This document shows positions 1 through 64,000 of a DNA stretch of 64,000 nucleotides, piece by piece. The translations under genes were made by a program, and so were the position numbers. The stretch comes from Verrucomicrobiota bacterium (GTDB taxonomy: Bacteria > Verrucomicrobiota > Verrucomicrobiia > Chthoniobacterales > UBA10450), in the NCBI GenBank assembly GCA_003218375.1, contig QHNH01000008.1, positions 62,001 to 126,000 on the forward strand. The letters are read 5' to 3'. Numbering within the stretch: position 1 is the first letter of the stretch; each line of letters begins with the position of its first letter. Under the pieces are notes generated by a model that was given only the letters and a program-made list of their open reading frames with translations, searched no databases and was not told where the DNA came from.

Positions 1-722
<722 letters not shown>

Positions 723-866
723 TTAGGAAGGTGTTTTGCCCGTCGGGACCATCGCCGAAGCGCGCGAAGAATGTTTCATGAACGCGTGGGAGCCTATTCT
801 GGATTGGAAATCGAACAGAAGCAAAATCTTTGACCTCCTGCCGCCGTGGCCAATAGTCGACTGATC

Positions 867-1331
867 ATGCCTGACGCACCGCAAATTTCCGCACCGGATC
901 TGACGAAACGACCGCCCCGAAGCCCCCGCTGCCGCCTCGGTGGCTACGTCATCCTGGCCCGGCTCCTCGATAAGGGCCGCGCCACCATCGCCGGGACGAA
1001 CGGCGAGTTTACCTACGACGCGCCCATCGATCAGCACATCAAGGATTTCCTCGGCCTCGATCTCGCGGCGTTGCGCGAACAGCTGGCGGCCGGAAAAGGT
1101 GATGGCGAAATTCTCGAATGGATAAATGCGAATGCGACGCACAAACGCGCGGCCTGGGAGATCGAGCAATGGAGCAGCTTCATGGATCGCCGCGGCCCCA
1201 GTGGTGACGTCGAGACGCTGCAATTCTTTGCCGAGTCCGTCGGCAAGTTCGCAAAAGACCGGGAAGACATTAAGACTTGGTTCGACCTCGTCGATCTCGA
1301 CGATCATGTGAGCTTCGACGGCAAGGCATGA
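867..1331 (+). CDS. DUF5069 domain protein
   Basis: A protein of about 154 residues with the signature APDLTKRPPRSPRCRLGGY near the N-terminus, followed by LLDKGRATIAG and a GDGEILEW motif. I recognise this combination as the DUF5069 family, small soluble proteins of unknown function frequent in Verrucomicrobia and Planctomycetes. I chose ATG 867 because the conserved region begins a few residues after it; an in-frame GTG at 846 would add seven residues of no recognisable value. It is divergent from gdhA. It is followed by a palindromic repeat and then the K+ channel gene, with no sign of a shared operon. No catalytic residues can be assigned. Confidence 0.8.
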   Translation: MPDAPQISAPDLTKRPPRSPRCRLGGYVILARLLDKGRATIAGTNGEFTYDAPIDQHIKDFLGLDLAALREQLAAGKGDGEILEWINANATHKRAAWEIEQWSSFMDRRGPSGDVETLQFFAESVGKFAKDREDIKTWFDLVDLDDHVSFDGKA

Positions 1332-1353
1332 ACGCAGCGCAACCAGCCGAAGG

Positions 1354-1470
1354 CACCCTCATCCTAACCTTCTCCCTTAGGGAGAAGGAACTGTCTTTAC
1401 AGGATATCGATCTGTTAGTCTCTTGGCGAATGCCGCTTCCTCTCCCTTTGGGAGAGGGCAGGGTGAGGGC
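1354..1470. repeat. Composite palindromic repeat (CCCTCACCC/CCTTCTCCC type)
   Basis: Two small palindromes lie in tandem: one built on CCTTCTCCC..GGGAGAAGG and one on CCTCTCCC..GGGAGAGG. They are framed by CACCCTCATCC on the left and GGGTGAGGGC on the right. A second composite copy, inverted, lies at 46690-46760 and a partial copy at 21326-21357. It resembles REP-type intergenic repeats. The open frame of the following channel gene extends into it, but that is not coding. Confidence 0.75.
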
Positions 1471-1485
1471 CATTGGTTTGCCGCG

Positions 1486-2397
1486 ATGAAACACAGACCT
1501 CGCTCTCCCATCTCTACGCGGGCCGGCCGCACGGAGTTCCTTAAGATCAACGCCGCGGTCAGCGGCTGGCGGGACAGTTATCACTGGGTCTTGTCACTGA
1601 GCTGGCCGCGTTTCGCTCTTTTCCTCGCCGGTAGTTACATCGTCATCAACCTGCTCTTCGCCACTCTTTACGCGCTTGGCGGGAACTGCATCGCCGACAT
1701 GACGCCGGGCTCTTTCCCCCAGGCCTTCTTCTTCAGCGTCGAGACGCTTGCTACCGTCGGTTACGGTCACAACTATCCGGCCACGGTTTATGGTCATATT
1801 GTGGTTACGATCGAGATCTTTCTCGGCATGATCTGGATCGCGGTCATTACCGGTCTCATTTTTGTCCGGTTTGCGCGGCCGACCGCCCGCATCGTCTTTA
1901 GCAATTGTCTGGTTATAGCGCCGTTCGACGGCCGCCTTAGCCTCATGTTCCGGGTAGCTAACCTGCGGCATACGAGTATGGCCGAAGCTGAATTCCGGAT
2001 GATTTATTCGCGCGACGAACGCGTGCTGGAAGGGGAAGATATCCGGCGCTTCTACGAGTTAGAGGTTTACCCTAAGCGGATGATCAGCTTTCCCGCGGCT
2101 CTTATCATTCGGCATACGATCGATGAGCTGAGTCCATTGTATGGAATAACGCCTGAGAGGCTGGAGAAGGAGGACGCCTTTTTCGTAGCGTCGACCCTTT
2201 CCCTCGAGTTGGTCATGGCTGCGTCAGTTCAGAGCCAGCAGGACTATGCGGTGGAGGACGTTCGTTTCGGCGAAAGATTCGTCGACGTTTATACTCAGCT
2301 CGAAAGTGGCCGGCTCACCGTCGACTACGGCCGGCTCCACGAGACGGAGCCTGTGCCTATTGTTATAGCACAGTCCACTTCGGGCGGCGGGTCTTAG
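1486..2397 (+). CDS. Inward-rectifier-type K+ channel (KirBac-like)
   Basis: Predicted inner-membrane potassium channel of 303 residues. TM1 spans about residues 41-62, the pore helix and selectivity filter TVGYGH are at 90-95, and TM2 spans about 101-128. A C-terminal cytoplasmic immunoglobulin-like Kir domain follows (RIVFSNCLVIAPFDG, then LMFRVANLRH and a LELV-type strand). This architecture matches bacterial KirBac channels, whose usual length is 300-330. I chose ATG 1486 because the upstream in-frame extension lies inside the palindromic repeat. The 3' end overlaps the convergent glucokinase gene by 35 bp. Physiological gating ligand unknown. Confidence 0.93.
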   Translation: MKHRPRSPISTRAGRTEFLKINAAVSGWRDSYHWVLSLSWPRFALFLAGSYIVINLLFATLYALGGNCIADMTPGSFPQAFFFSVETLATVGYGHNYPATVYGHIVVTIEIFLGMIWIAVITGLIFVRFARPTARIVFSNCLVIAPFDGRLSLMFRVANLRHTSMAEAEFRMIYSRDERVLEGEDIRRFYELEVYPKRMISFPAALIIRHTIDELSPLYGITPERLEKEDAFFVASTLSLELVMAASVQSQQDYAVEDVRFGERFVDVYTQLESGRLTVDYGRLHETEPVPIVIAQSTSGGGS

Positions 2398-3049
2398 ACT
2401 CGGTTTCCCACATGCGGAGGCCGCCGAGGTAAACGTTGCGGTTATCCCCGGGCACGATCCCATCGGGCAAGGTGTCGAATAGCCTGGCGTTGCCGCCGCC
2501 CAACACAATGTAATCGGCAATGAAGGAAAGCTTCAATTTCTTCAGGCAAAAAAGGACGTGGCGCTTCCATTCTCTTTTGCCGAGACGATCGAGGCCGGGC
2601 TTGCCGAGAATTTTTTCGATAATGTCGCCTTCGTAGGGAAGGTCGCCCAGCTCGAGAGGCAGCAGGTTCTTGTTCCAGACCAGGGCGGAACCGAGCCCGG
2701 TGCCGAGGCCGAGGAACAACATCCGGCCGCGCCGATAACTGCCAAGCGCCTGCATGGCGGCGTCGTTCAGGACCCGGGTAGGTTTACCTAACGACTTGTT
2801 AAAGTTCCAGTCGACCCAGCCGGGCGCGAGGTGCTTCGGGTCTTTTGCGATTTGGCCGCTTCGCACCACGGAGGGGAACCCGATCGAAACCGCATCGTAC
2901 TTCCAGCCGTGGGAGTTCTTCTTGATCTGCGACACCAATTCTTTTGGCGACAACTTCATTCCCGAATCGAATTTGCGCGTCTCGGTCCGGGAGATCATCA
3001 GCTTCACGTGGGTGCCGCCGATGTCGACGACGAGGATTCTCTTCTTCAT
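2363..3049 (-). CDS. ppgK: ROK-family kinase, probable polyphosphate glucokinase
   Basis: A cytoplasmic sugar kinase of 228 residues. The N-terminal phosphate loop is LVVDIGGTHVKL (about 5-16), then SIGFPSVV, NDAAMQALG (the catalytic Asp of the NDA motif), and the glycine-rich LFLGLGTGLGSALV loop. Close relatives act as polyphosphate-dependent glucokinases (glucose to glucose-6-phosphate). The short length and the LELGDLPYEG segment in place of the ROK zinc-binding HxnCxCGxxGC motif fit that subgroup, but phosphate-donor specificity is inferred. ATG 3049 is used because the DIGGT strand begins a few residues later. It lies just downstream of the response-regulator gene on the same strand (about 22 bp), so co-transcription is likely. 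Its 3' end overlaps the channel gene. Confidence 0.85.
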   Translation of the reverse strand: MKKRILVVDIGGTHVKLMISRTETRKFDSGMKLSPKELVSQIKKNSHGWKYDAVSIGFPSVVRSGQIAKDPKHLAPGWVDWNFNKSLGKPTRVLNDAAMQALGSYRRGRMLFLGLGTGLGSALVWNKNLLPLELGDLPYEGDIIEKILGKPGLDRLGKREWKRHVLFCLKKLKLSFIADYIVLGGGNARLFDTLPDGIVPGDNRNVYLGGLRMWETESKTRRPKWTVL

Positions 3050-3071
3050 CGCGACGATGCAACGCGCGCCG

Positions 3072-5339
3072 TTATTCGCCGAACCCGAACTTCTGGAAGA
3101 AGCCGCGCTTTTCCGGTTTCGCTGTCGCAGCCGCCGGGGGCCAGCATTCGACGATCTCGAGCGCGAGGAAGCGGAACAAAGTGAGCCGCGCGAATTTGAA
3201 ATCGAGCCGGAGATTCTTGGCGATCTGCGCGACGGAGCGAACGCCATTGAACTGCGAAGCAAACTGCGCTTCCGCCACGGTGAGGCGAAGGTTCTGGACG
3301 CGCTCGTAACCGTCGCGCGTGTAAGCTGGGATGGAGCCCGATTCGATCTCCGGCGTCTCGCCGAGCTCCTGGAACTGGATGCAGCGCAGGGTGGTGAGCG
3401 CCCAATGGTCGATGTCTTCTTCGCCCGGCACGTCGCTGCAGAATTCCGGCAGCGTCTCGCTTTGCTCGAACACGAAACGCACTTTCGTCGCGGTCCAAAG
3501 CTGGGCGAAAAGTTTTTGCCCGTAGTGCTGCACCAGTTGCACGGCCGGTTCGTGCAGGATCAGTCCTTCGCGAGCCAGGGTGAGGAAAAGCGGACACCCG
3601 GTCTCGCGTTGTTCCGCGCGGCCTTTCTCGGTTTGCTCCGCGTCGACATTCACCAGCGTGATCGGAGCCTCCGGGCAATAGAGGACCGGGTCGCGCGTGG
3701 TTACGAGAACGATCGCGCCATCTTTCGCCAGCAGATCGACCGCCGCCTTGTTCCAGAACGAACGCAGCGTGCCGGTGAGCTTTTCCTTGCCGATCGTGTG
3801 CAGCGCGCCGTTGAGCGAAAAGAAACTCGTGTCGCCGGAGAAAAAGGCGCCGGTTACCGGCAGCGGCTCGTCAGTCCCGGGTGCAGCGCCGGGCGATTCG
3901 AACATGGACGGCGCGCCGGCGGGTTGCGATTCCGCCCACGACGACGCGGTCACGGGCGCGCTCCACCAGGCATCGCTCGTGGCGCCGGCGGCCGACGCGA
4001 TCTCGGCCGTTTCGGCGGGAGATTGCAAAGACGCGTCCTGGTTCCGGTCGGGCCAAATCGGTTCGTTCGTCGCCACCGGTTGCGGCGCCGTTTCGTCCTG
4101 GGGCCAAACCGGCGCGGTCCAGGCGCTCTCGGTGGAAGCTTTGGTCTGCTCTTCTTCGATGAGTTTTTCGTTCTCTGGCTGGGCCGGCTCGTTCGGGTCC
4201 TTGGGCATGTAATTCTCCACCGTTTTGATTAACAGATCAGATGTGAACGGTTTGTTCAATGATCCTATCACATTGGCGTTCTTGATTTGGTCCGGCTGCA
4301 GATCGGCGCCGAAGCCCGACATATAGATGATCGGCACGCTCGCCGTCGCCGCGTTCTCCGTCAGGCGCTGGCAGACTTCGTCGCCCTTCATGTCGGGTAG
4401 GACGTAATCGAGGAGGATGAGATCCGGCGGATCGTTAGCTGCGGCGGCAAGCCCTTCCTCGGCGGTCGCGGCCGTGGCCGCCTCGTAGTTCGCTTCCGAG
4501 AGAATTTCTTTGACGAAACTGAGCAGCATCAGGCTGTCGTCGATCACCAGGACTTTGCGCGGGGCCGTCTTCGGCCGGACCGGCGCGGACGAACGTCTCT
4601 CACGGGTCTCGTCCATCTTGCGCACCGCTTCCATCAGCAGCATTTGCCAATCTTGATCGATGGTGCGCGGGCTGGGCGCGGCACCCGAGACCTCGGAAAT
4701 CTGGCCGCCCTTCCAATTCACGATTTCATTGAAAGCCGCGACGCCTTCCTTGCCCGGCGCGGTCGCGTGGCGCACCTGGCCGCCGTCGAAATAAACGCGC
4801 GCCTTTTCGCCTTTAGGCCCGGTAAATTGCAGCACGGCGGACGAGCCGCTCATGCATTTGAGCTGGATAATATCCGCCAGGTGCAGATCGCTCAGGGTGC
4901 CCTGGAATTTCTCGCTGTCAGCCGCGCGCGAGGGCGAAAGTAACGCCTCCACGAGAGCGACGAAATCGCCGTGTGGAAATGGTTTTTCCAGGAAATGAAT
5001 CGCGCCCAGGCCCGCCGCTTGTTCCTGATGAACGGCGAAATGGCCGCTCGTCAGAACGATGGCGCGCGCATTCGGATGGCTGGTGCGCAAATCGTAGAGG
5101 AACTCCTGGCCGAGATCGGGAACGGCCTCCACGTCGAGCACGAAGAGATCCGGCTTGGCATTGAGAATGAGGTCCTGGGCTTGTCCAAGAGTCGGGGCCA
5201 CGTCCACCTGCGCGTCAGAGGCGGCTTCGTGAAGCGCGGCGCGAATTTTCTCGGCGAGATCCAGGTCCGGCTCCAGCACGAGAACGCGTCCGCCTGGCGC
5301 GGTCTCATCAGCGGAATGGCTCGGCGTCGCTTGGTTCAC
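3072..5339 (-). CDS. Double-receiver response regulator with DUF4388 domains
   Basis: A 755-residue cytoplasmic signalling protein. A first receiver-like domain (about 17-135) has a phosphoacceptor-position aspartate at D69 and a conserved lysine before PF near 119. A DUF4388 domain follows (about 141-235, FQGTLSDLHLADIIQL). A canonical second receiver (about 261-378) has VLVIDD, phosphoacceptor D311 in LILLDYVLPDM and the NKPF lysine at 363. A low-complexity Ala/Pro/Glu/Trp-rich linker (about 380-495) leads to a second DUF4388-like C-terminal region beginning near FFSLNGALHTIGKEKLTGTL. DUF4388 occurs in regulators of gliding, polarity and other signalling, but its biochemical role is unknown. 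Start is GTG 5339. No kinase gene is adjacent. Likely transcribed with the downstream glucokinase. Confidence 0.85.
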   Translation of the reverse strand: MNQATPSHSADETAPGGRVLVLEPDLDLAEKIRAALHEAASDAQVDVAPTLGQAQDLILNAKPDLFVLDVEAVPDLGQEFLYDLRTSHPNARAIVLTSGHFAVHQEQAAGLGAIHFLEKPFPHGDFVALVEALLSPSRAADSEKFQGTLSDLHLADIIQLKCMSGSSAVLQFTGPKGEKARVYFDGGQVRHATAPGKEGVAAFNEIVNWKGGQISEVSGAAPSPRTIDQDWQMLLMEAVRKMDETRERRSSAPVRPKTAPRKVLVIDDSLMLLSFVKEILSEANYEAATAATAEEGLAAAANDPPDLILLDYVLPDMKGDEVCQRLTENAATASVPIIYMSGFGADLQPDQIKNANVIGSLNKPFTSDLLIKTVENYMPKDPNEPAQPENEKLIEEEQTKASTESAWTAPVWPQDETAPQPVATNEPIWPDRNQDASLQSPAETAEIASAAGATSDAWWSAPVTASSWAESQPAGAPSMFESPGAAPGTDEPLPVTGAFFSGDTSFFSLNGALHTIGKEKLTGTLRSFWNKAAVDLLAKDGAIVLVTTRDPVLYCPEAPITLVNVDAEQTEKGRAEQRETGCPLFLTLAREGLILHEPAVQLVQHYGQKLFAQLWTATKVRFVFEQSETLPEFCSDVPGEEDIDHWALTTLRCIQFQELGETPEIESGSIPAYTRDGYERVQNLRLTVAEAQFASQFNGVRSVAQIAKNLRLDFKFARLTLFRFLALEIVECWPPAAATAKPEKRGFFQKFGFGE

Positions 5340-5519
5340 GATGAAAATCGGGGCGGGCCTGCGGCCGTCTGGGTTCGCGCGCCATGCCCTAAGTAGAGAT
5401 GCCTGCTTCCGGCGAAATGGAAAGCAGTTTTTGTATCGCTTCTGGAGACGGCCTGCCCTCAGGCCGTGGAGCGAGCGCGTGGCGGCAATCCCCGGCGCGT
5501 GGGCGCGCCGGCTCCAAGA

Positions 5520-5636
5520 TTAATGAACTCCAGCCGTCACGCCGTGGCCGCTATCGGTCCTGACGCTTGTCGAGCAACTGCTGAACGCGCCGAGAAACAC
5601 TATCGCGACGATGAAGGAAAGTAGAATGGTTCGCAT
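5520..5636 (-). CDS. Tiny putative lipoprotein (38 aa)
   Basis: A short frame from ATG 5636 encodes 38 residues. A hydrophobic segment (TILLSFIVAIVFLGAF) is followed by SSCSTS, so Cys21 could be the lipidated cysteine of a loose lipobox. The remainder is a short polar tail. It resembles the entericidin-like mini-lipoproteins often missed in annotation, but I see no family-specific motif. It lies alone between the ligase gene and the response regulator, on the same strand as both. Start-site and expression are not provable from sequence. Confidence 0.5.
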   Translation of the reverse strand: MRTILLSFIVAIVFLGAFSSCSTSVRTDSGHGVTAGVH

Positions 5637-5694
5637 ATTATAGATTCCGTTGTTTACCTCTGATTCGAATACGGAGGGCGAATTGAGTGTCTCT

Positions 5695-7011
5695 TCAGCG
5701 AGATCCGTATCGTTGCGCCAGCTCGCGCCGGCTGATCTTCCCGCGCTCGTTCACGGGAATTTCTTCCACGAAAAAGATCCGTTTCGGCACCTGCCACCCG
5801 CTCAGCCGCTGCCGGCAGAATTCCAGCAGCTCGTTCTCCCGGATGTCTGCATTCGCGGCGACGCAGGCCGCGACCTCTTCGTTCCGCAAGACCGATTCGA
5901 GCCCGAACACGACTGCGGCCCGGACGCCGTCGAAGCGCAGCAGCTCGGCCTCCACTTCCGCCGGGTTCACTTTTTTTCCGGCGACGTTGATCACATCCGA
6001 GACGCGGCCGACGATGCGGAAGCCGTCGCGGCTCGGGCGCAGCAGATCGTCCGGCGCGAAAAAGCCGCCGCCGAGTTTGTCCGGGTCGGGCTCGGGAAAA
6101 TAACCGTCACCTGCCGCCGCGCTTTGAATGCGGATCCGGCTGGCGGCAGCGTTTGTCTCTAGCATTTCGACTTTCACGCCGTCCAGCGGCGGCCCGACGA
6201 ACCCCGGTTCTTCCAGCCGCGCTTCGCGGTCGTAACAAATCCCGCCGCACTCCGACGAACCGTAAAATGAATGGATCGAGCGCTGGAATTTTCCCCGGAA
6301 CTTTCGCGCCACTTCGAGCGGCAACGGCGCGCCCGCGGAAATGCAGAGCCGCAGTTTCGGCAAGGCTGGCGCGTTCTCCATCTCGCAAAATGCCTGGTAG
6401 AAAACCGGCATGCCGGGGAACACCGTGGCGCCGGTACGCGCGAGATCGTCGAGCACCGCGCGCGGCATCCGATCGCGGCTCAGGGCCATCGGAACTCCAC
6501 GGACGAGCAGCGGCGTGACGAGATTGCTGAAGCCGTACGAATGCGAAAGCGGGATGACGCCGAAATTCAGGTCGTCCGCGCCGATTCCCATCGTCTCGCA
6601 AATCTGGATGCAATCGGCGAGGAGCTGTTCGCTGCGGAACCGAATCGCGCGCGGCGCGGCCGTTGTCCCGGAAGTCAGTTTCAATAAGACCGGCGGCGTC
6701 TCGCCCCAGTCCGCGGCCTCGCAGATTCGCAAGGCCGCTTCGCGTTGCTGCGCAGTGATGGTGCCTTCGAGCGGGAGCGCGACCACGCGCCCGCGCAAGG
6801 CCGCAAGTAAATGGGAAGGCCAGTCGGGCTGGTTCCCAATATCGATCGGAAAAACCGGACCGCTGGTTTTGCTTTCCAGGGTCCGCGCCCGGCTTTCGAC
6901 CTCGGCGAAGGTCCGTAGCACTTCTCCGCGCGTGTCGAAAATCGCGGGAGCGTCTCGTTTTCGCGCCAGCGTTTCCTCCCAGGCAGCGAGCAGGGCGTCG
7001 TCCGATTTCAT
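5695..7011 (-). CDS. AMP-binding acyl-CoA synthetase-like enzyme (ANL superfamily)
   Basis: 438 residues, shorter than the usual 500-550 for the ANL superfamily. It carries the adenylation P-loop [16 protein letters not shown] (about 110-125), the A5-type motif [10 protein letters not shown], a shortened A7-A8 region ending [20 protein letters not shown] (hinge RV.D.I), and the catalytic lysine in [12 protein letters not shown] (K425). It therefore probably adenylates a carboxylic acid and transfers it to CoA or a carrier protein; the substrate cannot be named. The N-terminal subdomain is reduced, which accounts for the short length. Compact ligases of this type occur next to carrier-protein or polyketide-like genes, but none is visible here. 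It runs divergently from rpmE. Confidence 0.85.
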
Positions 7012-7061
7012 CCCTTGCGCGAGAGCCGGAGCGCGCTACAGTTCGCCCCTCGTTTCCAAAC

Positions 7062-7295
7062 ATGAAAGCGGACATTCATCCTGAGTATCACGAGACCGAT
7101 ATCGTCTGCGCTTGCGGCGCTGTCTATCACACACGCTCCACCAAGCGGGACATCAAAATCGGCATCTGCGCCGCCTGCCATCCGTTTTTCACCGGGGAAC
7201 AAAAGTTCGTCGATACAGCCGGACGCGTGGAGAAATTCGCGCGGCGCTACGGCGGCACCAAGGCCACTCGCGCCAGCGCCCCGCGGAAAGCTTAG
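7062..7295 (+). CDS. rpmE: 50S ribosomal protein L31 (zinc-binding form)
   Basis: A 77-residue large-subunit ribosomal protein. MKADIHPEY at the start and [21 protein letters not shown] are diagnostic for L31. Cysteines 16, 18, 36 and 39 form the zinc-binding set, so this is the zinc-dependent (C+) version rather than the zinc-starvation paralogue. It is followed by a small palindromic repeat and then prfA, the usual rpmE-prfA order. Confidence 0.97.
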
Positions 7296-7305
7296 CTGAA
7301 TTGTT

Positions 7306-7356
7306 GTAGCCGGGATCGTCGATCCCGGCCGGTCCGCGATCAACGATCGCGGCTAC
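7306..7356. repeat. Intergenic palindrome, GTAGCC...GGCTAC
   Basis: An outer GTAGCC/GGCTAC inverted repeat encloses two inner palindromes, CCGGGATC-GTC-GATCCCGG and GCGATC-AAC-GATCGC. It lies between rpmE and prfA and has no T-tract, so it is not an obvious intrinsic terminator. Related GTAGCCGC-type elements occur at 14445-14474 and 49721-49800. Confidence 0.7.
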
Positions 7357-7365
7357 ATCATACCC

Positions 7366-8442
7366 ATGGACTTTAATTCCCTAGTCGAACGCAAACGCGA
7401 GCGTTTCGCGGAGCTCGAACGTGAGATCGCCGACCCCGCTCTTTTCGAGAACCGGAAGCGGGCCAGCGAAATCATGCGGGAGCATTCCAGCGTGAAGCAA
7501 TTGCTCGCGCAGTGGGACGCCTTGGAGATCGCGCGCGAGCAACTCGACCAGAACCGCGAGCTGGCGGCGTCGAACGACGTCGAGATCGCCGCGATGGCCG
7601 ACGACGAGATCCCCGATCTGCAAAAACGCGTGGCTGAGCTCGAGCGCGAATTCCAAATCGCGCTTCTGCCTCCGGACGAAAACGAGAATCGCGACGCGAT
7701 TGTCGAAATCCGCGCCGGCACCGGCGGCAGCGAAGCCGCGATCTTCGCCGCCGATCTTTACCGGATGTACAACCGCTATGCGGAATCGGCCGGTCTGAAA
7801 GTGGAAGACCTCGAGTCCAGTCCATCGGAGCTGGGTGGGTTGAAGGAATCGATCTTCAGGGTATCAGGCGAAAGCGTTTTCAAAACGTTGCGGTTCGAGA
7901 GCGGCGTTCATCGCGTCCAACGTGTTCCCGCGACGGAAGCGCAGGGCCGCATCCACACGTCTACCGCGACTGTCGCTGTTCTTCCCGAGGCCGAGGAGGT
8001 GGATCTCGAATTGAAGCCGGAAGACCTGCGGATTGAAGTTTGCCGCTCCGGCGGTCCCGGCGGTCAGGGCGTCAACACGACCGATTCCGCCGTCCAGATC
8101 ATGCACATCCCGACGGGTCGGATCGTTCGTTGCCAGGACGGGCGCAGCCAGCAGAAGAACAAGGAGAAAGCGCTCAAGATCATGCGGGCCCGTTTGCTCG
8201 AGGAGAAACAGCGTGAAGAAGAAGAAAAATATTCCGCCCATCGGCGGAACCAGATCGGTTCCGGCGGCCGCGAAGAAAAAATCCGGACTTATAATTACGC
8301 CCAGAACCGCGTCACCGATCACCGCATCGGCCTGACCCTCTACAATCTCGACCGCTTCATGGAAGGCGACCTCGACGAGATGATCAAATCCCTCCAGTCC
8401 GCCGACCTCCAGGAGCGGCTCAAGGAATCGTCGCTCGCCTAA
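7366..8442 (+). CDS. prfA: Peptide chain release factor 1
   Basis: A 358-residue class I release factor that recognises UAA and UAG and triggers peptidyl-tRNA hydrolysis on the ribosome. The codon-recognition tripeptide PAT is at 188-190 (RVPATEAQGRIHTST) and the catalytic GGQ at 232-234 (SGGPGGQGVNTTD), with the coiled N-terminal domain before them. PAT rather than SPF separates it from RF2. The glutamine of GGQ is normally methylated by PrmC, whose gene lies at 11918, unusually separated from prfA by about 3.5 kb of accessory genes. Confidence 0.98.
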   Translation: MDFNSLVERKRERFAELEREIADPALFENRKRASEIMREHSSVKQLLAQWDALEIAREQLDQNRELAASNDVEIAAMADDEIPDLQKRVAELEREFQIALLPPDENENRDAIVEIRAGTGGSEAAIFAADLYRMYNRYAESAGLKVEDLESSPSELGGLKESIFRVSGESVFKTLRFESGVHRVQRVPATEAQGRIHTSTATVAVLPEAEEVDLELKPEDLRIEVCRSGGPGGQGVNTTDSAVQIMHIPTGRIVRCQDGRSQQKNKEKALKIMRARLLEEKQREEEEKYSAHRRNQIGSGGREEKIRTYNYAQNRVTDHRIGLTLYNLDRFMEGDLDEMIKSLQSADLQERLKESSLA

Positions 8443-8466
8443 GCGAGAGCGCTCTGATAGAATTCG

Positions 8467-8685
8467 ATGATAAAAGCGAACGAAGAGGAAGCATGGCGCG
8501 AACAATGCCGGCGCGGTTTGGATCGCGATGTGATGATGCGAATCAAATACGGCTTCTGCCACGTGCAGAAACCGGTCTTGGATGACGTGCCCTGCCGTTC
8601 TTTCGCGACTATGGCGGAGTATCGCGATTGGTGTGAGCGCGAACTGCCGGCTTACCTTGGCTACGGTCGGCCGACTGCTCGTTAG
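8467..8685 (+). CDS. Small hypothetical protein (72 aa) paired with a nucleotidyltransferase
   Basis: A 72-residue soluble, charged protein with two half-conserved cysteines (EEAWREQCRRGLDRDVMMRIKYGF, then CRSFATMAEYRDWCERELP). I do not recognise a family. Its stop is 4 bp before the ATG of the nucleotidyltransferase gene, so the two are almost certainly co-translated. Such tight small-protein/nucleotidyltransferase pairs often behave as toxin-antitoxin-like modules, but nothing in this sequence proves that. Start ATG 8467 has no strong ribosome-binding site. Confidence 0.65.
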   Translation: MIKANEEEAWREQCRRGLDRDVMMRIKYGFCHVQKPVLDDVPCRSFATMAEYRDWCERELPAYLGYGRPTAR

Positions 8686-8689
8686 GCCG

Positions 8690-9172
8690 ATGCCCGAGAG
8701 CAAATTCACGCCGACGCAGGCTGACGAACTGGCCACCGCGTTCGCGCAGCACGGCGTCGATTATCTTTTCATCGGCAAGAGCGGCGCGATTCTGCTCGGT
8801 TATCCCGATACCACTCAGGACGTGGATGTTTTCCTGCCCCAATCGCGAGAGAATGCCGAACGCGTCCTGCTGGCGTTAGCATCTCTCGGTTTCTCGCTCG
8901 ACGCTGCCACAACCATGTCGGTCCTGGTGGGAAGCGAAATCGTCCTGCTGAAAGGGGGACCGTTTGCCCTCGATCTCATCCATGCGCCTGATGGAATCGA
9001 GAGCTTTGAAGGTGCGAAAGCGCGGCGAATCGTTGCCGGCAAATTTCCGATCGCGTCGCTCGATGACATCATTGCGAGCAAGCGCGCCACTGGCCGCACG
9101 AAAGACCTTTCCGACATCGGGCGGCTCGAACAATTTAAGAATGAGTATTTGCGCGAGAAACCCAGCCGCTGA
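8690..9172 (+). CDS. Nucleotidyltransferase-fold protein (AbiEii/DUF6036-like)
   Basis: 160 residues from ATG 8690. It shows a nucleotidyltransferase-fold core: VDYLFIGKSGAILLGYPDTTQDVDVFLP (read here as two overlapping pieces) contains the G-S/G-x helix followed by the D-x-D pair DVDVF that normally binds metal. The C-terminal IASLDDIIASKRATGRTKDL is characteristic of minimal nucleotidyltransferases (SLDDLIAxKxAxGRxKDL). I infer a DUF6036/AbiEii-type protein; related proteins include toxin-side members of type IV systems and uncharacterised enzymes. It is sandwiched between the 72-residue ORF (4 bp upstream) and the deaminase gene, whose ATG overlaps its stop codon. Confidence 0.75.
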   Translation: MPESKFTPTQADELATAFAQHGVDYLFIGKSGAILLGYPDTTQDVDVFLPQSRENAERVLLALASLGFSLDAATTMSVLVGSEIVLLKGGPFALDLIHAPDGIESFEGAKARRIVAGKFPIASLDDIIASKRATGRTKDLSDIGRLEQFKNEYLREKPSR

Positions 9173-9609
9173 TGGATCCGTTCCTTCAAAGCGCGATTGA
9201 AGAAGCGAAGACGGGGTTGAGCGAAGGCGGGATTCCGATTGGATCAGTGCTTGTGCACGAGGGGAAGGTCATCGGGCGTGGGCATAACCAGCGGGTGCAG
9301 CGAGGGAGCGTGATTCATCACGGCGAGATGAATTGCCTGGAGAACGCGGGGAGACAGAGCGCGGAGACTTATCGGGGATGCACGCTTTACACGACGCTCT
9401 CGCCCTGCCCGATGTGCACCGGTGCAATCCTGCTCTACGGGATTCCGCGGGTCGTGATCGGCGAGAACGTGACGTTCTTGGGCGCGGAGGATTCACTGCG
9501 CGCGGCGGGCGTGAAAGTCGAAGTGCTCCAGGATGCCGAATGCATCCGGATAATGCGCGAGTTCATCGAGAAAAATTCGGAGCTTTGGAATGAAGACATC
9601 GGCCGGTGA
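9172..9609 (+). CDS. Cytosine deaminase of the fungal (Fcy1-like) type
   Basis: A 145-residue zinc-dependent deaminase. Zinc ligands are H50 (HHGEMN, with E52 as proton shuttle), C79 and C82 (TLSPCPMCTGAI). The sequence follows yeast cytosine deaminase remarkably closely: GHNQRVQRGS, LYTTLSPCPMCTGAILLYGIPRVV, GENVTF and the C-terminal tail ELWNEDIGR. The H-to-C spacing (29) is also the same. Bacterial tRNA adenosine deaminase (TadA) or guanine deaminase are alternatives, but the C-terminal W..EDIG and the YGIPR segment favour cytosine deamination to uracil (pyrimidine salvage). Its ATG overlaps the preceding TGA by one base, so it is co-translated with the nucleotidyltransferase. It may be horizontally acquired. 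Confidence 0.82.
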   Translation: MDPFLQSAIEEAKTGLSEGGIPIGSVLVHEGKVIGRGHNQRVQRGSVIHHGEMNCLENAGRQSAETYRGCTLYTTLSPCPMCTGAILLYGIPRVVIGENVTFLGAEDSLRAAGVKVEVLQDAECIRIMREFIEKNSELWNEDIGR

Positions 9610-9621
9610 ACGCGCGATGCT

Positions 9622-11826
9622 TCAGGGCAGCTGATAGACTTCGACCAGCGCTACACCGCTCGTGTCTCCGCTCCCGCGAACGATTGTCGTGTAGGTTCCG
9701 GTCGGAAGAAGTGCAAAAATGGCCGATTCGGCCGGATTTGTCGGAGCTAGACCAGTCGAATTGATTTCGGCTTCCTGAGCGTCTTTCCAATTATCATTTG
9801 TGGCCAGGATGGCTCCGTTGCTGTCGTACAGCTCCAAGACTGGGTCAGCTAATGGATTGGCGATGCCGGAATTGGCGAGCGACGGTCCGATGCCGCGGAT
9901 AACAAAAGCCGTATTGCCGTAGCCACCGCTGGCGATAAATCCGCCGATCATGACGTTGTCGCCGGCTTGGACCAGGCCGCGCGTGCTGAGATTCACGGGG
10001 CGGAGGAATGTCCCGGTGACGTCATAGAATTCCACCAGCCCAATCCCACTGGAGTCATTTTTCCCACGCACAACCGCGGTGTATTGGGCGCCGGCGCCGG
10101 GATAAATCACCGCGGCGGATTCCAGGTCGTTCGTGGGTGCAAGCCCGTACTTTTGCACTTCGGCCGCGACCGTAGAGTTGTCGCGCCAGTTATCGTTGGA
10201 TCCGATAAGCCGCCCGTTGACGTAAATTTCCAGCGTCGGGTCCTCTAACCGCCCGGAAACCGGAGCGCCATTCACGGAAAGGGACGGCCCGATCGCCCGG
10301 ACGATGATCTCCGATCCGGCAGTTGAATACCCCGAGGGGATGAATCCTCCGATCATGGCCGCATCGCCCGGTTGAATGCGGGCGCGCGTCGAAAGGTTGC
10401 GAAAGTAGGAGGGACGCAGGAAAAACTCCGAGGTATTCCCCGCAGGATCGGTGGCAGTCGCGTCGATCGTGACATTGCCGGATGGAAGCGGGACGGTGGC
10501 AGAGAAATTCGCGTTGCCGTTACTGTCGGTGGTCGCGTTCGCGGTCCCGAGTGGCGTTCGCGTTGGCTGGAGGTAATCATTGCCGTCCGCGAATAACTGA
10601 ATTGTGAACTGAGTGTTCGGCTTGGAATTCAAGGTGCCTTGAATCGAGAGATTGCTTCCCGACACGCTTGTTGCAGTGATGATCGGAAAATTCTGGAGGT
10701 GATTGGGTCCCTCATCAGCATCGAAAGCGTCATTAGCGCCGGCGCCAATGCTAATGCCGAATCCGTGACCGTAAATTGAGTTGGACAGGATCTTGTTGTT
10801 GATGGATTTCGGGTCGGAGATCGCCACGCCGGCATTGCCATTGAAAGCAATCTTGTTCCCGGCGCCTGGCCCCAGACCGCCCACGGTGGTGTTCGAGCTG
10901 ACCAGAATATAAACGCCGGTTCGGTTATTGCCCAAAGGCGTTTGGCCGTCGCTCGTTAGGCCGATCAGGTTTCCCGTTATTTCCACACCGTTTGCAGGCG
11001 ACTCGACATAGTGCCCCAGGAATGACGTTGTGTAACCGACCTGGATACCGAAGTACGTCCCGGAAATGAGATTGCCGGCGCCTGGGCTCGTGCCGCCGAT
11101 GACAACCCCTGCTGCTCCTACTTGGAGCACCTGAATACCTGCGGAATGAGCCAACGCATAGGTCCCCGACGCGTTCGTACCTATGTAATTTCCCGACACC
11201 GTATTTGGTTGCCGCTGGATCTCAATTCCAAGGTATGAATTTTGGCCCGCGACGACGTTTCGCGCCGCTGGCGTTGTCCCGCCAATGATGTTCCCCGACG
11301 CTTCCAACTCAATGCCGATGTTGTTGCCCATCGCGGTCAGCCCGTCCGGGGCTAACCCGATGAAGTTCCCGTCGATAATGTTGGCTGCGCCCGGACCGCT
11401 GAGTCTGATTCCGTAGGAACTGAATCCGGTAATGGAAAGGCCGCGAACAATCGAAGTCCCTCCGCTGACCAAGAGCCCGGTGGTTGTCGAAATCTTGCGT
11501 TGGGTGTTATCGATTTGAATCAGGATAACGGCGTCGTCACCCACCGCCGCAGTATTGGGCCGCGCGCCGGGCTGGGTATAGCCGTCGATGATGACGGGGT
11601 CCTTGATTTCCGGAAGTGGATTGTTGCTGACGTCGATGACGTGAACGCCCGGTCTAGGAATGTTGAAGACGATGTTGTCTCTGCCGGGGGTTGCGTTTGC
11701 ATCAGTGATGGCCTGGTAAAGAGAGCCCGGTCCCTGGTTGTTGGTGTTGACGACGAAGAAGTCAGTTGCCATGGCGGTAGAGCCAAGACAGCAAACGGCG
11801 GAAACAAGGGATTTCATTTTACGCAA
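9622..11826 (-). CDS. Secreted right-handed beta-helix protein with tandem C-terminal modules
   Basis: 734 residues with a Sec signal peptide (cleavage likely after STAMA near residue 20). Residues about 22-390 are a parallel beta-helix built from repeated N-x-I-G-G / G-N-x-I-x-G turns (NIIGG, VIGGTSPGAGN, VGGLGPGAGN), as in polysaccharide-binding or -cleaving exoproteins. An Ig/bacterial-adhesin-like segment (about 390-475) follows. Then come two tandem modules (about 479-612 and 613-734), each with LSTR, IGGF, R-IGPSL, DP-LE, NDNW-D, GLAPTN-ESA and VE-Y. The same pair ends the 1385-residue protein at 38606. I infer an anchoring, secretion or adhesion role for the modules. No catalytic residues assignable. 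It runs opposite to prfA and prmC. Confidence 0.8.
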   Translation of the reverse strand: MRKMKSLVSAVCCLGSTAMATDFFVVNTNNQGPGSLYQAITDANATPGRDNIVFNIPRPGVHVIDVSNNPLPEIKDPVIIDGYTQPGARPNTAAVGDDAVILIQIDNTQRKISTTTGLLVSGGTSIVRGLSITGFSSYGIRLSGPGAANIIDGNFIGLAPDGLTAMGNNIGIELEASGNIIGGTTPAARNVVAGQNSYLGIEIQRQPNTVSGNYIGTNASGTYALAHSAGIQVLQVGAAGVVIGGTSPGAGNLISGTYFGIQVGYTTSFLGHYVESPANGVEITGNLIGLTSDGQTPLGNNRTGVYILVSSNTTVGGLGPGAGNKIAFNGNAGVAISDPKSINNKILSNSIYGHGFGISIGAGANDAFDADEGPNHLQNFPIITATSVSGSNLSIQGTLNSKPNTQFTIQLFADGNDYLQPTRTPLGTANATTDSNGNANFSATVPLPSGNVTIDATATDPAGNTSEFFLRPSYFRNLSTRARIQPGDAAMIGGFIPSGYSTAGSEIIVRAIGPSLSVNGAPVSGRLEDPTLEIYVNGRLIGSNDNWRDNSTVAAEVQKYGLAPTNDLESAAVIYPGAGAQYTAVVRGKNDSSGIGLVEFYDVTGTFLRPVNLSTRGLVQAGDNVMIGGFIASGGYGNTAFVIRGIGPSLANSGIANPLADPVLELYDSNGAILATNDNWKDAQEAEINSTGLAPTNPAESAIFALLPTGTYTTIVRGSGDTSGVALVEVYQLP

Positions 11827-11917
11827 GGAGAGAATATAGTGCCCCCGCCCGGGCTAATTGTCAAATTGGGTTTGGACGCCGGTCGCCGCTTGCTCCACCA
11901 ATAGATCAAGAACCACC

Positions 11918-12754
11918 ATGACTGTTTTGGAGCTGCTGCAATCGACCACTGCGTATTTCAAGAAGCGTGGAGTCGAAAGCCCGCGGTTGAATGCCGAGCA
12001 TTTGCTCGCGCACATCCTGAAGCGAAAACGGATCGAGCTTTACCTGGAGTTTGAACGGCCGCTCGCGGAGACGGAACTGGCACCGCTGCGCGAACTCGTC
12101 CGGCGGCGCGGGCAAGGAGAACCGCTTCAACACTTGTTAGGCACGGTGGAGTTCGCCGGGCGCACTTTTCTTTGCGATAAGCGAGCGCTGGTGCCGCGAC
12201 CGGAAACAGAACAGCTCGCGGAATTCCTCAAGTCCGAAATCCGAAATCCGAAATCCGAAATTCTGGACGTCGGGACTGGCAGCGGTGTGATCGCGCTGAG
12301 TCTGGCGGCGAACTTTCCGGAGGCGACAGTGACCGCGACCGATATTTCCGAGGACGCCCTCGCCCTGGCGCGGGAAAATGCCGATCGCCTTGGCCTAACG
12401 AACCGGGTTGAATTTTTGACCGGCGACCTGCTGCTATACGTGACTCACGTATACGATCTGATCGTCGCCAATCTTCCTTATGTGGCGGCCGCGGATCGCG
12501 CGGTGCTTTCGCGCGAGGTCCAACATGATCCGGAGGTCGCGCTTTTTGGCGGCGAACGCGGCGACGAGATGGTGCGCAAGTTGATCGACGCGGCGCGTTC
12601 TCATCTGGCGCCAGGCGGCTTGCTTGCGCTTGAAGTGGGGCTCGGGCAGGCGGACGATTTAACGGCGCTGATGGCAGAAAAAAATTATCACGACATCAAG
12701 ACGGAACGCGATTATGGCGGGTTGATACGATTCCTTTTTGGGAGGTATGGATAA
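11918..12754 (+). CDS. prmC: Release factor glutamine N5-methyltransferase
   Basis: A 278-residue SAM-dependent enzyme that methylates the GGQ glutamine of release factors. The N-terminal helical domain (residues about 1-95) includes EHLLAHIL and GEPLQHLLG and precedes the Rossmann fold with LDVGTGSGVIALSLA (motif I) and the catalytic motif NLPY. NLPY replaces the more usual NPPY. Residues 106-115 (the KSEIRNPKSE segment) are encoded by a perfect 7-bp tandem repeat at 12233-12260, an in-frame expansion in the linker just before motif I. ATG 11918 gives the expected N-terminus. murA overlaps its 3' end by 8 bp. Confidence 0.95.
   Translation: MTVLELLQSTTAYFKKRGVESPRLNAEHLLAHILKRKRIELYLEFERPLAETELAPLRELVRRRGQGEPLQHLLGTVEFAGRTFLCDKRALVPRPETEQLAEFLKSEIRNPKSEILDVGTGSGVIALSLAANFPEATVTATDISEDALALARENADRLGLTNRVEFLTGDLLLYVTHVYDLIVANLPYVAAADRAVLSREVQHDPEVALFGGERGDEMVRKLIDAARSHLAPGGLLALEVGLGQADDLTALMAEKNYHDIKTERDYGGLIRFLFGRYG
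12233..12260. repeat. Four perfect 7-bp tandem repeats (TCCGAAA) inside prmC
   Basis: TCCGAAA occurs four times in succession. Three units equal seven codons, so the repeat can change by 21 bp without breaking the frame. It looks like a single arm of the dispersed tandem-repeat hairpins seen elsewhere in the window; no inverted arm follows here. Confidence 0.85.
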
Positions 12755-14009
12755 AATTCTGATTCACGGCGGCCAGCCGCTTTCTGGTTCGATAAAAATC
12801 AGCGGCTCGAAGAACTCCGCGTTGCCGATCCTGGCGGCGACCCTCCTCACCCGCGAACCGTGCACGCTCCATCACGTCCCGGATTTGAGCGACACCCATT
12901 ACATGCTGCAAATCCTGACCCATCTCGGGGCCCAGGTGGAACGCGCCAGCGGCACTGTCACCGTCACCGCGGACAAGATCGAATCGGTCGCGCCCTACGA
13001 TGTCGTGCGGAAGATGCGGGCGTCAGTCTGTGTGCTCGGTCCGCTTCTGGGCCGGTGCAACGAAGCGACAGTCTCGCTCCCGGGCGGCTGCGTGATCGGC
13101 GATCGGCCGATCGATTTGCATCTGAAAGGGTTCGAAGCGCTTGGCGCGGCGGTCCGAGTGGAGGGCGGCAACGTGAAAGTGTTCGCGCCGAAATTGGAGG
13201 GAGCGGTCATCAATTTGCGGGGGAAATTCGGCCCGACCGTTCTCGGCACCGATAATGTGATGATGGCCGCGGCGCTCGCTGAAGGCATCACCGTTATCGA
13301 GGGCGCGGCAACAGAACCGGAGGTGGTGGACCTCGCGAATTTCCTGAACAAGATGGGCGCGAAGATCGAAGGCGCGGGAACGCGGCGCCTGATCATCGAA
13401 GGCGTGAAGGAATTGCACGGCGCGGAGCACGACGTCATTCCGGACCGGATCGAGGCGGGCACATTTCTGGTGGCCGGCGCGATTTGCGGCAAAGGCGTGA
13501 CCGTGAAACGCGTGGTGCGCGATCACGTCAGCGCCGTCACCGACGCGCTCATCGCGTGCGGTTACCATATTCAATGGGCGGAAAATTCGATCACGGTCTC
13601 GCCGAACGGTGAGACGAAGCCACTGGAGCTGGCCACCGAGCCGTATCCTGGTTTTCCTACGGACATGCAGGCGCAAATGTGCGCGCTGCTTTCCACCACC
13701 GAAGGCATCAGCGTGATCACAGAAAATATTTTTCCGCAGCGTTACATGCACATCGCCGAGTTGAAACGGATGGGGGCGCACATGCAGCTCGAGGGAGCAA
13801 GCGCCGTCATCCAGGGGGTCGAGCGGTTGTTCGGCGCGCCGGTGATGGCGAGCGACCTGCGCGCGTCCGCCGCCCTGGTCCTGGCGGGATTGAAAGCCGA
13901 GGGCCGCACGGAAGTGAGCCGGGTGTATCACATCGATCGCGGTTACGAGCATCTCGACGAAAAACTGAGCGAGCTCGGGGCGCATATCGAGCGGGTGAAG
14001 GGGGACTGA
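12747..14009 (+). CDS. murA: UDP-N-acetylglucosamine 1-carboxyvinyltransferase
   Basis: The first committed enzyme of peptidoglycan synthesis (UDP-GlcNAc plus PEP). 420 residues, the usual length. K22 lies in SGSKNSALP, R91 in KMRAS and the catalytic cysteine C115 in SLPGGCVIGDRPIDLHL, in the standard numbering. Having Cys rather than Asp at 115 predicts fosfomycin sensitivity of this enzyme. FPTDMQAQ and the C-terminal RVYHIDRGYEHLDEKL are also typical. ATG 12747 follows a GGGAGG sequence very closely and overlaps prmC by 8 bp; an in-frame TTG at 12738 is less likely. Confidence 0.97.
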   Translation: MDKILIHGGQPLSGSIKISGSKNSALPILAATLLTREPCTLHHVPDLSDTHYMLQILTHLGAQVERASGTVTVTADKIESVAPYDVVRKMRASVCVLGPLLGRCNEATVSLPGGCVIGDRPIDLHLKGFEALGAAVRVEGGNVKVFAPKLEGAVINLRGKFGPTVLGTDNVMMAAALAEGITVIEGAATEPEVVDLANFLNKMGAKIEGAGTRRLIIEGVKELHGAEHDVIPDRIEAGTFLVAGAICGKGVTVKRVVRDHVSAVTDALIACGYHIQWAENSITVSPNGETKPLELATEPYPGFPTDMQAQMCALLSTTEGISVITENIFPQRYMHIAELKRMGAHMQLEGASAVIQGVERLFGAPVMASDLRASAALVLAGLKAEGRTEVSRVYHIDRGYEHLDEKLSELGAHIERVKGD

Positions 14010-14021
14010 TCTTCGCGACCG

Positions 14022-14069
14022 TGCTCGTGATCGACTCCAGAAAAGCGAAGACGATCACGATCACGAGCA
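14022..14069. repeat. Hairpin with GATCACGA direct repeats
   Basis: A 12-bp perfect stem, TGCTCGTGATCG at 14022-14033 against CGATCACGAGCA at 14058-14069. The right arm contains a GATCAC-A direct repeat (ACGATCACGATCACGAG). There is no T-tract. It belongs in style to the tandem-repeat hairpins, with very short arms. Confidence 0.6.
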
Positions 14070-14079
14070 GGAGGATTGT

Positions 14080-14421
14080 ATGAACGGCAACGTTAAGTCA
14101 TGGTGCGTTGGCTGCCATCTCAGCGCGCTCGCCGGGTTCGTGATTCCGGCGCTTGGGCACATTGGCGGACCGCTGATCGTGTGGCTGGTCAAGCGCGGCG
14201 ATTCGGCGGAGATCGATGAGCACGGCAAGGAAGCGTTGAACTTTCAGATCTCGATGCTGATCTATAATGTCATCGCGGGCATTCTCTGCCTGCTTCTGAT
14301 CGGCTTCGTGCTCCTGGCGATCCTGCATGTGCTCAACGTCGTCTTCGTGGTCATCGCTGCAATGCGCGCGAGCGAGGGCCAGATGTATCGGTACCCGCTC
14401 ACGCTGCGGTTGATTTCGTAA
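14080..14421 (+). CDS. DUF4870 small membrane protein
   Basis: A 113-residue membrane protein with three hydrophobic segments (about 15-45, 58-80 and 80-98). The conserved PLIVWLVKRGDSAEIDEHGKEALNFQIS signature, seen here as WLVKRG and DEHGKEALNFQ, identifies DUF4870. Function is unknown; members are small integral membrane proteins of diverse bacteria. A good ribosome-binding site (AGGAGG) lies about 7 bp upstream of ATG 14080. It is followed by a palindromic repeat that also ends the convergent nfo gene. Confidence 0.88.
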   Translation: MNGNVKSWCVGCHLSALAGFVIPALGHIGGPLIVWLVKRGDSAEIDEHGKEALNFQISMLIYNVIAGILCLLLIGFVLLAILHVLNVVFVVIAAMRASEGQMYRYPLTLRLIS

Positions 14422-14444
14422 ATCGCGTGATCCAGCCGCCCTCG

Positions 14445-14474
14445 CGCTTCGCATAGCGAAGCGGCTACAGAAGA
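14445..14474. repeat. Palindromic repeat CGCTTCGCATAGCGAAGCG with GGCTACAGAAGA tail
   Basis: A perfect 8-bp-armed palindrome with a 12-bp tail. The same 30 bp recur identically at about 49771-49800. The CTA of the tail at 14465-14467 is the reverse-strand stop codon of nfo, so the repeat forms the end of that gene. Confidence 0.8.
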
Positions 14475-15349
14475 CTTCGCAGCGTTTTCATGTTCGCGAC
14501 GTCTTCGGCGAGGTCTTTCCCCTTCGGTGTCTCGAGGACTTTCGGAATTTTGCGGAAGCGCCGGTCGCGCATGATGAAGCGGAAGGCATCGAGACCGATC
14601 TTTCCTTTGCCGATGTGCTCGTGGCGATCGACGCGAGAGCCGCGCGCCGTTTTCGAATCGTTGAGATGCAACGCCGCGAGACGGTCCAGCCCGATCACCC
14701 GATCGAACTCGCGAAAGGTTTTCCTAACCGCGGCTTCGTTGCCGATGTCGTAACCGGCGGCGAAGACGTGCGCGGTATCGAGACAAACGCAGAGCCGTTC
14801 CGGTTCACGCACGTTGGCGATGATGGCGGCGAGATGCTCGAAGCGATCGCCGAGGCACGATCCCTGGCCGGCCGTCGTCTCGAGCGCGACCCGCGTTTTG
14901 ATTTTCGGCAGGCCGGCGAAGACCTGATCGAGCGAGCCAATTATTTTCGCGAGCCCCGCGGCTTCGCCCGCGCCGAGATGCGCTCCCGGGTGCATGACCA
15001 GGAATGGCAACTCGAGCTGGTCCGCGCGAACGAGTTCTTCCGAAAGCGCGCGAATTGAGTTCACGTGGAACTGCGGGTTCGTGGCCGCAAGGTTGATGAG
15101 GTAGTTCGCATGCGCGAACGCCGCCTGCAGTTCCGTCCGCTGCGCGTGATCGAGGAACGCCGAGATTTCTCCGGGCAACAACGGCCGGGCGAACCATTGC
15201 ATGTTGTTCTTCACGAAGATCTGCATGGCCGTGCAATCGATCGACCGCCCGCGCTCGATGGCGCGATGCACCCCGCCGCCGATGGACATGTGGGCGCCGA
15301 GGAGAATTTTCGAATGTCGATTTTCGATTTTCGATTTAGAGACGGTCAT
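14465..15349 (-). CDS. nfo: Endonuclease IV (AP endonuclease)
   Basis: Base-excision-repair enzyme that cleaves 5' of abasic sites using three metal ions. The core starts at LLGAHMSIGGGVHRA and contains MQIFVKNNMQW, FLVMHPGAHLG, VALETTAGQG, CLDTAHVFAAGYDI, LHLNDSK and the DRHEHIGKG metal-binding stretch, all as in Nfo. The first 15 residues (SKSKIENRHSKI region) come from a tandem-repeat arm at 15305-15349, so the native start may have been replaced by one in the repeat. The visible ATG at 15349 overlaps, by two bases and on the opposite strand, the ATG of the four-helix-bundle gene. The stop codon lies in a palindromic repeat. Confidence 0.95.
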   Translation of the reverse strand: MTVSKSKIENRHSKILLGAHMSIGGGVHRAIERGRSIDCTAMQIFVKNNMQWFARPLLPGEISAFLDHAQRTELQAAFAHANYLINLAATNPQFHVNSIRALSEELVRADQLELPFLVMHPGAHLGAGEAAGLAKIIGSLDQVFAGLPKIKTRVALETTAGQGSCLGDRFEHLAAIIANVREPERLCVCLDTAHVFAAGYDIGNEAAVRKTFREFDRVIGLDRLAALHLNDSKTARGSRVDRHEHIGKGKIGLDAFRFIMRDRRFRKIPKVLETPKGKDLAEDVANMKTLRSLL

Positions 15350-15741
15350 GAATGAAATCGAGATGAAGAATCGAACTAAGCAATTCGCGTTGCGTGTTCT
15401 GAAGATGGCGGACGCTATTCCTGCGAGTCGAAGCGGAAATGCAATCGCAAATCAAATTGTTCGCAGCAGCACTTCGGTAGCGGCTAATTACCGTGCGCTT
15501 TGCCGCGCGAAATCACGAGCCGATTTTATCAACAAGACGAGCATCGTGGAAGAAGAGGCGGACGAAAGCGGCTTCTGGCTCGAATTAATCGTCGATGCCG
15601 GTCTACTGACAGCGACTCGCATCAAACCTCTGCTCGCTGAAGCAGGCGAGATCACGGCGATGCTGGTTGCCAGCCGCAAGACCGCTGTCGCCCGTGGTCG
15701 CTGATTGGCAATCGAAAATCGAAATTCGAAAATCTAAAATC
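15305..15741. mobile_element. Putative cassette: four-helix-bundle gene enclosed by inverted tandem-repeat arms
   Basis: The left arm (about 15305-15338) is a run of TCGATTTT units and the right arm (15709-15741) is its inverted complement (ATCGAAAA units); about 15 bp match without a gap. Between them lies only the 118-residue four-helix-bundle gene. The left arm encodes the N-terminus of nfo on the reverse strand and the right arm supplies the reverse-strand stop codon of the AsmA-like gene. A gene-less pair of arms with the same unit lies at 49124-49212. No transposase, integrase or target duplication is visible. That this is a mobile unit is inference. Confidence 0.5.
15348..15704 (+). 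CDS. Four-helix-bundle protein of the S23/IVP family
   Basis: 118 residues, all alpha-helical by inspection. TKQFALRVLKMADAIP, then NAIANQIVRSSTSVAANYRAL, FINKTSIVEEEADESGFWLELI and a final helix MLVASRKTA match the family named from proteins encoded in 23S rRNA intervening sequences (TIGR02436), whose usual length is 110-130. Homologues include Avd, the accessory protein of diversity-generating retroelements, which binds RNA and the reverse transcriptase. Here no reverse transcriptase or template repeat is nearby. The gene fills a short interval between inverted tandem-repeat arms. Start could be ATG 15348 or ATG 15363. Function outside rRNA is unknown. Confidence 0.88.
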   Translation: MNEIEMKNRTKQFALRVLKMADAIPASRSGNAIANQIVRSSTSVAANYRALCRAKSRADFINKTSIVEEEADESGFWLELIVDAGLLTATRIKPLLAEAGEITAMLVASRKTAVARGR

Positions 15742-18160
15742 TCTTCGGGTGCCAGTTCGGCTTGGCGATGCTGCCTTCGCCTTTGTATTCGAAAAGTTTG
15801 TACATCGGCGTGAGGACCACGCCGGCGCCGCCGGCTTCGATGCGGATGTCGAAATCGAGTTTGTCCTCGAGGAAATGGACGTCGCCGTGGCCGATCATGC
15901 CGAAGAGTTTGCCGGACACCTTGAAATCGTCGGTGTGAATCACGCCATTCTTGATGGTGAACGTGGATTTGGCCTGGCGCGCGAGACTGTAACCGGCGCC
16001 GGGAATAATCGCGGAGAGCAGCTGGGAGAGCGGGCCAAAGATCGGGATCGCGAAGATGTCGCCATCAGTGACCTTCGCGGTACCGGCGCCCTGCATGGCG
16101 CGAGCATCGCTGCCGGCGCTGGTCCATTCGTAAGCGCCGCTCAACCGGCCGTGGGCGGTCTGGTATTTGAAATAGAGATCGGCCAGGCGCGGGAAATCGA
16201 CGCCGTCCAGGGTGAGATTCGCGCGATAACGATTGTCGTTTCTGGCCAGGGAAAAATCCGCGCCGCCGAGAACCTCGCCGTTAAAAAGTTTGCCGTCGAT
16301 GTCGATCAACTGAAGACGGTTGTCGGTAAAAAGGAGGCGGCCGCTGACGCGGTCGATCGGGAGCGTCTTGCCCAGGAAAACGTAATCCATGCCCGCGGGC
16401 GCATCGACCTTGATCTCGATGTGGTCATTCGCACCGTGAAAATGGAAGACACCGTTCACTACCAGGTTCGGCGGTTGCCGGAACTTGTAGGGCGCGACTT
16501 CCTTGAAATATTTAGGGTCGACCCAGACGATGGCTTCCATGAGGCGCAGCGCGCTCTTGATGTCTTTGAAGCGGATTTCGTGGTGCGCGAAATCGTAGGC
16601 TATCGAGCCGGTCCCGACGCCTTCCTCGCGGAGGACGCGGAGATTATCGAGATGGAGCGCGCCATTTTCGAGACGCAACGCCGCGCTCGCTTCATTCATC
16701 CAGGCGCCGCGGAATCGAGTGCGCTGGGTGGCGATGGTTCCTTCGCCGGCCCAGGTGACCGGGTCCCGGCCCGGGCCATGCAAGGCGAAACGAATGGAAG
16801 GCGGCCGGCTCCAAACCCATTCCGCGAGGAACCGGCCCATCTCGGGTGAGGTGAAGGCGCGGAAGATAATGGGATCGATCGCGCTATCGACGGTGATCCG
16901 GAAATCATTGGGTGCGTCGAGGAGATCGCCGCGCAGCTCGCCCGATTCATGCCGGAGGCGCAGATCGCGGATCATCCCGCGGTCGCCGTCCCAGGAAAAA
17001 TCGGCCGTCAATTTCAGGAGCGGCACGGTTTTGTAACTGAATCGCTCGGCGGCGACGCGGCCGATCACGTTGATCTTCGGTTTTTCCTCGGCGAAATTCG
17101 CAGCGCCGGAAAGCTCGAGCAGCGGCGGCGAGTTGAAGGTCGCGTCCGCGAGCAACTGAGGGAACCCGACCGCCTCGAGAAAGCGCTTCGCATCAAGCGT
17201 GCTCCGGCCCTGGAACTCGGCGGCATTGCTTTCGCGGCTCCATGTGGCGCGCCCGGAAAAATCCCCGGCGTTATCGGACCAGCTGCATTGATTGATCTGG
17301 AGCGTCTGGTTGGCCCACTCGCCGGCGAGGGAAAGATTCGCCATCTCGTAATCGCCGCGCCGGAGCCGGTCTCCCTTCAAGGTCGCTTCGGCGTGGACGG
17401 TTTCGAATCGGGAAAGGTCGCCGGCGAATTTCACCTGCAGCGAGGGACCTTCGCCGGGGAAAGTGAACCGGCGCAATTCGTCCGCCACGCGATGAATGAG
17501 AAGCAAGCGCTGCCGCCATTCTTCATCTGAGATTTCGTCGGACGGCTTGTAATCGCTCCGTTTGATCAACTGGCCCGTCGCCGAAATTCGGACCCCGCAG
17601 AAAATGCCTTCGACCTGGCTGACGTAAATTTGTTCCGGCGGAAAATAAACATGGGCATGCAATTCCTTGATCTGGGTCTTCGGCGTGCCGGGCGCGGCGG
17701 CGGGATTGGGGATCGTCAGCTCGGCGCCGCGGACATCGAGGGCATTGAGAAAAGGCTGATGATGGAGGAGCGCGGCATAATTGATGTCGAGCGCGACTTC
17801 GCTGATCACCGCGAGCGTGTTCTCGCGATTTTTGAAATCGTAGATCCGGACGTTCTGCGCGATCAGTCCGCGAACCGGATCAACCGTCAGTCGTTGAATC
17901 GATGCTTCCACGCCGCGCTTGTGCAGTTCCTCCGAAACGCGGTCGCGCCATTCCTTGCCGAACCCGCGCTTCGCCAGATACCAGGCGGTCCAGCCAAAGA
18001 TGAGAACGAACGCGACAATCGTCAGGCGCAGGATGCGGCGTGATTGGGAATGGTGAACTTTCGCGCGACGGCGGTAGAATTGCCGAGCCAGAGACGGCGG
18101 CGTGGGTTCTAAAACCGGAGGCACACGGAGAACGTCCAATGCCCGACGTCCAACGTCCAA
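15734..18160 (-). CDS. Large AsmA-like membrane-anchored protein
   Basis: About 800 residues. A single transmembrane helix (ILRLTIVAFVLIFGWTAWYL, about 43-62) is followed by a long periplasmic beta-rich region typical of AsmA/YhdP/TamB-like proteins. It has DFSLARNDNRYRANLTLDG-like strands and ends with the AsmA C-terminal pattern TGDGxV..GKLFGMIGHGDVHFLEDKLDFDI. Such proteins are thought to bridge inner and outer membranes in phospholipid transport; function here is inferred. The first dozen residues (MDVGRRALDVLR) are encoded by a tandem-repeat arm, so the true start may be the GTG about 12 codons in or one of several later alternatives. The stop codon lies in the right arm of the four-helix cassette. 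Confidence 0.75.
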   Translation of the reverse strand: MDVGRRALDVLRVPPVLEPTPPSLARQFYRRRAKVHHSQSRRILRLTIVAFVLIFGWTAWYLAKRGFGKEWRDRVSEELHKRGVEASIQRLTVDPVRGLIAQNVRIYDFKNRENTLAVISEVALDINYAALLHHQPFLNALDVRGAELTIPNPAAAPGTPKTQIKELHAHVYFPPEQIYVSQVEGIFCGVRISATGQLIKRSDYKPSDEISDEEWRQRLLLIHRVADELRRFTFPGEGPSLQVKFAGDLSRFETVHAEATLKGDRLRRGDYEMANLSLAGEWANQTLQINQCSWSDNAGDFSGRATWSRESNAAEFQGRSTLDAKRFLEAVGFPQLLADATFNSPPLLELSGAANFAEEKPKINVIGRVAAERFSYKTVPLLKLTADFSWDGDRGMIRDLRLRHESGELRGDLLDAPNDFRITVDSAIDPIIFRAFTSPEMGRFLAEWVWSRPPSIRFALHGPGRDPVTWAGEGTIATQRTRFRGAWMNEASAALRLENGALHLDNLRVLREEGVGTGSIAYDFAHHEIRFKDIKSALRLMEAIVWVDPKYFKEVAPYKFRQPPNLVVNGVFHFHGANDHIEIKVDAPAGMDYVFLGKTLPIDRVSGRLLFTDNRLQLIDIDGKLFNGEVLGGADFSLARNDNRYRANLTLDGVDFPRLADLYFKYQTAHGRLSGAYEWTSAGSDARAMQGAGTAKVTDGDIFAIPIFGPLSQLLSAIIPGAGYSLARQAKSTFTIKNGVIHTDDFKVSGKLFGMIGHGDVHFLEDKLDFDIRIEAGGAGVVLTPMYKLFEYKGEGSIAKPNWHPKRF

Positions 18161-18162
18161 TG
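18131..18162. repeat. Tandem-repeat arm, ACGTCCAA/T units
   Basis: AACGTCCAAT, then CGACGTCCAACGTCCAATG: three to four imperfect copies of ACGTCCA. The same unit builds both arms of the hairpin at 52581-52693. Here it forms the putative 5' end of the reverse-strand AsmA-like gene. I see no inverted arm close by. Confidence 0.75.
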
Positions 18163-18186
18163 TTTCATGGAAGACCGCAGAAGAGT

Positions 18187-18253
18187 GGACAGGATTTACA
18201 GGATTAACAGGATTGGTTTTCTTTAATCCTGTTTAATCCTGTAAATCCTGTCC
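18187..18253. repeat. Tandem-repeat hairpin, ACAGGATT units
   Basis: The left arm GGACAGGATTTACAGGATTA plus ACAGGATT is mirrored by AATCCTGTTTAATCCTGTAA plus ATCCTGTCC, with a 10-nt loop and one inserted base. It is nearly a perfect 28-bp stem. It lies between the divergent AsmA-like and DUF420 genes, so it sits in both 5' regions. Confidence 0.9.
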
Positions 18254-18263
18254 TTCATTTCTT

Positions 18264-18713
18264 GTGACCATCTCAGACCTGCCGGCCATCAATGCGTCGT
18301 TGAATTTGATCAGCACGATCTTCATCTCGGCCGGCTGGTATTTCATCCGGCGCGGCTATTGGCGCCGCCATGTCGCCTGCATGATCCCGGCCTTGATTTC
18401 CTCCACGCTGTTTCTCGCCGGCTATCTCGTCTATCACGCCCACGTCGGCGAACGCTCCACCGGTTTCTCTGCGCAGGGGATAATTCGGCCGATCTATTTC
18501 ACGATGCTGATCTCGCACATCATTCTCGCCGCCGTGACGCTGCCGCTGGTAATCGTCACGCTGGTGCCCGTCTTCCGCCGCCGCTGGGATCGCCACCGGC
18601 GGATCGCGCGCTGGACGATGCCGATCTGGCTCTATGTGTCGGTGACCGGGGTGCTCGTTTACCTGATGCTCTACAAATGGTTTCCGCCGGCGAATCTTGC
18701 GCTCGGCCAGTAG
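18264..18713 (+). CDS. DUF420 integral membrane protein
   Basis: 149 residues with four predicted helices (about 5-24, 36-56, 73-98 and 118-140). LPAINASLNLISTIFISAGW, HRGxM-like GYWRRHVACM and the paired HAHVG / HIILA / RIARWTMPIWLYVSVTGVLVY segments are those of DUF420, a family found beside cytochrome oxidase assembly genes (CtaM in Bacillus). No oxidase genes are present here. The start is GTG 18264, directly after a tandem-repeat hairpin. Confidence 0.85.
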   Translation: MTISDLPAINASLNLISTIFISAGWYFIRRGYWRRHVACMIPALISSTLFLAGYLVYHAHVGERSTGFSAQGIIRPIYFTMLISHIILAAVTLPLVIVTLVPVFRRRWDRHRRIARWTMPIWLYVSVTGVLVYLMLYKWFPPANLALGQ

Positions 18714-18746
18714 TTGATGTTTGATGGGAATTGTCCGAGCGAAATC

Positions 18747-19175
18747 ATGGTCACGATCGCGACATTCAACGAACCGGCCAAGGCGAAGCATCTCAAGACG
18801 CGGTTGCAGGAAGCCGGCGTCAAGGCCGATATCCATAATGAAGGGCGGCTGCAAAAGGCCGCCTTCGTTTCGGAACCCCAGGCGAACGCGAAAGTCCTGG
18901 TCGACGAGGAAGATTTCGAGAAGGCGAACAAGTTGATGGCGGAATGGGAGGCGAGCGATCCGCAGATCGGTTCCGCCATCCGCTGCCCGCAATGCAAGTC
19001 GCCCCGGATCGAATACCCCCAGCTGACGCGCAAGTTCATCACTCCCTGGCTGGCCAGCGTTCTTTTTACGGTGCGAATTTTCCCGAAGGAATTTTACTGC
19101 CAGGATTGCCACTTCACCTGGGGGAAGGACGGCGATCCGCTGCCGCAACCCGCCACTTGGGAAACGTTTTCCTAA
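18747..19175 (+). CDS. DUF2007-type protein with zinc ribbon
   Basis: About 142 residues. The N-terminal half (VTIATFNEPAKAKHLKTRLQ ... KVLVDEEDFEKANKLM) matches the putative signal-transducing DUF2007 fold. The C-terminal half has two CxxC pairs, RCPQCKSPRIEYP and FYCQDCHFTWG, forming a zinc ribbon, with a short hydrophobic stretch between them. ATG 18747 is chosen because the conserved strand starts right after it; in-frame starts at 18714-18717 would add about ten residues. It lies close behind the DUF420 gene and is probably co-transcribed. Function unknown. Confidence 0.75.
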   Translation: MVTIATFNEPAKAKHLKTRLQEAGVKADIHNEGRLQKAAFVSEPQANAKVLVDEEDFEKANKLMAEWEASDPQIGSAIRCPQCKSPRIEYPQLTRKFITPWLASVLFTVRIFPKEFYCQDCHFTWGKDGDPLPQPATWETFS

Positions 19176-19194
19176 CCCGCGCTACGCGCGGGGA

Positions 19195-19330
19195 AGCACC
19201 AAATCCCAAGCACCAAGCTCCAGGGAAGCACCAAATCCCAAGCTCCAAACAGCCGTTCTCCGTCTGTTTTTTTTTTTGGTGTTTGGGATTTCTTTGGAGC
19301 TTGGAGCTTGGAGCTTGGTGCTTGGAGCTT
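19195..19330. repeat. Long tandem-repeat hairpin, AGCTCCA/AGCACCA units
   Basis: The left arm has AGCACCAAATCCCAAGCACC and CCAAGCTCCAAAC runs. The right arm has TTGGAGC repeated in direct tandem (TTTGGAGC, TTGGAGC, TTGGAGC, TTGGTGC, TTGGAGC). The arms are inverted complements over most of about 50 bp, with a T-rich loop containing eleven or more Ts. It lies upstream of the LysM gene. The same unit occurs inside ispG at 36682. Confidence 0.88.
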
Positions 19331-19408
19331 CGGCGCAGCACGTTGCTAAAAAATCACGCCCCCAAGGACGTGACACGATCCATTCTTTGAATCACGTTCC
19401 TCCGGCCC

Positions 19409-20248
19409 ATGAAATGGCTTTTTCTTCTTTTGCTCGCGGTGGTGATTTTCGGCGGGGCCGCGTTTTTTAGTTACGACCTTTTCGTCAAGCCCGAGCGCAA
19501 GATCCAGCAGGAGAAAAGCGGCGAAATCCCGGTCGAGCCCGTGCCGGACGTGAGCATGCCGGAATTCCAGGCGGCGGCGAAACTGCGCCAGGAAGGAAAG
19601 CTGATCGAGGCGCGCGACGCGTTGATCGCGTTTCTCCAGCGATTTCCCACGGGCGCGCACGTCGAGGAAGCGAAAGACCTTCTCGGTCAGGTAAACACCG
19701 AGATGCTTTTCACCGATTATCGTTCGCCGGAAAAACAGGAATACGTCGTGCGCCCCGGCGACGTCCTGGCGAAGATCGCCAACAAGACCAAGACCACGCC
19801 CGAGTTGATCATGCGGACGAATAACCTGACGAATTCAATGCTGCGCGTCGGGCAACATCTCCTCATCTCGCGTCCCGATTTTTCCGTCTTCATCCAGCGC
19901 AAAGCCCAGACCGTGATCCTGCTCAATCACGGCCAGTTCTTTAAGCGCTATCACGTGAAAGTGGTGAAGTTGTCCGCGAAACAGGCGCCGCGAATCACCA
20001 CCCGCGTCGCGGAAGTGATGGCGTGGAAGGGCGGCAAGCGCGTCGGGTTCGGGACCAAGGAATGGCTCGGCAGCACTCGCTGGGTGCGCCTGGCGCAGCC
20101 GGGTTATTTTCTTTTCGCCGTGACCGAGCCCGGGCGGCGCGACGAATCAAACCAGCCGCCGCCTCCCGGCCTTGGTCTGTCCCCGGCTGACATGGACGAA
20201 CTGAGCAGCCTTGTAAACAGCAAGACCAGTGTCACGATTACGGACTAG
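19409..20248 (+). CDS. Membrane-anchored LysM protein with degenerate C-terminal domain
   Basis: 279 residues. There is an N-terminal transmembrane anchor (about 3-22), a TPR-like helical pair (about 50-95: LRQEGKLIEARDALIAFLQRFP) and one LysM peptidoglycan-binding domain (111-154: YVVRPGDVLAKIANKTKTTP ... LRVGQHLLI). The C-terminal segment (about 158-260) reads like an L,D-transpeptidase (YkuD) start, with VFIQRKAQTVILLNHGQFFK and KRYHVKV, but the catalytic HGC/SHGC motif is absent. It therefore probably binds wall rather than cross-linking it. The long tandem-repeat hairpin is upstream and another lies downstream. Confidence 0.75.
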   Translation: MKWLFLLLLAVVIFGGAAFFSYDLFVKPERKIQQEKSGEIPVEPVPDVSMPEFQAAAKLRQEGKLIEARDALIAFLQRFPTGAHVEEAKDLLGQVNTEMLFTDYRSPEKQEYVVRPGDVLAKIANKTKTTPELIMRTNNLTNSMLRVGQHLLISRPDFSVFIQRKAQTVILLNHGQFFKRYHVKVVKLSAKQAPRITTRVAEVMAWKGGKRVGFGTKEWLGSTRWVRLAQPGYFLFAVTEPGRRDESNQPPPPGLGLSPADMDELSSLVNSKTSVTITD

Positions 20249-20250
20249 AA

Positions 20251-20352
20251 GGTTGAGAGGAAGAGAGGTTGAGAGGTTGAGAGGACATCGAAATTCCGCG
20301 CTTCGGTTGTTCGCAAATCCTCTCAACCTCTCAACTACTCAACCCCTCAACT
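20251..20352. repeat. Tandem-repeat hairpin, GGTTGAGA units
   Basis: The left arm GGTTGAGAGGAAGAGAGGTT, GAGAGGTTGAGAGG is mirrored by CCTCTCAACCTCTCAACTAC, TCAACCCCTCAAC. The unit is 8 bp. It fills the whole gap between the LysM gene and accA and comes within 3 bp of the accA start. Confidence 0.9.
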
Positions 20353-20354
20353 GA

Positions 20355-21350
20355 ATGGAATCGCACCCTTTGGACTTTGAAAAACCGATTCTGGAACTGC
20401 AACGGCGGCTCCAGGATCTGAAGAACCATTCGGACCAGCACGATCTCGATTTCGATTCCGAGGTCGAGGCCATGGAATCCAAGATCCGCGAAACCCGCCG
20501 CCAGATTTACGATAACCTCACGGCCTGGCAACGGGTCCAGCTCGCCCGGCACATCCAGCGACCGTTCGCGCTCGATTACGTGGCGCGCTGTTTCACCAAT
20601 TGGATCGAGCTGCATGGCGATCGCGCCTTCGGCGACGACAAGGCGATGCCGAGCGGGCTCGCGAAACTGGGTCCGAGCCGCTGCGTCGTGATCACCCATC
20701 AGAAAGGGCGAGACACGAAGGAGAACGTGATGCGGAATTTCGGTTGCGCGCATCCGGAGGGATATCGCAAGGCCCTGCGCTTGATGCGGCTCGGGGAGAA
20801 GTTCGGCTTGCCGGTGATTTCGCTCATCGATACGCCCGGGGCTTTTCCCGGCATCGGATCCGAAGAGCGCCACATTTCTGAAGCGATCGCGGTGAACCTG
20901 CGCGAGATGATGAACCTGCGAGTGCCGACGATCGCCGTCGTGATCGGCGAGGGCGGCTCCGGCGGCGCGCTCGGGATCGGGGTTTCGGATCGCGTGTTGA
21001 TTCTCGAGAACGCCTATTATTCCGTCATCAGCCCGGAAGCGTGCTCCGCGATTTTGTGGAAGGACCGGCGGCACGCGGCCGAAGCGGCGGAAGCCCTGAA
21101 GTTGACGGCCCAGGATTTGATGGGGCTCGGCGTGGTCGATGAAATCGTGCCGGAACCGGAAGGCGGCGCGCACCGCGATCCCGATCTCGCAGCGGCGAAC
21201 CTGGGGACGGCGTTGCGGCAGAACCTGGAACGGCTTTCCTCGCTCTCGATCGAAGAACTGCTGCGGAATCGGTACGACAAGTTCCGGAAGCTCGGCAAGT
21301 TCACCGAAGAAGTGGCCGAAACTCACCCTCACCCCAGCCCTCTCCCTTAG
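20355..21350 (+). CDS. accA: Acetyl-CoA carboxylase carboxyltransferase subunit alpha
   Basis: 331 residues; half of the carboxyltransferase that makes malonyl-CoA for fatty-acid synthesis. Characteristic motifs are LDFEKPI, TNWIELHGDRAFGDD, VMRNFGCAHPEGYRKALRLM, FIDTPGAFPG-type (LIDTPGAFPGIGSEERH), GEGGSGGALGIGVSDRV and SVISPEACSAILWKD. The last nine residues (THPHPSPLP) and the stop codon are encoded by a palindromic repeat, so the natural C-terminus has been altered. The partner accD is not in the window. Confidence 0.97.
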   Translation: MESHPLDFEKPILELQRRLQDLKNHSDQHDLDFDSEVEAMESKIRETRRQIYDNLTAWQRVQLARHIQRPFALDYVARCFTNWIELHGDRAFGDDKAMPSGLAKLGPSRCVVITHQKGRDTKENVMRNFGCAHPEGYRKALRLMRLGEKFGLPVISLIDTPGAFPGIGSEERHISEAIAVNLREMMNLRVPTIAVVIGEGGSGGALGIGVSDRVLILENAYYSVISPEACSAILWKDRRHAAEAAEALKLTAQDLMGLGVVDEIVPEPEGGAHRDPDLAAANLGTALRQNLERLSSLSIEELLRNRYDKFRKLGKFTEEVAETHPHPSPLP

Positions 21351-21357
21351 GGAGGCT
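21326..21357. repeat. Partial CCCTCACCC-type palindrome at the accA 3' end
   Basis: CACCCTCACCCCAGCCCTCT followed by CCCTTAGGGAGG. It matches half of the composite repeats at 1354-1470 and 46690-46760 and carries the accA stop codon (TAG within CTTAGG). Confidence 0.7.
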
Positions 21358-21371
21358 CCCCGTTTGGGTAC

Positions 21372-21460
21372 GGTGGATCGAGCGCTCCGTCGCTCGATGA
21401 CGAATAATGCCGGCGAAGCCGGGACAAAGAAGCATCGCGCGACGGAGCGCTCGATCCACC
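21372..21460. repeat. Perfect 22-bp inverted repeat (GGTGGATCGAGCGCTCCGTC..)
   Basis: 21372-21393 and 21439-21460 are exact inverted complements of 22 bp separated by 45 bp. The reverse-strand esterase stop codon begins at the last base of the right arm. There is no T-tract; it could still act as a bidirectional structural terminator between convergent accA and the esterase gene. Confidence 0.9.
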
Positions 21461-22347
21461 TAAGCGGAAAATAAATTTGTTAGCGCGACGACTCGCCGAA
21501 TCAGGCCGCGAGGTTTTTTCGGCGGCGTGATTTTCGCCGCTGGTGGAGGAAGCGGCGGGAAGAGAAAGCGCAAAACCGGATCGATCCGCGCAGCCCAGGC
21601 GCCTTCGCTGTGACCCGCGCCTTCGACTTCGAGATAATGAAGATCGTCGTGCAGCCGCCAACCTTTCTCGACCAGCCGATCCCGCAAGGTCGCCGCGCGT
21701 TCCCACCCGGGCTCGTGCGTGCCGGTATCCAGCCAGATTTTCAGGGGCGGCTTCGCCGTTTCATCGATCTCATCGACGATATCGTAAATCGCGCAGTCGT
21801 CCCACCAGATCGACGGCGACAGGACGGCGAGGCGGGTAAAGTAATTCGGGAACCACAAGCCGAGAGCCAGGGTGGCGAGCCCCCCCAGCGACGAGCCGCC
21901 CAGGCCCGTAAATGTCGCTTCGCGTTTCGTGCGATATTTCCGGTCGATGAACGGCTTCAGCTCCTCGATCAAGAAACGTCCGTAGCTCCGGAGCAGTCCC
22001 TTGCTCCGTTTCCGCTTGGGCGGATCGATCCGGGCCGGCGTCGGCGCGTATTCATGGATCCGATCTTCGCCAGTGTTCGCGATCGCGACGATGATGAGCG
22101 GCTCGATTAATTTCTTCCCGATCAATTGCTGGGCCGTCTCATCCACGCCCCATTCCACGCCGGCAAACGCCGTGGCCGCGTCGAAAATATTCTGGCCGTC
22201 GTGGAGGTAAAGGACCGGGTAATGCCGCGTTGAAAACCGGCGATAACCGGGCGGGAGATAAACGAGAACGTCGCGGCGGTTCTTCAGGATTTTCGACGGG
22301 AAAGCGCGGTGTTGTTGGATGGTTCCGGTCAGGGTCGTCGGCGGCAT
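21460..22347 (-). CDS. Alpha/beta-hydrolase, putative esterase (enterochelin-esterase-like)
   Basis: 295 residues of the putative-esterase family (PF00756-like). RRDVLVYLPPGY and YPVLYLHDGQNIFD in the N-terminal part, a nucleophile elbow GLGGSSLGGLATL (serine of GGSSLGG), an acidic residue region KIWLDTGTHE and a late histidine GAGHSEGAW complete a Ser-Asp/Glu-His triad. No signal peptide is obvious, so it is probably cytoplasmic. Substrate unknown. It is divergent from a second, shorter esterase gene that starts the peptide-ligase cluster, and it might belong to that pathway, although it lies on the other strand. Confidence 0.8.
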   Translation of the reverse strand: MPPTTLTGTIQQHRAFPSKILKNRRDVLVYLPPGYRRFSTRHYPVLYLHDGQNIFDAATAFAGVEWGVDETAQQLIGKKLIEPLIIVAIANTGEDRIHEYAPTPARIDPPKRKRSKGLLRSYGRFLIEELKPFIDRKYRTKREATFTGLGGSSLGGLATLALGLWFPNYFTRLAVLSPSIWWDDCAIYDIVDEIDETAKPPLKIWLDTGTHEPGWERAATLRDRLVEKGWRLHDDLHYLEVEGAGHSEGAWAARIDPVLRFLFPPLPPPAAKITPPKKPRGLIRRVVALTNLFSA

Positions 22348-22367
22348 GAAAAGCGAAACGCATCGCT

Positions 22368-22396
22368 TGTCATTCCAAGCTTGTCGAGGAATCTCT
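22368..22396. repeat. Half-site of a TGTCATTCC...GAGGAATCTC repeat
   Basis: TTGTCATTCCAAGC and TCGAGGAATCTCTTAAC resemble a widely seen intergenic element in which ATTCC and GGAAT form the stem. It sits in the divergent promoter region between the two esterase genes. Only one copy is visible here, so the assignment is tentative. Confidence 0.4.
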
Positions 22397-22437
22397 TAAC
22401 TGTTTGGGTAAGATTTCGCTTCAGGAGCGAAAGGCCC

Positions 22438-23154
22438 ATGAACGAACGCTATATTAAATGGTGGACGCCGCACCTGAGTCGCGATTTCGAAATGCTCGTC
22501 TTCGGCGATGGCGGGGGCACGCCCCTGATTCTATTTCCAACCTCGTTCGGGCGCTATTCGCAAAACAAGGATTTCGGACTGACCGACTCGATCGCCGGGT
22601 TCGTCGATAGCGGCAAGATCACGATCTATTGCCCGGACTCAGCCGATCTCGACAGCTTTTATAACAAGGCGATCCATCCCGCCGATCGGATGCGGACGCA
22701 CAACGCCTTCGAGCGCGTCATCGTGCACGACGTGTTCGATTTCGCGCGACGTGAATGCTCGGCCCCTCGAGTCATGGTGAGCGGCGCCAGCCTCGGCGCC
22801 TATCACGCGGCGAACATCGCTTTTCGCCATCCCGACGCAGTTTGCAATCTCATTTCGCTCAGCGGCGCGTTCGACATCAGCTCGTTCTTCGACGGCTATT
22901 ACGACGACAACATTTATTTCAACAGTCCCTACGATTATCTGCCCAACACGACCGACCCGTGGAAATACAACCACCTGGGCATCATCATCGGCACCGGCGA
23001 ATGGGATAACACCCGGCATGAATCGTATCGCCTCTCGGAAATCCTGAACTCGAAGGGCATTCAGCATTGGCTCGATGATGGAAAATGGCGTGGCCACGAT
23101 TGGAACTACTGGCGCGATATGCTGCCGCATTATTTGTCGAAAATTTGCGGATAG
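22438..23154 (+). CDS. Alpha/beta-hydrolase (esterase-like), first gene of the ATP-grasp/GCS2 cluster
   Basis: 238 residues from ATG 22438, preceded by AGGAGCGAAAGG. Motifs: GGTPLILFPTSFGRY, a nucleophile elbow VSGASLGAYHAAN, the conserved FDISSFFDGYYDDNIYFNSP, and a C-terminal DGKWRGHDWNYWRDMLPHYL with the likely catalytic histidine. This esterase subtype recurs next to ATP-grasp and GCS2 ligases in my knowledge of amidoligase neighbourhoods. Here the ATP-grasp gene follows 24 bp downstream. A hydrolytic or acyl-transfer step in the maturation of a small peptide is inferred. No signal peptide. Confidence 0.8.
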   Translation: MNERYIKWWTPHLSRDFEMLVFGDGGGTPLILFPTSFGRYSQNKDFGLTDSIAGFVDSGKITIYCPDSADLDSFYNKAIHPADRMRTHNAFERVIVHDVFDFARRECSAPRVMVSGASLGAYHAANIAFRHPDAVCNLISLSGAFDISSFFDGYYDDNIYFNSPYDYLPNTTDPWKYNHLGIIIGTGEWDNTRHESYRLSEILNSKGIQHWLDDGKWRGHDWNYWRDMLPHYLSKICG

Positions 23155-23178
23155 CGCGCTGGCAACGGGAACTTATCT

Positions 23179-24144
23179 ATGAAAAAAATCGGAATCCTTT
23201 TTGGACAGGAAGGCAGTTTCCCGCCGGCGTTTGTCGAGCGAGTAAACCTGAAAACCGGCGGCAAGGAGATCATGGCCGAGTTCGTCAAGATGGACAAAGT
23301 CGTCCAGGGCGAGCCGTGCGGTTACGACGTGGTGATCGACCGGATTTCGCAGGACGTGCCGTTTTATCGGGCGTGGCTCAAGAACGCGGCGCTCACCGGC
23401 ACCGCGGTCGTAAACAATCCGTTTTGGTGGAGCGCCGACGAAAAGTTCTTCAATAACGCGCTCGCGACGAAGATCGGCGTGGCCGTGCCGAAGACGGTGC
23501 TGCTGCCATCGCACCAACTGCCTCCGGACACGAGCGACAATTCCTTCCGCAACCTCGCCTACCCGCTCGATTGGGAAGGTATTTTCAATTACGTCGGCTG
23601 GCCGGCGTTCTTCAAACCGTTCGCGGGCGGCGGCTGGAAGAACGTCTACCGGCTCCACAATCCCGAGGAATTTTTCCGGGCCTACAGCGAGACGGGCCAG
23701 CTCGTGATGATGTTGCAGGAAGAAGTGAAGTTCGACATGTACTTTCGCTGCTACTCGATCGACCAGCGCAACGTTCGCATCATGCCCTACGAGCCGCGCC
23801 ATCCCTATCATCTGCGTTACCAGACGGAATGGCAGGCGCCGCGCGAAGTTTTGGAGGCGGTCGAGAAGGGCGTGCTGACCTTGAACCAGTATCTCGGCTA
23901 CGACCTGAACACGGTCGAGTTCGCGATCCGCGACGGCGTTCCGCTGGCGATCGACTTTTGCAATCCCGCGCCGGATGCCGAAGCGGCGAGCGTGGGCCAG
24001 GCAAATTTCGAATGGGTCGTGGAAGCCGTTTCCGAGATGGCGATCCGGAAAGCGCGCGAACATCAACCCGGCCGCGATAACTTGAGCTGGGGCAAGTTCG
24101 TCCAAGCGGCGGTGACGAAGCGGTCGTTGGGCGATTTGGCGTAA
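23179..24144 (+). CDS. ATP-grasp ligase (RimK/D-Ala-ligase superfamily)
   Basis: 321 residues. After an N-terminal alpha/beta domain (KKIGILFGQEGSFPPAFVER) the ATP-grasp core shows WPAFFKPFAGGGWKNVYR (nucleotide-binding lysine and glycine loop, about 140-158), LVMMLQEEVKFDMYFRCYSI (acidic hinge), and a metal-binding end NTVEFAIRDGVPLAIDFCNP. Such enzymes ligate a carboxylate to an amine through an acyl-phosphate. It is flanked by the esterase upstream and, after a tandem-repeat hairpin, by the GCS2-type ligase. I infer a role in building a short peptide-like metabolite. The substrate cannot be predicted. Confidence 0.85.
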   Translation: MKKIGILFGQEGSFPPAFVERVNLKTGGKEIMAEFVKMDKVVQGEPCGYDVVIDRISQDVPFYRAWLKNAALTGTAVVNNPFWWSADEKFFNNALATKIGVAVPKTVLLPSHQLPPDTSDNSFRNLAYPLDWEGIFNYVGWPAFFKPFAGGGWKNVYRLHNPEEFFRAYSETGQLVMMLQEEVKFDMYFRCYSIDQRNVRIMPYEPRHPYHLRYQTEWQAPREVLEAVEKGVLTLNQYLGYDLNTVEFAIRDGVPLAIDFCNPAPDAEAASVGQANFEWVVEAVSEMAIRKAREHQPGRDNLSWGKFVQAAVTKRSLGDLA

Positions 24145-24150
24145 GCGGAA

Positions 24151-24275
24151 AATGACGAATAACTAATGACGAATGACGAAGGAATGACGAAATCCGAAGC
24201 CGCGGAGTCGCTGATCTTTTCGTTATTTGAGCTTTGTCATTGATTCGTCATTCGTCATTCGAGCTTCGTCATTCC
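24151..24275. repeat. Tandem-repeat hairpin, AATGACG units
   Basis: Left arm AATGACGAATAACTAATGAC, GAATGACGAAGGAATGACG; right arm TTCGTCATTCGTCATTCGAG, CTTCGTCATT. The unit is 7 bp (AATGACG) and the arms are inverted complements around a loop of about 45 bp. It separates the ATP-grasp and GCS2 genes. The same unit forms the in-frame insertion in ispG at 37075. Confidence 0.9.
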
Positions 24276-24325
24276 GTTCGCCCGCATGACAGCGCGCCAG
24301 AAATAGATCACCTTTGATTTCGCCC

Positions 24326-25453
24326 ATGCCCGCCACGAACCACACTTTCACGCTCGGCATCGAGGAAGAATTCGCGATCGTTGATCCGGAGACGCGCGAG
24401 CTGCGGTCGCACATCCAGGAAATCCTCGAGGGCGGCAAAGTCCTGCTCAAAGAGCAAATCAAGCCCGAGATGCACCAGTCGGTCGTCGAGCTGGGCACGG
24501 AGATTTGTTCCTCGATCACGAACGCGCGTGAGCACGTCGTCGAGCTGCGCAGCAAACTCGCTTCGCTCGCGGGCAAAGCGAACCTGCGGATCGCCTCTGC
24601 CGGCACTCATCCGTTTTCGAACTGGCACGACCAGCTCATCACGGAAGGCGAACGCTACAAGCAAATCGTGAAGGACATGCAGCGGCTCGCCCGGGCGAAT
24701 TTGATCTTCGGCCTTCATGTCCACGTCGGAATTCCGAACCGCGAGTCGGCGATCCACGTCATGAACCAGGCGCGCTATTTCCTGCCCCACATCTACGCGC
24801 TCTCGGTGAACTCGCCGTTCTGGGTGGGACAGGACACCGGCTTGAAAGGTTATCGCCTGAAAGTGTTCGAACGCTTTCCCCGCACCGGAATTCCCGATGC
24901 CTTCGAGTCGCTTTCCGAGTACGAAGATTTCTGCAAGCTGTTGGTCAAAACTGGTTGCATCGATAACCCGAAAAAAATCTGGTGGGACATCCGGCTCCAT
25001 CCATTTTTCGATACGCTCGAGGTGCGGGTCTGCGATGCGCAATCGCGCGTCGACGATACCCTCGCAATCGCCGCCCTCATCCAGGCCGTGATCGCGAAGC
25101 TCTACAAATTGCTCCGGCAAAATACGACCTTCCGCGTTTATCGCCGCCGGCTGCTCGATGAAAATCGCTGGCGCGCCTCGCGTTACGGCATCGAAGGCAA
25201 GCTCATTGATTTTGGCCGGGAAGAGGAAGTCGAGACCCGCAGTTTGCTCAACGAGCTGATGGAATTCGTTTCCACCGAAGTCGACGAACTCGGGAGCAAA
25301 CGCGAGATGGCGCACATCGAACGGATCATGCGCGAAGGCACCGGCGCGGACCGGCAGCTCGAAGTTTTCCACCGCACTAACGACATGAAAGCCGTCGTCG
25401 ACCAGATCGTGGCAGAGACTTACGAAGGGTTGATCCCGATCGCGGCGGACTAG
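24326..25453 (+). CDS. Carboxylate-amine ligase, GCS2 family (YbdK-like)
   Basis: 375 residues. FTLGIEEEFAIVDPET near the start supplies the glutamate-rich metal site (GIEEEF). It is followed by HQSVVELGTEICSSI, the HVHVGIP segment, WWDIRLHPFFDTLEVRVCDA and FRVYRRRLLDENRWRASRYG. All are hallmarks of COG2170, glutamate-cysteine-ligase-like enzymes with weak or unknown physiological substrate. It joins an amino acid to a carboxylate at the expense of ATP. ATG 24326 is preferred over 24314, as the conserved strand starts ten residues later. It lies between an ATP-grasp ligase and an M29 aminopeptidase on the same strand. Confidence 0.9.
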   Translation: MPATNHTFTLGIEEEFAIVDPETRELRSHIQEILEGGKVLLKEQIKPEMHQSVVELGTEICSSITNAREHVVELRSKLASLAGKANLRIASAGTHPFSNWHDQLITEGERYKQIVKDMQRLARANLIFGLHVHVGIPNRESAIHVMNQARYFLPHIYALSVNSPFWVGQDTGLKGYRLKVFERFPRTGIPDAFESLSEYEDFCKLLVKTGCIDNPKKIWWDIRLHPFFDTLEVRVCDAQSRVDDTLAIAALIQAVIAKLYKLLRQNTTFRVYRRRLLDENRWRASRYGIEGKLIDFGREEEVETRSLLNELMEFVSTEVDELGSKREMAHIERIMREGTGADRQLEVFHRTNDMKAVVDQIVAETYEGLIPIAAD

Positions 25454-25528
25454 GTGCGTTTGTTCAGTGGATCATGCATTGCCGAGCCGTATTTTTTCGC
25501 GTAAAGCTGACCGCTCTTTTCTCACATC

Positions 25529-26548
25529 ATGCCTGATCGCGCCTACACCGTAACCATTGATCCCGAGCTTCAACCGGGCGCGCGCAACGCGATCCGCGAT
25601 TGTCTGCGGCTGAAGCCGGATGAGCGGATTACGATCATCACTGATGAAGTCACGCGGGACATCGCGGCGGCGCTGCAATGTGAAGTAGAAGAAGTCGGCG
25701 CGGCGCATTCCGTTTTCGTTTTGGAAGAGCACGCGGAGCGACCGTTGACCGATATGCCGCAGGTCATCCTGGAAGATCTGGCGCAATCGCAGGTCAGTAT
25801 TTTCTGCGCGCAGACCCAGCGCGGCGAGTTGCGTTCCCGCATGCAAATGAGCGACGTGGTGAACCAGAACCGGATTCGCCACGGCCACATGGTGAACATT
25901 ACCCGCCAGATCATGCTCGAAGGAATGCGCGCCGATTTTCGCGCGATCGATGCTCTTAGCCAGCGGCTCGTCGAGCGCGCGCGCCGGGCCAAAAAGATCA
26001 AGTGCCGGACCCCGGCGGGGACTGACTTCGAAGGAGAATTTTCGCCGGCGCTGAAGTGGCTCAAGACCAGCGGCATTATCACGCCGGATAAATGGGGCAA
26101 CCTGCCCGGCGGCGAAATTTTTACCTCGCCGATGAATTCCAACGGCGTGTTCGTCGTGGATGGCGTGGTGGGCGATTACCTTTGCCAGAAGTATGGCGAC
26201 TTGCAGGAGACGCCGCTCACCATCGAGGTAAAGGACAATCGGATCCGCGAGCTGCGCTGCGACGACAAGGAGTTGCTGGAAGAATTCCGCGCCTACACGA
26301 GCACGGATGAAAACAGCAACCGCGTCGGCGAGTTTGCCGTCGGCACCAACACCGCCTGCACCCACGTGATCGGCAACATTTTGCAGGACGAAAAAATTCC
26401 CGGCATCCACATCGCCTTTGGTCACCCCTATTCCGAACACACCGGCGCGAAGTGGGTCTCGAAGACGCACATCGATTGCGTCGGCCGCGACTTCGACATC
26501 TGGTTCGACGACGAGAAGGTGATGGAGGGCGGGAAGTTTTTAGTGTAA
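25529..26548 (+). CDS. M29-type aminopeptidase
   Basis: 339 residues resembling leucyl aminopeptidases of family M29 (AmpS/aminopeptidase T). KPDERITIITDEVTRDIAAAL opens the N-terminal domain. The C-terminal catalytic domain has FEGEFSPALKW, the LPGGEIFTSPMNSNGVFVVDG segment with the glutamate ligand, and HIAFGHPYSEHTGAKWVSKTHIDCVG with the His/Asp dinuclear-metal ligands. It removes N-terminal residues from short peptides in the cytoplasm. Placement behind the GCS2 ligase suggests trimming or turnover of the cluster's product. The N-terminal part is shorter than in classical M29 enzymes (about 400 residues). Confidence 0.82.
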   Translation: MPDRAYTVTIDPELQPGARNAIRDCLRLKPDERITIITDEVTRDIAAALQCEVEEVGAAHSVFVLEEHAERPLTDMPQVILEDLAQSQVSIFCAQTQRGELRSRMQMSDVVNQNRIRHGHMVNITRQIMLEGMRADFRAIDALSQRLVERARRAKKIKCRTPAGTDFEGEFSPALKWLKTSGIITPDKWGNLPGGEIFTSPMNSNGVFVVDGVVGDYLCQKYGDLQETPLTIEVKDNRIRELRCDDKELLEEFRAYTSTDENSNRVGEFAVGTNTACTHVIGNILQDEKIPGIHIAFGHPYSEHTGAKWVSKTHIDCVGRDFDIWFDDEKVMEGGKFLV

Positions 26549-26560
26549 TGTTTCCCTGCG

Positions 26561-26776
26561 ATGATTGTTGACGTTCGTGAACGACTCGAGCGCACACCGT
26601 TCGTCCCATTTGTAGTCCGGACATCGGACGGGCACGACTATTCGGTGCCGACTACAGATCACGCATTCATTACTCCCAAAGGCAATCGCGTGATTGTTAT
26701 TGCAGATAATGGTGCTGTTGCCGTTCTTGGCCCGATTCATATCAGCGGTATTATCGACCACCCGACTCCCGCCTGA
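26561..26776 (+). CDS. Small conserved hypothetical protein, PF-x-PF family (copy 1)
   Basis: 71 residues: an N-terminal helix with ERTPFVPFVVRTSDGHDYSV, then H-x-F-I-x-P, GNRVIVIADNG and a terminal beta strand. It shares this pattern with the ORF at 35568 (AAPFRPFEIVLTNARHIRV, HPEFMALSP, DTVVVYENDGHLTIDV), so the two are distant paralogues of a small family I have no name for. It begins 12 bp after the aminopeptidase gene, in the same operon. Function unknown. Confidence 0.75.
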   Translation: MIVDVRERLERTPFVPFVVRTSDGHDYSVPTTDHAFITPKGNRVIVIADNGAVAVLGPIHISGIIDHPTPA

Positions 26777-26794
26777 CACAGGGCGGATCAGCCG

Positions 26795-27982
26795 ATGGAT
26801 CCGCAGCTTCGCTCGCAATTCAACGGTGATTTCTCTGTGGAGAAATACGCGGCGCTGCTGCGTTGCGTGAATGAAACCGAGAAGTGGCCGGCGGACTTCC
26901 GAATTTCGGAAACGCCGATTTTTTTGACGAATGAATTCACGGAGGAAGTGGTAGCGGCGGCAGAAGAGATTGTCGCGCTCGTCCAGACGCCGGAGTTTAG
27001 GCGGCATTCCGCGACGGCGATCCCGCCGGGCCTGGAAGTCCCGCGAGAATCGATTCATCCGAATTTCATCGTGGTCGATTTCGGGATCTGCACGGAGGGC
27101 GGACGAATTGTTCCGCGTTTGATCGAGCTCCAGGCGTTTCCGAGCCTGTTCGGATTTCAGCTTCTGATTCTACACTGTTATCGCGCTGCATATCCGGCGA
27201 TCCCGCGCGATTGGACCTCGTCGTTCGGCGGAATAAAGGACGACGCTTACGTCGAGATCCTGCGTCGGACGATCATCGCGGACGCGAAACCGGAGAACGT
27301 GGTCCTCCTCGAGATCGAGCCAGAAAAACAAAAGACGCGGATCGATTTCGCGGCGACGGAGACGATCCTTGGCATTCGTTCGGTTTGCCTGACGAAGGTG
27401 AAGAAAAGGGATCGCCAATTATTTTACGAACGCGATGGACGCGAGACGCGGATCGAGCGGATCTACAATCGCGTGATCTTCGACGAACTGATTCGCCGCC
27501 CGGACCTCGATCCGCCATTTCGTTTTCAGGACGAGCTCGATGTTACCTGGGTCGGCCACCCGAATTGGTATTTCCGCATTAGCAAACATTCCTTGCCGTT
27601 TTTAAAAACCGCCCACACGTCGCCCGCTTATTTTGCCGACGAATTCCCGGCCGATGAAGAAATCGACGATTATGTCCTGAAACCGCTCTACTCGTTCGCG
27701 GGCCTCGGCGTGGACATGGAGCCGACGCGCGAAAAACTGTCAGCGCTCGGGAGGCCGCACGAATGGATCCTGCAAAAGAAAGTTCGATATGCGGAATTCG
27801 TTCCGACTCCGGACGGACCCAAATCCAAAGCGGAAATCCGGATGATGTTCGTCTGGCCCGAAGGCGATCGGAAGCCAACCCTGGTGAACAATCTCGTCCG
27901 GATGAGCCAGGGAAAAATGATGGGGGTCGATTTCAACAAGGAGAGGACCTGGGTCGGCTCGAGCATCGCGTTGCACAGGTAG
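26795..27982 (+). CDS. ATP-grasp-like protein, possibly circularly permuted
   Basis: 395 residues. Order of motifs: VVDFGICTEGGRIVPRLIEL and QAFPSLFGFQ (acidic, metal-binding style) precede a phosphate-loop-like YVLKPLYSFAGLGVDMEPT, after which RMMFVW, LVNNLVRMSQGKMMGVDFNK follow. A metal-binding segment before the K/G loop suggests a permuted ATP-grasp fold, as in some peptide-modifying enzymes; this is inference. It ends the esterase-ATP-grasp-GCS2-aminopeptidase series and is probably the second ligase of the pathway. Its TAG stop lies in a palindromic repeat. Confidence 0.7.
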   Translation: MDPQLRSQFNGDFSVEKYAALLRCVNETEKWPADFRISETPIFLTNEFTEEVVAAAEEIVALVQTPEFRRHSATAIPPGLEVPRESIHPNFIVVDFGICTEGGRIVPRLIELQAFPSLFGFQLLILHCYRAAYPAIPRDWTSSFGGIKDDAYVEILRRTIIADAKPENVVLLEIEPEKQKTRIDFAATETILGIRSVCLTKVKKRDRQLFYERDGRETRIERIYNRVIFDELIRRPDLDPPFRFQDELDVTWVGHPNWYFRISKHSLPFLKTAHTSPAYFADEFPADEEIDDYVLKPLYSFAGLGVDMEPTREKLSALGRPHEWILQKKVRYAEFVPTPDGPKSKAEIRMMFVWPEGDRKPTLVNNLVRMSQGKMMGVDFNKERTWVGSSIALHR

Positions 27983-28067
27983 GGACGTTTTTCCGAAACG
28001 TCCGACTATTTCTTGTCATCGTGCCGTCTCTGCCAACGTCGGACGCCTCGGAAAGGCGTCCCTACCT
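27977..28067. repeat. GTAGGGACG...CGTCCCTAC palindrome providing both stop codons
   Basis: AGGTAGGGACGTTTTTCCGA (with AACGTCC following) is mirrored at the other end by GGACGCCTCGGAAAGGCGTC and CCTACCT. The outer AGGTAG contains the stop codon of the plus-strand ligase (27980-27982). The same motif on the reverse strand is the kbl stop (28062-28064). It probably serves as a bidirectional terminator of two convergent genes. Confidence 0.85.
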
Positions 28068-29243
28068 AAGCTCCGCGCTCGTTTCGGCGAAGGCGTTGAC
28101 GGCGAATTCCAAATCTTCGCGGGAATGGGCGGCGGAAACCTGGGTGCGGACACGCGCGGCGCCGTGCGGCACGACGGGGTAGAAAAATCCGATCACATAA
28201 ACGCCCTTCTCGAGCATGCGCGCGGCGAACTTCTGCGAGAGAGCGGCGTCGCCGAGCATGATGGGAACGATCGGGTGCGTGCCTGGTTTGATCGTCAGGC
28301 CGTGCTCCATCAAAGCAGAGCGGAAATAGTTCGTGTTCTCCTCGAGCTTGTCGCGCAGCTCGGTCGATTCGCTCAGGAGCTCGAGCGCCTTGATCGTCGC
28401 CGCGACGATGTGGGGCGCAACGCTGTTCGAAAAAAGATAGGGCCGCGATCGTTGTCGCAACAGCTCGACGATGCGTTTGCGTGCGCTGGTGAAACCGCCG
28501 CTCGCGCCACCGAGCGCTTTACCAAGGGTGCCGGTGATAATATCGATCCGGCCCATCACCCCGCGATATTCGTGGGTGCCGCGCCCGTTTCGACCGAGGA
28601 ACCCGGTGGCGTGCGCGTCGTCGATCATGGTGAGGGCCTGATGTTTTTCCGCCAGCTCACAAATCGCGCCGAGATCGGCGATCGTTCCGTCCATCGAGAA
28701 ACAGCCGTCGGTGGCGATCAAGCGGAGCCGCGCGTCTTTCGCCTCGGCCAGCTTCGCCTCGAGGTCGGCCATATCGTTATGCTTGTAGCGGTAGCGTTGC
28801 GCCTTGGAGAGGCGGATGCCGTCGATGATCGAAGCGTGATTCAGTTCGTCCGAAATCACAGCGTCCTCGGGACCGAGCAGGGTCTCGAACAAGCCGCCGT
28901 TGGCGTCGAACGCCGAGGGATAAAGGATCGTGTCTTCGGTGCCGAGAAAGCGCGTGAGCTGGTCCTCGAGATCTTTGTGGATGTCCTGTGTCCCGCAAAT
29001 GAAACGGACCGAGGCCATCCCGAAGCCGTGGGTCTCGAGCGCTTCCTTCGCAGCGGCGATGAGCGCGGGATGATCGGCGAGCCCGAGATAATTGTTCGCG
29101 CACATGTTGAGCACGCGCCGGCCGCCGGCGATCCCGATCTTCGCATCCTGCGGCGATGTGATGATGCGTTCCGTTTTGTAAAGGCCTTGCGATCTGATTT
29201 CCGCGAGCGTGTTGGCCAGTCGTTGGTCGAATTCCGCGAGCAT
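28062..29243 (-). CDS. kbl: Glycine C-acetyltransferase (2-amino-3-ketobutyrate CoA ligase)
   Basis: 393 residues, PLP-dependent. It cleaves 2-amino-3-ketobutyrate with CoA to glycine and acetyl-CoA. Motifs: [55 protein letters not shown] and the PLP lysine in [30 protein letters not shown] is a Kbl-specific stretch distinguishing it from BioF. It acts with threonine dehydrogenase (tdh at 30308); the two are on the same strand but separated by an opposing lipoprotein gene and two palindromes. Confidence 0.96.
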
Positions 29244-29300
29244 GATTTCTGAGATAAGCAGATCAGCGGTGAACCGACAAAGTTAAACGAAGCATGACCG

Positions 29301-29375
29301 CGCTGTAGTCGCCCCGCTCTGTCGGGGCGTCCTTGGCGCGGGCGATCCGGCGGCGGCCGGACCGCGGCTACAGCG
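29301..29375. repeat. Intergenic palindrome CGCTGTAG...CTACAGCG
   Basis: An outer 8-bp inverted repeat CGCTGTAG/CTACAGCG encloses CGCCCCGCTCTGTCGGGGCG and a GGCCGG-rich hairpin. It is of the same general style as the GTAGCC elements. It lies in the divergent region between kbl and the 3D-domain lipoprotein. Confidence 0.65.
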
Positions 29376-29460
29376 CGGGCTATGTAGTTGTTAGGCCCGA
29401 CAGAGGGCCTGAAAAATACCCTTGCATGTGGTTGTGAATAACTGTTAATAACCAGCGCGA

Positions 29461-30195
29461 TTGCGTAACCGGCCCTATTTCCTCTTCGCCTGCGCCGCGG
29501 TTTGCGCGCTTTTTTTGAGCGCGTGCGAGACCACGTCGACGCGCACTCACACGACCGCGCTGCCGAAATACGAGCCGCCCCTGGCGAAGCGCGACTTCCA
29601 AAATGTCCGCACCACGGCCTACACCCACACCGAGTCGGACCATCTCCCGTACGGAAATCACAACGCGCTCGGTGGACGATTGCATGCCGCGACCGGCGCG
29701 ATTCGGCGCGCTGAGTATACGCCGCGCGCCGTGGCGGTGAACGGCGACGATGTGGCCGATTACCGGCGCGCTTCTTATTCCGGCGCGGCGCTCGAAAAGT
29801 TTTCGCTGAAGGAAACCAAGACGACCAAGGTGGTGAAGACGAAGCACGGAACGAAGAAGGTCGTTATTACCAAGAAGCCGCAAATCGGAAGTGCGGCGGC
29901 GGACTGGTCGCGCTGGCCGGCCGGCACCGTCTTTCGCCTTATCTCGACCGGGCAGGTTTATCGTGTCGAGGATTACGGGTGGGCGTTAGCCGGTCGGAAT
30001 ACGATCGATCTTTACATGCCCTCGCGCGGCTCGATGAATTCGTGGGGCGCGCGCGAGGAGAACATCCAGATCATACAATGGGGCGATCCGAACGAGAGCT
30101 TGCGGCTTTTGCAGGCGCATCAGGGTTACCGCCACATCCGCCGGATGGTTCTGGAGCTGCAGGGCCAGGACGCAGCGGCGGCGGCGCTGGATTAG
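29461..30195 (+). CDS. Lipoprotein with 3D (double-psi barrel) domain
   Basis: 244 residues, translated from TTG 29461. The signal peptide ends in LSAC, so Cys22 is the lipid-modified residue. The region about 45-75 (VRTTAYTHTESDHLPYGNHN) and the C-terminal WPAGTVFRLISTGQVYRVED, GRNTIDLYMPS and WGAREENIQII form a 3D domain with conserved Asp residues, the barrel found in MltA and related transglycosylase-like proteins. A Lys/Thr-rich insertion (about 120-140) splits the domain. It probably works on, or binds, cell wall in the periplasm. It faces opposite to kbl and tdh. Confidence 0.8.
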   Translation: MRNRPYFLFACAAVCALFLSACETTSTRTHTTALPKYEPPLAKRDFQNVRTTAYTHTESDHLPYGNHNALGGRLHAATGAIRRAEYTPRAVAVNGDDVADYRRASYSGAALEKFSLKETKTTKVVKTKHGTKKVVITKKPQIGSAAADWSRWPAGTVFRLISTGQVYRVEDYGWALAGRNTIDLYMPSRGSMNSWGAREENIQIIQWGDPNESLRLLQAHQGYRHIRRMVLELQGQDAAAAALD

Positions 30196-30196
30196 C

Positions 30197-30306
30197 GGAG
30201 CATAGACTTTTAGTCTGTGCGCCCAGCGGAGTTGTACTCCGCTGCTCCCGGATGAAAAACAGCGGATAGAATATCCGCTGGGAGCACAGGTCACAGGCCT
30301 ATGTTC
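30197..30306. repeat. GGAGCATAGAC... palindromic repeat
   Basis: GGAGCATAGACTTTTAGTCT followed by GTGC at the left is roughly mirrored by GCACAGGTCACAGGCCTATG and TTCC at the right, with inner CAGCGGAGTTGTACTCCGCTG and CAGCGGATAGAATATCCGCTG stems. Three nested or serial hairpins therefore lie between the convergent lipoprotein and tdh genes. Confidence 0.7.
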
Positions 30307-30307
30307 C

Positions 30308-31336
30308 TCACGCGGCCCAGTCCAGGACGATCTTCCCGGAGTTCCCGGACTTCATCAGCTCGAAGCCTTCGCGGAAATCCGTGTAGGGAAAGCGGTGAGT
30401 GATGACGGGCGAAATATCGAGGCCGCTCTGGATGAGCGCGGTCATTTTGTACCAAGTCTCAAACATCTCGCGCCCATAGATTCCTTTGATCGTTAGGCCG
30501 TGGAACACGACGAGGTTCCAGTCGATCGCGGCGCTGCCGGGCATGATGCCGAGCATGGCGATGCGGCCGCCGTTCACCATCACGTCGAGCATATCGGTAA
30601 ACGCTTTTGGATTGCCGGACATCTCGAGGCCGACGTCGAAGCCCTCGCGCATATCGAGTTCTTTCATGGCGTCATGCAGGTTCCGCTCGCGCACGTCGAT
30701 CGCGAGCGTCGCACCCATCTTGCGCGCGAGATCGAGCCGGTAAGGATTGATGTCGGTGATGACAACTTTGCGCGCGCCGGCCATCTTCGCGATCGGCACC
30801 GCCATGCAACCGATCGGGCCGGCCCCGGTAATGAGGACATCTTCACCGACGAGGTCGAACGCCAAAGCGGTGTGGACCGCATTCCCGAGCGGATCGGAGC
30901 AGGAGAGAACATCCATTGGGATCTTTGGATCGCACCGCCAAAGATTTGTTTTCGGCACCGATACGTATTCCGCAAAGCCACCAGGCCGATTAACGCCGAT
31001 GCCCTTCGTGTTTGGACAAAGATGGCGGCGCCCGGCGAGGCAATTGCGGCAGTGTCCACAAACGATATGCCCTTCAGTCGTGACCAGCTCGCCCTCCTTA
31101 AAATCGTGGACGCCGGCGCCGATTTTTTCGATCACGCCGACGAACTCGTGGCCGATCACCATCGGGACCGGGATCGTTTTTTGCGCCCACGCGTCCCAGT
31201 TATAAATGTGAACGTCGGTGCCGCAGATCGATCCTTTCTGGACCCGGATCAGGACGTCGTTAGGCCCGATCTCCGGCAGCGGCACTTCTTCCAAACTGAG
31301 TCCCGGCGCGCGCTCGCGTTTGACCAGCGCTGGCAT
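30308..31336 (-). CDS. tdh: L-threonine 3-dehydrogenase
   Basis: 342 residues, NAD- and zinc-dependent; oxidises threonine to 2-amino-3-ketobutyrate. Catalytic zinc ligands are C38 (SICGTD), H63 and E64 (GHEFVG); structural zinc ligands are C93, C96, C99 and C107 ([13 protein letters not shown]). The Rossmann motif [14 protein letters not shown] and the Tdh-specific [20 protein letters not shown] are present. ATG 31336 gives the standard N-terminus; the open frame continues upstream but only over the divergent cdsA region. With kbl it forms the two-step threonine-to-glycine pathway. Confidence 0.96.
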
Positions 31337-31436
31337 CGTTTTGCTCACGGCGTCCAAATTAGTTGAGGGTCGCGCGAGCGCAATCCTGTTCCCTTCCGCG
31401 CTTGCCTTTGGCGGGATCATTTCGGATGGTGCGCGC

Positions 31437-32354
31437 ATGGCCGAGACGCTCGAGCGCGCGGCCGCAGCGAAACCATCCACGCCGCGCTCTGTTTTTATTT
31501 TTCGTTTCGGGAGCACGATCGTCCTTTGGTCGCTCGCGCTCGGGATCATTTTTTCCGGCTACGAAATTGCGTTCTTCGCCTTGATCGGAACGCTCGGGAT
31601 GCTCTCGCTTTGGGAATTCTACGGCATGCTCGATCACAAGGGGCTGCCGAACTTCAAGATCACGGCGATGATCTGCGGCGCCGTGATGTTATGCGGCAGC
31701 TTCTATTATTTTTCGCGAATGGGCCCCGGCCATTCCTACGATTTCGAGGTCGCCGTCCTCCTCTTTTTTCTGCTGACGGTTTTCACCCGGCAAATGTTCG
31801 ACAGGCTCCGCGAGGACGCGCCGCTGCGGACGATGGCTTACACGATCTTTGGGCTGCTCTACGTGCTCTGGCTTTACAATTTCGTCACGAAAATCGTCTA
31901 CGTCGTTCCACGGAGCCCGACCGGCGCGGTGACCGGCCAGTTCTACGTTCTCTATCTCGTGGCGGTCACGAAGTTCAGCGACATGGGCGCGTATCTCACC
32001 GGCAGCCTGATCGGGCGCCACCCATTGATTCCGCACATCAGCCCCAAGAAAACCTGGGAAGGGTTCTTCGGCGCGCTCGCATTTTCGCTCCTGGCGAGCT
32101 GGGGCATGTTCAAGTTGATGCCGGGGCATCTGTCGGCCCTGAACCTGACGCACGCGATCGTTTTGGGCCTGCTGCTGGGTTTTGCCGCGGTCATCGGCGA
32201 CCTGGCGGAATCGATCGTTAAACGGAGCACGGGCGTGAAAGATTCCGGTAATTTCTTGCCGGGAATCGGCGGCGCGCTCGATCTGGTCGACAGCCTGCTC
32301 TTCACCGCGCCGCTTCTGTTTTTTTATCTCCGTCTCGTCATTCGGCTGGACTAA
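31437..32354 (+). CDS. cdsA: Phosphatidate cytidylyltransferase
   Basis: 305 residues, polytopic inner-membrane enzyme that makes CDP-diacylglycerol. About seven hydrophobic segments run from residue 20 onward. The family signature appears near the C-terminus: [16 protein letters not shown], then [35 protein letters not shown]. The first ATG of the conserved protein is 31437; upstream in-frame codons belong to the intergenic region opposite tdh. It starts the cdsA-dxr-rseP order common in many bacteria, with dxr 31 bp downstream; uppS, the usual first member, is not seen. Confidence 0.95.
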
Positions 32355-32384
32355 ATCCGGGCGCGAGAAACGAATCTCCTTGGG

Positions 32385-33629
32385 ATGAAACGAAAACGCG
32401 TGGTCGTTCTGGGCGCGACGGGATCGATCGGTGAGAGCGCGCTGAAGGTGGCGCACGATATTCCAGAACGGATGGAGATCGTCGGCCTGGCGGCGAACCG
32501 GAACGCACAGAAGCTGGCAGCACAGGCGAACAAAGTGCGGCCGCCGGCGGTTTGTTTGGTGGACGAAACGAAAGTCGGGGAGCTGCGAGCTGCGTTGGAA
32601 TATGAGCCCCGCATCTTCTCAGGCGAAAGCGGGCTGGTGGAGATCGCGTGCTTGGCGGAAGCGGAGATGGTGCTGGTCGCCGTTGTCGGAACCGGCGGGT
32701 TGCAGCCGGCTTTGGCGGCGATCGAGGCGGGAAAAGATCTGGCGGTGGCGAGCAAGGAAATTCTCGTGATGGCGGGGGAGATCGTGATGCGGGAGGCGGG
32801 GAAGAAAGGCGTTCAGATTTTGCCCGTCGATAGTGAGCACAACGCGATTTTTCAGTGCCTTGAAGGAAGGTTTCAGGGTTCAGGGTTCAGGGTTCAGGAG
32901 GGAGGAAGCGCGGAACGAAACTTTTCTGAAATCCGAAACCTGAAACCTGAAACCTGTGCAGATGTTCGACGACTGATCCTGACAGCGTCGGGCGGGCCGT
33001 TTCGGAATACGCCGGCGAGTGAGTTTGAAGGGATCACGGTCGAGCAGGCGTTGAAGCATCCGACCTGGAACATGGGGCCGAAGATCACGATCGATTCGGC
33101 GACGCTGTTTAATAAGGGGCTCGAGATGATCGAGGCCCATTGGCTCTTCGGCGTGGAAATGAAACGGGTGGAAGTGGTGATCCATCCGCAGAGCATCGTC
33201 CACTCGATGGTCGAATTCAGCGACGGATCTGTCCTGGCGCAGCTCAGCCATTCGGACATGTGTTTTCCGATTCAATACGCCGTTACCTGGCCGGAACGGG
33301 TGGCGAATTCGTTGCCGCCGCTCGATTTCGGGAGGGTGCGCCAGTTGGAGTTCGCGACACCCCGTTACGAAGATTTTCCGGCGCTAAACCTGGCGCGCCG
33401 CGCGGGAGAGATCGGCGGCACATTGCCGGCGGTGTTGAACGCGGCGAACGAGATCGCGGTCTCAGCTTTTCTTGAGCGCAAGATTTCCTTCCCGCGGATC
33501 TGGGAGACGGTCTCGGCCGTCATGGACCGGCACACGAACGTTGCGCACCCTGATCTGGATGCCATATTGCGCGCCGATCTATGGGCCCGCGACGAAGCTG
33601 CGGGATTCGTTAAATCGTTACATTGTTAA
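32385..33629 (+). CDS. dxr: 1-deoxy-D-xylulose 5-phosphate reductoisomerase
   Basis: Second enzyme of the MEP isoprenoid pathway; NADPH-dependent. 414 residues. VVLGATGSIGESAL (NADPH loop), VASKEILVMAG, PVDSEHNAIFQCL with metal ligands D149 and E151, LTASGGPFRNTP, HPTWNMGPKITIDSATLFNKGLE (given here as HPTWNMGPKITIDSATLFNK) and NAANEIAV are all present. Residues about 162-191 are an insertion encoded by a tandem-repeat hairpin (32871-32956), in frame and in a surface loop between the DSEHNA and TASGGP motifs. The last residues and stop codon come from another repeat arm. Despite this, all active-site motifs are intact. Confidence 0.95.
   Translation: MKRKRVVVLGATGSIGESALKVAHDIPERMEIVGLAANRNAQKLAAQANKVRPPAVCLVDETKVGELRAALEYEPRIFSGESGLVEIACLAEAEMVLVAVVGTGGLQPALAAIEAGKDLAVASKEILVMAGEIVMREAGKKGVQILPVDSEHNAIFQCLEGRFQGSGFRVQEGGSAERNFSEIRNLKPETCADVRRLILTASGGPFRNTPASEFEGITVEQALKHPTWNMGPKITIDSATLFNKGLEMIEAHWLFGVEMKRVEVVIHPQSIVHSMVEFSDGSVLAQLSHSDMCFPIQYAVTWPERVANSLPPLDFGRVRQLEFATPRYEDFPALNLARRAGEIGGTLPAVLNAANEIAVSAFLERKISFPRIWETVSAVMDRHTNVAHPDLDAILRADLWARDEAAGFVKSLHC
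32871..32956. repeat. Tandem-repeat hairpin inserted in frame in dxr (GGTTCAG units)
   Basis: The left arm has TTTCAGGGTTCAGGGTTCAG and GGTTCAGG (7-bp unit GGTTCAG). The right arm has CTGAAATCCGAAACCTGAAA and CCTGAAACCTG (unit AAACCTG), the inverted complement. The loop is about 27 bp. Length and phase preserve the dxr reading frame. Confidence 0.93.
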
Positions 33630-33707
33630 ATGGTTACATCGGCTGGCCCGCATTTGTCTTGATCGCAATTCACGATGTAACTTTGTAACGATTCACCTTT
33701 TGTAACG
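33609..33707. repeat. Tandem-repeat hairpin, GTTACA/GTTAAAT units
   Basis: GTTAAATCGTTACATTGTTA and AATGGTTACATCG on the left, CGATGTAACTTTGTAACGAT and TCACCTTTTGTAACG on the right. ACATCG/CGATGT and TGTTAC/GTAACA-like segments pair. The left arm contains the dxr stop codon; the right arm ends 13 bp before the rseP start. Confidence 0.8.
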
Positions 33708-33719
33708 TCACGCTTTCCC

Positions 33720-35147
33720 ATGCTCGGCCATATCCTGCGCGTCATTTTCATCCTCCTCGAGGTCGTTCTCCTTTTTAATTTGCTCATCGTCGTTCACGAG
33801 CTGGGGCATTTCCTGGCGGCGCGCTGGCGCGGATTATATATAGAAGGGTTCGGCGTCTGGTTCGGGAAACCGATCTGGAAGAAGACGATCAACGGCGTCC
33901 AGTACTCGTTAGGCTCGCTCCCCTTCGGCGGTTTCGTGAAACTGCCGCAGCTCGCGCCGATGGACATGATCGAGGGCAAGGCGGACCTGGATCGGGCGCG
34001 GCTTCCGAAAATTTCCGCGCTGGATAAGGTGATTGTCGCGATCGCGGGACCGCTCTTCAGCGTGTTGCTCGCGTTGTTCTTCGCTTGCGTGGTTTGGGCG
34101 GTCGGACATCCGGTGAGCGAATCGGACCTGACGACGGTGATCGGTTACGTGCATCAGGATTCACCGGCGGCGAAGGCGGGGCTGCGGCCAGGCGACAAGA
34201 TTCTCGAAGTCGATGGCCGGCCGGTCTCGCGATTCTTTGGAATGAACGACAGCGTGGTCTGGAACATCGTGCGCAGCGAAGGCGCGTCGATCCCATTCAA
34301 GATCGATCGGGACGGGAAAGTGATGACGGTCGACGTGGTGCCGGTCATTGCCGAGACGAGCGGCTGGCGCCGAAAGAGTACGCGGCAGGTAATGATTCAG
34401 CCGGCTGTGACGCCGCTGGTCGATGAAGTGGACAAAGACACGCCGGCGGCAAAGGCGGGGATGAAGCCGGGCGATATCATCACGGCAGTCAACGGCCAAC
34501 GAATTCTCAGTCCTCTCAGCCTGATCGACGAAATCGACAAACACCCGACCGACGAGCTGACCCTGGACGTGCGGCGAGGTTCGGAATCGCTCCAGCTAAA
34601 AATGCGGCCGGTTCCGCTGACCGCCGAAGGCACGACGAAACCGCGGATCGGCGTTCATTGGGACACGGGCGGACAGCTCTCGATTTCGCATCCGGACCCG
34701 GTCGAGCAGGTTTATCACAGTATCACGAGCACGCTCCAAACGATCGGCGCCGTGGCCTCGCCGAAGTCGGACGTGAAGCTGCAACACATGAGCGGCCCGG
34801 TAATGATCGTGAAGATTTACTACATGCTGTTCGAGAGTGAGAACGGCTGGAAGCTCGCGCTTTGGTTCAGCGTGATCCTGAACGTGAACCTCGCGATCCT
34901 GAACATGCTGCCGATCCCGGTGCTCGACGGCGGCCACATTGTTCTCGCGCTCATCGAAGGCGTCCGCCGGAAACCCGTGAACATGAAAATCCTCGAATGG
35001 GTGCAGACGGCCTGCGCCACCTTGATCATCGGCTACATGCTTTACATTAGCTTCTTCGACATTGGCGATCTGTTCGGGAAGAACAACGACCGGAAAGCGC
35101 CGCGGAAAGAAGCGCCGGCCTCGACGAAAGCTTCGCCGGCACCGTAA
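33720..35147 (+). CDS. rseP: RIP zinc metalloprotease RseP (site-2 protease)
   Basis: 475 residues, inner-membrane intramembrane protease of the envelope-stress pathway. Zinc site VHELGH at 25-30 in the first transmembrane helix, and the third ligand in NMLPIPVLDGGH near residue 403. Between them lie two PDZ domains (about 125-205 and 215-305), each with a GLRPGDKILEVDG- or GMKPGDIITAVNG-like loop. A C-terminal basic, proline/alanine-rich tail of about 25 residues is unusual. The gene follows cdsA and dxr, the customary order. Its anti-sigma substrate is not in the window. Confidence 0.95.
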   Translation: MLGHILRVIFILLEVVLLFNLLIVVHELGHFLAARWRGLYIEGFGVWFGKPIWKKTINGVQYSLGSLPFGGFVKLPQLAPMDMIEGKADLDRARLPKISALDKVIVAIAGPLFSVLLALFFACVVWAVGHPVSESDLTTVIGYVHQDSPAAKAGLRPGDKILEVDGRPVSRFFGMNDSVVWNIVRSEGASIPFKIDRDGKVMTVDVVPVIAETSGWRRKSTRQVMIQPAVTPLVDEVDKDTPAAKAGMKPGDIITAVNGQRILSPLSLIDEIDKHPTDELTLDVRRGSESLQLKMRPVPLTAEGTTKPRIGVHWDTGGQLSISHPDPVEQVYHSITSTLQTIGAVASPKSDVKLQHMSGPVMIVKIYYMLFESENGWKLALWFSVILNVNLAILNMLPIPVLDGGHIVLALIEGVRRKPVNMKILEWVQTACATLIIGYMLYISFFDIGDLFGKNNDRKAPRKEAPASTKASPAP

Positions 35148-35189
35148 ACCACGGGTTGGCATTCCGGCGCGATGCGCGGATGCTAAGTC

Positions 35190-35525
35190 ATGAATTCAGC
35201 CATGACGACAACGGCGTTCGCACTCGATGGTTATCGGATCGTGAAAACCTTCGGCGTTGTTCGCGGCATCATCGTCCGTTCGCGTTCGATCTTCGGAACG
35301 ATCGGCGCCGGATTGCAAACCCTGGTCGGTGGAAACATCTCGATCTTCACCGACCTGTGCGAGCAAACGCGGCGCGATGCGCTGGAGCAAATGTTGCAAC
35401 ATGCCGCCGCGCTTGGCGCGAATGCGGTGATCGGCTTGCGCTATGACGCAACCGAGATCATGCAAGGCGTAACGGAGGTTCTCTGTTACGGCACCGCAGT
35501 CCTCGTAGAACCGGCAGCCGTCTGA
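35190..35525 (+). CDS. YbjQ/UPF0145 family protein
   Basis: 111 residues. [40 protein letters not shown] and [18 protein letters not shown] are diagnostic of the YbjQ (DUF74) family, small pentameric proteins of uncertain function proposed to bind metal. Two in-frame ATGs (35190 and 35202) are possible. It lies 42 bp after rseP and 42 bp before the small PF-x-PF ORF. Confidence 0.9.
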
Positions 35526-35567
35526 GATGTCAGATTGAATCGGGGAGTTGCAGCGATATGTTGGGGC

Positions 35568-35804
35568 ATGACCTTCCAGGAAATTAAGGACCGCTATTCC
35601 GCGGCGCCCTTTCGCCCTTTCGAAATCGTCTTGACGAACGCCCGCCACATTCGGGTCAATCATCCTGAGTTTATGGCGCTGTCGCCGGACGAAGACACTG
35701 TCGTCGTTTACGAGAACGACGGTCATCTCACAATCGACGTCCCGCTGGTGATTGCTGTGAAGGAATTGAAAAACGGCGCCCGTCCGCGCAAGGGCAAGCG
35801 GTGA
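35568..35804 (+). CDS. Small conserved hypothetical protein, PF-x-PF family (copy 2)
   Basis: 78 residues from ATG 35568: MTFQEIKDRYSAAPFRPFEI, HIRVNHPEFMALSPDEDTVV, VYENDGHLTIDVPL and a basic C-terminus. It is a distant paralogue of the ORF at 26561, with the same spacing of P-F-x-P-F, His-Pro and V-V-V-Y-x-x-D-G. Its stop codon overlaps the GTG start of ispG (GTGA), so translation is coupled to ispG. Function unknown. Confidence 0.8.
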   Translation: MTFQEIKDRYSAAPFRPFEIVLTNARHIRVNHPEFMALSPDEDTVVVYENDGHLTIDVPLVIAVKELKNGARPRKGKR

Positions 35805-37675
35805 ACTACTGCGATAGTCCGTACCGCTATCGTCGTCGCGCGACGCGCGAGGTAATGGTGGGCCGCGTCGGGATCGGCGCCGCGAACCCGATCCGGGTCC
35901 AGTCCATGATTACGTGCGACACGATGGACACCGAGGCGTCCATCGCGCAGACGATCGAGCTGGCCGAAGCCGGCTGCGAGATCGTGCGGATCACGGCGCC
36001 GACGGTGAAGGACGCGGCGAATTTGCAGAACATCGTGCGCGGATTGCGCGAGCGCGGCTGCGATGTCCCGATCGTGGCCGATATTCATTTCAAACCCGAA
36101 GCCGCGATGGAAGCGGCCAGGTGGGTGGAGAAAGTCCGAATCAATCCCGGGAACTACGCGGATTCGAAGAAGTTCAAGATCCTCGAATACACGGACGAGC
36201 AGTACGCCGCGGAACTGGAGCGCATTCGCGAACGGTTCACGCCGCTGGTGAAGCTTTGCCAGGAGCTCGGGCGCGCTCTGCGCATCGGGACCAATCACGG
36301 TTCGCTCTCGGACCGGATCATGAATCGCTATGGGGACACGCCGCTGGGAATGGTGGAGAGCGCGCTCGAATTCGCCCGGATCGCGCGCGATCTCGATTAT
36401 CACGCGTTCGTGTTCTCGATGAAATCGAGCAACCCCAAGGTGATGATCAACGCCTATCGTTTGTTGGTCGCGCGGTTGAGCGAAGAAGGAGCGGATTGGA
36501 ATTACCCAATCCATCTCGGGGTGACCGAGGCGGGCGAAGGCGAAGATGCGCGAATCAAGAGCGCGATTGGGATTGGATCGCTTCTCCAGGATGGGATCGG
36601 CGATACGATTCGCGTTTCGCTCACGGAGGACAGCATTCATGAAATCCCGGTGGCGCGGGCATTGGTCGCGATGATCGCGACAAGCTCCAACATCCAAGCT
36701 CCAAGCTCCAAACCCGAATTATCGTTCGACCCGTTTTCGTATTCGCGCCGCGCGACCGAGACGATCGAGTGCGATGGAGTTCGGGTGGGCGGCGAAGAAC
36801 TAATGCGAGTAGTCGTTAGGCGGGCCACCTTTGAAAAAGTCGCGCACAAGATCGACCGGCTGGGGGATTACAAACCGGAAATCGTTTATGAGGACGCGCG
36901 CATTCGTGAGATCGATCCTCGCGATGACGAGGCGGTGGCGCGCGTGAATGAGAACGATGAGCCGCAGCTCGTCACGGTGCGCGATGACGTCGATCTGCCA
37001 GTGATCGTCGCGTTTCGCTTGCTTGCGGCAAAACTGGCGGCGCGCCATCCGATTCTTTTGAAGGACGTGCTTGCGAATGACGAAGCACGAATGACGAATG
37101 CCGAAGGAGGTCCGAATGACCGAATGACGAAAAGCAATTCGGGCTTCGGCATTCCTTCGTCATTAGACATTCGTCATTCGTCATTTCTCCACACCCTGTT
37201 GAGCGCTGCAACAAACATTGGCTCACTATTGTGCGATGGGATCGGGGACGCGGTGTTGATCCAGGGAGAGGAGGCGCCGGGGCAGGCGTTGCGCCTGAGT
37301 TACAACATTCTCCAGGCGGCCGGCTCCCGTATTTTCAAGACCGATTATGTGGCGTGCCCCTCGTGTGGGCGAACCCTGTTCAATCTCCAGACGACGACGG
37401 CGCGAATCAAAGCCGCGACTCTGCATCTCAAGGGAGTGAAGATCGCGATCATGGGTTGCATCGTAAATGGACCCGGGGAAATGGCGGACGCGGATTTCGG
37501 CTACGTCGGGGGCGCTCCCGGCAAGGTGAATCTTTACGTCGGCAAAACCGCGGTGAAATTCAACATCCCGGAAGCCGAGGCGGTGGAGCGTCTGCAGGAT
37601 TTGATCCGGGAACATGGCAAATGGGTGGAACCGGCCGAGCCGGTTAACGCTGGCGTGGAGGCCGCTTCGCTGTAA
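35801..37675 (+). CDS. ispG: (E)-4-hydroxy-3-methylbut-2-enyl-diphosphate synthase, long form
   Basis: Penultimate MEP-pathway enzyme, a 4Fe-4S protein. 624 residues, the long type with an extra middle domain also found in Chlamydiae, Bacteroidetes and plants. TIM-barrel motifs include NPIRVQSMITCDTMD, VADIHFKP, RINPGNYAD and GTNHGSLSDRIM. Cluster ligands are C519 and C522 (ACPSCGRTL), C553 (MGCIVNGPGE) and E560. Two tandem-repeat segments interrupt the middle domain in frame: residues about 295-304 (36682-36711) and 425-463 (37075-37187). GTG 35801 overlaps the previous stop. Iron-sulfur motifs remain intact, so the enzyme is probably active. Confidence 0.95.
   Translation: MNYCDSPYRYRRRATREVMVGRVGIGAANPIRVQSMITCDTMDTEASIAQTIELAEAGCEIVRITAPTVKDAANLQNIVRGLRERGCDVPIVADIHFKPEAAMEAARWVEKVRINPGNYADSKKFKILEYTDEQYAAELERIRERFTPLVKLCQELGRALRIGTNHGSLSDRIMNRYGDTPLGMVESALEFARIARDLDYHAFVFSMKSSNPKVMINAYRLLVARLSEEGADWNYPIHLGVTEAGEGEDARIKSAIGIGSLLQDGIGDTIRVSLTEDSIHEIPVARALVAMIATSSNIQAPSSKPELSFDPFSYSRRATETIECDGVRVGGEELMRVVVRRATFEKVAHKIDRLGDYKPEIVYEDARIREIDPRDDEAVARVNENDEPQLVTVRDDVDLPVIVAFRLLAAKLAARHPILLKDVLANDEARMTNAEGGPNDRMTKSNSGFGIPSSLDIRHSSFLHTLLSAATNIGSLLCDGIGDAVLIQGEEAPGQALRLSYNILQAAGSRIFKTDYVACPSCGRTLFNLQTTTARIKAATLHLKGVKIAIMGCIVNGPGEMADADFGYVGGAPGKVNLYVGKTAVKFNIPEAEAVERLQDLIREHGKWVEPAEPVNAGVEAASL
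36682..36711. repeat. Tandem-repeat arm inside ispG, AGCTCCA units
   Basis: CAAGCTCCAACATCCAAGCT and CCAAGCTCCA: three to four copies of a 7-bp unit identical to that in the hairpin at 19195-19330. It is in frame and encodes a Ser/Pro-rich spacer. No inverted arm follows. Confidence 0.85.
37075..37187. repeat. Tandem-repeat hairpin inserted in frame in ispG (AATGACG units)
   Basis: Left arm GAATGACGAAGCACGAATGA, CGAATGCCGAAGG, CCGAATGACCGAATGACG; right arm TTCGGCATTCCTTCGTCATT, CATTCGTCATTCGTCATT. It is read through as residues about 425-463 of IspG (NDEARMTNAEGGPNDRMTKS and following). The unit matches the hairpin at 24151-24275. Confidence 0.93.
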
Positions 37676-37769
37676 TGCTTTCCCGGATACGATGTCGCGG
37701 TTGCCTGCGAGCCCCGAATAATATCCGTCCGAGTTCAGTCTGAATACGAATTAAGGAAAAGAGGAGCTT

Positions 37770-38000
37770 ATGAAATACAAACTTGCTGTAATGTTGGCCG
37801 CGATCATTTGCGCGGGCGGAGTGATGGTTCCGAGAACGGCCGAGGCGCTACGGATCAACATCGCGATCGGTGACCGGCCCTACTACACCCACGGACCGTG
37901 GTACTGGAATGATGGGGTGAGGTGGTATTGGATTCCGGGACATTGGAGCTGGCGTTACCATCACCGGGTTTGGATCCAGGGCCACTACGCGCCGCGGTAA
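37770..38000 (+). CDS. Secreted WXXGXW-repeat protein
   Basis: 76 residues. A signal peptide (cleavage near RTAEA, about residue 26) is followed by a short aromatic protein with YTHGPWYWNDGVRWYWIPGH, W..R.., VWIQGHYAPR: the W-x-x-G-H-W/Y repeats of the YXWGXW family. Function unknown; exported or outer-membrane-associated. A strong ribosome-binding site (AAGAGGAG) precedes ATG 37770, and a classic terminator follows 34 bp after the stop, so it is a single-gene, well-expressed unit. Confidence 0.85.
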   Translation: MKYKLAVMLAAIICAGGVMVPRTAEALRINIAIGDRPYYTHGPWYWNDGVRWYWIPGHWSWRYHHRVWIQGHYAPR

Positions 38001-38033
38001 TCGAACCGACCGATCACATTTGGAATTAATTGA

Positions 38034-38067
38034 GCGCCGCACGAGGTTCCGTGCGGCGCTTTTTTTT
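38034..38067 (+). terminator. Intrinsic terminator
   Basis: Perfect 10-bp GC-rich stem GCGCCGCACG/CGTGCGGCGC with a 6-nt loop followed by eight T residues. It ends the WXXGXW gene transcript. Confidence 0.93.
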
Positions 38068-38144
38068 GAGATTGCTGAGACTGGTGTCCCAGAGTAGCAA
38101 TCTGGGCGGCATCGCAACTCGCCTGCTCCAATCGCTTCCAAGTT

Positions 38145-38360
38145 ATGAAAAACTTTCTACTCCTCATTCTCGCTCTCGGTGTTCTCGCGGTCGCGGGCTG
38201 TTCCCGCTCTGATAACCAAACCACCGTCAAGCCGCAGAGCACGCCAGACGCCGAGCGGCTGAAGTCCGACTCCGAACGCCTGCAACAGGCGACCGCGAAC
38301 GCGGCGAAGGAAAGAGAGAAGGCGAACCAGCCTACGCCGAGTCCCACGACCTCGCCGTAG
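38145..38360 (+). CDS. Small lipoprotein (71 aa)
   Basis: A 71-residue precursor with lipobox LAVAGC, so Cys19 is lipid-modified. The mature part is Thr/Ser/Pro- and Lys/Glu-rich with a short helical run (DAERLKSDSERLQQATANAA), ending TPSPTTSP. It resembles small helical outer-membrane lipoproteins but no named family is recognised. It is placed alone after a terminator. Confidence 0.8.
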   Translation: MKNFLLLILALGVLAVAGCSRSDNQTTVKPQSTPDAERLKSDSERLQQATANAAKEREKANQPTPSPTTSP

Positions 38361-38522
38361 GACAACGTTCGTTCCTGTGGAGGATCGCTCCGGCGCGCTC
38401 TCCGGAAAAAACAGCGTGCTCGAATCGCCGGAGAAAGAAGGCTGACAGCAGTCGAGCCACAATTCCTTACCAGCGGATCGCTGGCAGGAACATTACATTT
38501 TCGTCATACTGAAACAAAATGA

Positions 38523-38551
38523 TTGCCTCGATTTTTACGGCCCGATAAAAA
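38523..38551 (+). promoter_or_regulatory. Possible sigma70-type promoter before the 1385-residue exoprotein gene
   Basis: TTGCCT and TAAAAA are separated by 17 bp, each matching four of six consensus positions, about 55 bp upstream of the ATG. The 245-bp gap before this gene (38361-38605) otherwise shows only a small palindrome near 38470 and no coding potential I can support. Confidence 0.3.
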
Positions 38552-38605
38552 CATCCCCTCACCTTGGCAGCTCACCTAACTCGTTAACACTAACCGAATC
38601 ACCTT

Positions 38606-41600
38606 ATGTCTCGTTATCTAAAGACTCTTTTCCCGATCACGCTGGTGGTCGCACTCGTGGCCGCTTTCTTCACCTTCCGCGGTGAGGCGCAGCAACCAAA
38701 GCCGGCCAGTAAAACCGCCAACACCGTCGCCCCCATCACGATCCTGCCGGTCGCTTTCGCCGAAACCGGGGAAGTGCGGGATCTGCCCGACATGAAAACA
38801 CTCGACCTCTCAGAGGTGCCTCCCAACAGCGAGATTCCAGGGCGAGAAATAAACGAGCTGAACTCGACGCTGGTAAAGACACCAAATGCGGCCTCGGCGA
38901 GGATTCCTTCCCTTGATGCCGCGCTTACCGGGAAGCCGGCGGGGCCGATGGCGCCGAGCGCGGTCGGTGCGCCTATCGTTACTTTCGATGGTTTGGACGA
39001 CACCATTAACACGGTCTTTTACGGCACCCAGTTTGCGCCCTCGGACGAGAACATCGCGGTCGGTCCCAATGACGTCGTTCAGACGGTTAACAACGGATTT
39101 CGGATTTGGAGTAAGACCGGGGCGCCAAAGGTCGCAGCGAAACAGATCAGCAAACTGTTCACAAAACTGGGTGGAGTGTGCGCTAGTTTCGATGATGGCG
39201 ACCCGGTCGTGCAGCATGATCGGATGGCGGATCGCTGGATCATTTCCCAGTTCGGCTTCGCCAGCCAAACCGCGCCGCCCTACCATGAATGCATCGCGGT
39301 TTCCAAGGGAAGCGATCCGGCGGGCGCGTACTATGCCTACGATTTTGTCACCGTGGGAAGCAACTTCCCTGACTATCCCAAGCTTACGACATGGCCGGAC
39401 GGTTATTACATGACGGTCAATCAATTCCTGGCGCCGACGCTAAGCTTCAACGGCACGGGGGTGTATGCCTTTGACCGGGCCAAGATGCTTGTGGGCGATC
39501 CAACGGCGGGAGCGATTTATTTTAACCTCGATCTGACCTCGCATCCGGAAGGCATCTTTGCGATGCAGCCGACCGATATGGACGGTTTCCTTTTGCCGCC
39601 CACGGGCGATCCGAACGTGTTCGCCTACATTCTTTCGGATGAGTTTGAAAGCGCGCCTTTCAACGTGGATGCGCTGCGCATGTTTAATTTCCTCGCGGAC
39701 TTCACGACGCCGGCTAACTCCACCTTCACCGAGCGCGCCGAGAGCCCGCTCGCCATGGCTGCCTACGACCCTCGCTATCCCACCGGCTCGAACGGACGAA
39801 ACGACATTAAGCAGCCACCGACGGCGAACAACGCCGTCGATGCACTTGATAACATCGGATACCACCTGATGTACCGGTTGGAGTATCGCCGGCTCGCGGC
39901 CGCCAATGAAAACCTCACCGGCAGCTTTACGGTCAACGTTAGTGGCGTCGATCCCTCGGCTAGTAATGCCAACTACCAGGCCGGCATTCGCTATTTCGAA
40001 ATCAGACGAACCACCAACACCACGCCCGGGACCTATGTGATGTTCGACCAGGCGACCTTTTCGCCTGACGCCGGCAATCCGGCCACCGGCCTGAACCGCT
40101 GGCTGCCGAGTGCCGCGATTGACGTCCAAGGCAACCTGGCCGTCAGCTACAGCACCTCGAGCACGACGGTCTTCCCGTCGATCACGTATGCCGGCCGAGA
40201 CTTTAACGCCGCCGGTATTCCCGCGGCCGGGCTGAGCACCGAAACAACGCTCTTCGCCGGCGCCGGGTCCCAAATTGGCAGCGGCCATCGCTGGGGTGAC
40301 TACCAGTCTCTGCAAGTCGATCCGAGCGACGATTGCACGTTCTGGACGACCAATCAGTATTATGCTGTAACCAGCTCGTTCAACTGGAAGACCCGCATCG
40401 GTGCGTTCAAGTTTGCGTCCTGCACCGCGCCGAGCCAGGGCACACTCACTGGCACCGTCACGGCGTGCGATACCGGCGCGCCGCTGTCGAATGTGCTGGT
40501 TCAGGTCTCGAACGGATTCTCGGCCGGGACTGGTCCGGACGGAAAATATTCCATCCAATTGCCGGCACCGGCTGGTGGACTAACCTCGACGGCTTACACG
40601 GTGACGTTTTCGAGCCCCGGCCGCCTTTGCACGGCAAGTGGACCCTTCACGGTGACAATTGTTGATCAGCAGACCAAGACCCAAGACGCGTGCTTGAATG
40701 GTGTAGCCCATCCGATTGTCGATACCACCAATCCCGTTTCGGTCGTACTTTCTCCGACCGCCGGCAACGGCAATGGGATTGTCGATCCGAATGAATGCAA
40801 CGTGATTAATGTGCGCTTGACCAACACCGGTTGCGCCACTGGACGCACGGTTTCGGCAGTGCTGACCACGAACACTCCGGGGGTCACCGTTAATTCGCCC
40901 GGCAGCTCGACCTACCCCGATATCCCGATCGATGCGCTCGGCTTTAATCAACAGCCGTTCCGCTTCACCACCTCACCGGCATTTGTTTGCGGAACCGCGA
41001 TTAACTTCACGCTGACCGCGACGTTCAACGGCGGCACGGCGGTGAGCACCTTCAGCATCCCAACGTGCACGGAAACGCAGCCGACGCAGTCCGCCACCGG
41101 CAACCTCGATAGCACCGATCCGACGACCCCCGGCAATGGACGCCTGGGACGCAACGGTGCTATCAGCACTTGCTCGGGCAAGGGTTGCCCCGGTAGCCTG
41201 AACGCGACCAACAACCATTACGATGTCGTTTCGTTCGTCAACAGCGGCCCACTCTCGGCCTGCGCGACGATCACCCTGAACTCAGCGAATGGCGTCCAGT
41301 TGATTGGCGCCTCGTATAACGGCCCGTTCGTTCCGGCGAACTTCTGCACCAACTATGCTGGGGACCCGGGTGGCAGCGCCAACGGCGACGTGAAATGGCA
41401 GGAGACGGTCGCGGCGGGAGGCACCATTAATGTGGTGGTTTGGGAAGTGACCGCCAACCAGGCGAGCACCTTTAATGCGGGCGCAGGCACTCCCTACACC
41501 ATCAAAGTGGACGGTCTGAGTGCTCCCGCGCTGCCTGGCAATGGCCCGTGTGCCACCACGCTGAGCACGCAGGTGACCCCGACCGCGACAACGCTCGGCA

Positions 41601-42763
41601 ATTCGATTGCCGATAGGGCAACGCTCACCACGGGTGGAAGTCCGTCCGGCTCGATCACGTTCAGGTTGTTCGGCCCGAACAATGGGACCTGCACCGGATC
41701 ACCGATCTTCACCTCGGTCGTCCCCGTGAATGGCGACGGTACCTATCTTTCGCAATCCTTCACCCCGACTGCGACCGGCGTCTACAACTGGATCGCTGCT
41801 TACAGCGGTGATGCTAATAACGCCGCCGCCAGCGGTGCTTGCGGCGACGCGAATGAATCCACCACGGTAGCGGCAGCCCCAACGCCGACCGCGACGCCAA
41901 CCGCAACGGCCACGGCGACCGCGACCGCGACTGCCACCGCCACGGCGACGCCAACCGCGACCCCGGCCTCGCAAACGTTGAACCTGTCGACGCGCATGCG
42001 CACCGACACGGGAAATAACGTCGGCATCGGTGGTTTCACCATCACCGGCGCTGTGCCGAAACACGTGATCATCCGGGCCATCGGTCCTTCGTTGACCAAG
42101 TTCGGCTTCACGGCGGCGGAAGTCCTGCCTGATCCGACCCTCGAGGTCCACGGCCCCGGCGCGTTCGGAACCATCACGAACAACAACTGGAGAGATTCGC
42201 AGGAAGCCCAGATCAAGGCGGACGGCCTCGCGCCGACCAACGACCTTGAATCCGCGATCGACGCGACTCTGCCGGCCGGAGCGTATACCGCGATTATCCG
42301 CGGCAATACCGGTACTACTCCTGCGGGTATCTGCCTGTTCGAGGTTTACGATCTCGACACGGCGGCGACCTCGAAGCTGGCTAACCTGAGCACGCGCGCC
42401 TTCGTCGGCACCGGCAATACGGTGGTCATCGCCGGATTCGTCCTCGGCAATAACGCGGGGAACGATCGCATCGTTGTGCGCGGTCTCGGCCCGAGCCTGG
42501 CCGCGTTCGGCATAGCGAACACCCTGGCCGATCCGACCTTGGAACTGCGCGACGAAAACGGCGTATTGATCCTTGCGAATAACGATTGGCAGGACAATGC
42601 CGCCCAGGCTGCAACGATTACCGCAGCCGGCCTGGCGCCGTCGAACACGAAGGAATCTGCGATCGCGGCCACGCTGCCGCCCGGTCTCTACACGGCGATT
42701 CTGTCCGGCCTCAACGGCGGGACTGGCGTAGGCCTGGTGGAAGTCTACGATCGGGGACCGTAG
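38606..42763 (+). CDS. Large secreted multidomain protein with C-terminal tandem modules
   Basis: 1385 residues. N-terminal signal/anchor (about 7-28). The large N-terminal domain (about 130-600) has FDGLDDTINTVFYGTQFAPS, DPVVQHDRMADRWIISQFGF and GSGHRWGDYQSLQVDPSDDC, a pattern of secreted proteins of unknown function that I read as a beta-propeller-like region. A carboxypeptidase-regulatory-like (SpaA-type) domain follows (about 610-700, GTVTACDTGAPLSNVLVQVS), then two Ig-like regions, a Pro/Thr/Ala linker (41880-41968) and two C-terminal modules (about 1130-1256 and 1257-1385). The modules are homologous to those of the beta-helix protein at 9622. It is probably exported and cell-surface or matrix associated; the terminal modules may mediate sorting or attachment. 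Confidence 0.85.
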   Translation: MSRYLKTLFPITLVVALVAAFFTFRGEAQQPKPASKTANTVAPITILPVAFAETGEVRDLPDMKTLDLSEVPPNSEIPGREINELNSTLVKTPNAASARIPSLDAALTGKPAGPMAPSAVGAPIVTFDGLDDTINTVFYGTQFAPSDENIAVGPNDVVQTVNNGFRIWSKTGAPKVAAKQISKLFTKLGGVCASFDDGDPVVQHDRMADRWIISQFGFASQTAPPYHECIAVSKGSDPAGAYYAYDFVTVGSNFPDYPKLTTWPDGYYMTVNQFLAPTLSFNGTGVYAFDRAKMLVGDPTAGAIYFNLDLTSHPEGIFAMQPTDMDGFLLPPTGDPNVFAYILSDEFESAPFNVDALRMFNFLADFTTPANSTFTERAESPLAMAAYDPRYPTGSNGRNDIKQPPTANNAVDALDNIGYHLMYRLEYRRLAAANENLTGSFTVNVSGVDPSASNANYQAGIRYFEIRRTTNTTPGTYVMFDQATFSPDAGNPATGLNRWLPSAAIDVQGNLAVSYSTSSTTVFPSITYAGRDFNAAGIPAAGLSTETTLFAGAGSQIGSGHRWGDYQSLQVDPSDDCTFWTTNQYYAVTSSFNWKTRIGAFKFASCTAPSQGTLTGTVTACDTGAPLSNVLVQVSNGFSAGTGPDGKYSIQLPAPAGGLTSTAYTVTFSSPGRLCTASGPFTVTIVDQQTKTQDACLNGVAHPIVDTTNPVSVVLSPTAGNGNGIVDPNECNVINVRLTNTGCATGRTVSAVLTTNTPGVTVNSPGSSTYPDIPIDALGFNQQPFRFTTSPAFVCGTAINFTLTATFNGGTAVSTFSIPTCTETQPTQSATGNLDSTDPTTPGNGRLGRNGAISTCSGKGCPGSLNATNNHYDVVSFVNSGPLSACATITLNSANGVQLIGASYNGPFVPANFCTNYAGDPGGSANGDVKWQETVAAGGTINVVVWEVTANQASTFNAGAGTPYTIKVDGLSAPALPGNGPCATTLSTQVTPTATTLGNSIADRATLTTGGSPSGSITFRLFGPNNGTCTGSPIFTSVVPVNGDGTYLSQSFTPTATGVYNWIAAYSGDANNAAASGACGDANESTTVAAAPTPTATPTATATATATATATATATPTATPASQTLNLSTRMRTDTGNNVGIGGFTITGAVPKHVIIRAIGPSLTKFGFTAAEVLPDPTLEVHGPGAFGTITNNNWRDSQEAQIKADGLAPTNDLESAIDATLPAGAYTAIIRGNTGTTPAGICLFEVYDLDTAATSKLANLSTRAFVGTGNTVVIAGFVLGNNAGNDRIVVRGLGPSLAAFGIANTLADPTLELRDENGVLILANNDWQDNAAQAATITAAGLAPSNTKESAIAATLPPGLYTAILSGLNGGTGVGLVEVYDRGP
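41880..41968. repeat. Low-complexity Pro/Thr/Ala coding repeat
   Basis: Irregular repeats of CCGACCGCGACG / CCAACCGCAACG / GCGACCGCGACC type, giving a run of Thr-Ala and Thr-Pro dipeptides. It is in frame and forms a flexible linker between the Ig-like region and the C-terminal modules. Likely prone to length changes. Confidence 0.85.
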
Positions 42764-42791
42764 TCCTCGGCCACCAACATCTCTGGCAATG

Positions 42792-42819
42792 CGGCTGCCT
42801 CTCTTCGGAGAGGCAGCCG
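42792..42819. other. Strong hairpin with CUUCGG loop
   Basis: CGGCTGCCTCT and AGAGGCAGCCG form an 11-bp perfect stem around CTTCGG. It lies 28 bp after the big exoprotein gene, upstream of the terminator at 42837. Confidence 0.8.
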
Positions 42820-42836
42820 AGCCGGAAGAAAAATTG

Positions 42837-42872
42837 GCGGCGCAAGTTCCTGGAGCTTGCGCCGCTTTTTTT
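42837..42872. terminator. Bidirectional intrinsic terminator
   Basis: Stem GCGGCGCAAG/CTTGCGCCGC with a 9-nt loop, followed by seven Ts on the plus strand and preceded by AAAAA (Ts on the reverse strand). It separates the plus-strand exoprotein gene from the convergent reverse-strand genes at 43002-44666. Confidence 0.88.
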
Positions 42873-43001
42873 AAACTGCGAGAACCCCACCCGCCAGTCG
42901 CACTGCACGCGGCTTGGTCTTAACGCAGTGGGATATTGCGGCCCGGTTCGGCGTCGATTTCTCGCGCGCTTCGCGCCGCGCGCGGCCAGGGAACAGCCCT
43001 G

Positions 43002-43526
43002 CTATTTCTTCTTCTCTTCGCGCTCCGTCTTCTCGTCCTCGCGGACGTTCTGAAGAATGAGAAGCCAGTGTCCGTCCTTTTTGATCCAAATCCGACGGAC
43101 CTGGACCCATTTTGTTTCCACCGGCTTATCGGTAACCAGGCGCGGCAGAGATTTGGCCTCGCCTTCAATCGTGTAGGTTTGAGCGCTGACCGTGAAACGG
43201 AGTTCTCTTTCGATCGGATAGGAAACCAGGGTTCCAGCCCTCGCGCGCGCCAGCACGAGTCGCTTGCTGGCCGCTCTCTCTTCGTCGCCAATTGAATCCG
43301 CATAATATTCGGCCAGGATTTCCGCCAGCGTCTTGTCGTCTCGCTTTTGAATGGCTTCGGCGAACCGACTCTCCATGGCCTGCAATTCCTTGCGCGTCCT
43401 CGCATCGACCTCGACGGCCTTCTCCGCTGCGAACACCGCCGCCGGCGCGGATATGCTTAATGAAATAAGCGCCCCGAGAGCGCTCCGCATCCAGTTGCGA
43501 TCTGGAAAAATCCTGCGCGCTCTCAT
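43002..43526 (-). CDS. Secreted NTF2/SnoaL-like (DUF4440-type) protein
   Basis: 174 residues. A signal peptide (SALGALISLSISAPAAVFA) is followed by a helical start (ELQAMESRFAEAIQKRDDKT) and a beta sheet ending RRIWIKKDGHWLLILQNVRE, the fold pattern of nuclear-transport-factor-2-like proteins. No catalytic residues are evident. ATG 43526 overlaps the upstream stop as ATGA, indicating translational coupling with the 43523-43924 gene; the frame extends further upstream but would overlap it more. The charged tail EDEKTEREEKKK is unusual. Confidence 0.7.
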   Translation of the reverse strand: MRARRIFPDRNWMRSALGALISLSISAPAAVFAAEKAVEVDARTRKELQAMESRFAEAIQKRDDKTLAEILAEYYADSIGDEERAASKRLVLARARAGTLVSYPIERELRFTVSAQTYTIEGEAKSLPRLVTDKPVETKWVQVRRIWIKKDGHWLLILQNVREDEKTEREEKKK

Positions 43527-43924
43527 CTCATGCCGCTGTCGCATTCCCATTGCACTTTCTTGAAACCGTCCGCGGTCACTTCAACGTTGAATGGCCCGCA
43601 ACGCGGCAGTTTGGCTTTCGGATCTTTCGCTTTGATCGAATAACGGCCGGGAGCGAGCGGGATCCGAAAGTGGCCAGCGGCATCGGTTGTGAATGCCGTC
43701 ACAGGGCCGGCATCATTCGCCACTTCAAATGCGACGTTAGGCAGCGGCGCGGAATCGGTCACGCCCACGTGCGATGGTCCGCCATGGATTGGTCCGACCG
43801 AAATTATCCCTTCAATCCCGGTCGCGATTGAGGACGTTTGCGCATTCATTTGGCCCGGCACGAAGAAGAACAACAGGAGCCCGAGTAACTCGCAAAACTT
43901 CTTTCCCGCGAATCTCCTTAACAT
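43523..43924 (-). CDS. Secreted carboxypeptidase-regulatory-like domain protein
   Basis: 133 residues. Signal peptide (ELLGLLLFFFVPGQMNA) and then a single prealbumin-like beta-sandwich: LPNVAFEVANDAGPVTAFTT, DAAGHFRIPLAPGRYSIKAK and a C-terminal strand with two cysteines (RCGPF, WECDSGMR). Domains of this type are extracytoplasmic binding or stabilising units. It is the first gene of a two-gene unit with the NTF2-like gene, overlapping by 4 bp. Confidence 0.75.
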   Translation of the reverse strand: MLRRFAGKKFCELLGLLLFFFVPGQMNAQTSSIATGIEGIISVGPIHGGPSHVGVTDSAPLPNVAFEVANDAGPVTAFTTDAAGHFRIPLAPGRYSIKAKDPKAKLPRCGPFNVEVTADGFKKVQWECDSGMR

Positions 43925-43988
43925 TGAGACAGGTTACCAACGCCGGCGCTGTTGACAACCAACCGGCGAGAGATGCGTCCCGGGCGGC

Positions 43989-44666
43989 TTATTTGCCGGG
44001 CGCCTTCCCGCCTAATGCCGCCTCGATATCGTCGCGCAGTCCTTTTTCCACATCGCCCTGGAGCTGGGCGCGCCCGCCGTTGACGAAGACGACTGGCGTG
44101 CGGTCGAGCCCGAGGGCGGCGCCGCGTTCCCGGTCGGCCGCGACTCGCTTCGCCACTTCTTCACCGTCGATGTCTTTCTTGAAGCGTTCGACATCCAACT
44201 GAAGCCGGCGCGCGAATTCGGTGAATGGAACCCGGGGATCATCGGACCGCACCCAGCTCGCGCGCTGGAGATAAAGGAGGTCGTGCATTTCCCAGAATTT
44301 TCCCTGGAGTCCCGCGGCTTCGGAAGCGCGGGCGCCATCGAGGGCCTTCGAGTGCTGCGGCATTGGGTTCTGCCGGAAGATCACCGCGAGGCGCTCTCCG
44401 AAATCCTTCTCGAGATTTCGCAGCGCCGGCCAGAGGATGAAACAGGGGAGACATTCGAAGTCGCCGAATTCCTCCAGGGTGGCGGGCGCCGCGGCGTTCC
44501 CGCGAATATGTGGAGGCTGGGCGCCCGGCTTGGAGGTCGAAGCGACTTGCAGCATCGGCTTCGTCTTCCGCGCCTGAAACAGAAAGACGCCAGCAACCAC
44601 CGCCGCGACCAGGACCGCCGCGATAATCGCAAAAGCCAGATAACTTTTTTTCTTTTTCCGGGCCAT
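43989..44666 (-). CDS. Membrane-anchored DsbA-like thioredoxin-fold protein
   Basis: 225 residues. Basic N-terminus ARKKKKS, one transmembrane anchor (about 9-30), then a thioredoxin-fold DsbA-type domain: EFGDFECLPCFILW with active-site C72-L-P-C75, VIFRQNPMPQHSKA, an inserted helical region, and a cis-proline loop LGLDRTPVVFVNGGR. It is probably a periplasmic disulfide oxidoreductase of the Thioredoxin_4 family. I chose ATG 44666 because the membrane anchor follows immediately; ATG 44705 is possible. It is divergent from typA across a palindromic repeat. Confidence 0.82.
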   Translation of the reverse strand: MARKKKKSYLAFAIIAAVLVAAVVAGVFLFQARKTKPMLQVASTSKPGAQPPHIRGNAAAPATLEEFGDFECLPCFILWPALRNLEKDFGERLAVIFRQNPMPQHSKALDGARASEAAGLQGKFWEMHDLLYLQRASWVRSDDPRVPFTEFARRLQLDVERFKKDIDGEEVAKRVAADRERGAALGLDRTPVVFVNGGRAQLQGDVEKGLRDDIEAALGGKAPGK

Positions 44667-44778
44667 GAACAACGAGCCGACAATCTTGATGGGCCGCGCC
44701 GTCATTTCCAGTAATAAGCGCGCGCGATCCTTCCCGTTGACGGATCGGCATCTCACGGCCATATTCCGCGCTCCGAAA

Positions 44779-44850
44779 TTGTAGGGCGGGCGGTCGCCGC
44801 GGCGACCCTGCCAATTACAAAGGGCGGCAACCGAGGCGGTTGCCCTACAA
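44779..44850. repeat. TTGTAGGGCGG...CCCTACAA palindrome
   Basis: TTGTAGGGCGGGCGGTCGCC is mirrored by GGCGGTTGCCCTACAA. Inner GGTCGCCGCGGCGACC is a perfect palindrome. It lies upstream of typA; in-frame codons before the typA start (PYKTGH) come from this repeat. Confidence 0.75.
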
Positions 44851-44860
44851 AACCGGCCAC

Positions 44861-46669
44861 ATGGAGAAGATTCGTAATATCGCCATCATTGCGCACGTCG
44901 ACCACGGCAAGACCACGCTGGTGGATCAATTGCTGCGCCAATCGGGCACCTTCCGCGCCAATCAGAAGATCGAGGAGCGGATGATGGATTCGATGGATCT
45001 CGAGCGCGAGAAAGGGATCACGATCCGCGCGAAGAACGCCGCCTTCCAGTGGAACGGTTACCGGATCAACATCGTCGACACCCCCGGCCACGCCGATTTC
45101 GGCGGTGAAGTCGAGCGCATCATGAAAATGGTGGACGGCGTGTTACTCGTGGTGGACGCGCACGATGGGCCCCAGGCCCAGACGCGTTTCGTTTTGCGGA
45201 AGGCGCTCGAGAACAAAGCCAAGCCGATTGTCGTCATCAACAAAATCGATCGCGAGAACGCACGGCCGCACAAGGTGCTCGATCTCGTCTTCGATCTTTT
45301 CGTCGAGCTGAAGGCGACCGACGAACAGCTCGATTTTCCAATCATCTATGCCAGCGCCAAGAATGGTTTTGCCATGCGCGAGCTGCACGAAAACAGCGAA
45401 GACATGACGCCGCTTTTTGAGGCGATCGTCAAGTACGTGCCGCCGCCGCCTGTTTCGCCGGAACCATTTTTCCAGATGCTGGTTTCAAATCTCGACTACA
45501 GCGATTACCTCGGCCGGATCGCCCTGGGGCGCATCGTGAGCGGTCGGGTCAACGTCGGCGATTCGATTGTGTGCGTTCACCGCGATGGCCGCCGCGAGCG
45601 GGCCAGCGTCACCGGGCTCTTCACTTTCGCCGGAATGGGGCAGGTGGAGCTGAAGCACGCCAGCGTCGGCGACATCGTCGGGCTGACTGGTTTCGAAGAA
45701 GTTTACATCGGCGAAACGCTGACGGATCGCGAAGAGCATCCGCCGCTCCAGTTCGTCGATATCGATCCGCCGACGATCCGGATGCGAATTCTGGTCAACG
45801 ACTCGCCGTTCGCGGGCCGTGAAGGAAAATTTGTGACCGCGCGCCACGTGCGCGAACGCCTGGTTCGCGAGACGCGCGCCAACGTCTCGCTCCAGATGAA
45901 GGAGACTGAACTCGCAGGCTCCTTCGAGATCAACGCCCGCGGCGAAATGCAGATCGCGATCCTCGTCGAGCAGATGCGCCGGGAAGGCTACGAAGTGATG
46001 GTCTCCCGCCCGGAAGTTATTTATCACCGCGACGAAAACGGTTCGTTGCTGGAGCCGTTGGAAAACCTTTACGTCGAAATTCCGAACGACAATCTCGGCG
46101 ATGTCTTGCAGACTCTGGCGGCGCGCAAGGGCGAGGTCGTCAGCATGGATCACCACGCTAACCGCGTTTCCGTCGAAGCGATTATCCCTACGCGCGGCCT
46201 GATCGGTTTCGAAAGCGACCTGATCAACCTGACTCGCGGCGAAGGATTGATGAGCCACCTCTTTCGCGAATACGCACCGTTCAAGGGCGAGCTCGAAGGC
46301 CGGACGCGCGGCGTGATGATTTCGATGGAGCCTGGCATCAGCACCGCTTATGCGCTGAATAATATTCAGGCCCGTGGCAAACTCTTCGTCGGCCCGCAGG
46401 AAGAGATTTACTCCGGCATGATCGTGGGCGAAAACGCGCGGCCCGAAGATTTGCCCGTGAACCCTTGCAAAGCAAAACACCTTACGAACATGCGCAGCCA
46501 GGGCGAAGGCAAAGGTATCCAACTCGAAGCGCCGCTTCGCATGACCTTGGAGCGCGCCATCGAATACATCAGCGCCGATGAATTCGTTGAAGCCACCCCG
46601 AAATCGCTCCGCCTCCGCAAACGCATCCTCGATCCGACCGCTCGGAAGCGCGCCCAAAATGCGGCGTGA
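44861..46669 (+). CDS. typA: Translational GTPase TypA/BipA
   Basis: 602 residues, ribosome-associated GTPase with roles in ribosome assembly and stress adaptation. The G-domain starts [20 protein letters not shown] (G1 at 11-19), with RGITIRAK-like [25 protein letters not shown] (G3) and [10 protein letters not shown] (G4). The C-terminal BipA domains include NSDLID-like [18 protein letters not shown] and the [20 protein letters not shown] element. ATG 44861 is preferred, since the preceding in-frame codons derive from the palindromic repeat. Confidence 0.97.
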
Positions 46670-46689
46670 CGATCCGCCGTCGCGCGCAT

Positions 46690-46760
46690 TGACCCTCACC
46701 CAAACCCTCCCTCGGGGAGAGGGAGTTCCTTCTCCCTGTGGGAGAAGGTTAGGATGAGGG
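46690..46760. repeat. Composite CCCTCACCC/CCTTCTCCC palindrome (copy at typA 3' end)
   Basis: ACCCTCACCCAAACCCTCCC, TCGGGGAGAGGG, then CCTTCTCCCTGTGGGAGAAG and GTTAGGATGAGGGCC. It is an inverted arrangement of the repeat at 1354-1470. It lies 21 bp after typA and could help termination, though it has no T-run. Confidence 0.8.
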
Positions 46761-46796
46761 CCACGCAGGGAGACCGTTCAACCGGAATAGCGGTGA

Positions 46797-46826
46797 TTGA
46801 CAAAAACCACCCGCAACGGTTTAATT
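46797..46826 (+). promoter_or_regulatory. Candidate promoter for yebC (TTGACA box)
   Basis: A perfect TTGACA is followed after 18 bp by TTAATT, a weak -10 box. It lies about 100 bp upstream of yebC. The rest of the 257-bp gap (46670-46926) holds the palindrome and nothing else I can support. Confidence 0.35.
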
Positions 46827-46926
46827 CCTTCGTTAATTTGTCTCCTCGATAACGAATTCCCTTCGAGGCTCTCCGGGTTCCAAAAAAAGAACGCAGGTCT
46901 GTCCGGCAACTTAGAATTCCCATCTC

Positions 46927-47682
46927 ATGGCGGGGCACAGCAAGTGGTCCAAGGTTAAGCGGTTCAAGGGCGCGCTCGATACGAAACGCGGCGCGCTCTT
47001 CAGCAAGCTTTCCCGCGAAATCACCATCGCCGCGAAAACCGGTGGCGGCGATCCGGACGGCAACGCCCGACTCCGCAGCGCGATCCTTTCCGCCCGCGCC
47101 CAAAGCATGCCGAACGACAACATCGAGCGTGCGATCAAGCGCGGCACCGGCGAGGGAATGGAAGCGCAGCACTTCGATGAAATCGTCTACGAAGGTTACG
47201 CGCCCGGCGGCGTGGCCGTGATTGTCGAAGTCGCCACCGACAACAAGAATCGCACCGCCGCCGACATCCGCAGCATCTTCACCCGGAACCACGGCAACCT
47301 CGCCTCGAGCGGCAGCGTTTCCTACATGTTTCACAAGAAGGGGCGGATCACCGTGCCGCGGGGTTCCATCGACGAGGAGCGCATTTTCGAGCTGGCCCTG
47401 GAGGCCGGCGCTGAGGAGTTGACAACGGAGGAAGAACAGTATGTTATTACCACTTCCCACGACCAGCTCTACGCAGTAGCTGAGGCGCTCAAGAACGCGG
47501 GCGTCGCCACCGGTGGGCAGAAGTTTACTTTTATTCCAGATACGACAGTTCCGGTCCATGAGGAGGCCGTCGCGCTGCAGATCTTGCGCTTGTGTGACAG
47601 CCTCGAAGACGACGACGACGTCCAAAACGTCTATTCCAACTTAGATATTCCCGACGAATTGCTGGCGAAATTGCCGGTGTAA
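46927..47682 (+). CDS. YebC/PmpR-type regulator (TACO1 family)
   Basis: 251 residues with the invariant start MAGHSKWSKVKRFKGALDTK, then RGALFSKLSREITIAAKTGG and DPDGNARLRSAILSARAQSM, plus IERAIKRGTG and the YEGYAPGG motif. YebC proteins were long described as DNA-binding regulators; more recent work links them to ribosomes and stalled translation of proline stretches. It lies upstream of rho, 62 bp apart, and is probably co-transcribed. Confidence 0.95.
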   Translation: MAGHSKWSKVKRFKGALDTKRGALFSKLSREITIAAKTGGGDPDGNARLRSAILSARAQSMPNDNIERAIKRGTGEGMEAQHFDEIVYEGYAPGGVAVIVEVATDNKNRTAADIRSIFTRNHGNLASSGSVSYMFHKKGRITVPRGSIDEERIFELALEAGAEELTTEEEQYVITTSHDQLYAVAEALKNAGVATGGQKFTFIPDTTVPVHEEAVALQILRLCDSLEDDDDVQNVYSNLDIPDELLAKLPV

Positions 47683-47744
47683 CAATGCCGCTGGTTTGAA
47701 AGGCGGCCGCTGCTCCGGCAGCAACGAGATGAATCTCTGTATTT

Positions 47745-49121
47745 ATGAGCGAAGAAAACGATAATCAGCCATCGCCGCAAACCGACACTCAGTCGGACCG
47801 TCCGCGGCGTCCACGCCGGCGATTTCCCCGACGGCATAGCGGCCCGCGCGACCGCGGCCCGCAGGAACAACGCGGCGATCTCAATGAACCCGGCGAACGG
47901 GTTGAATCGTCAGTCGCGGACGAGACTGGAGGCGCTCCCCGCGTCAATGAAGGCGATCAGCGCGATGAATCGACGCGTGGCGAGGGCGGACCTTCGCAGA
48001 ACGGGGAGATCGAGCGCGAACCGGAATTCGGCGACGGCATTATCGAGATCTCCGGCAAAGGTTTTGGATTCCTGCGCGACGCGAAACGGAACTTCGTCCA
48101 GACGCCGAACGACATTTTCGTCACGCCCGAGATCGTGCGCCGTTTCGCTCTCCGCGACGGCATGTGGATTTACGGCGAGACCCGCCGCGGCAATCGCGGC
48201 CCGCAACTGACCCGGCTCAACAAGATCAATGAGGATGAGCCGACGAAGTATCAGGGCCTGCGGCCGTTCGAAGAGCTGACCACGATCAATCCGAACCGGA
48301 AGATCAAGCTCGAGACCGTCCCGGACCGTTACACAACGCGCATCATGGACTTGATGACGCCGCTCGGGATGGGTCAGCGCGGCCTGATTGTGGCGCCGCC
48401 GCGCACTGGCAAAACGACCTTGCTCCATCACATCGCCGACGCCGTCGTAAAAAATCATCCGGACATGAAACTGATCATTCTCCTGGTCGACGAACGCCCG
48501 GAGGAAGTGACGGATTTCCGGCGGTCCTGTCCGGGGGCCGAGATCATGGCCAGCTCGAACGACAGCGATATCAAGAGTCACACCCGCATCGCCCAGCTCG
48601 CGGTCGAGCGCGCCAAGCGTCTCGTCGAAGCCGGCAAAGATGTGTTCATCCTGCTCGACTCGATCACCCGCACCGCCCGCGCCTTCAACAATGCGATGGG
48701 CGGCGGCGGTCGGACCATGAGCGGCGGTATCGATGCGCGCGCCATGGAAACTCCGAGAAAATTGTTCTCCGCGGCGCGCAACACGGAAGAGGCCGGCTCG
48801 CTCACGATCGTCGCTACGGCGTTGATCGATACCGGCAGCCGGATGGACGAGCTGATTTTTCAGGAATTCAAAGGCACCGGGAACATGGAAATGGTCCTCG
48901 ATCGCAAAATCAGCGATCAGCGCATTTATCCGGCAGTGGATATTTTCCTGTCCGGCACTCGCCGCGAGGAATTGCTCCTCCAATCGTGGGAGCTGGAGAA
49001 GATCAATTTGATCCGGCGCGGACTCGCGGGCCACAAGCCCGGCGAAGCGATCGAGCGTTTGCTGATGTTCGTGAAGAAATTCCCGACCAACGAGCAGATG
49101 CTCAAAGGCATCCCGGGATAG
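47745..49121 (+). CDS. rho: Transcription termination factor Rho
   Basis: 458 residues. The N-terminal 90 residues are disordered and Arg/Gly/Glu/Pro-rich (RPRRPRRRFPRR, RDRGPQEQRGDL) instead of the usual helical Rho N-terminal domain. After it come the RNA-binding cold-shock-like fold (DGIIEISGKGFGFLR, 97-111), Walker A PPRTGKTT (218-225), Walker B (VFILLDSITRTARAFN), the Q-loop region and GTGNMEMVLDRK. It is an ATP-dependent RNA helicase/translocase that ends transcription. Downstream is a tandem-repeat hairpin that begins directly after the stop codon. Confidence 0.97.
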   Translation: MSEENDNQPSPQTDTQSDRPRRPRRRFPRRHSGPRDRGPQEQRGDLNEPGERVESSVADETGGAPRVNEGDQRDESTRGEGGPSQNGEIEREPEFGDGIIEISGKGFGFLRDAKRNFVQTPNDIFVTPEIVRRFALRDGMWIYGETRRGNRGPQLTRLNKINEDEPTKYQGLRPFEELTTINPNRKIKLETVPDRYTTRIMDLMTPLGMGQRGLIVAPPRTGKTTLLHHIADAVVKNHPDMKLIILLVDERPEEVTDFRRSCPGAEIMASSNDSDIKSHTRIAQLAVERAKRLVEAGKDVFILLDSITRTARAFNNAMGGGGRTMSGGIDARAMETPRKLFSAARNTEEAGSLTIVATALIDTGSRMDELIFQEFKGTGNMEMVLDRKISDQRIYPAVDIFLSGTRREELLLQSWELEKINLIRRGLAGHKPGEAIERLLMFVKKFPTNEQMLKGIPG

Positions 49122-49123
49122 TT

Positions 49124-49212
49124 ATTTTCGAATTTCGATTGGCGATTTTCGATTTGGGAAATCGGCAAGCGATCATGCAATCGAAAATCGAGAATCGAGA
49201 ATCGAAAATTCT
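49124..49212. repeat. Tandem-repeat hairpin without gene, TCGATTTT units
   Basis: Left arm TTTTCGAATTTCGATTGGCG, ATTTTCGATTT; right arm AATCGAAAATCGAGAATCGA and GAATCGAAAATTC. The units and inverted arrangement are as in the cassette at 15305-15741, but the 20-25 bp between the arms contain no gene. The right arm encodes the start of the next ORF. Confidence 0.92.
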
Positions 49213-49717
49213 AGAAGTCGATTGGGAAGTCCTGCCGCCGGAAGAGAAGCGGAAGCGTCAGGGTCTCGAGCCGCTCTTCAAATGGCTCGCGTTCATTATG
49301 GATGAAATCATCCGCGTCCCCGGCACGAATTTCCGCTTCGGCCTCGATCCGTTGATCGGATTGATCCCCGGAATCGGCGACACCAGCTCCGCCCTGGTTT
49401 CCGCTTTCGCCCTTGTCCAGGCCGTCCGGCTCGGCGTTCCGAAAGTTCTCCTTATGCGCATGGCGCTCAACATCCTGGTCAACGAAGTCGTCGGCATCGT
49501 CCCGGTCGTAGGCGATGCTTTCTCGTTTTGGTTCAAATCGAATGCGCGCAATTACGAAATCATCAAGACTCACCGGCTCGGCCCCAGCGCGCCGCGGAAG
49601 GGCGACTGGCTTTTTGTAATCAGCGTGCTCTTCGTGCTCGTTGCCGTCGTCGTCGTCGGAATCGCGCTCAGTTTCCTGGTCCTGGGAGCGATGGTCCGTT
49701 TGCTTTTCGGTCGCTGA
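49175..49717 (+). CDS. DUF4112 membrane protein
   Basis: 180 residues. The conserved core is IIRVPGTNFRFGLDPLIGLI, PGIGDTSSALVSAFALVQAV, RLGVPKVLLMRMALNILVNE and GIVPVVGDAFSFWFKSNARN, followed by a C-terminal hydrophobic helix, as in DUF4112. Function unknown. The first 12 residues (MQSKIENRESKI) are encoded by the right arm of a tandem-repeat hairpin, so the ATG at 49175 may be a start gained from the repeat. Confidence 0.82.
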   Translation: MQSKIENRESKILEVDWEVLPPEEKRKRQGLEPLFKWLAFIMDEIIRVPGTNFRFGLDPLIGLIPGIGDTSSALVSAFALVQAVRLGVPKVLLMRMALNILVNEVVGIVPVVGDAFSFWFKSNARNYEIIKTHRLGPSAPRKGDWLFVISVLFVLVAVVVVGIALSFLVLGAMVRLLFGR

Positions 49718-49720
49718 CTT

Positions 49721-49800
49721 CTGTAGCCGCTTCGCCATGCGAAGCGCGGGAGAAATCGGCGCTGCAAAAACGCTTCGCATAGCGAAGCGGCTACAGAAGA
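49721..49800. repeat. Two GTAGCCGC/GCGGCTAC palindromes
   Basis: CTGTAGCCGCTTCGCCATGCGAAGCG (split: CTGTAGCCGCTTCGCC, ATGCGAAGCG) is followed by CGCTTCGCATAGCGAAGCGG, CTACAG. The second part is identical over 30 bp to 14445-14474. It lies between convergent DUF4112 and glnE genes. Confidence 0.85.
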
Positions 49801-49812
49801 ACGCTCAGTCTG

Positions 49813-52542
49813 CTAGCGCAGATACCGCGAGTAAATCGCGCGAATGCCTGAGCGCGCTTCGCGAAACACTTGCGCAAACGCATCGAGATCTTTTTCACCG
49901 AGGCGCAGGGCGAGCTGCTCCTGGCCAGCCTTGTCCGCCGGCAAGATCGAGACGCTCTTGTTTTCCCAGCGCCGCAGAACCGATTCGATCGCGCGCAGAT
50001 ATTGGTAATGCGTTCGCAGCGCGTCGGCATCGTCCTTGGCCAGGGTCCCAGCTTCCGTGAGTTGCTCGAGCGCGCCCATCATTTGCGGGCTCCAGATTCC
50101 GGTTCGCATCTGGAGCGCCTGCACCAGGAATTCGGCTTCGATGATTCCGCCGGTGCCGGTTTTGAAATCGAGCTCATCGGAAGAACTGCCTCGGTTACGC
50201 TCAATCCGTTGCAGCATCGCATTGATCTGGGTGAATAAATCCGGACGCTGGCCCGCCATTCGCCAGACGCGCTGGGCAAGGTCCATGAATTCATTTTGGA
50301 GCGGTCCCGCGATCGGCCGTGCGCGCGTGAGCGCCTGTGCTTCCCAAAGCTGGCCGCGCGTTTGATAGTAGGTTTCGTAGGCCGTGAGGGAGCAGGAAAG
50401 AATTCCTTTCTCGCCGTCCGGGCGGAGGCGCGCATCGAGCGTCCAGATGCTTCCTTCGCCGGTTGGCTGCGCCATCGCCACCATCAAATGCTGGGCGGCG
50501 CGCACATCTTCACCCACGAAAATCACATCCAGGTCCGCGCCGTACCCGATCTCCGAGCCACCGAATTTTCCGAGCGCGATGATGGTGAGATCGCTCTCGC
50601 TCCCGCGCAATCGGTTCACGAAAACCACGCAGGCTTCGGCCAGGGCCGAATGTTCGGCGAGAACCGAAGAGAGTGGCGCGAGCCCGAGGATATCGCGAAG
50701 GAAGATGCGCAGGAGTTGGGTTTGCCGGTAAGCCCGGAGGAGATCGAGTGATTCGGCGCCGATCTCGAGCGCTTCGAGCCGCTCGAGATGATGAGCCAGG
50801 TCCACCTGCCGATCGAGCATTCCCGGCCGCGTGATTTCTTCGAGCAACTGCGGCCGCCGAATGAGCAGGTCGCCAGCGTGCCGGCTGCCGTCGAACGTTT
50901 TCACGAGCAGTTCGAGCAGTTTCGGGTTCACCACCAGCAACTCGAAAAGCATGCTCCGCAAACCGTAGGCTTCGACGAACCGGACGAATTGGTTCAGCGC
51001 GGTGTCGGGATCCGCCGCACTTTCGAGCCAGCGAAAAAGAAGCGGGCGCAGGTTGCGCAACACCTGGCGCGTTCTCGGCGCGACATGAAATCCACCCGGC
51101 GCTTTCGCCAGGTCCGCCAGCGATTTGGCGGCTGTCTTTCCATCGCGAAAAACATGCAGGTTTTCTCCCGCTCCTTCGGCGGGACCCGTCGGTTCGGAGA
51201 TTACGCGGCGGAAGATCGTCCGCACTTGCCGCATGTGTTCGCGCAAGGTGGCGTTGAATTCTTTGGGCGACGAAAAACCGAGGCTGCTTGAGAGGCGGCG
51301 CAACGCGTCGGAATTTTCCGGGACGGTATGCGTCTGCTGTTCCGCTTCGATTTGGAGGCGGTGCTCCACGCTGCGGAGAAAACGGTAGGCGTTTTCCAGG
51401 ACGCGGGCTTCCTCATGTGGGAGCAGCTCCAGGTCGGCCAGCACCGGCAGCACCTTGAGGGTGCTGGTCTCCTGGAGAAAGGCGTGTCGCGCGCCATGCA
51501 AAAGTTGCAGCGCCTGGACCACGAACTCGATCTCGCGAATCCCGCCCGCGCCCAGTTTCACGTCGCGCCCGATATTTTCGTGGCCGACGATATCGCGCTC
51601 GATCCGCCTTTTGATACTGCCGATTTCTTCCAGGACATCGCGGGTGGGACTCCTTGGAAAAATGAAAGGCTGATGTTGCCGGAGAAATTCGTAGGCCAGC
51701 TCGCGGCTGCCGGCGATGCCGCGCGCCTTGGTCAGCGCCAGCCGCTCCCATGTTTCGCCAAACCCGGCATAATAATTTTCCATGCTGTCGATCGAGCGGG
51801 CGAGCGGTCCCGCCGTTCCCTCCGGGCGCAGCCGCAGATCGATCCGAAAAAGCGCGCCCGCCGGATCGTGGGCGGCGAACGTCTCGATTATTTTCGCGCC
51901 GAGCTGATTGAACCATTCGTGATAGGTCAGGTTCGGCGACACCTGTCCTTCCTCGCCATAGACGAAGACTACGTCGATATCGGAGCTGTGGTTCAACTCC
52001 CGGCCGCCGAGTTTTCCCAGGCCCAGAATCGCAAACGGCGTCTCCGGTCCGCCGCGCCGGCTCCGCAGCTCCGAGTCCCAATAAGTGTAGACTTCGCGCA
52101 GGCAAATTTCGGCCAGCCCCGATAACTCGAGGGTCGTTTCTTCGAGCGGCGCGGCGTCGGCCACTTCGCGCAACGCGATCCGGGTCATCTCGCGTCCTTT
52201 CCAAAACCGAAGCGCCTGAAAATTTCCTGCGAAGGTCGAGTCTTCACCTGCTCTTTGCAGATCGACAAGCATCGCGGGCCGGCCGCGCGGCGCGTCCGAA
52301 ATTTCCGGGCGCGCCAGCCAGAGAAGAATCTCCGGATATCGAACCAGCCGGGCCGCACAAACGCTGGAGACCGCGATAAGATGAAGCAACGCCGCGTCAC
52401 CCAGGGGAAATTGCTCGACCAGGTCAGCCAGCGGCGCTGCGCGCGCCGGCCAGGTTTCCGCGAGACGTTCGAGGGTGTTTTGGACCTGGGACGGATTGAG
52501 CGTCCGCTCAGCTTTTCTCTTGATCCAATCCGGCAAATTCAT
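49813..52542 (-). CDS. glnE: Glutamine-synthetase adenylyltransferase/deadenylase
   Basis: 909 residues; regulates glutamine synthetase by adenylylating and deadenylylating it under nitrogen control. Two nucleotidyltransferase domains are present, with LGKLGGRELNHSSDIDVVFV (N-terminal half) and LGKFGGSEIGYGADLDVIFV (C-terminal half), each keeping the two metal-binding aspartates. They are joined by the helical region with KLGAGGIREIEFVVQALQLL and KTGTGGIIEAEFLVQALQM. ATG 52542 opens the conserved N-terminus; the frame extends 57 bp into the tandem-repeat hairpin upstream, which I treat as non-coding. No glnA or glnB gene is near. Confidence 0.95.
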   Translation of the reverse strand: MNLPDWIKRKAERTLNPSQVQNTLERLAETWPARAAPLADLVEQFPLGDAALLHLIAVSSVCAARLVRYPEILLWLARPEISDAPRGRPAMLVDLQRAGEDSTFAGNFQALRFWKGREMTRIALREVADAAPLEETTLELSGLAEICLREVYTYWDSELRSRRGGPETPFAILGLGKLGGRELNHSSDIDVVFVYGEEGQVSPNLTYHEWFNQLGAKIIETFAAHDPAGALFRIDLRLRPEGTAGPLARSIDSMENYYAGFGETWERLALTKARGIAGSRELAYEFLRQHQPFIFPRSPTRDVLEEIGSIKRRIERDIVGHENIGRDVKLGAGGIREIEFVVQALQLLHGARHAFLQETSTLKVLPVLADLELLPHEEARVLENAYRFLRSVEHRLQIEAEQQTHTVPENSDALRRLSSSLGFSSPKEFNATLREHMRQVRTIFRRVISEPTGPAEGAGENLHVFRDGKTAAKSLADLAKAPGGFHVAPRTRQVLRNLRPLLFRWLESAADPDTALNQFVRFVEAYGLRSMLFELLVVNPKLLELLVKTFDGSRHAGDLLIRRPQLLEEITRPGMLDRQVDLAHHLERLEALEIGAESLDLLRAYRQTQLLRIFLRDILGLAPLSSVLAEHSALAEACVVFVNRLRGSESDLTIIALGKFGGSEIGYGADLDVIFVGEDVRAAQHLMVAMAQPTGEGSIWTLDARLRPDGEKGILSCSLTAYETYYQTRGQLWEAQALTRARPIAGPLQNEFMDLAQRVWRMAGQRPDLFTQINAMLQRIERNRGSSSDELDFKTGTGGIIEAEFLVQALQMRTGIWSPQMMGALEQLTEAGTLAKDDADALRTHYQYLRAIESVLRRWENKSVSILPADKAGQEQLALRLGEKDLDAFAQVFREARSGIRAIYSRYLR

Positions 52543-52580
52543 CAGCGCGAAACCTACATTCAGAGTGGCAAAGAAAAGGG

Positions 52581-52693
52581 GAAAACGCCGAACGTCCAAC
52601 GTCGAACGCCCAATATCGAATTCAGAAAAGGCGTAATCGAACCGCCTCCTAGTTCGACATTGGGCGTTCGGCGTTGGGCGTTCGACGTTTTCC
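52581..52693. repeat. Tandem-repeat hairpin, ACGTCCA/ACGCCCA units
   Basis: Left arm GAAAACGCCGAACGTCCAAC, GTCGAACGCCCAATATCGAA; right arm TTCGACATTGGGCGTTCGGC, GTTGGGCGTTCGACGTTTTC. Nearly perfect inverted complements of about 40 bp with a 30-bp loop. It lies between the divergently read 5' region of glnE and the rhomboid 3' end. Confidence 0.93.
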
Positions 52694-52699
52694 GGCTGA

Positions 52700-53530
52700 T
52701 CAGCCTTGTCCCGTCATCTTCTCCCGCGCTTTCGCCAGCAAGCGCCGCTCCGCCCGCGTCAGGCTGCCGATGCCTTCGCGGGAAATTTTATCCAGCACCG
52801 GATCGATTTCCTCGGCGATGAATTGTTCCGGCGTCATGGCGCGATAACGTTCCGCCTCAGCCCGGCGCTGAGAAAGGGCGCGTTGCAGAATCGAAGGCCG
52901 GCCGAATCCAAGCAGGTGCGCGTAAAACCAGCCCGCGATCGAACCGCCGAGGAACGAGCTGTGGGCCACGGTCGCGGTGCGATCGAAAATGACCGCGAGA
53001 GTGGCGAGGGCGAAGGCGCCGTACGCGAGATGCTTTGCTTTCAGCCGAACCGGCAGCTTGAAAAGAATTATCGAAGTCAGTTCCAATTCCGGAAGGATCG
53101 CGGCGTAGGCCACGACCACTGCCGCCGGTCCACCCGAGGCCGCCAGCAACGCCGAGCTTTCCGGCATCAGGAATAAATGGCCGAGCTCACCGGCGAGGGT
53201 GCCGGTGAGATAAAGAAAAAGAAATTGCCGCTGGCCGATGATCGATTCCACGTCGCGCCCGAGCAGATAAAGCAGGAACATGTTCCCGAGGAGATGCCAC
53301 GGGCCGTCATGCAAAAAAGCGGCCGTAATGAATTGCCAGCCATAAGCGTCGTGCAGCCCGCGATCGCTCAGCGCAAGATATTGGCGGACGAACCCGGGCT
53401 GGTACGCATCGAGAAAAAGCTGGGCGATAAACACCGCGATGTTTACGCCGATCAGGCCCAGCAAGACGACCCGCGGCCGCTGGATCCAACGCCGCGTAGT
53501 CGGCGACGGTTTCCGGCCAGAGAGGCGCAT
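52700..53530 (-). CDS. Rhomboid family intramembrane serine protease
   Basis: 276 residues, polytopic. Catalytic serine S132 in LAASGGPAAVVV (the G-x-S-G motif is A-A-S-G here), histidine H190 in VAHSSFLGGSIAGW, and the conserved HLLGNMFLLYLLG (H79, N83). A cytoplasmic C-terminal domain (about 228-276, RAMTPEQFIAEEIDPVLDKI, SLTRAERRLLAKAREK) is typical of the long bacterial subtype. It cleaves membrane-spanning substrates; the substrate is unknown. It is upstream, on the same strand, of glnE. Confidence 0.9.
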   Translation of the reverse strand: MRLSGRKPSPTTRRWIQRPRVVLLGLIGVNIAVFIAQLFLDAYQPGFVRQYLALSDRGLHDAYGWQFITAAFLHDGPWHLLGNMFLLYLLGRDVESIIGQRQFLFLYLTGTLAGELGHLFLMPESSALLAASGGPAAVVVAYAAILPELELTSIILFKLPVRLKAKHLAYGAFALATLAVIFDRTATVAHSSFLGGSIAGWFYAHLLGFGRPSILQRALSQRRAEAERYRAMTPEQFIAEEIDPVLDKISREGIGSLTRAERRLLAKAREKMTGQG

Positions 53531-53576
53531 GTCCCCGAGCGTATCCCAACGAGAATTCGTTGTCGATGGATTAGAG

Positions 53577-54440
53577 CTAGCGCGGCGTCAGGACCCGCAA
53601 GCCGCCAGCGCGGATCTTGAATTCCACGGGACAATTGCCGACCAGCTCTCCGTCGATCTCCACCGGCACGATTTCCTCGCTGCTCACGCGAAGCCGTTTC
53701 GTTTGGAAATATTCGACCTCGCGCGACGAGATCTGCGGGGTGAACACGACATCCTGCAAATACCGGATGATATCGACGTAATTCAGCCGCTTGAAAACGA
53801 TCACATCGAGCAGGCCATCGTCCATGACCGCTTGTTTGAAGAACGGAAACCGTCCGCCATACAATCGCCCGTTCCCCACCAGCACGAACGATCCTTCGCC
53901 CGTGACGGCCTCCTCCGATTCGATCCGCAAAATGGGCGGTGTCCGCGAGGCGATTTGGACCGCCGAGATCAGGTAACTGAGCGGGCCGAAATTGCGTTTG
54001 AAGGCGCCGCTGGTTTCTTTCACGACCTGCGCATCGAGGCCGACGCCGGCGAGCTGGACGAAATGTTTGCGATTGGCCCGGGGCAGATCCACGCGGTGGG
54101 TTCGGTTGCGCTGGATAATTTTCCAGCAGCCCGCGAGATCGTTGACCGGCAAACCCAGCTCGGTCGCGAAGACGTTCATGGTGCCGAGCGGAAGCACTCC
54201 GAGCGTGATGTTATGCCCGGCGATGCCGTTCACGATTTCGTTGATCGTTCCATCGCCGCCCGCGGCCACGATCCGTTCGTAACCCTCCGCGGCGGCATTT
54301 CGCGCCAGGAATTCAGCTTCACCTGCGTTCGTGGTCGCGCAAAGCGTAGTTCCGCGCGCGAGCTTCTCGACCTGCGCGCGCAGACGCTGGGTCCTGGCAC
54401 CCCGCGCGGCTGGATTCAAAATGATGAGAGTATCTTTCAA
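53577..54440 (-). CDS. Diacylglycerol-kinase-family lipid kinase
   Basis: 287 residues. Catalytic-domain signature ILNPAARG, then GGDGTINEIVNGIAG and LPLGTMNVFATELG, with a C-terminal beta domain beginning FVQLAGVGLDAQVV. This is the YegS/DgkB-like soluble lipid-kinase fold. It phosphorylates diacylglycerol or a similar lipid; exact substrate uncertain. It is divergent from the AsmA-like gene (54490) and 46 bp upstream of the rhomboid gene on the reverse strand. Confidence 0.9.
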   Translation of the reverse strand: MKDTLIILNPAARGARTQRLRAQVEKLARGTTLCATTNAGEAEFLARNAAAEGYERIVAAGGDGTINEIVNGIAGHNITLGVLPLGTMNVFATELGLPVNDLAGCWKIIQRNRTHRVDLPRANRKHFVQLAGVGLDAQVVKETSGAFKRNFGPLSYLISAVQIASRTPPILRIESEEAVTGEGSFVLVGNGRLYGGRFPFFKQAVMDDGLLDVIVFKRLNYVDIIRYLQDVVFTPQISSREVEYFQTKRLRVSSEEIVPVEIDGELVGNCPVEFKIRAGGLRVLTPR

Positions 54441-54489
54441 GGCGGTAGAACTGGCTTTTCTTCAAACCCCGGCGGCGTAACCTTCCGGC

Positions 54490-56019
54490 GTGAAAAAAAT
54501 GAGCCGCCTGTTGTTGATCGGGCTGGGGCTGATCGTGGGCGTGGCATTGCTCATTTTAATCGGCGTGAACATGTATGTGCAGTCGCGCGGGACACAAGCG
54601 AGGATTCAGCAGGAACTCAGCCAGCGCCTCGGCACCACCCTGCGCATCCAGCGGATCAGCGTCACTCCTTGGGCGGGATTGAAGCTGACCGGCATCACCA
54701 TCCCGCAAAGCCAGCCCGGCGTTTCCCCTGATTTCTTGACGGCGAAAGCGTTCCGGCTGCGGATCAGGTTCTCGTCGCTCTTCGGTGGGCATCTCGTCAT
54801 CAAGGAAGTTTCGCTGATCAACCCGGAAGTCGTCTGGGCGCAGAATACCGATGGAAAATGGCGCGTGCCGTCCTTGCCGCCACTCGCGCCGCCGAAAACA
54901 ACCGCGCCAGACAAAGTCCCGCCGGCAGAAATCCCGAGCTCCTCGCCGCCACCGCCTGAAGAAAAAATCGTGGTGCAAGAGGCGCCGGCGACATCCGCGC
55001 CGCTCGTTCCGGCGCAGGTCGAGAAGAAAGCCGCGCCATTCACTCCAGAAGTGGAGCGCGTCAGCGTCGCCCGGGCCACCTTCCGTTTTCTTGATGAGAA
55101 ACTGAGAGCCGTGGCCACGTTCGACCAGGTCGATTTCCGATCGAGCTTCCGTACTGCCAGCGATTTGCACGGCAACATCGTCATCGCGAAAACGTCGTTG
55201 CGCGATCGGTTCTTCCTCCAGCAACTGGAGTCGCCGCTGCACTACGATTCGAGCGAGCTGGATTTTTCGCAGATCACCGCGCGCGCCGGCGAAGGCCAGA
55301 TCAGTGGCCGCTTCACGATCCAGCCGCAGGCCGAAGATTCTCCTTTCACAGTCAGCATCAAGTTCAAGGAAGTACAGGCCGACAAAATCATCACCGAGGC
55401 GGGTGGCGCGCTCGGCACCGTCACCGGAAAACTCGAAGGCCGTCTCGACGCGAGCGGCAAGACCGCTGATCCGAACGCACTCCAGGGCTCGGGCGAAATC
55501 ATTCTGCACGACGGCCAGGTTCGGCAATACAGCCTGCTCGTCGCGCTCGGCCAGTTGCTCCAAATCCAGGAGCTGCAACAACTGCGGCTCGATCAGGCCC
55601 AGGTGAAGTATCACATCAATCCGGGCGTGGTGACGATCGACGAGCTGGTCTTCCGCTCGGAAAATATTCGTTTGTCGGCGACGGGGACAGTCTCGTTCGA
55701 CGGGAAACTCCAACTCGAGTCGCAGCTGGCGGTGAATGAAAAAATGAGGAGCCAGCTCTTTCGCGCGATCCGGGAGAACTTCAAGCCGATCGATGATCCC
55801 GGTTACACCGCTGTGAATTTCCAAGTCAGCGGCACGGTGGGCCGGCCCAAGACGAACCTGATGGATAAATTAATCGGCCGCGATCTCAAGGACCTCAGCA
55901 GCGTGATCACTGGTTTGATAGGTGGCGGCAAATCCGAGAAGAAAAAAAAGCCGGCGCAAGAACCGGCCGCGGCCGCGCCTTCGAGCACAGCTTCGCCCGC
56001 GGCGAGCGCGTCGCCATGA
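54490..56019 (+). CDS. AsmA-like inner-membrane-anchored protein
   Basis: 509 residues from GTG 54490. One transmembrane helix (about 5-28) and a periplasmic region with the AsmA pattern: RLGTTLRIQRISVTPWAGLK near the start, a Pro/Ala-rich low-complexity insertion (about 128-190), and the C-terminal domain KLEGRLDASGKTADPNALQG, SGEIILHDGQVRQYSLLVAL. Proteins of this group affect outer-membrane lipid or assembly homeostasis. Its stop overlaps the rsmD start as ATGA, starting a four-gene overlapped operon. Confidence 0.82.
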   Translation: MKKMSRLLLIGLGLIVGVALLILIGVNMYVQSRGTQARIQQELSQRLGTTLRIQRISVTPWAGLKLTGITIPQSQPGVSPDFLTAKAFRLRIRFSSLFGGHLVIKEVSLINPEVVWAQNTDGKWRVPSLPPLAPPKTTAPDKVPPAEIPSSSPPPPEEKIVVQEAPATSAPLVPAQVEKKAAPFTPEVERVSVARATFRFLDEKLRAVATFDQVDFRSSFRTASDLHGNIVIAKTSLRDRFFLQQLESPLHYDSSELDFSQITARAGEGQISGRFTIQPQAEDSPFTVSIKFKEVQADKIITEAGGALGTVTGKLEGRLDASGKTADPNALQGSGEIILHDGQVRQYSLLVALGQLLQIQELQQLRLDQAQVKYHINPGVVTIDELVFRSENIRLSATGTVSFDGKLQLESQLAVNEKMRSQLFRAIRENFKPIDDPGYTAVNFQVSGTVGRPKTNLMDKLIGRDLKDLSSVITGLIGGGKSEKKKKPAQEPAAAAPSSTASPAASASP

Positions 56020-56597
56020 GAGTGATTGCCGGCGTAGCGGGCGGCATCCAACTCGATGTTCCGAAGAACGGCGTGCGCCCGACGATGGACCGCGTGAAAG
56101 GTGCGATTTTTTCAAGTCTCGGGGAGGAAATAATCGGTGCGCGGGTTCTCGATCTTTTCGCCGGCACGGGCGCGCTGGGCATCGAAGCGCTGAGCCGCGG
56201 TGCGGCCTCGGCCTTGTTTGTGGAAGAGAACTCCGGCGCGGTCGCTGTGATCGAACGCAATCTGGCGCGCACCAAACTCGAAGGCCGCGTCCGCAAACAG
56301 GACGTTTTCGCTTTTTTGAAATCGACTCAAACGCCGGAACCGTTCCGGATCATCTTCGCAGACCCCCCTTACGAGAAAACAAAGTCGGGCGGCGAATTCA
56401 CTCAGCTCTTGCTTGAAAGCACAGAACTCGCCGGGATGCTCGACGGATCGGGATTTTTCGTCCTGGAAAAACGCCCGGCGGAAAAGATGCCGCCATCCGC
56501 ATTTTGGGACGTCACTCGCGCGAAGAAATATGGCGCGACCGAAGTGTTGTTCCTGCAACGGACCGGTGTCGCTGCCGAAGCACGCGTCCGTTCATGA
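56016..56597 (+). CDS. rsmD: 16S rRNA (guanine-N2)-methyltransferase RsmD
   Basis: 193 residues. SAM-binding LDLFAGTGALGIEALSRGA and catalytic DPPY at 116-119 identify RsmD, which methylates G966 of 16S rRNA. The N-terminal RVIAGVAGGIQLDVP, RPTMDRVKGAIFSSL is also diagnostic. Both ends overlap neighbours by ATGA, so translation is coupled to the AsmA-like and waaA genes. Confidence 0.95.
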   Translation: MRVIAGVAGGIQLDVPKNGVRPTMDRVKGAIFSSLGEEIIGARVLDLFAGTGALGIEALSRGAASALFVEENSGAVAVIERNLARTKLEGRVRKQDVFAFLKSTQTPEPFRIIFADPPYEKTKSGGEFTQLLLESTELAGMLDGSGFFVLEKRPAEKMPPSAFWDVTRAKKYGATEVLFLQRTGVAAEARVRS

Positions 56598-57889
56598 TCA
56601 GATTTTTCTACAATCTTTTTTATCCGCTCGGTCTGCTCTTCTTTCTTCCGGGGCAAATCTCGAAGCTGGTCCGGCGCGGAAATTACCGGCACAAGCTGGG
56701 ACAACGCTTCGGCTGTTATGACGCAGAAACGCGGGCCCGACTCGCTGCGCACCGCTGCACCTGGATCCACGCCGTGAGCGTCGGCGAAGTCGCGATCGCG
56801 CTGAAGTTGTCTTCCAAGCTCCGCCAGCTCGATCCTGATTTTTTTTGCGTGCTCACGACTACCACCACGACCGGATTCCAGGTCGCGAACTCGGAACCTA
56901 ACGAGCGGATGGAAGTTCTCTATAGCCCGCTCGATTTCTGGCCGATCATGCGCCGGGCCTTTGCCACAATCGATCCGGTCCGGATTGTGTTAGTCGAAGC
57001 GGAGGTCTGGCCGAACCTCGCCGCGGAAGCGCGTAATCGACGGATTCCGCTCGCGCTGGTCAACGCCCGTCTGTCGAAGCGGTCCGAAGCGCGGTTCCAG
57101 CGTTTTCGTTCTCTCATCGCGCCCACCTTTCGTTGTCTCGATGCGATCTGCGTCCAGGAGCCGGAGGACGTGGAACGCTGGGTGGCCCTCGGCGTTTCGC
57201 GCGACCGCATTCATCCCGTCGGCAGCATTAAATACGATCCGGCCGAGGTGCGACTGAATCCCGATCTTCCGCTCGAAATCCTCCGCACCTTTGGGATCGA
57301 CCGCGACAGCCCAATTCTCTTTGGCGGAAGCACGCACGCTGGCGAAGAGGAAATTCTCGGCGAAATCTTTCAACGCCTTCGGGCGGATTTCCCGGCCTTC
57401 ACTTTGATCATCGCGCCGCGACACGTGGAACGTGCCGGCGAAATTCGTAACCGTCTCCAGCGACTCGGACTGAACGTTTGCCTGCGCAGCGAAGCTGGCG
57501 AACCCCGGGCTTCTCCGCCCGAATGTCTTCTCCTTGATACCACAGGCGAGCTGCAACATTGGTACGCCGTTGCCACGATTGTATTCGTCGGCAAAAGCCT
57601 GACCGCGCGCGGTGGACAAAACCCCGTCGAGCCAATTCTCGCCGGCAAACCGGTTCTCTTCGGTCCGCACATGGAAAACTTTTCCGCCCTTGCCCAGGCG
57701 CTCGTCGCGAACAAGGCCGCCGTGCAGGTGCGCGATCCGAATTCGTTACAGCAACAAATCGCCTGGCTTCTGCGCGACCGGCAAGCTGCGTTGCGCCTGG
57801 TCGCCAACGCGCAATCCGTCCTCGCCCGGCACAATGGCGCTACGGCGCGGACCGCCGCTCTTGTGGTGGAGTTAAAACCAGCTTCATGA
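56594..57889 (+). CDS. waaA: 3-deoxy-D-manno-octulosonic acid (Kdo) transferase
   Basis: 431 residues. Membrane-associated glycosyltransferase that adds Kdo to lipid A precursor, so the cell has LPS. N-terminal anchor FFYNLFYPLGLLFFLPG, then WIHAVSVGEVAIALKL, YSPLDFWPIMRRAF, LVEAEVWPNLAAEARNR, LVNARLSKRS, FGGSTHAGEEEILG and ARGGQNPVEPILAGKPVLFG, all WaaA motifs. Its start overlaps rsmD by 4 bp and its stop overlaps the next gene. Confidence 0.95.
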   Translation: MIRFFYNLFYPLGLLFFLPGQISKLVRRGNYRHKLGQRFGCYDAETRARLAAHRCTWIHAVSVGEVAIALKLSSKLRQLDPDFFCVLTTTTTTGFQVANSEPNERMEVLYSPLDFWPIMRRAFATIDPVRIVLVEAEVWPNLAAEARNRRIPLALVNARLSKRSEARFQRFRSLIAPTFRCLDAICVQEPEDVERWVALGVSRDRIHPVGSIKYDPAEVRLNPDLPLEILRTFGIDRDSPILFGGSTHAGEEEILGEIFQRLRADFPAFTLIIAPRHVERAGEIRNRLQRLGLNVCLRSEAGEPRASPPECLLLDTTGELQHWYAVATIVFVGKSLTARGGQNPVEPILAGKPVLFGPHMENFSALAQALVANKAAVQVRDPNSLQQQIAWLLRDRQAALRLVANAQSVLARHNGATARTAALVVELKPAS

Positions 57890-58719
57890 GCATCCGGCAT
57901 TTTCTCAGGGTCCTGGCTCGGTCGCGGTCATTGCGATTTTCGCTCGACGTCATGCGCGCCCGCACCCTGGCGCTCTCGGGTGTCCGCGGCCAGCCGCTGG
58001 CGAAATTGCGCTGGCGTGGCCGCGACGTTTTCTATCGCCCGGCGACTTCCGATCCTCTCGCCATTTACCAGGTGCTGCTCCGGCAACGCGGCAAAGCGGA
58101 ATATTACCTGCCGCCCGCGCTGCAGCCGGAAGTCATCCTCGATATTGGGAGCAACATCGGCGCTTCCATCCTGTTTTTTCACGAGCAATTTCCCGCGGCC
58201 AGGATTTACGGATTCGAACCGCACCCCGAGACTTTTCGAGTCCTGCAAAAGAACGTCGGCTCACTTCCTTCCGTCGAGGTTTTCAATTACGGCCTGGGCG
58301 CGGCTGACGCGAACATGTCAGTCCCGTTCGATGGTGCCGATTTCAGCCGCTTCATGTCGGAGGACAAAACCGCGGACTGGTCCGGGCCTCTGACTCCAAC
58401 GGCGTGCCAGCTTAAGCACGCCGGCGACGTTGTCAGAAATCTTGGCGTGACGAGAGTCGACCTGATCAAGATCGATTGTGAGGGCGCCGAGTACGCTGTT
58501 TTGACTGCGTTGCCGCCGGACCTGCTGCGCCAATGCAAATGGATCGTCGGCGAGATGCACGACGAGTCGGCTTTCCAATTACTGGCGCTGCTTGCCCCGC
58601 ATTTCGACTTCGATTTGAAGAAAAGAATGTTCGCGCCCTTCTTCCGTTTTCACGCCTGCAATCTCGCCTGCGTCCAGCAATTACGCGGCACTTTCGATCG
58701 CGATGCTCTCCAGCGGTAA
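57886..58719 (+). CDS. FkbM-family methyltransferase
   Basis: 277 residues. SAM-binding VILDIGSNIGASILFF (DIGSNIG 86-92) and the FkbM-specific LIKIDCEGAEYAVL. Family members O-methylate sugars or polyketides. Placed last in an operon with waaA, it may modify a surface glycan; this is inference. The ATG overlaps the waaA stop codon (ATGA). It converges on the S1/P1 nuclease gene with a 15-bp gap. Confidence 0.88.
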   Translation: MSIRHFLRVLARSRSLRFSLDVMRARTLALSGVRGQPLAKLRWRGRDVFYRPATSDPLAIYQVLLRQRGKAEYYLPPALQPEVILDIGSNIGASILFFHEQFPAARIYGFEPHPETFRVLQKNVGSLPSVEVFNYGLGAADANMSVPFDGADFSRFMSEDKTADWSGPLTPTACQLKHAGDVVRNLGVTRVDLIKIDCEGAEYAVLTALPPDLLRQCKWIVGEMHDESAFQLLALLAPHFDFDLKKRMFAPFFRFHACNLACVQQLRGTFDRDALQR

Positions 58720-58734
58720 AGTGCGCTTGTGCCG

Positions 58735-59652
58735 TCAGGGCCAAATCGAATTCAGGAGTGCGGCCAAACGATATCCGCCCCAAGCCGCTCTTTGCCGGAC
58801 GACCTTCAACGCTTTAGTCCTGTAGGCGGCGCTTGGCTGGCTGCCGTTTGTGATGCCATTGTAAACGGCACTTTTTGCCAGACCAAAGCTCTCGTTTGCC
58901 CACCCGGTAAAGTTGAACGGATCATTCAACTTCAAAGCCGGATCAGTCGCCGGATTGCCTTTCGTCACCAAAACCACGGCGGGCGGAATTTGACTCAGAG
59001 GTGGCGGCACATACTGCGGTGGCGGCCCGCCCTTCGGGAAACTTTCAATTCCGCCGTCCCAGTAGCTGTGCAGGTTAATGCTTCGCAGGTTCCCGTTCGA
59101 ATCGGTTATCTTGATTGTCATCAAATTTCCGCCGTGATCACCGCCGGGAAGGGCGTTGCTGACTCTGTCGGTGCAATGCAGCGGCTGATGGATATCGCCG
59201 ACAAAATGAATGATCAGCCGCAACGCCTGGGCTCGGGCATTCTTGTCGGTGCTCGTCTTGAGGATTCTTACATTGTCCCGAAGAGCCGTGACGATGTTGG
59301 GCGCAGGTATGGCCGGCAATGGCGTTCCATCGCTGGAGAACGGCTTGTCGATGAAGTGAAGCGGTTCAAAGGATTTGAAGGCTGGAATTGATCTGAGGTC
59401 GTCGGCCCAGTGCGCGGCGCTGACGAAGTGTTTGCTCTTCGCTGATACGGCGGACGGATTAATCGGGATGGCCAGCAGCGTTTTGACCTGCGCTTTCGCT
59501 CTCGGATTGAGTCGGTCGAACGCGATTTGCGCCGTGATCATGTGCCCGCCGGGTCCCCAACCGAGTGATACGGACGGCGCGCCGAAAATGAGGCAGCCGA
59601 CAACAATTGTGATTGCGTTTCTGAATACGCGGCGAGGCTTTGGGTTTTTCAT
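58735..59652 (-). CDS. Secreted S1/P1-type nuclease
   Basis: 305 residues. Signal peptide ends before W32, giving the mature N-terminal tryptophan (WGPGGHMITAQIAF) that, with H37, forms a zinc ligand in this family. Further ligands: AHWADDL, HFIDKPF, FVGDIHQPLHCTD, GGDHGGNL and LHSYWDGGI, all matching the trinuclear zinc site. It cleaves single-stranded RNA or DNA and removes 3' phosphates outside the cell. ATG 59652 gives a standard signal peptide. tRNA-Glu lies 134 bp upstream on the other strand. Confidence 0.93.
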   Translation of the reverse strand: MKNPKPRRVFRNAITIVVGCLIFGAPSVSLGWGPGGHMITAQIAFDRLNPRAKAQVKTLLAIPINPSAVSAKSKHFVSAAHWADDLRSIPAFKSFEPLHFIDKPFSSDGTPLPAIPAPNIVTALRDNVRILKTSTDKNARAQALRLIIHFVGDIHQPLHCTDRVSNALPGGDHGGNLMTIKITDSNGNLRSINLHSYWDGGIESFPKGGPPPQYVPPPLSQIPPAVVLVTKGNPATDPALKLNDPFNFTGWANESFGLAKSAVYNGITNGSQPSAAYRTKALKVVRQRAAWGGYRLAALLNSIWP

Positions 59653-59786
59653 AGGAGTTTTCTCCGGGGTTGGGACTGACCTCCATTTGCTAATCGAACC
59701 GCATCCGTTTGGACAAGAGGAAACCGCGGACCCGCAAATAACTTGCAACGTAGGGAGCCGCTTCTGATATTGCCCCCGCTTTTCCT

Positions 59787-59859
59787 GACCCTATCGTCCA
59801 GTGGCCTAGGACACCGCCCTTTCACGGCGGTAACACGGGTTCGAATCCCGTTAGGGTCG
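59787..59859 (+). tRNA. tRNA-Glu (anticodon TTC)
   Basis: 73-nt cloverleaf. Acceptor GACCCTA/TAGGGTC with discriminator G, D-arm with GTCCAGTGGCCTAGGAC, anticodon arm CCGCC-CTTTCAC-GGCGG (TTC), T-arm ACGGG-TTCGAAT-CCCGT. The 3' CCA is not encoded (GCGA follows). Confidence 0.97.
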
Positions 59860-60123
59860 CGATTTTCAGGCTAGCGGCGCTGTTTCATTTCCACTAAACG
59901 GCGTTAAGAAGCACAATGCCCCTTGGAACTCGCGGAATATTGTTTTGGAGAGAACCGCGTCCAGTTTTGTTCTTTCATCAGAAGTGCATACTGAATAACG
60001 TGGTCCTATGAGCCCCTCGGACCCTGCGAACTATTCCTGTCCAAAGGTTGCGCGCAGTCATTCGTTTGGTGATCCGCCAACGCGTCATACGAGACCGCAT
60101 TCGTCGGATCGGGAGAGGCCTTC
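59860..60123. other. Intergenic stretch of lower GC after tRNA-Glu
   Basis: A 264-bp gap. I see no gene, terminator or clear promoter. A 41-codon frame at 60008-60133 lacks support. Base composition falls from about 60 % to below 50 % GC from here to about 61260, which suggests acquired DNA next to the tRNA. Confidence 0.5.
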
Positions 60124-61011
60124 ATGGGATTGATCAGGCAATGCTCCGCGGGCATTGGCGAACTATTTCGTCGATTGTTCCACTCTATTGTTGAAGTTGT
60201 TTGGCTGGTAATTTGTTACGTTTATATCGCGTGGTGGACGATCAGCTCATTCGCCCGACGATTGCTCACGGAGTCGGCAATCATCGTTATCTTGCTCGCC
60301 AGCGGGGTTGTGTTTTTGGAGATTGGGAGTGAGGTTTTAAGTAAACACATTGAATTGATCCATTTGCCGCGATGGGCGGAAGTGTTGATTGTGTTGCTCG
60401 CTTTTTGGTTGGTTTATCAGCGTTATAAGGAGTTTCGACAGATTAAGAAAGAGTCGGTTTTTGCCACTACCGTCACGTGGCTTTTTGAGGAGATCGCGCA
60501 ACTGCACTTCGTTTCTGGCGAAGCAGGGAACTATCAAGCGCTGCAGAATTTCGTTCACAAGGTACTGATCGCGTTTGTGAACGTATATGAATCAAAGTAC
60601 CGGCCTCAAATAAACGTAATGCTACAAGAAGGCGATGGCCTATTGCGAATCCACTTTTTTGAACCTGTCAGTGCAAAGTATGAAGACGGTATTTCTTTTG
60701 CCGCCGGTGAAGGTGGAGCAGGTACCGCGTTTAGCGAAGGCATCAGCATTTATTTCCCTGCAATCCGATATCGTCACGGGATTAGCGTCGTTGACGAACA
60801 ATACGAGCTCTTGGAGACAGCTTACCGACACAGCGAGATCGAGAATTTCGCCAGCGTTATTTGTACACCCGTGCGATCCGGAGGAATTACTTTCGGAGTG
60901 CTAAACGTCGATTCAAAGCATCAGAATGCGTTCAACATGACCGATATTCACGTCGCGCAAGTCGCTGCTAGCGCCGTGGGAATGGCAATTGACAGGTACA
61001 GAAGCAGCTAA
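60124..61011 (+). CDS. Membrane GAF-domain protein
   Basis: 295 residues. Three hydrophobic segments (about 21-38, 50-66 and 81-98) precede a GAF-type sensor domain (about 130-292), with GDGLLRIHFFEPVSAKYEDG, FAAGEGGAGTAFSEG and VICTPVRSGGITFGVLNVDS. No output domain follows, so it may sense a ligand and act through a partner. Base composition is clearly lower in GC and richer in TTT/ATT codons than its neighbours. It lies beside tRNA-Glu. Confidence 0.82.
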   Translation: MGLIRQCSAGIGELFRRLFHSIVEVVWLVICYVYIAWWTISSFARRLLTESAIIVILLASGVVFLEIGSEVLSKHIELIHLPRWAEVLIVLLAFWLVYQRYKEFRQIKKESVFATTVTWLFEEIAQLHFVSGEAGNYQALQNFVHKVLIAFVNVYESKYRPQINVMLQEGDGLLRIHFFEPVSAKYEDGISFAAGEGGAGTAFSEGISIYFPAIRYRHGISVVDEQYELLETAYRHSEIENFASVICTPVRSGGITFGVLNVDSKHQNAFNMTDIHVAQVAASAVGMAIDRYRSS

Positions 61012-61024
61012 TAGTCTGCCCGTC

Positions 61025-61258
61025 ATGAAGAACGGCAGCCTCCCTAATTTTGTGAGTAACAATGTCTCGTCCGGCGTCAAGTGGAATCAATCTACTCGAC
61101 CCTTACGGCCTAGCACGGTCTCCCATTTCGCTGAGCGAATCTCAAAATACGTCCAGGCGGTTGAGCATCCATCGACAACGACTAAATTTGTCGATTTTTT
61201 GAGAATGATTCCCAAGGCTGCAAAACAAGGCTGGAATCGAAAGCTGCCGGATCGATAA
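61025..61258 (+). CDS. Hypothetical protein (77 aa) after the GAF gene
   Basis: 77 residues, no recognisable family. It has mixed polar composition and a short helical C-terminus (FVDFLRMIPKAAKQGWNRKL). It starts 14 bp after the GAF gene and shares its lower GC. It could be a genuine accessory subunit or an accidental frame. Confidence 0.4.
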   Translation: MKNGSLPNFVSNNVSSGVKWNQSTRPLRPSTVSHFAERISKYVQAVEHPSTTTKFVDFLRMIPKAAKQGWNRKLPDR

Positions 61259-61346
61259 GGGGACTTTGTCCTCCTCGGCCTAAACCACCGTTGTAACGCG
61301 CCTTTGCAGCCTGCGCGCGCGCGAAGAAGAGCGGCCATGAAGCGGT

Positions 61347-62000
61347 TTAGCGGAACGGCACACCGATCTCGCTGCCGAGCTGGGTGAGGAACTGCTTCAG
61401 GAACTCCGCGCGCTGCTGGGCGGCGGCGCGTCCGGCGGCGGTCTGCATCGTCTCCGCTATCGTCAGTAATTTGGTGAAGAAATGGTCGATGATGCTGGTG
61501 CGGTCATCGGCCACGCGGGTGACAGGGAACGGCTCGGAAAGATCGTAGAACGGCGTGCCGTTCGTGCCGCCGGTAATCAGGGTGCGGGCGATTCCCACCG
61601 CGCCCAGAGACTCGAGCCGATCCGCATCCTGCACGACCTTTGCCTCGAGCGTCCGCGGCGCTACCCGAGCGGAGAAACTGTGGGCCTCAATCGCGTGCTC
61701 GATCGCGGCGATATGCTGCGTGGGGTACCCGGCCGTACGGAGCAATGCGCCCGCGCGTTCAGCGGCGAGACGAGAGGCCGACGAGCGTTGCGGTGAATTC
61801 TTCGCGATCGACACGCAGTCATGCAGCCACGCGGCCGGCAACACGACCGCGAGATCGGCCCCCTCCGCCTCGGCAAGTTTCTTCGCATTCGCGACGACTC
61901 GCCTCACATGCCCCTCGTCGTGCGCCGCGTCACTCGCGCTCTGTTCTTCCGCGAGGAACGCCGCAAACCGGCCTTCCCACTCTGTTGTCGTCTCGATCAT
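61347..62000 (-). CDS. HD-domain phosphohydrolase (YedJ-like)
   Basis: 217 residues. The metal-binding HD pattern is HDEGHVRRVV (first His), AAWLHDC (HD), a helix with IEHAIEAHSFS, and VVQDADRLESLGAVGIARTL. This is the YedJ/YpgQ-type HD phosphohydrolase; substrates proposed for relatives are nucleotides. It is cytoplasmic. It is divergent from the desaturase gene. Confidence 0.9.
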   Translation of the reverse strand: MIETTTEWEGRFAAFLAEEQSASDAAHDEGHVRRVVANAKKLAEAEGADLAVVLPAAWLHDCVSIAKNSPQRSSASRLAAERAGALLRTAGYPTQHIAAIEHAIEAHSFSARVAPRTLEAKVVQDADRLESLGAVGIARTLITGGTNGTPFYDLSEPFPVTRVADDRTSIIDHFFTKLLTIAETMQTAAGRAAAQQRAEFLKQFLTQLGSEIGVPFR

Positions 62001-62082
62001 TACCCAATGTAGAACGTTAATGCGCGAAACTGGAATCAGGGTGGAATTTTGGGATCGTACCCGCTAACCTTTGAAGCTCGCC

Positions 62083-63072
62083 ATGCAAGGGACCTTCTAT
62101 TACGCCGAATTCGAACAGCCCCATCCGGAGCGAACGCGCGCAATCCTCAAGGCGCATCCGGAAGTCCGTTCCCTGATGGGCCGCAACCCATTCACGGCGC
62201 TGATCGCGTTGCTGGTAGTGGCGGTTCAAACCGCGATCGCCTTCGGGGTGAGCCGCCTCGGTCCCAACGGTTGGTGGGCCGGCCTTCTCCTCGCCTACGC
62301 GTTCGGCGCTTTCGCGAACCATTGCACCTACGTGATCATCCACGACGCCACCCATAATCTCGTCTTTCGCTCTCGAATCCTGAACAAGCTGGTCGCGATC
62401 GGCGCCGATTTGCCCAACCTCCTTCCAGCCGCGGTTTCCTTCGGGATTTACCATCTCAAGCATCATGCGCATCAGGGTCATTACGAAGTGGACGCCGATA
62501 TTCCCAACCAATGGGAGGCGCGCCTGGTCGGCGACAAGTGGTACCGAAAAGCGTTCTGGCTTTTCTTCTTCCCGATTTTTCAGCTGACGCGGCCGCCGCG
62601 CCTGAAAACGATCGCAATGTGGAATTCCTGGACGGTAGTGAACGTCCTTGCCGTCCTCGGCTACGGGCTCGCCGTTTTCTATTTCTGCGGCTGGGTCGGG
62701 CTCTGGTATCTTGGATGTTCGTTCTTCTTTTCCGTCGGCCTTCATCCGGTGGGGGCGCGCTGGGTGCAGGAACACTACACACTCGATCCGGATCAGGAGA
62801 CGTTCAGCTATTACGGACCGATTAACCGGGTGGCGCTCAATGTCGGTTACCATAATGAGCACCACGATTTCCCTTCCATCGCCTGGAATAATCTGCCGAA
62901 ACTTCGAGCGCTCGCCCCGGAGTTTTATGATTCATTGCGATCGCATTCTTCCTGGAGCCGGTTGCTGATCCAGTTTTTGTTCGACCGGCGCTACACCTTG
63001 TTTTCGCGCGTCGAGCGGTCGAACGATCTTCCTCCGATCGATTCCCGGTCCCCGCGTCTCGGTCTTGTCTGA
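62083..63072 (+). CDS. Fatty-acid desaturase, sphingolipid Delta4-desaturase (DES1)-like
   Basis: 329 residues, integral membrane di-iron enzyme. His boxes HDATHN (87-92), HLKHHAHQG (124-132) and NEHHDF (about 258-263). The alignment-style features of dihydroceramide desaturases are striking: EFEQPHPERTRAILKAHPEV, RSLMGRNP at the N-terminus, GLHPVGARWVQEHY, then SYYGPINRVALNVGYHNEHH, DFPSIAWNNLP and APEFYDSL. I infer desaturation of a sphingoid or long acyl chain; the actual substrate is not known. ATG 62083 is preferred over TTG 62071. A phosphotransferase/phosphodiesterase gene follows 34 bp later. Confidence 0.88.
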   Translation: MQGTFYYAEFEQPHPERTRAILKAHPEVRSLMGRNPFTALIALLVVAVQTAIAFGVSRLGPNGWWAGLLLAYAFGAFANHCTYVIIHDATHNLVFRSRILNKLVAIGADLPNLLPAAVSFGIYHLKHHAHQGHYEVDADIPNQWEARLVGDKWYRKAFWLFFFPIFQLTRPPRLKTIAMWNSWTVVNVLAVLGYGLAVFYFCGWVGLWYLGCSFFFSVGLHPVGARWVQEHYTLDPDQETFSYYGPINRVALNVGYHNEHHDFPSIAWNNLPKLRALAPEFYDSLRSHSSWSRLLIQFLFDRRYTLFSRVERSNDLPPIDSRSPRLGLV

Positions 63073-63106
63073 GTCGTCCGCCTCTTCCGGGGGGAGCGGC
63101 AATCTT

Positions 63107-64000
63107 GTGAGAAACGGGCGTAAAATTGCTCTCGGTCTGGTGCCGCTGGTGTTGCTGCTGGCCGCGATGCACAGCCTCGCGCCTGAAGCGAGGGATCGGG
63201 CCGCGAACCAGCATCGCGCTTTCGAGCCTTCGAAGCATTTTCGCATCGTTGTCTTCATTCTCGATAGCGCGGGGAAATCGGAAATGTTCGATCCGGCGTT
63301 GATGCCGTTTCTCAGCTCGCTGCAAAAATCGTCGCTTTCAGGGCGGTCGCGATCGTGCGCGGCGAAGGCGACGTTTCCGTGCATCAAGAGCATTTTCGAA
63401 GGGCGCGAAGCGACGATGGGAACGACGCTCCAGGATTTCTCCGCGTTCGCCTCGAGTCGCACCACCTGGCCGGCGTCGCTCGCGGCAATGGGCACGCGGC
63501 TGGTGGTCGCCTCCGATCACACGCTGAACCGGCTCTATCCGCACGCCTTCGTCGATGCGCTGAATTACGAGGACCTTCACGCGCCGCTCCTGGAACGGGA
63601 CGCGTTTGTTTACCGCAAAGCCCGGCAGTGGCTCGATGATCCCTCCATCGACGTGCTCGTTCTGCACATCATTGGGACCGATAAGGTCTCGCATGAATAT
63701 CCGGTCCGCGGTCCGGAGTACCGCCAGAAATACCGCGAGGTCGACGATTTCATCCGCGAAGTGAGCAATCGTCTCCAGCCGGACGATTATCTCTTCGCAA
63801 TCAGCGACCACGGCCACAATGAGCTGGGCGGCCACACCGAAGACGCGGCTTATCTCGCCCACGGTCCGGTCTTTCCCGCCGATGTTCACCAGGACTTGAA
63901 CGCCGAGGATTTGCTGTTTTTTCTAAGCGTGCCCTATGGTCTGCTGCTGCCGGCCAATTACGACGGACAGATCCGGTTTGATCTAACGCGACTCGCGCCA
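63107..64000 (+). CDS. Alkaline-phosphatase-superfamily protein, PIG-N/O-like (truncated at window edge)
   Basis: 298 codons from GTG 63107 are open to the right edge, so the protein is incomplete. A signal/anchor segment (about 6-24) is followed by the alkaline-phosphatase-superfamily core. VVFILDSAGKSEMFDPALMP holds the metal-binding Asp, KATFPCIKSIFEGRE the likely nucleophilic Thr, LHIIGTDKVSHEYPVRGPEY a second metal site, and ISDHGHNELGGHTED the Asp-His and His ligands. These match type I phosphodiesterases and GPI ethanolamine-phosphate transferases. Its place behind the sphingolipid-desaturase-like gene suggests lipid head-group work; inference only. Confidence 0.82.
   Translation, partial: MRNGRKIALGLVPLVLLLAAMHSLAPEARDRAANQHRAFEPSKHFRIVVFILDSAGKSEMFDPALMPFLSSLQKSSLSGRSRSCAAKATFPCIKSIFEGREATMGTTLQDFSAFASSRTTWPASLAAMGTRLVVASDHTLNRLYPHAFVDALNYEDLHAPLLERDAFVYRKARQWLDDPSIDVLVLHIIGTDKVSHEYPVRGPEYRQKYREVDDFIREVSNRLQPDDYLFAISDHGHNELGGHTEDAAYLAHGPVFPADVHQDLNAEDLLFFLSVPYGLLLPANYDGQIRFDLTRLAP

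Follow-up and report, generated by a model that had tools for sequence, protein, structure and literature searches.

Palindromes of 7-bp tandem repeats at gene junctions and inside genes, and their apparent translation into the N-termini of nfo and a DUF4112 gene

Do the repeat arms that overlap predicted gene starts in this genome supply protein N-termini, or do they mislead the start calls? A preliminary description of the 64-kb stretch of DNA analyzed here (the window) had proposed that tandem-repeat arms encode the N-termini of three genes (a DUF4112 gene, nfo and an AsmA-like gene), with the elements either donating start codons or hiding true starts further downstream. These possibilities were evaluated by comparison with relatives (denoted G001 onwards, with G000 as the genome of the window).

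Period-7 arms were found at the named sites via TRF and a lag scan of the window. The scan returned 12 lag-7 arrays, as compared with none in nine and one in the other of ten first-order Markov sequences, and 0-3 arrays at each other lag from 4 to 12; lag 14, a multiple of 7, yielded six. Across 264 kb of the same contig, 13 inverted arm pairs were identified at lag 7, three at lag 8 and none at lags 5 and 9-12, with one lag-6 match inside a coding stretch left out of the hairpin count. Small palindromic elements of 7-bp tandem repeats hence occupy both gene junctions and gene interiors (Table 1). An Rfam search returned one tRNA only.

Table 1. Positions of genes, arms and hairpins in the window.
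Feature	Position	Strand	Remarks
Single arm (TCCGAAA)	12225..12268		Interdomain position in prmC, in frame
nfo (endonuclease IV, PF01261)	14465..15349	-	Residues 5-15 arm-encoded; conserved core from L16
nfo-side (inner) arm of IVP element	about 15306..15336		Apparently translated in nfo
IVP gene (S23, PF05635/TIGR02436)	15348..15704	+	Fills the space between the two arms
AsmA-side (outer) arm of IVP element	about 15710..15740		At the AsmA-like stop codon
AsmA-like gene	15734..18124	-	Start GTG 18124 supported by relatives; annotated TTG 18160 unsupported
Heptamer array (AACGTCC type)	18131..18162		Upstream of AsmA-like start; noncoding by comparison
Hairpin	32868..32955 (arms 32868-32897/32926-32955)		In frame within dxr
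Single arm (AAGCTCC)	36680..36718		In frame within ispG/gcpE
Hairpin	37076..37185 (arms 37076-37108/37153-37185)		In frame within ispG/gcpE; G006 without it
Hairpin arm 1	about 49124..49154		Right after the rho stop codon (rho ORF end at 49121)
Hairpin loop, 24 nt	49155..49178	+	Contains DUF4112 ATG 49175-49177
DUF4112 gene (PF13430)	49175..49717	+	Profile match and comparison with relatives
Hairpin arm 2	49179..49209		In frame in DUF4112 N-terminus (SKIENRESKI)
Hairpin	52580..52693 (arms 52580-52620/52653-52693)		Upstream of glnE

Repeats of other kinds were also observed in the window. A perfect 21-nt inverted repeat of ACAGGATT units, with period 9-10, lies between the AsmA-like and DUF420 genes (18187-18253). 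A period-8 GGTTGAGA hairpin (20252-20351), with two more copies in the contig, fills exactly the gap between a stop and a start codon, and no matching resident IVP was found for it in G000. A short tandem repeat with periods of 24-36 bp is located inside ORF 38606-42763 (41879-41962).

At the rho-DUF4112 junction, the two arms are 31 nt each and 87% complementary, and the hairpin, which contains no ORF, has the same heptamer as the nfo element. The N-terminus of the DUF4112 protein reads MQSKIENRESKILEVDWEVL, with residues about 2-12 arm-encoded by coordinates, and its ATG is the loop codon just ahead of arm 2, outside either arm. Since no in-frame ATG, GTG or TTG was found between the arm and the conserved domain, the arm would have to be translated. 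Six species harbor a heptamer hairpin at this site, and in all of them the start codon, be it ATG (G000, G013, G022), TTG (G004, G006) or GTG (G005), abuts arm 2; the hairpins of G013 and G022 are degenerate, fall below the 12/16 threshold and were assessed by eye. Owing to an indel in the arm region, the GTG of G005 and the conserved segment stand in different frames up to a second indel, and the DUF4112 copies of G005 and G002 (L058, L060) bear frameshifts, real or assembly errors, that of G002 lying downstream. A different palindrome (CTGTAGCGGC type, called by eye except in G002) occupies the site in G001, G002, G003 and G007, also in frame, and, following a GTG, its arm reads ...PPLQEVDWEVLPP or something close to it. 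Among relatives, both this site and that of nfo are armless or carry other heptamers or another palindrome.

In G005, the two DUF4112 indels together seem to bring the reading back into the frame begun at the GTG that precedes arm 2. An inverted repeat of a different family (CTGTAGCCGCTTCGC ... GCGAAGCGGCTACAG) is located directly 3' of the DUF4112 gene (49723-49806), and a similar repeat is seen at the rho-DUF4112 junction of G001, G002, G003 and G007. A further dispersed repeat (GTCATCCCGAGCCGCGCAGACGGCGAGGGACCTC type) lies near nfo or DUF4112 in several relatives (L018, L054, L055 and G007 sequences).

The element at nfo presents the same arm geometry (31 nt each, 87% complementary), with the arms set 373 nt apart. 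Read along the minus strand, the end of the AsmA-like gene (15734, inside the outer arm) is followed by the IVP gene in opposite orientation, the nfo ATG (15349), the inner arm and nfo itself. The nfo N-terminus reads MTVSKSKIENRHSKILLGAH, with residues about 5-15 arm-encoded by coordinates, and its ATG lies inside the leader of the IVP gene, not in an arm, overlapping the IVP ATG (15348) on the opposite strand as CATG. This start codon most likely came in with the element, judging from its sequence context, since the CATGAAC/T context is shared by L115, L126, L134 and L121, its nearest IVP relatives elsewhere in these genomes, and is present in 5 among all 61 IVPs with an upstream start. The same IVP-element insertion is found at nfo in G004.

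The N-terminus of nfo contains arms in 11 of the 21 tabulated family members (23 members had a match; G013 and G014 (fragment) were left out of the table), around a short loop in nine of them and around the IVP gene in G000 and G004. Every arm-bearing nfo has its start codon upstream of the inner arm, and no in-frame ATG, GTG or TTG was found between arm and conserved core in ten of the 11, the lone exception being a TTG in G019, 3 nt before GAHMS. As the nfo of the window is among the ten, its arm, too, would have to be translated. In the comparison with start regions lacking the repeat, suggested in the preliminary description, relatives with no arm or an untranslated one start beside the core, as in MTKILLGAHMS (G017) and MRQRLLLGAHMS (G020, in which a heptamer hairpin lies upstream of the ATG), though some armless ones (G021, G009) bear tails of about 20 residues. 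The alignment with E. coli endonuclease IV (Nfo) begins at query residue 17, and in the structure model of the window nfo residues 1-12 have pLDDT <50 and the first strand spans residues 17-22. Judging by these comparisons, the repeats at nfo and DUF4112 seem to undergo translation and to form a new beginning of the protein, probably a disordered one.

Relatives of the AsmA-like gene begin at M/V-PPVLEP, which corresponds to GTG 18124 here, and the proposed N-terminus MDVGRRALDV was therefore rejected, the arm being upstream sequence. Likewise, the glnE start at TTG 52599, within an arm, was discarded in favor of ATG 52542 (MNLPDW), which the comparison supports. Judged against relatives, then, the automatic start of the AsmA-like gene is wrong and glnE shows the same error. 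Arm encoding thus appears to hold for two of the three genes originally proposed, DUF4112 and nfo, and is lost for the third. The competing proposal of downstream starts and misled annotation fits that third gene and glnE, which had not been listed, and is improbable for nfo and DUF4112. Donation of start codons is borne out for nfo by an ATG within the IVP-gene leader, in G004 as well, and is likely for DUF4112, given a loop start in six species (two of them degenerate); in neither case does the start codon belong to an arm.

Arms are also found in frame inside proteins. In dxr, the hairpin follows IFQCL, at a place where G005 has another heptamer, G006 a shorter form and solved DXR structures a shorter variable stretch; ispG harbors two in-frame insertions, one absent in G006, and prmC a single in-frame arm. 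Stop triplets were counted in 16 such stretches, six from the window and ten from nfo starts of relatives: of the 17 found, none falls in the coding phase (0), eight fall in phase 1 and nine in phase 2. This count indicates consistency with translation and is not independent proof of it, because dxr, ispG and prmC must be open to work. The reading of these arrays follows from simple arithmetic. Since seven and three are coprime, a period-7 array encodes one cyclic heptapeptide in all three frames, so that an AATCGAA array yields NRKSKIE, IENRKSK or SKIENRK depending on frame, and the frames of a perfect array on a given strand are either all open or all closed. Unrelated genes can therefore acquire the same peptide (KSKIENR) with no need for homology. 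The observation that two unrelated genes share nearly the same peptide was correct, and homology of the nfo and DUF4112 N-termini was rejected, as frame arithmetic explains the shared peptide.

The IVP gene within the nfo element allowed the arms to be examined across genomes. TIGR02436 genes number 13 in G000, and 73 matches were obtained in eight genomes of the genus, of which 68 were analyzed for arms, the weakest five listed being left out. Flanking inverted arms (at least 20/28 complementary) were detected at 59 of the 68 loci, compared with 0 of 100 random sites of G000 under the same criterion; clear arms are missing at the other nine. Their period is mostly 7, in some cases 8 and in a few 6. 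Among 80 further loci in named genomes of many phyla, the best of a larger set and all of one IVP subfamily, 74 of 79 testable loci presented inverted arms, the random-site control being that of G000 rather than of these genomes, and the best lag was 7 in 61 and 8 in 13. At the sequence level, arm similarity tracks the IVP clade: it correlates with IVP identity (Mantel r = 0.52, versus a maximum of 0.17 in 2000 permutations) over 57 of the 68 loci, the IVP tree using 61. With homologous-flank pairs left out, arm sharing (12/14) occurs in 1-3% of pairs below 50% IVP identity, 28% at 50-60, 23% at 60-70 and 78% (n = 9) at 70-80. Pairs more than 80% identical occupy orthologous sites, so IVP genes look vertically kept. 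Different IVP types and arms were also seen between the same flanks (L008 with L125 and L135; L004 with L124), as though one slot had served more than once.

Of the 13 solo hairpins in the 264 kb, eight matched a resident IVP heptamer, as judged by eye. Genomes with the cognate IVP contain more arrays of a given heptamer (stratified permutation p = 0.0017; five heptamers, eight genomes), with the proviso that one of the five, AGGATGA, was a former reversed-pattern control chosen after it had been seen. There are clear exceptions: G000 and G005, both without the AACGTCC type of IVP, are rich in AACGTCC arrays, and G007 has 32 AAGTAGG matches without that IVP. The IVP structure model (pLDDT 97) matches the S23-family structures 2rld and 2gsc, 2rld being the best (1.5e-06), and the closest named sequences among the matches listed (90%) belong to a Verrucomicrobia MAG and a Spartobacteria MAG, which points to a soil lineage of Verrucomicrobiota (Chthoniobacterales-type) as the likely source. 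PHROGs and PADLOC searches with the IVP protein returned 0 families each. A resident RT_1 reverse transcriptase was rejected as driver, since no RT_1 (PF00078) match was found in G000. In the one literature library searched, no paper was found that connects S23/IVP genes with inverted heptamer arms, apart from the Coxiella IVS.

Taken from the comparisons are the arms, their positions, the open frame, the lack of downstream standard starts and the variation of elements at the same site. The explanation we favor, with a probability of about 0.7, is that the arms are parts of selfish palindromes associated with IVP genes, and that proteins tolerate the inner arm in the form of a disordered N-terminal tail. 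Each palindrome would be small, its ends being a pair of inverted arms with about four heptamers apiece, and would belong to a family that also flanks the IVP/S23 four-helix-bundle genes, and surviving copies would mark low-harm sites such as stop-start junctions and protein loops. At the rho-DUF4112 and AsmA-nfo junctions, arm 1 would remain intergenic, the start codon would be provided by the loop or the IVP-gene leader, and arm 2 would be translated in phase with the gene, placing a short disordered tail before the conserved domain. A heptamer array free of stops, open in all frames, would be easily tolerated as coding sequence. From the same data we infer the initiation site, the functional neutrality of the tail and a role of the IVP protein or its RNA in driving arm spread, where IVP would act as a hypothetical mobility factor. 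A loop or leader start codon may suffice for initiation, because no Shine-Dalgarno enrichment was seen in this lineage (13/151 versus 16/151 random, in a rough test that relied on simple gene calling and on first ATGs), and initiation may also occur at non-standard ATT, ATC or CTG codons in or after the arm. Recent movement of whole IVP elements is hypothetical, given the orthologous sites of pairs above 80% identity. More tentatively, and with somewhat less than even odds, IVP genes across many phyla could form the core of an undescribed class of mobile palindromes. Each IVP clade would recognize heptamer arms of its own and spread arm-only hairpins in trans, with neither a transposase nor a reverse transcriptase, and these hairpins would keep feeding frame-independent heptapeptide repeats into host proteins, along with new start codons and N-terminal tails.

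The main rival, which is compatible with the selfish-palindrome reading, regards the hairpins as maintained regulatory structures: the start codon would be presented by the loop or next to it, and the stem would be a site for RNase III or would switch translation between cotranscribed genes, by analogy with the processing of 23S rRNA IVS or with what has been proposed for the TAACTGA repeats. Folding of the DUF4112 leader (z = -4.1) is in line with this idea, as are the arm complementarity kept while heptamers differ among species and the RNase III cleavage described for the Coxiella IVS (PMC4990558). Against it, a heptamer hairpin is missing at the nfo and DUF4112 sites in about half of the relatives, the nfo/IVP stretch shows no unusual stability (z = -1.1), and a leader switch is senseless inside dxr and ispG; we rate it as rather unlikely. 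Less probable again is that all three N-termini are annotation artefacts, the arms being untranslated leader with translation beginning after them. The AsmA-like gene and glnE do conform to this, and the rough Shine-Dalgarno test is a reminder that start annotation is unreliable here, but nfo and DUF4112 offer no standard start between arm and conserved core, the next downstream nfo ATG sits inside the first beta strand, which would be cut by starting there, and dxr, ispG and prmC carry in-frame arms internally. Plain replication slippage, generating neutral heptamer microsatellites with neither mobile element nor IVP link, would account for the variation of unit number and sequence among relatives, as tandem repeats slip, and is nevertheless very improbable, being largely refuted by the occurrence of arms as inverted pairs and further opposed by their enrichment at IVP loci over random sites and by the irregular signatures (e.g. 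CCAGAGAAGCTCC, GACGAAGGAATGACGA) that solo hairpins share with resident IVP arms.

If the selfish-palindrome reading is right, it accounts for the peptide repeats that recur at protein starts in these bacteria, and automatic start calls beside heptamer arrays can err in both directions. The loci would constitute a natural experiment in the origin of new N-termini, and, for the orphan S23/IVP family, the clade-specific inverted tandem arms would serve as a genomic signature through which its function can be tested.

Intergenic heptamer direct repeats, often beside start codons, are known in cyanobacteria as STRR. The TAACTGA repeats of marine Beggiatoaceae are of the same kind (PMC4679880); they differ from the elements described here in having one fixed heptamer, nearly always direct rather than inverted, mostly upstream of starts and untranslated. 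The 23S rRNA IVS resemble the nfo element in protein family (PF05635/TIGR02436), terminal inverted repeats and compact size, and the Coxiella IVS has tandem GACAGAT heptamers before its ORF (PMC4990558), but the nfo element sits between nfo and the AsmA-like gene rather than in 23S rRNA, and solo arm pairs without an ORF are dispersed here. In REPIN/RAYT systems, a gene is flanked by and associated with a repeat whose dispersed inverted doublets form hairpins (PMC3116915), and the dispersed inverted doublets found here are likewise related to repeats flanking the IVP gene. The gene between the arms of the nfo element, however, is PF05635 and not a tyrosine transposase (RAYT), its product, an S23/Avd-like four-helix bundle, is not known to have any catalytic activity, and the arms are tandem 7-mers (some 8, few 6). 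The likeness to Avd of diversity-generating retroelements consists in a weak match of the IVP model to 4dwl (TMq 0.78, E-value 0.037), and the reverse transcriptase of such elements (PF00078/RT_1) sets them apart from G000. The elements are therefore neither a RAYT system nor a diversity-generating retroelement, nor are they located in 23S rRNA. Rickettsia palindromic elements (RPEs) are palindromes inserted in frame in unrelated protein genes, where they add a recurrent peptide at tolerated places (PMC10969869), much as in-frame palindromes do here in dxr, ispG, nfo and DUF4112, with prmC contributing a single arm. The distinction is one of architecture only: RPEs span about 150 bp and encode a conserved peptide, whereas the elements reported here have 7-bp tandem arms, are frame-independent, use many heptamers and are linked to IVP genes.
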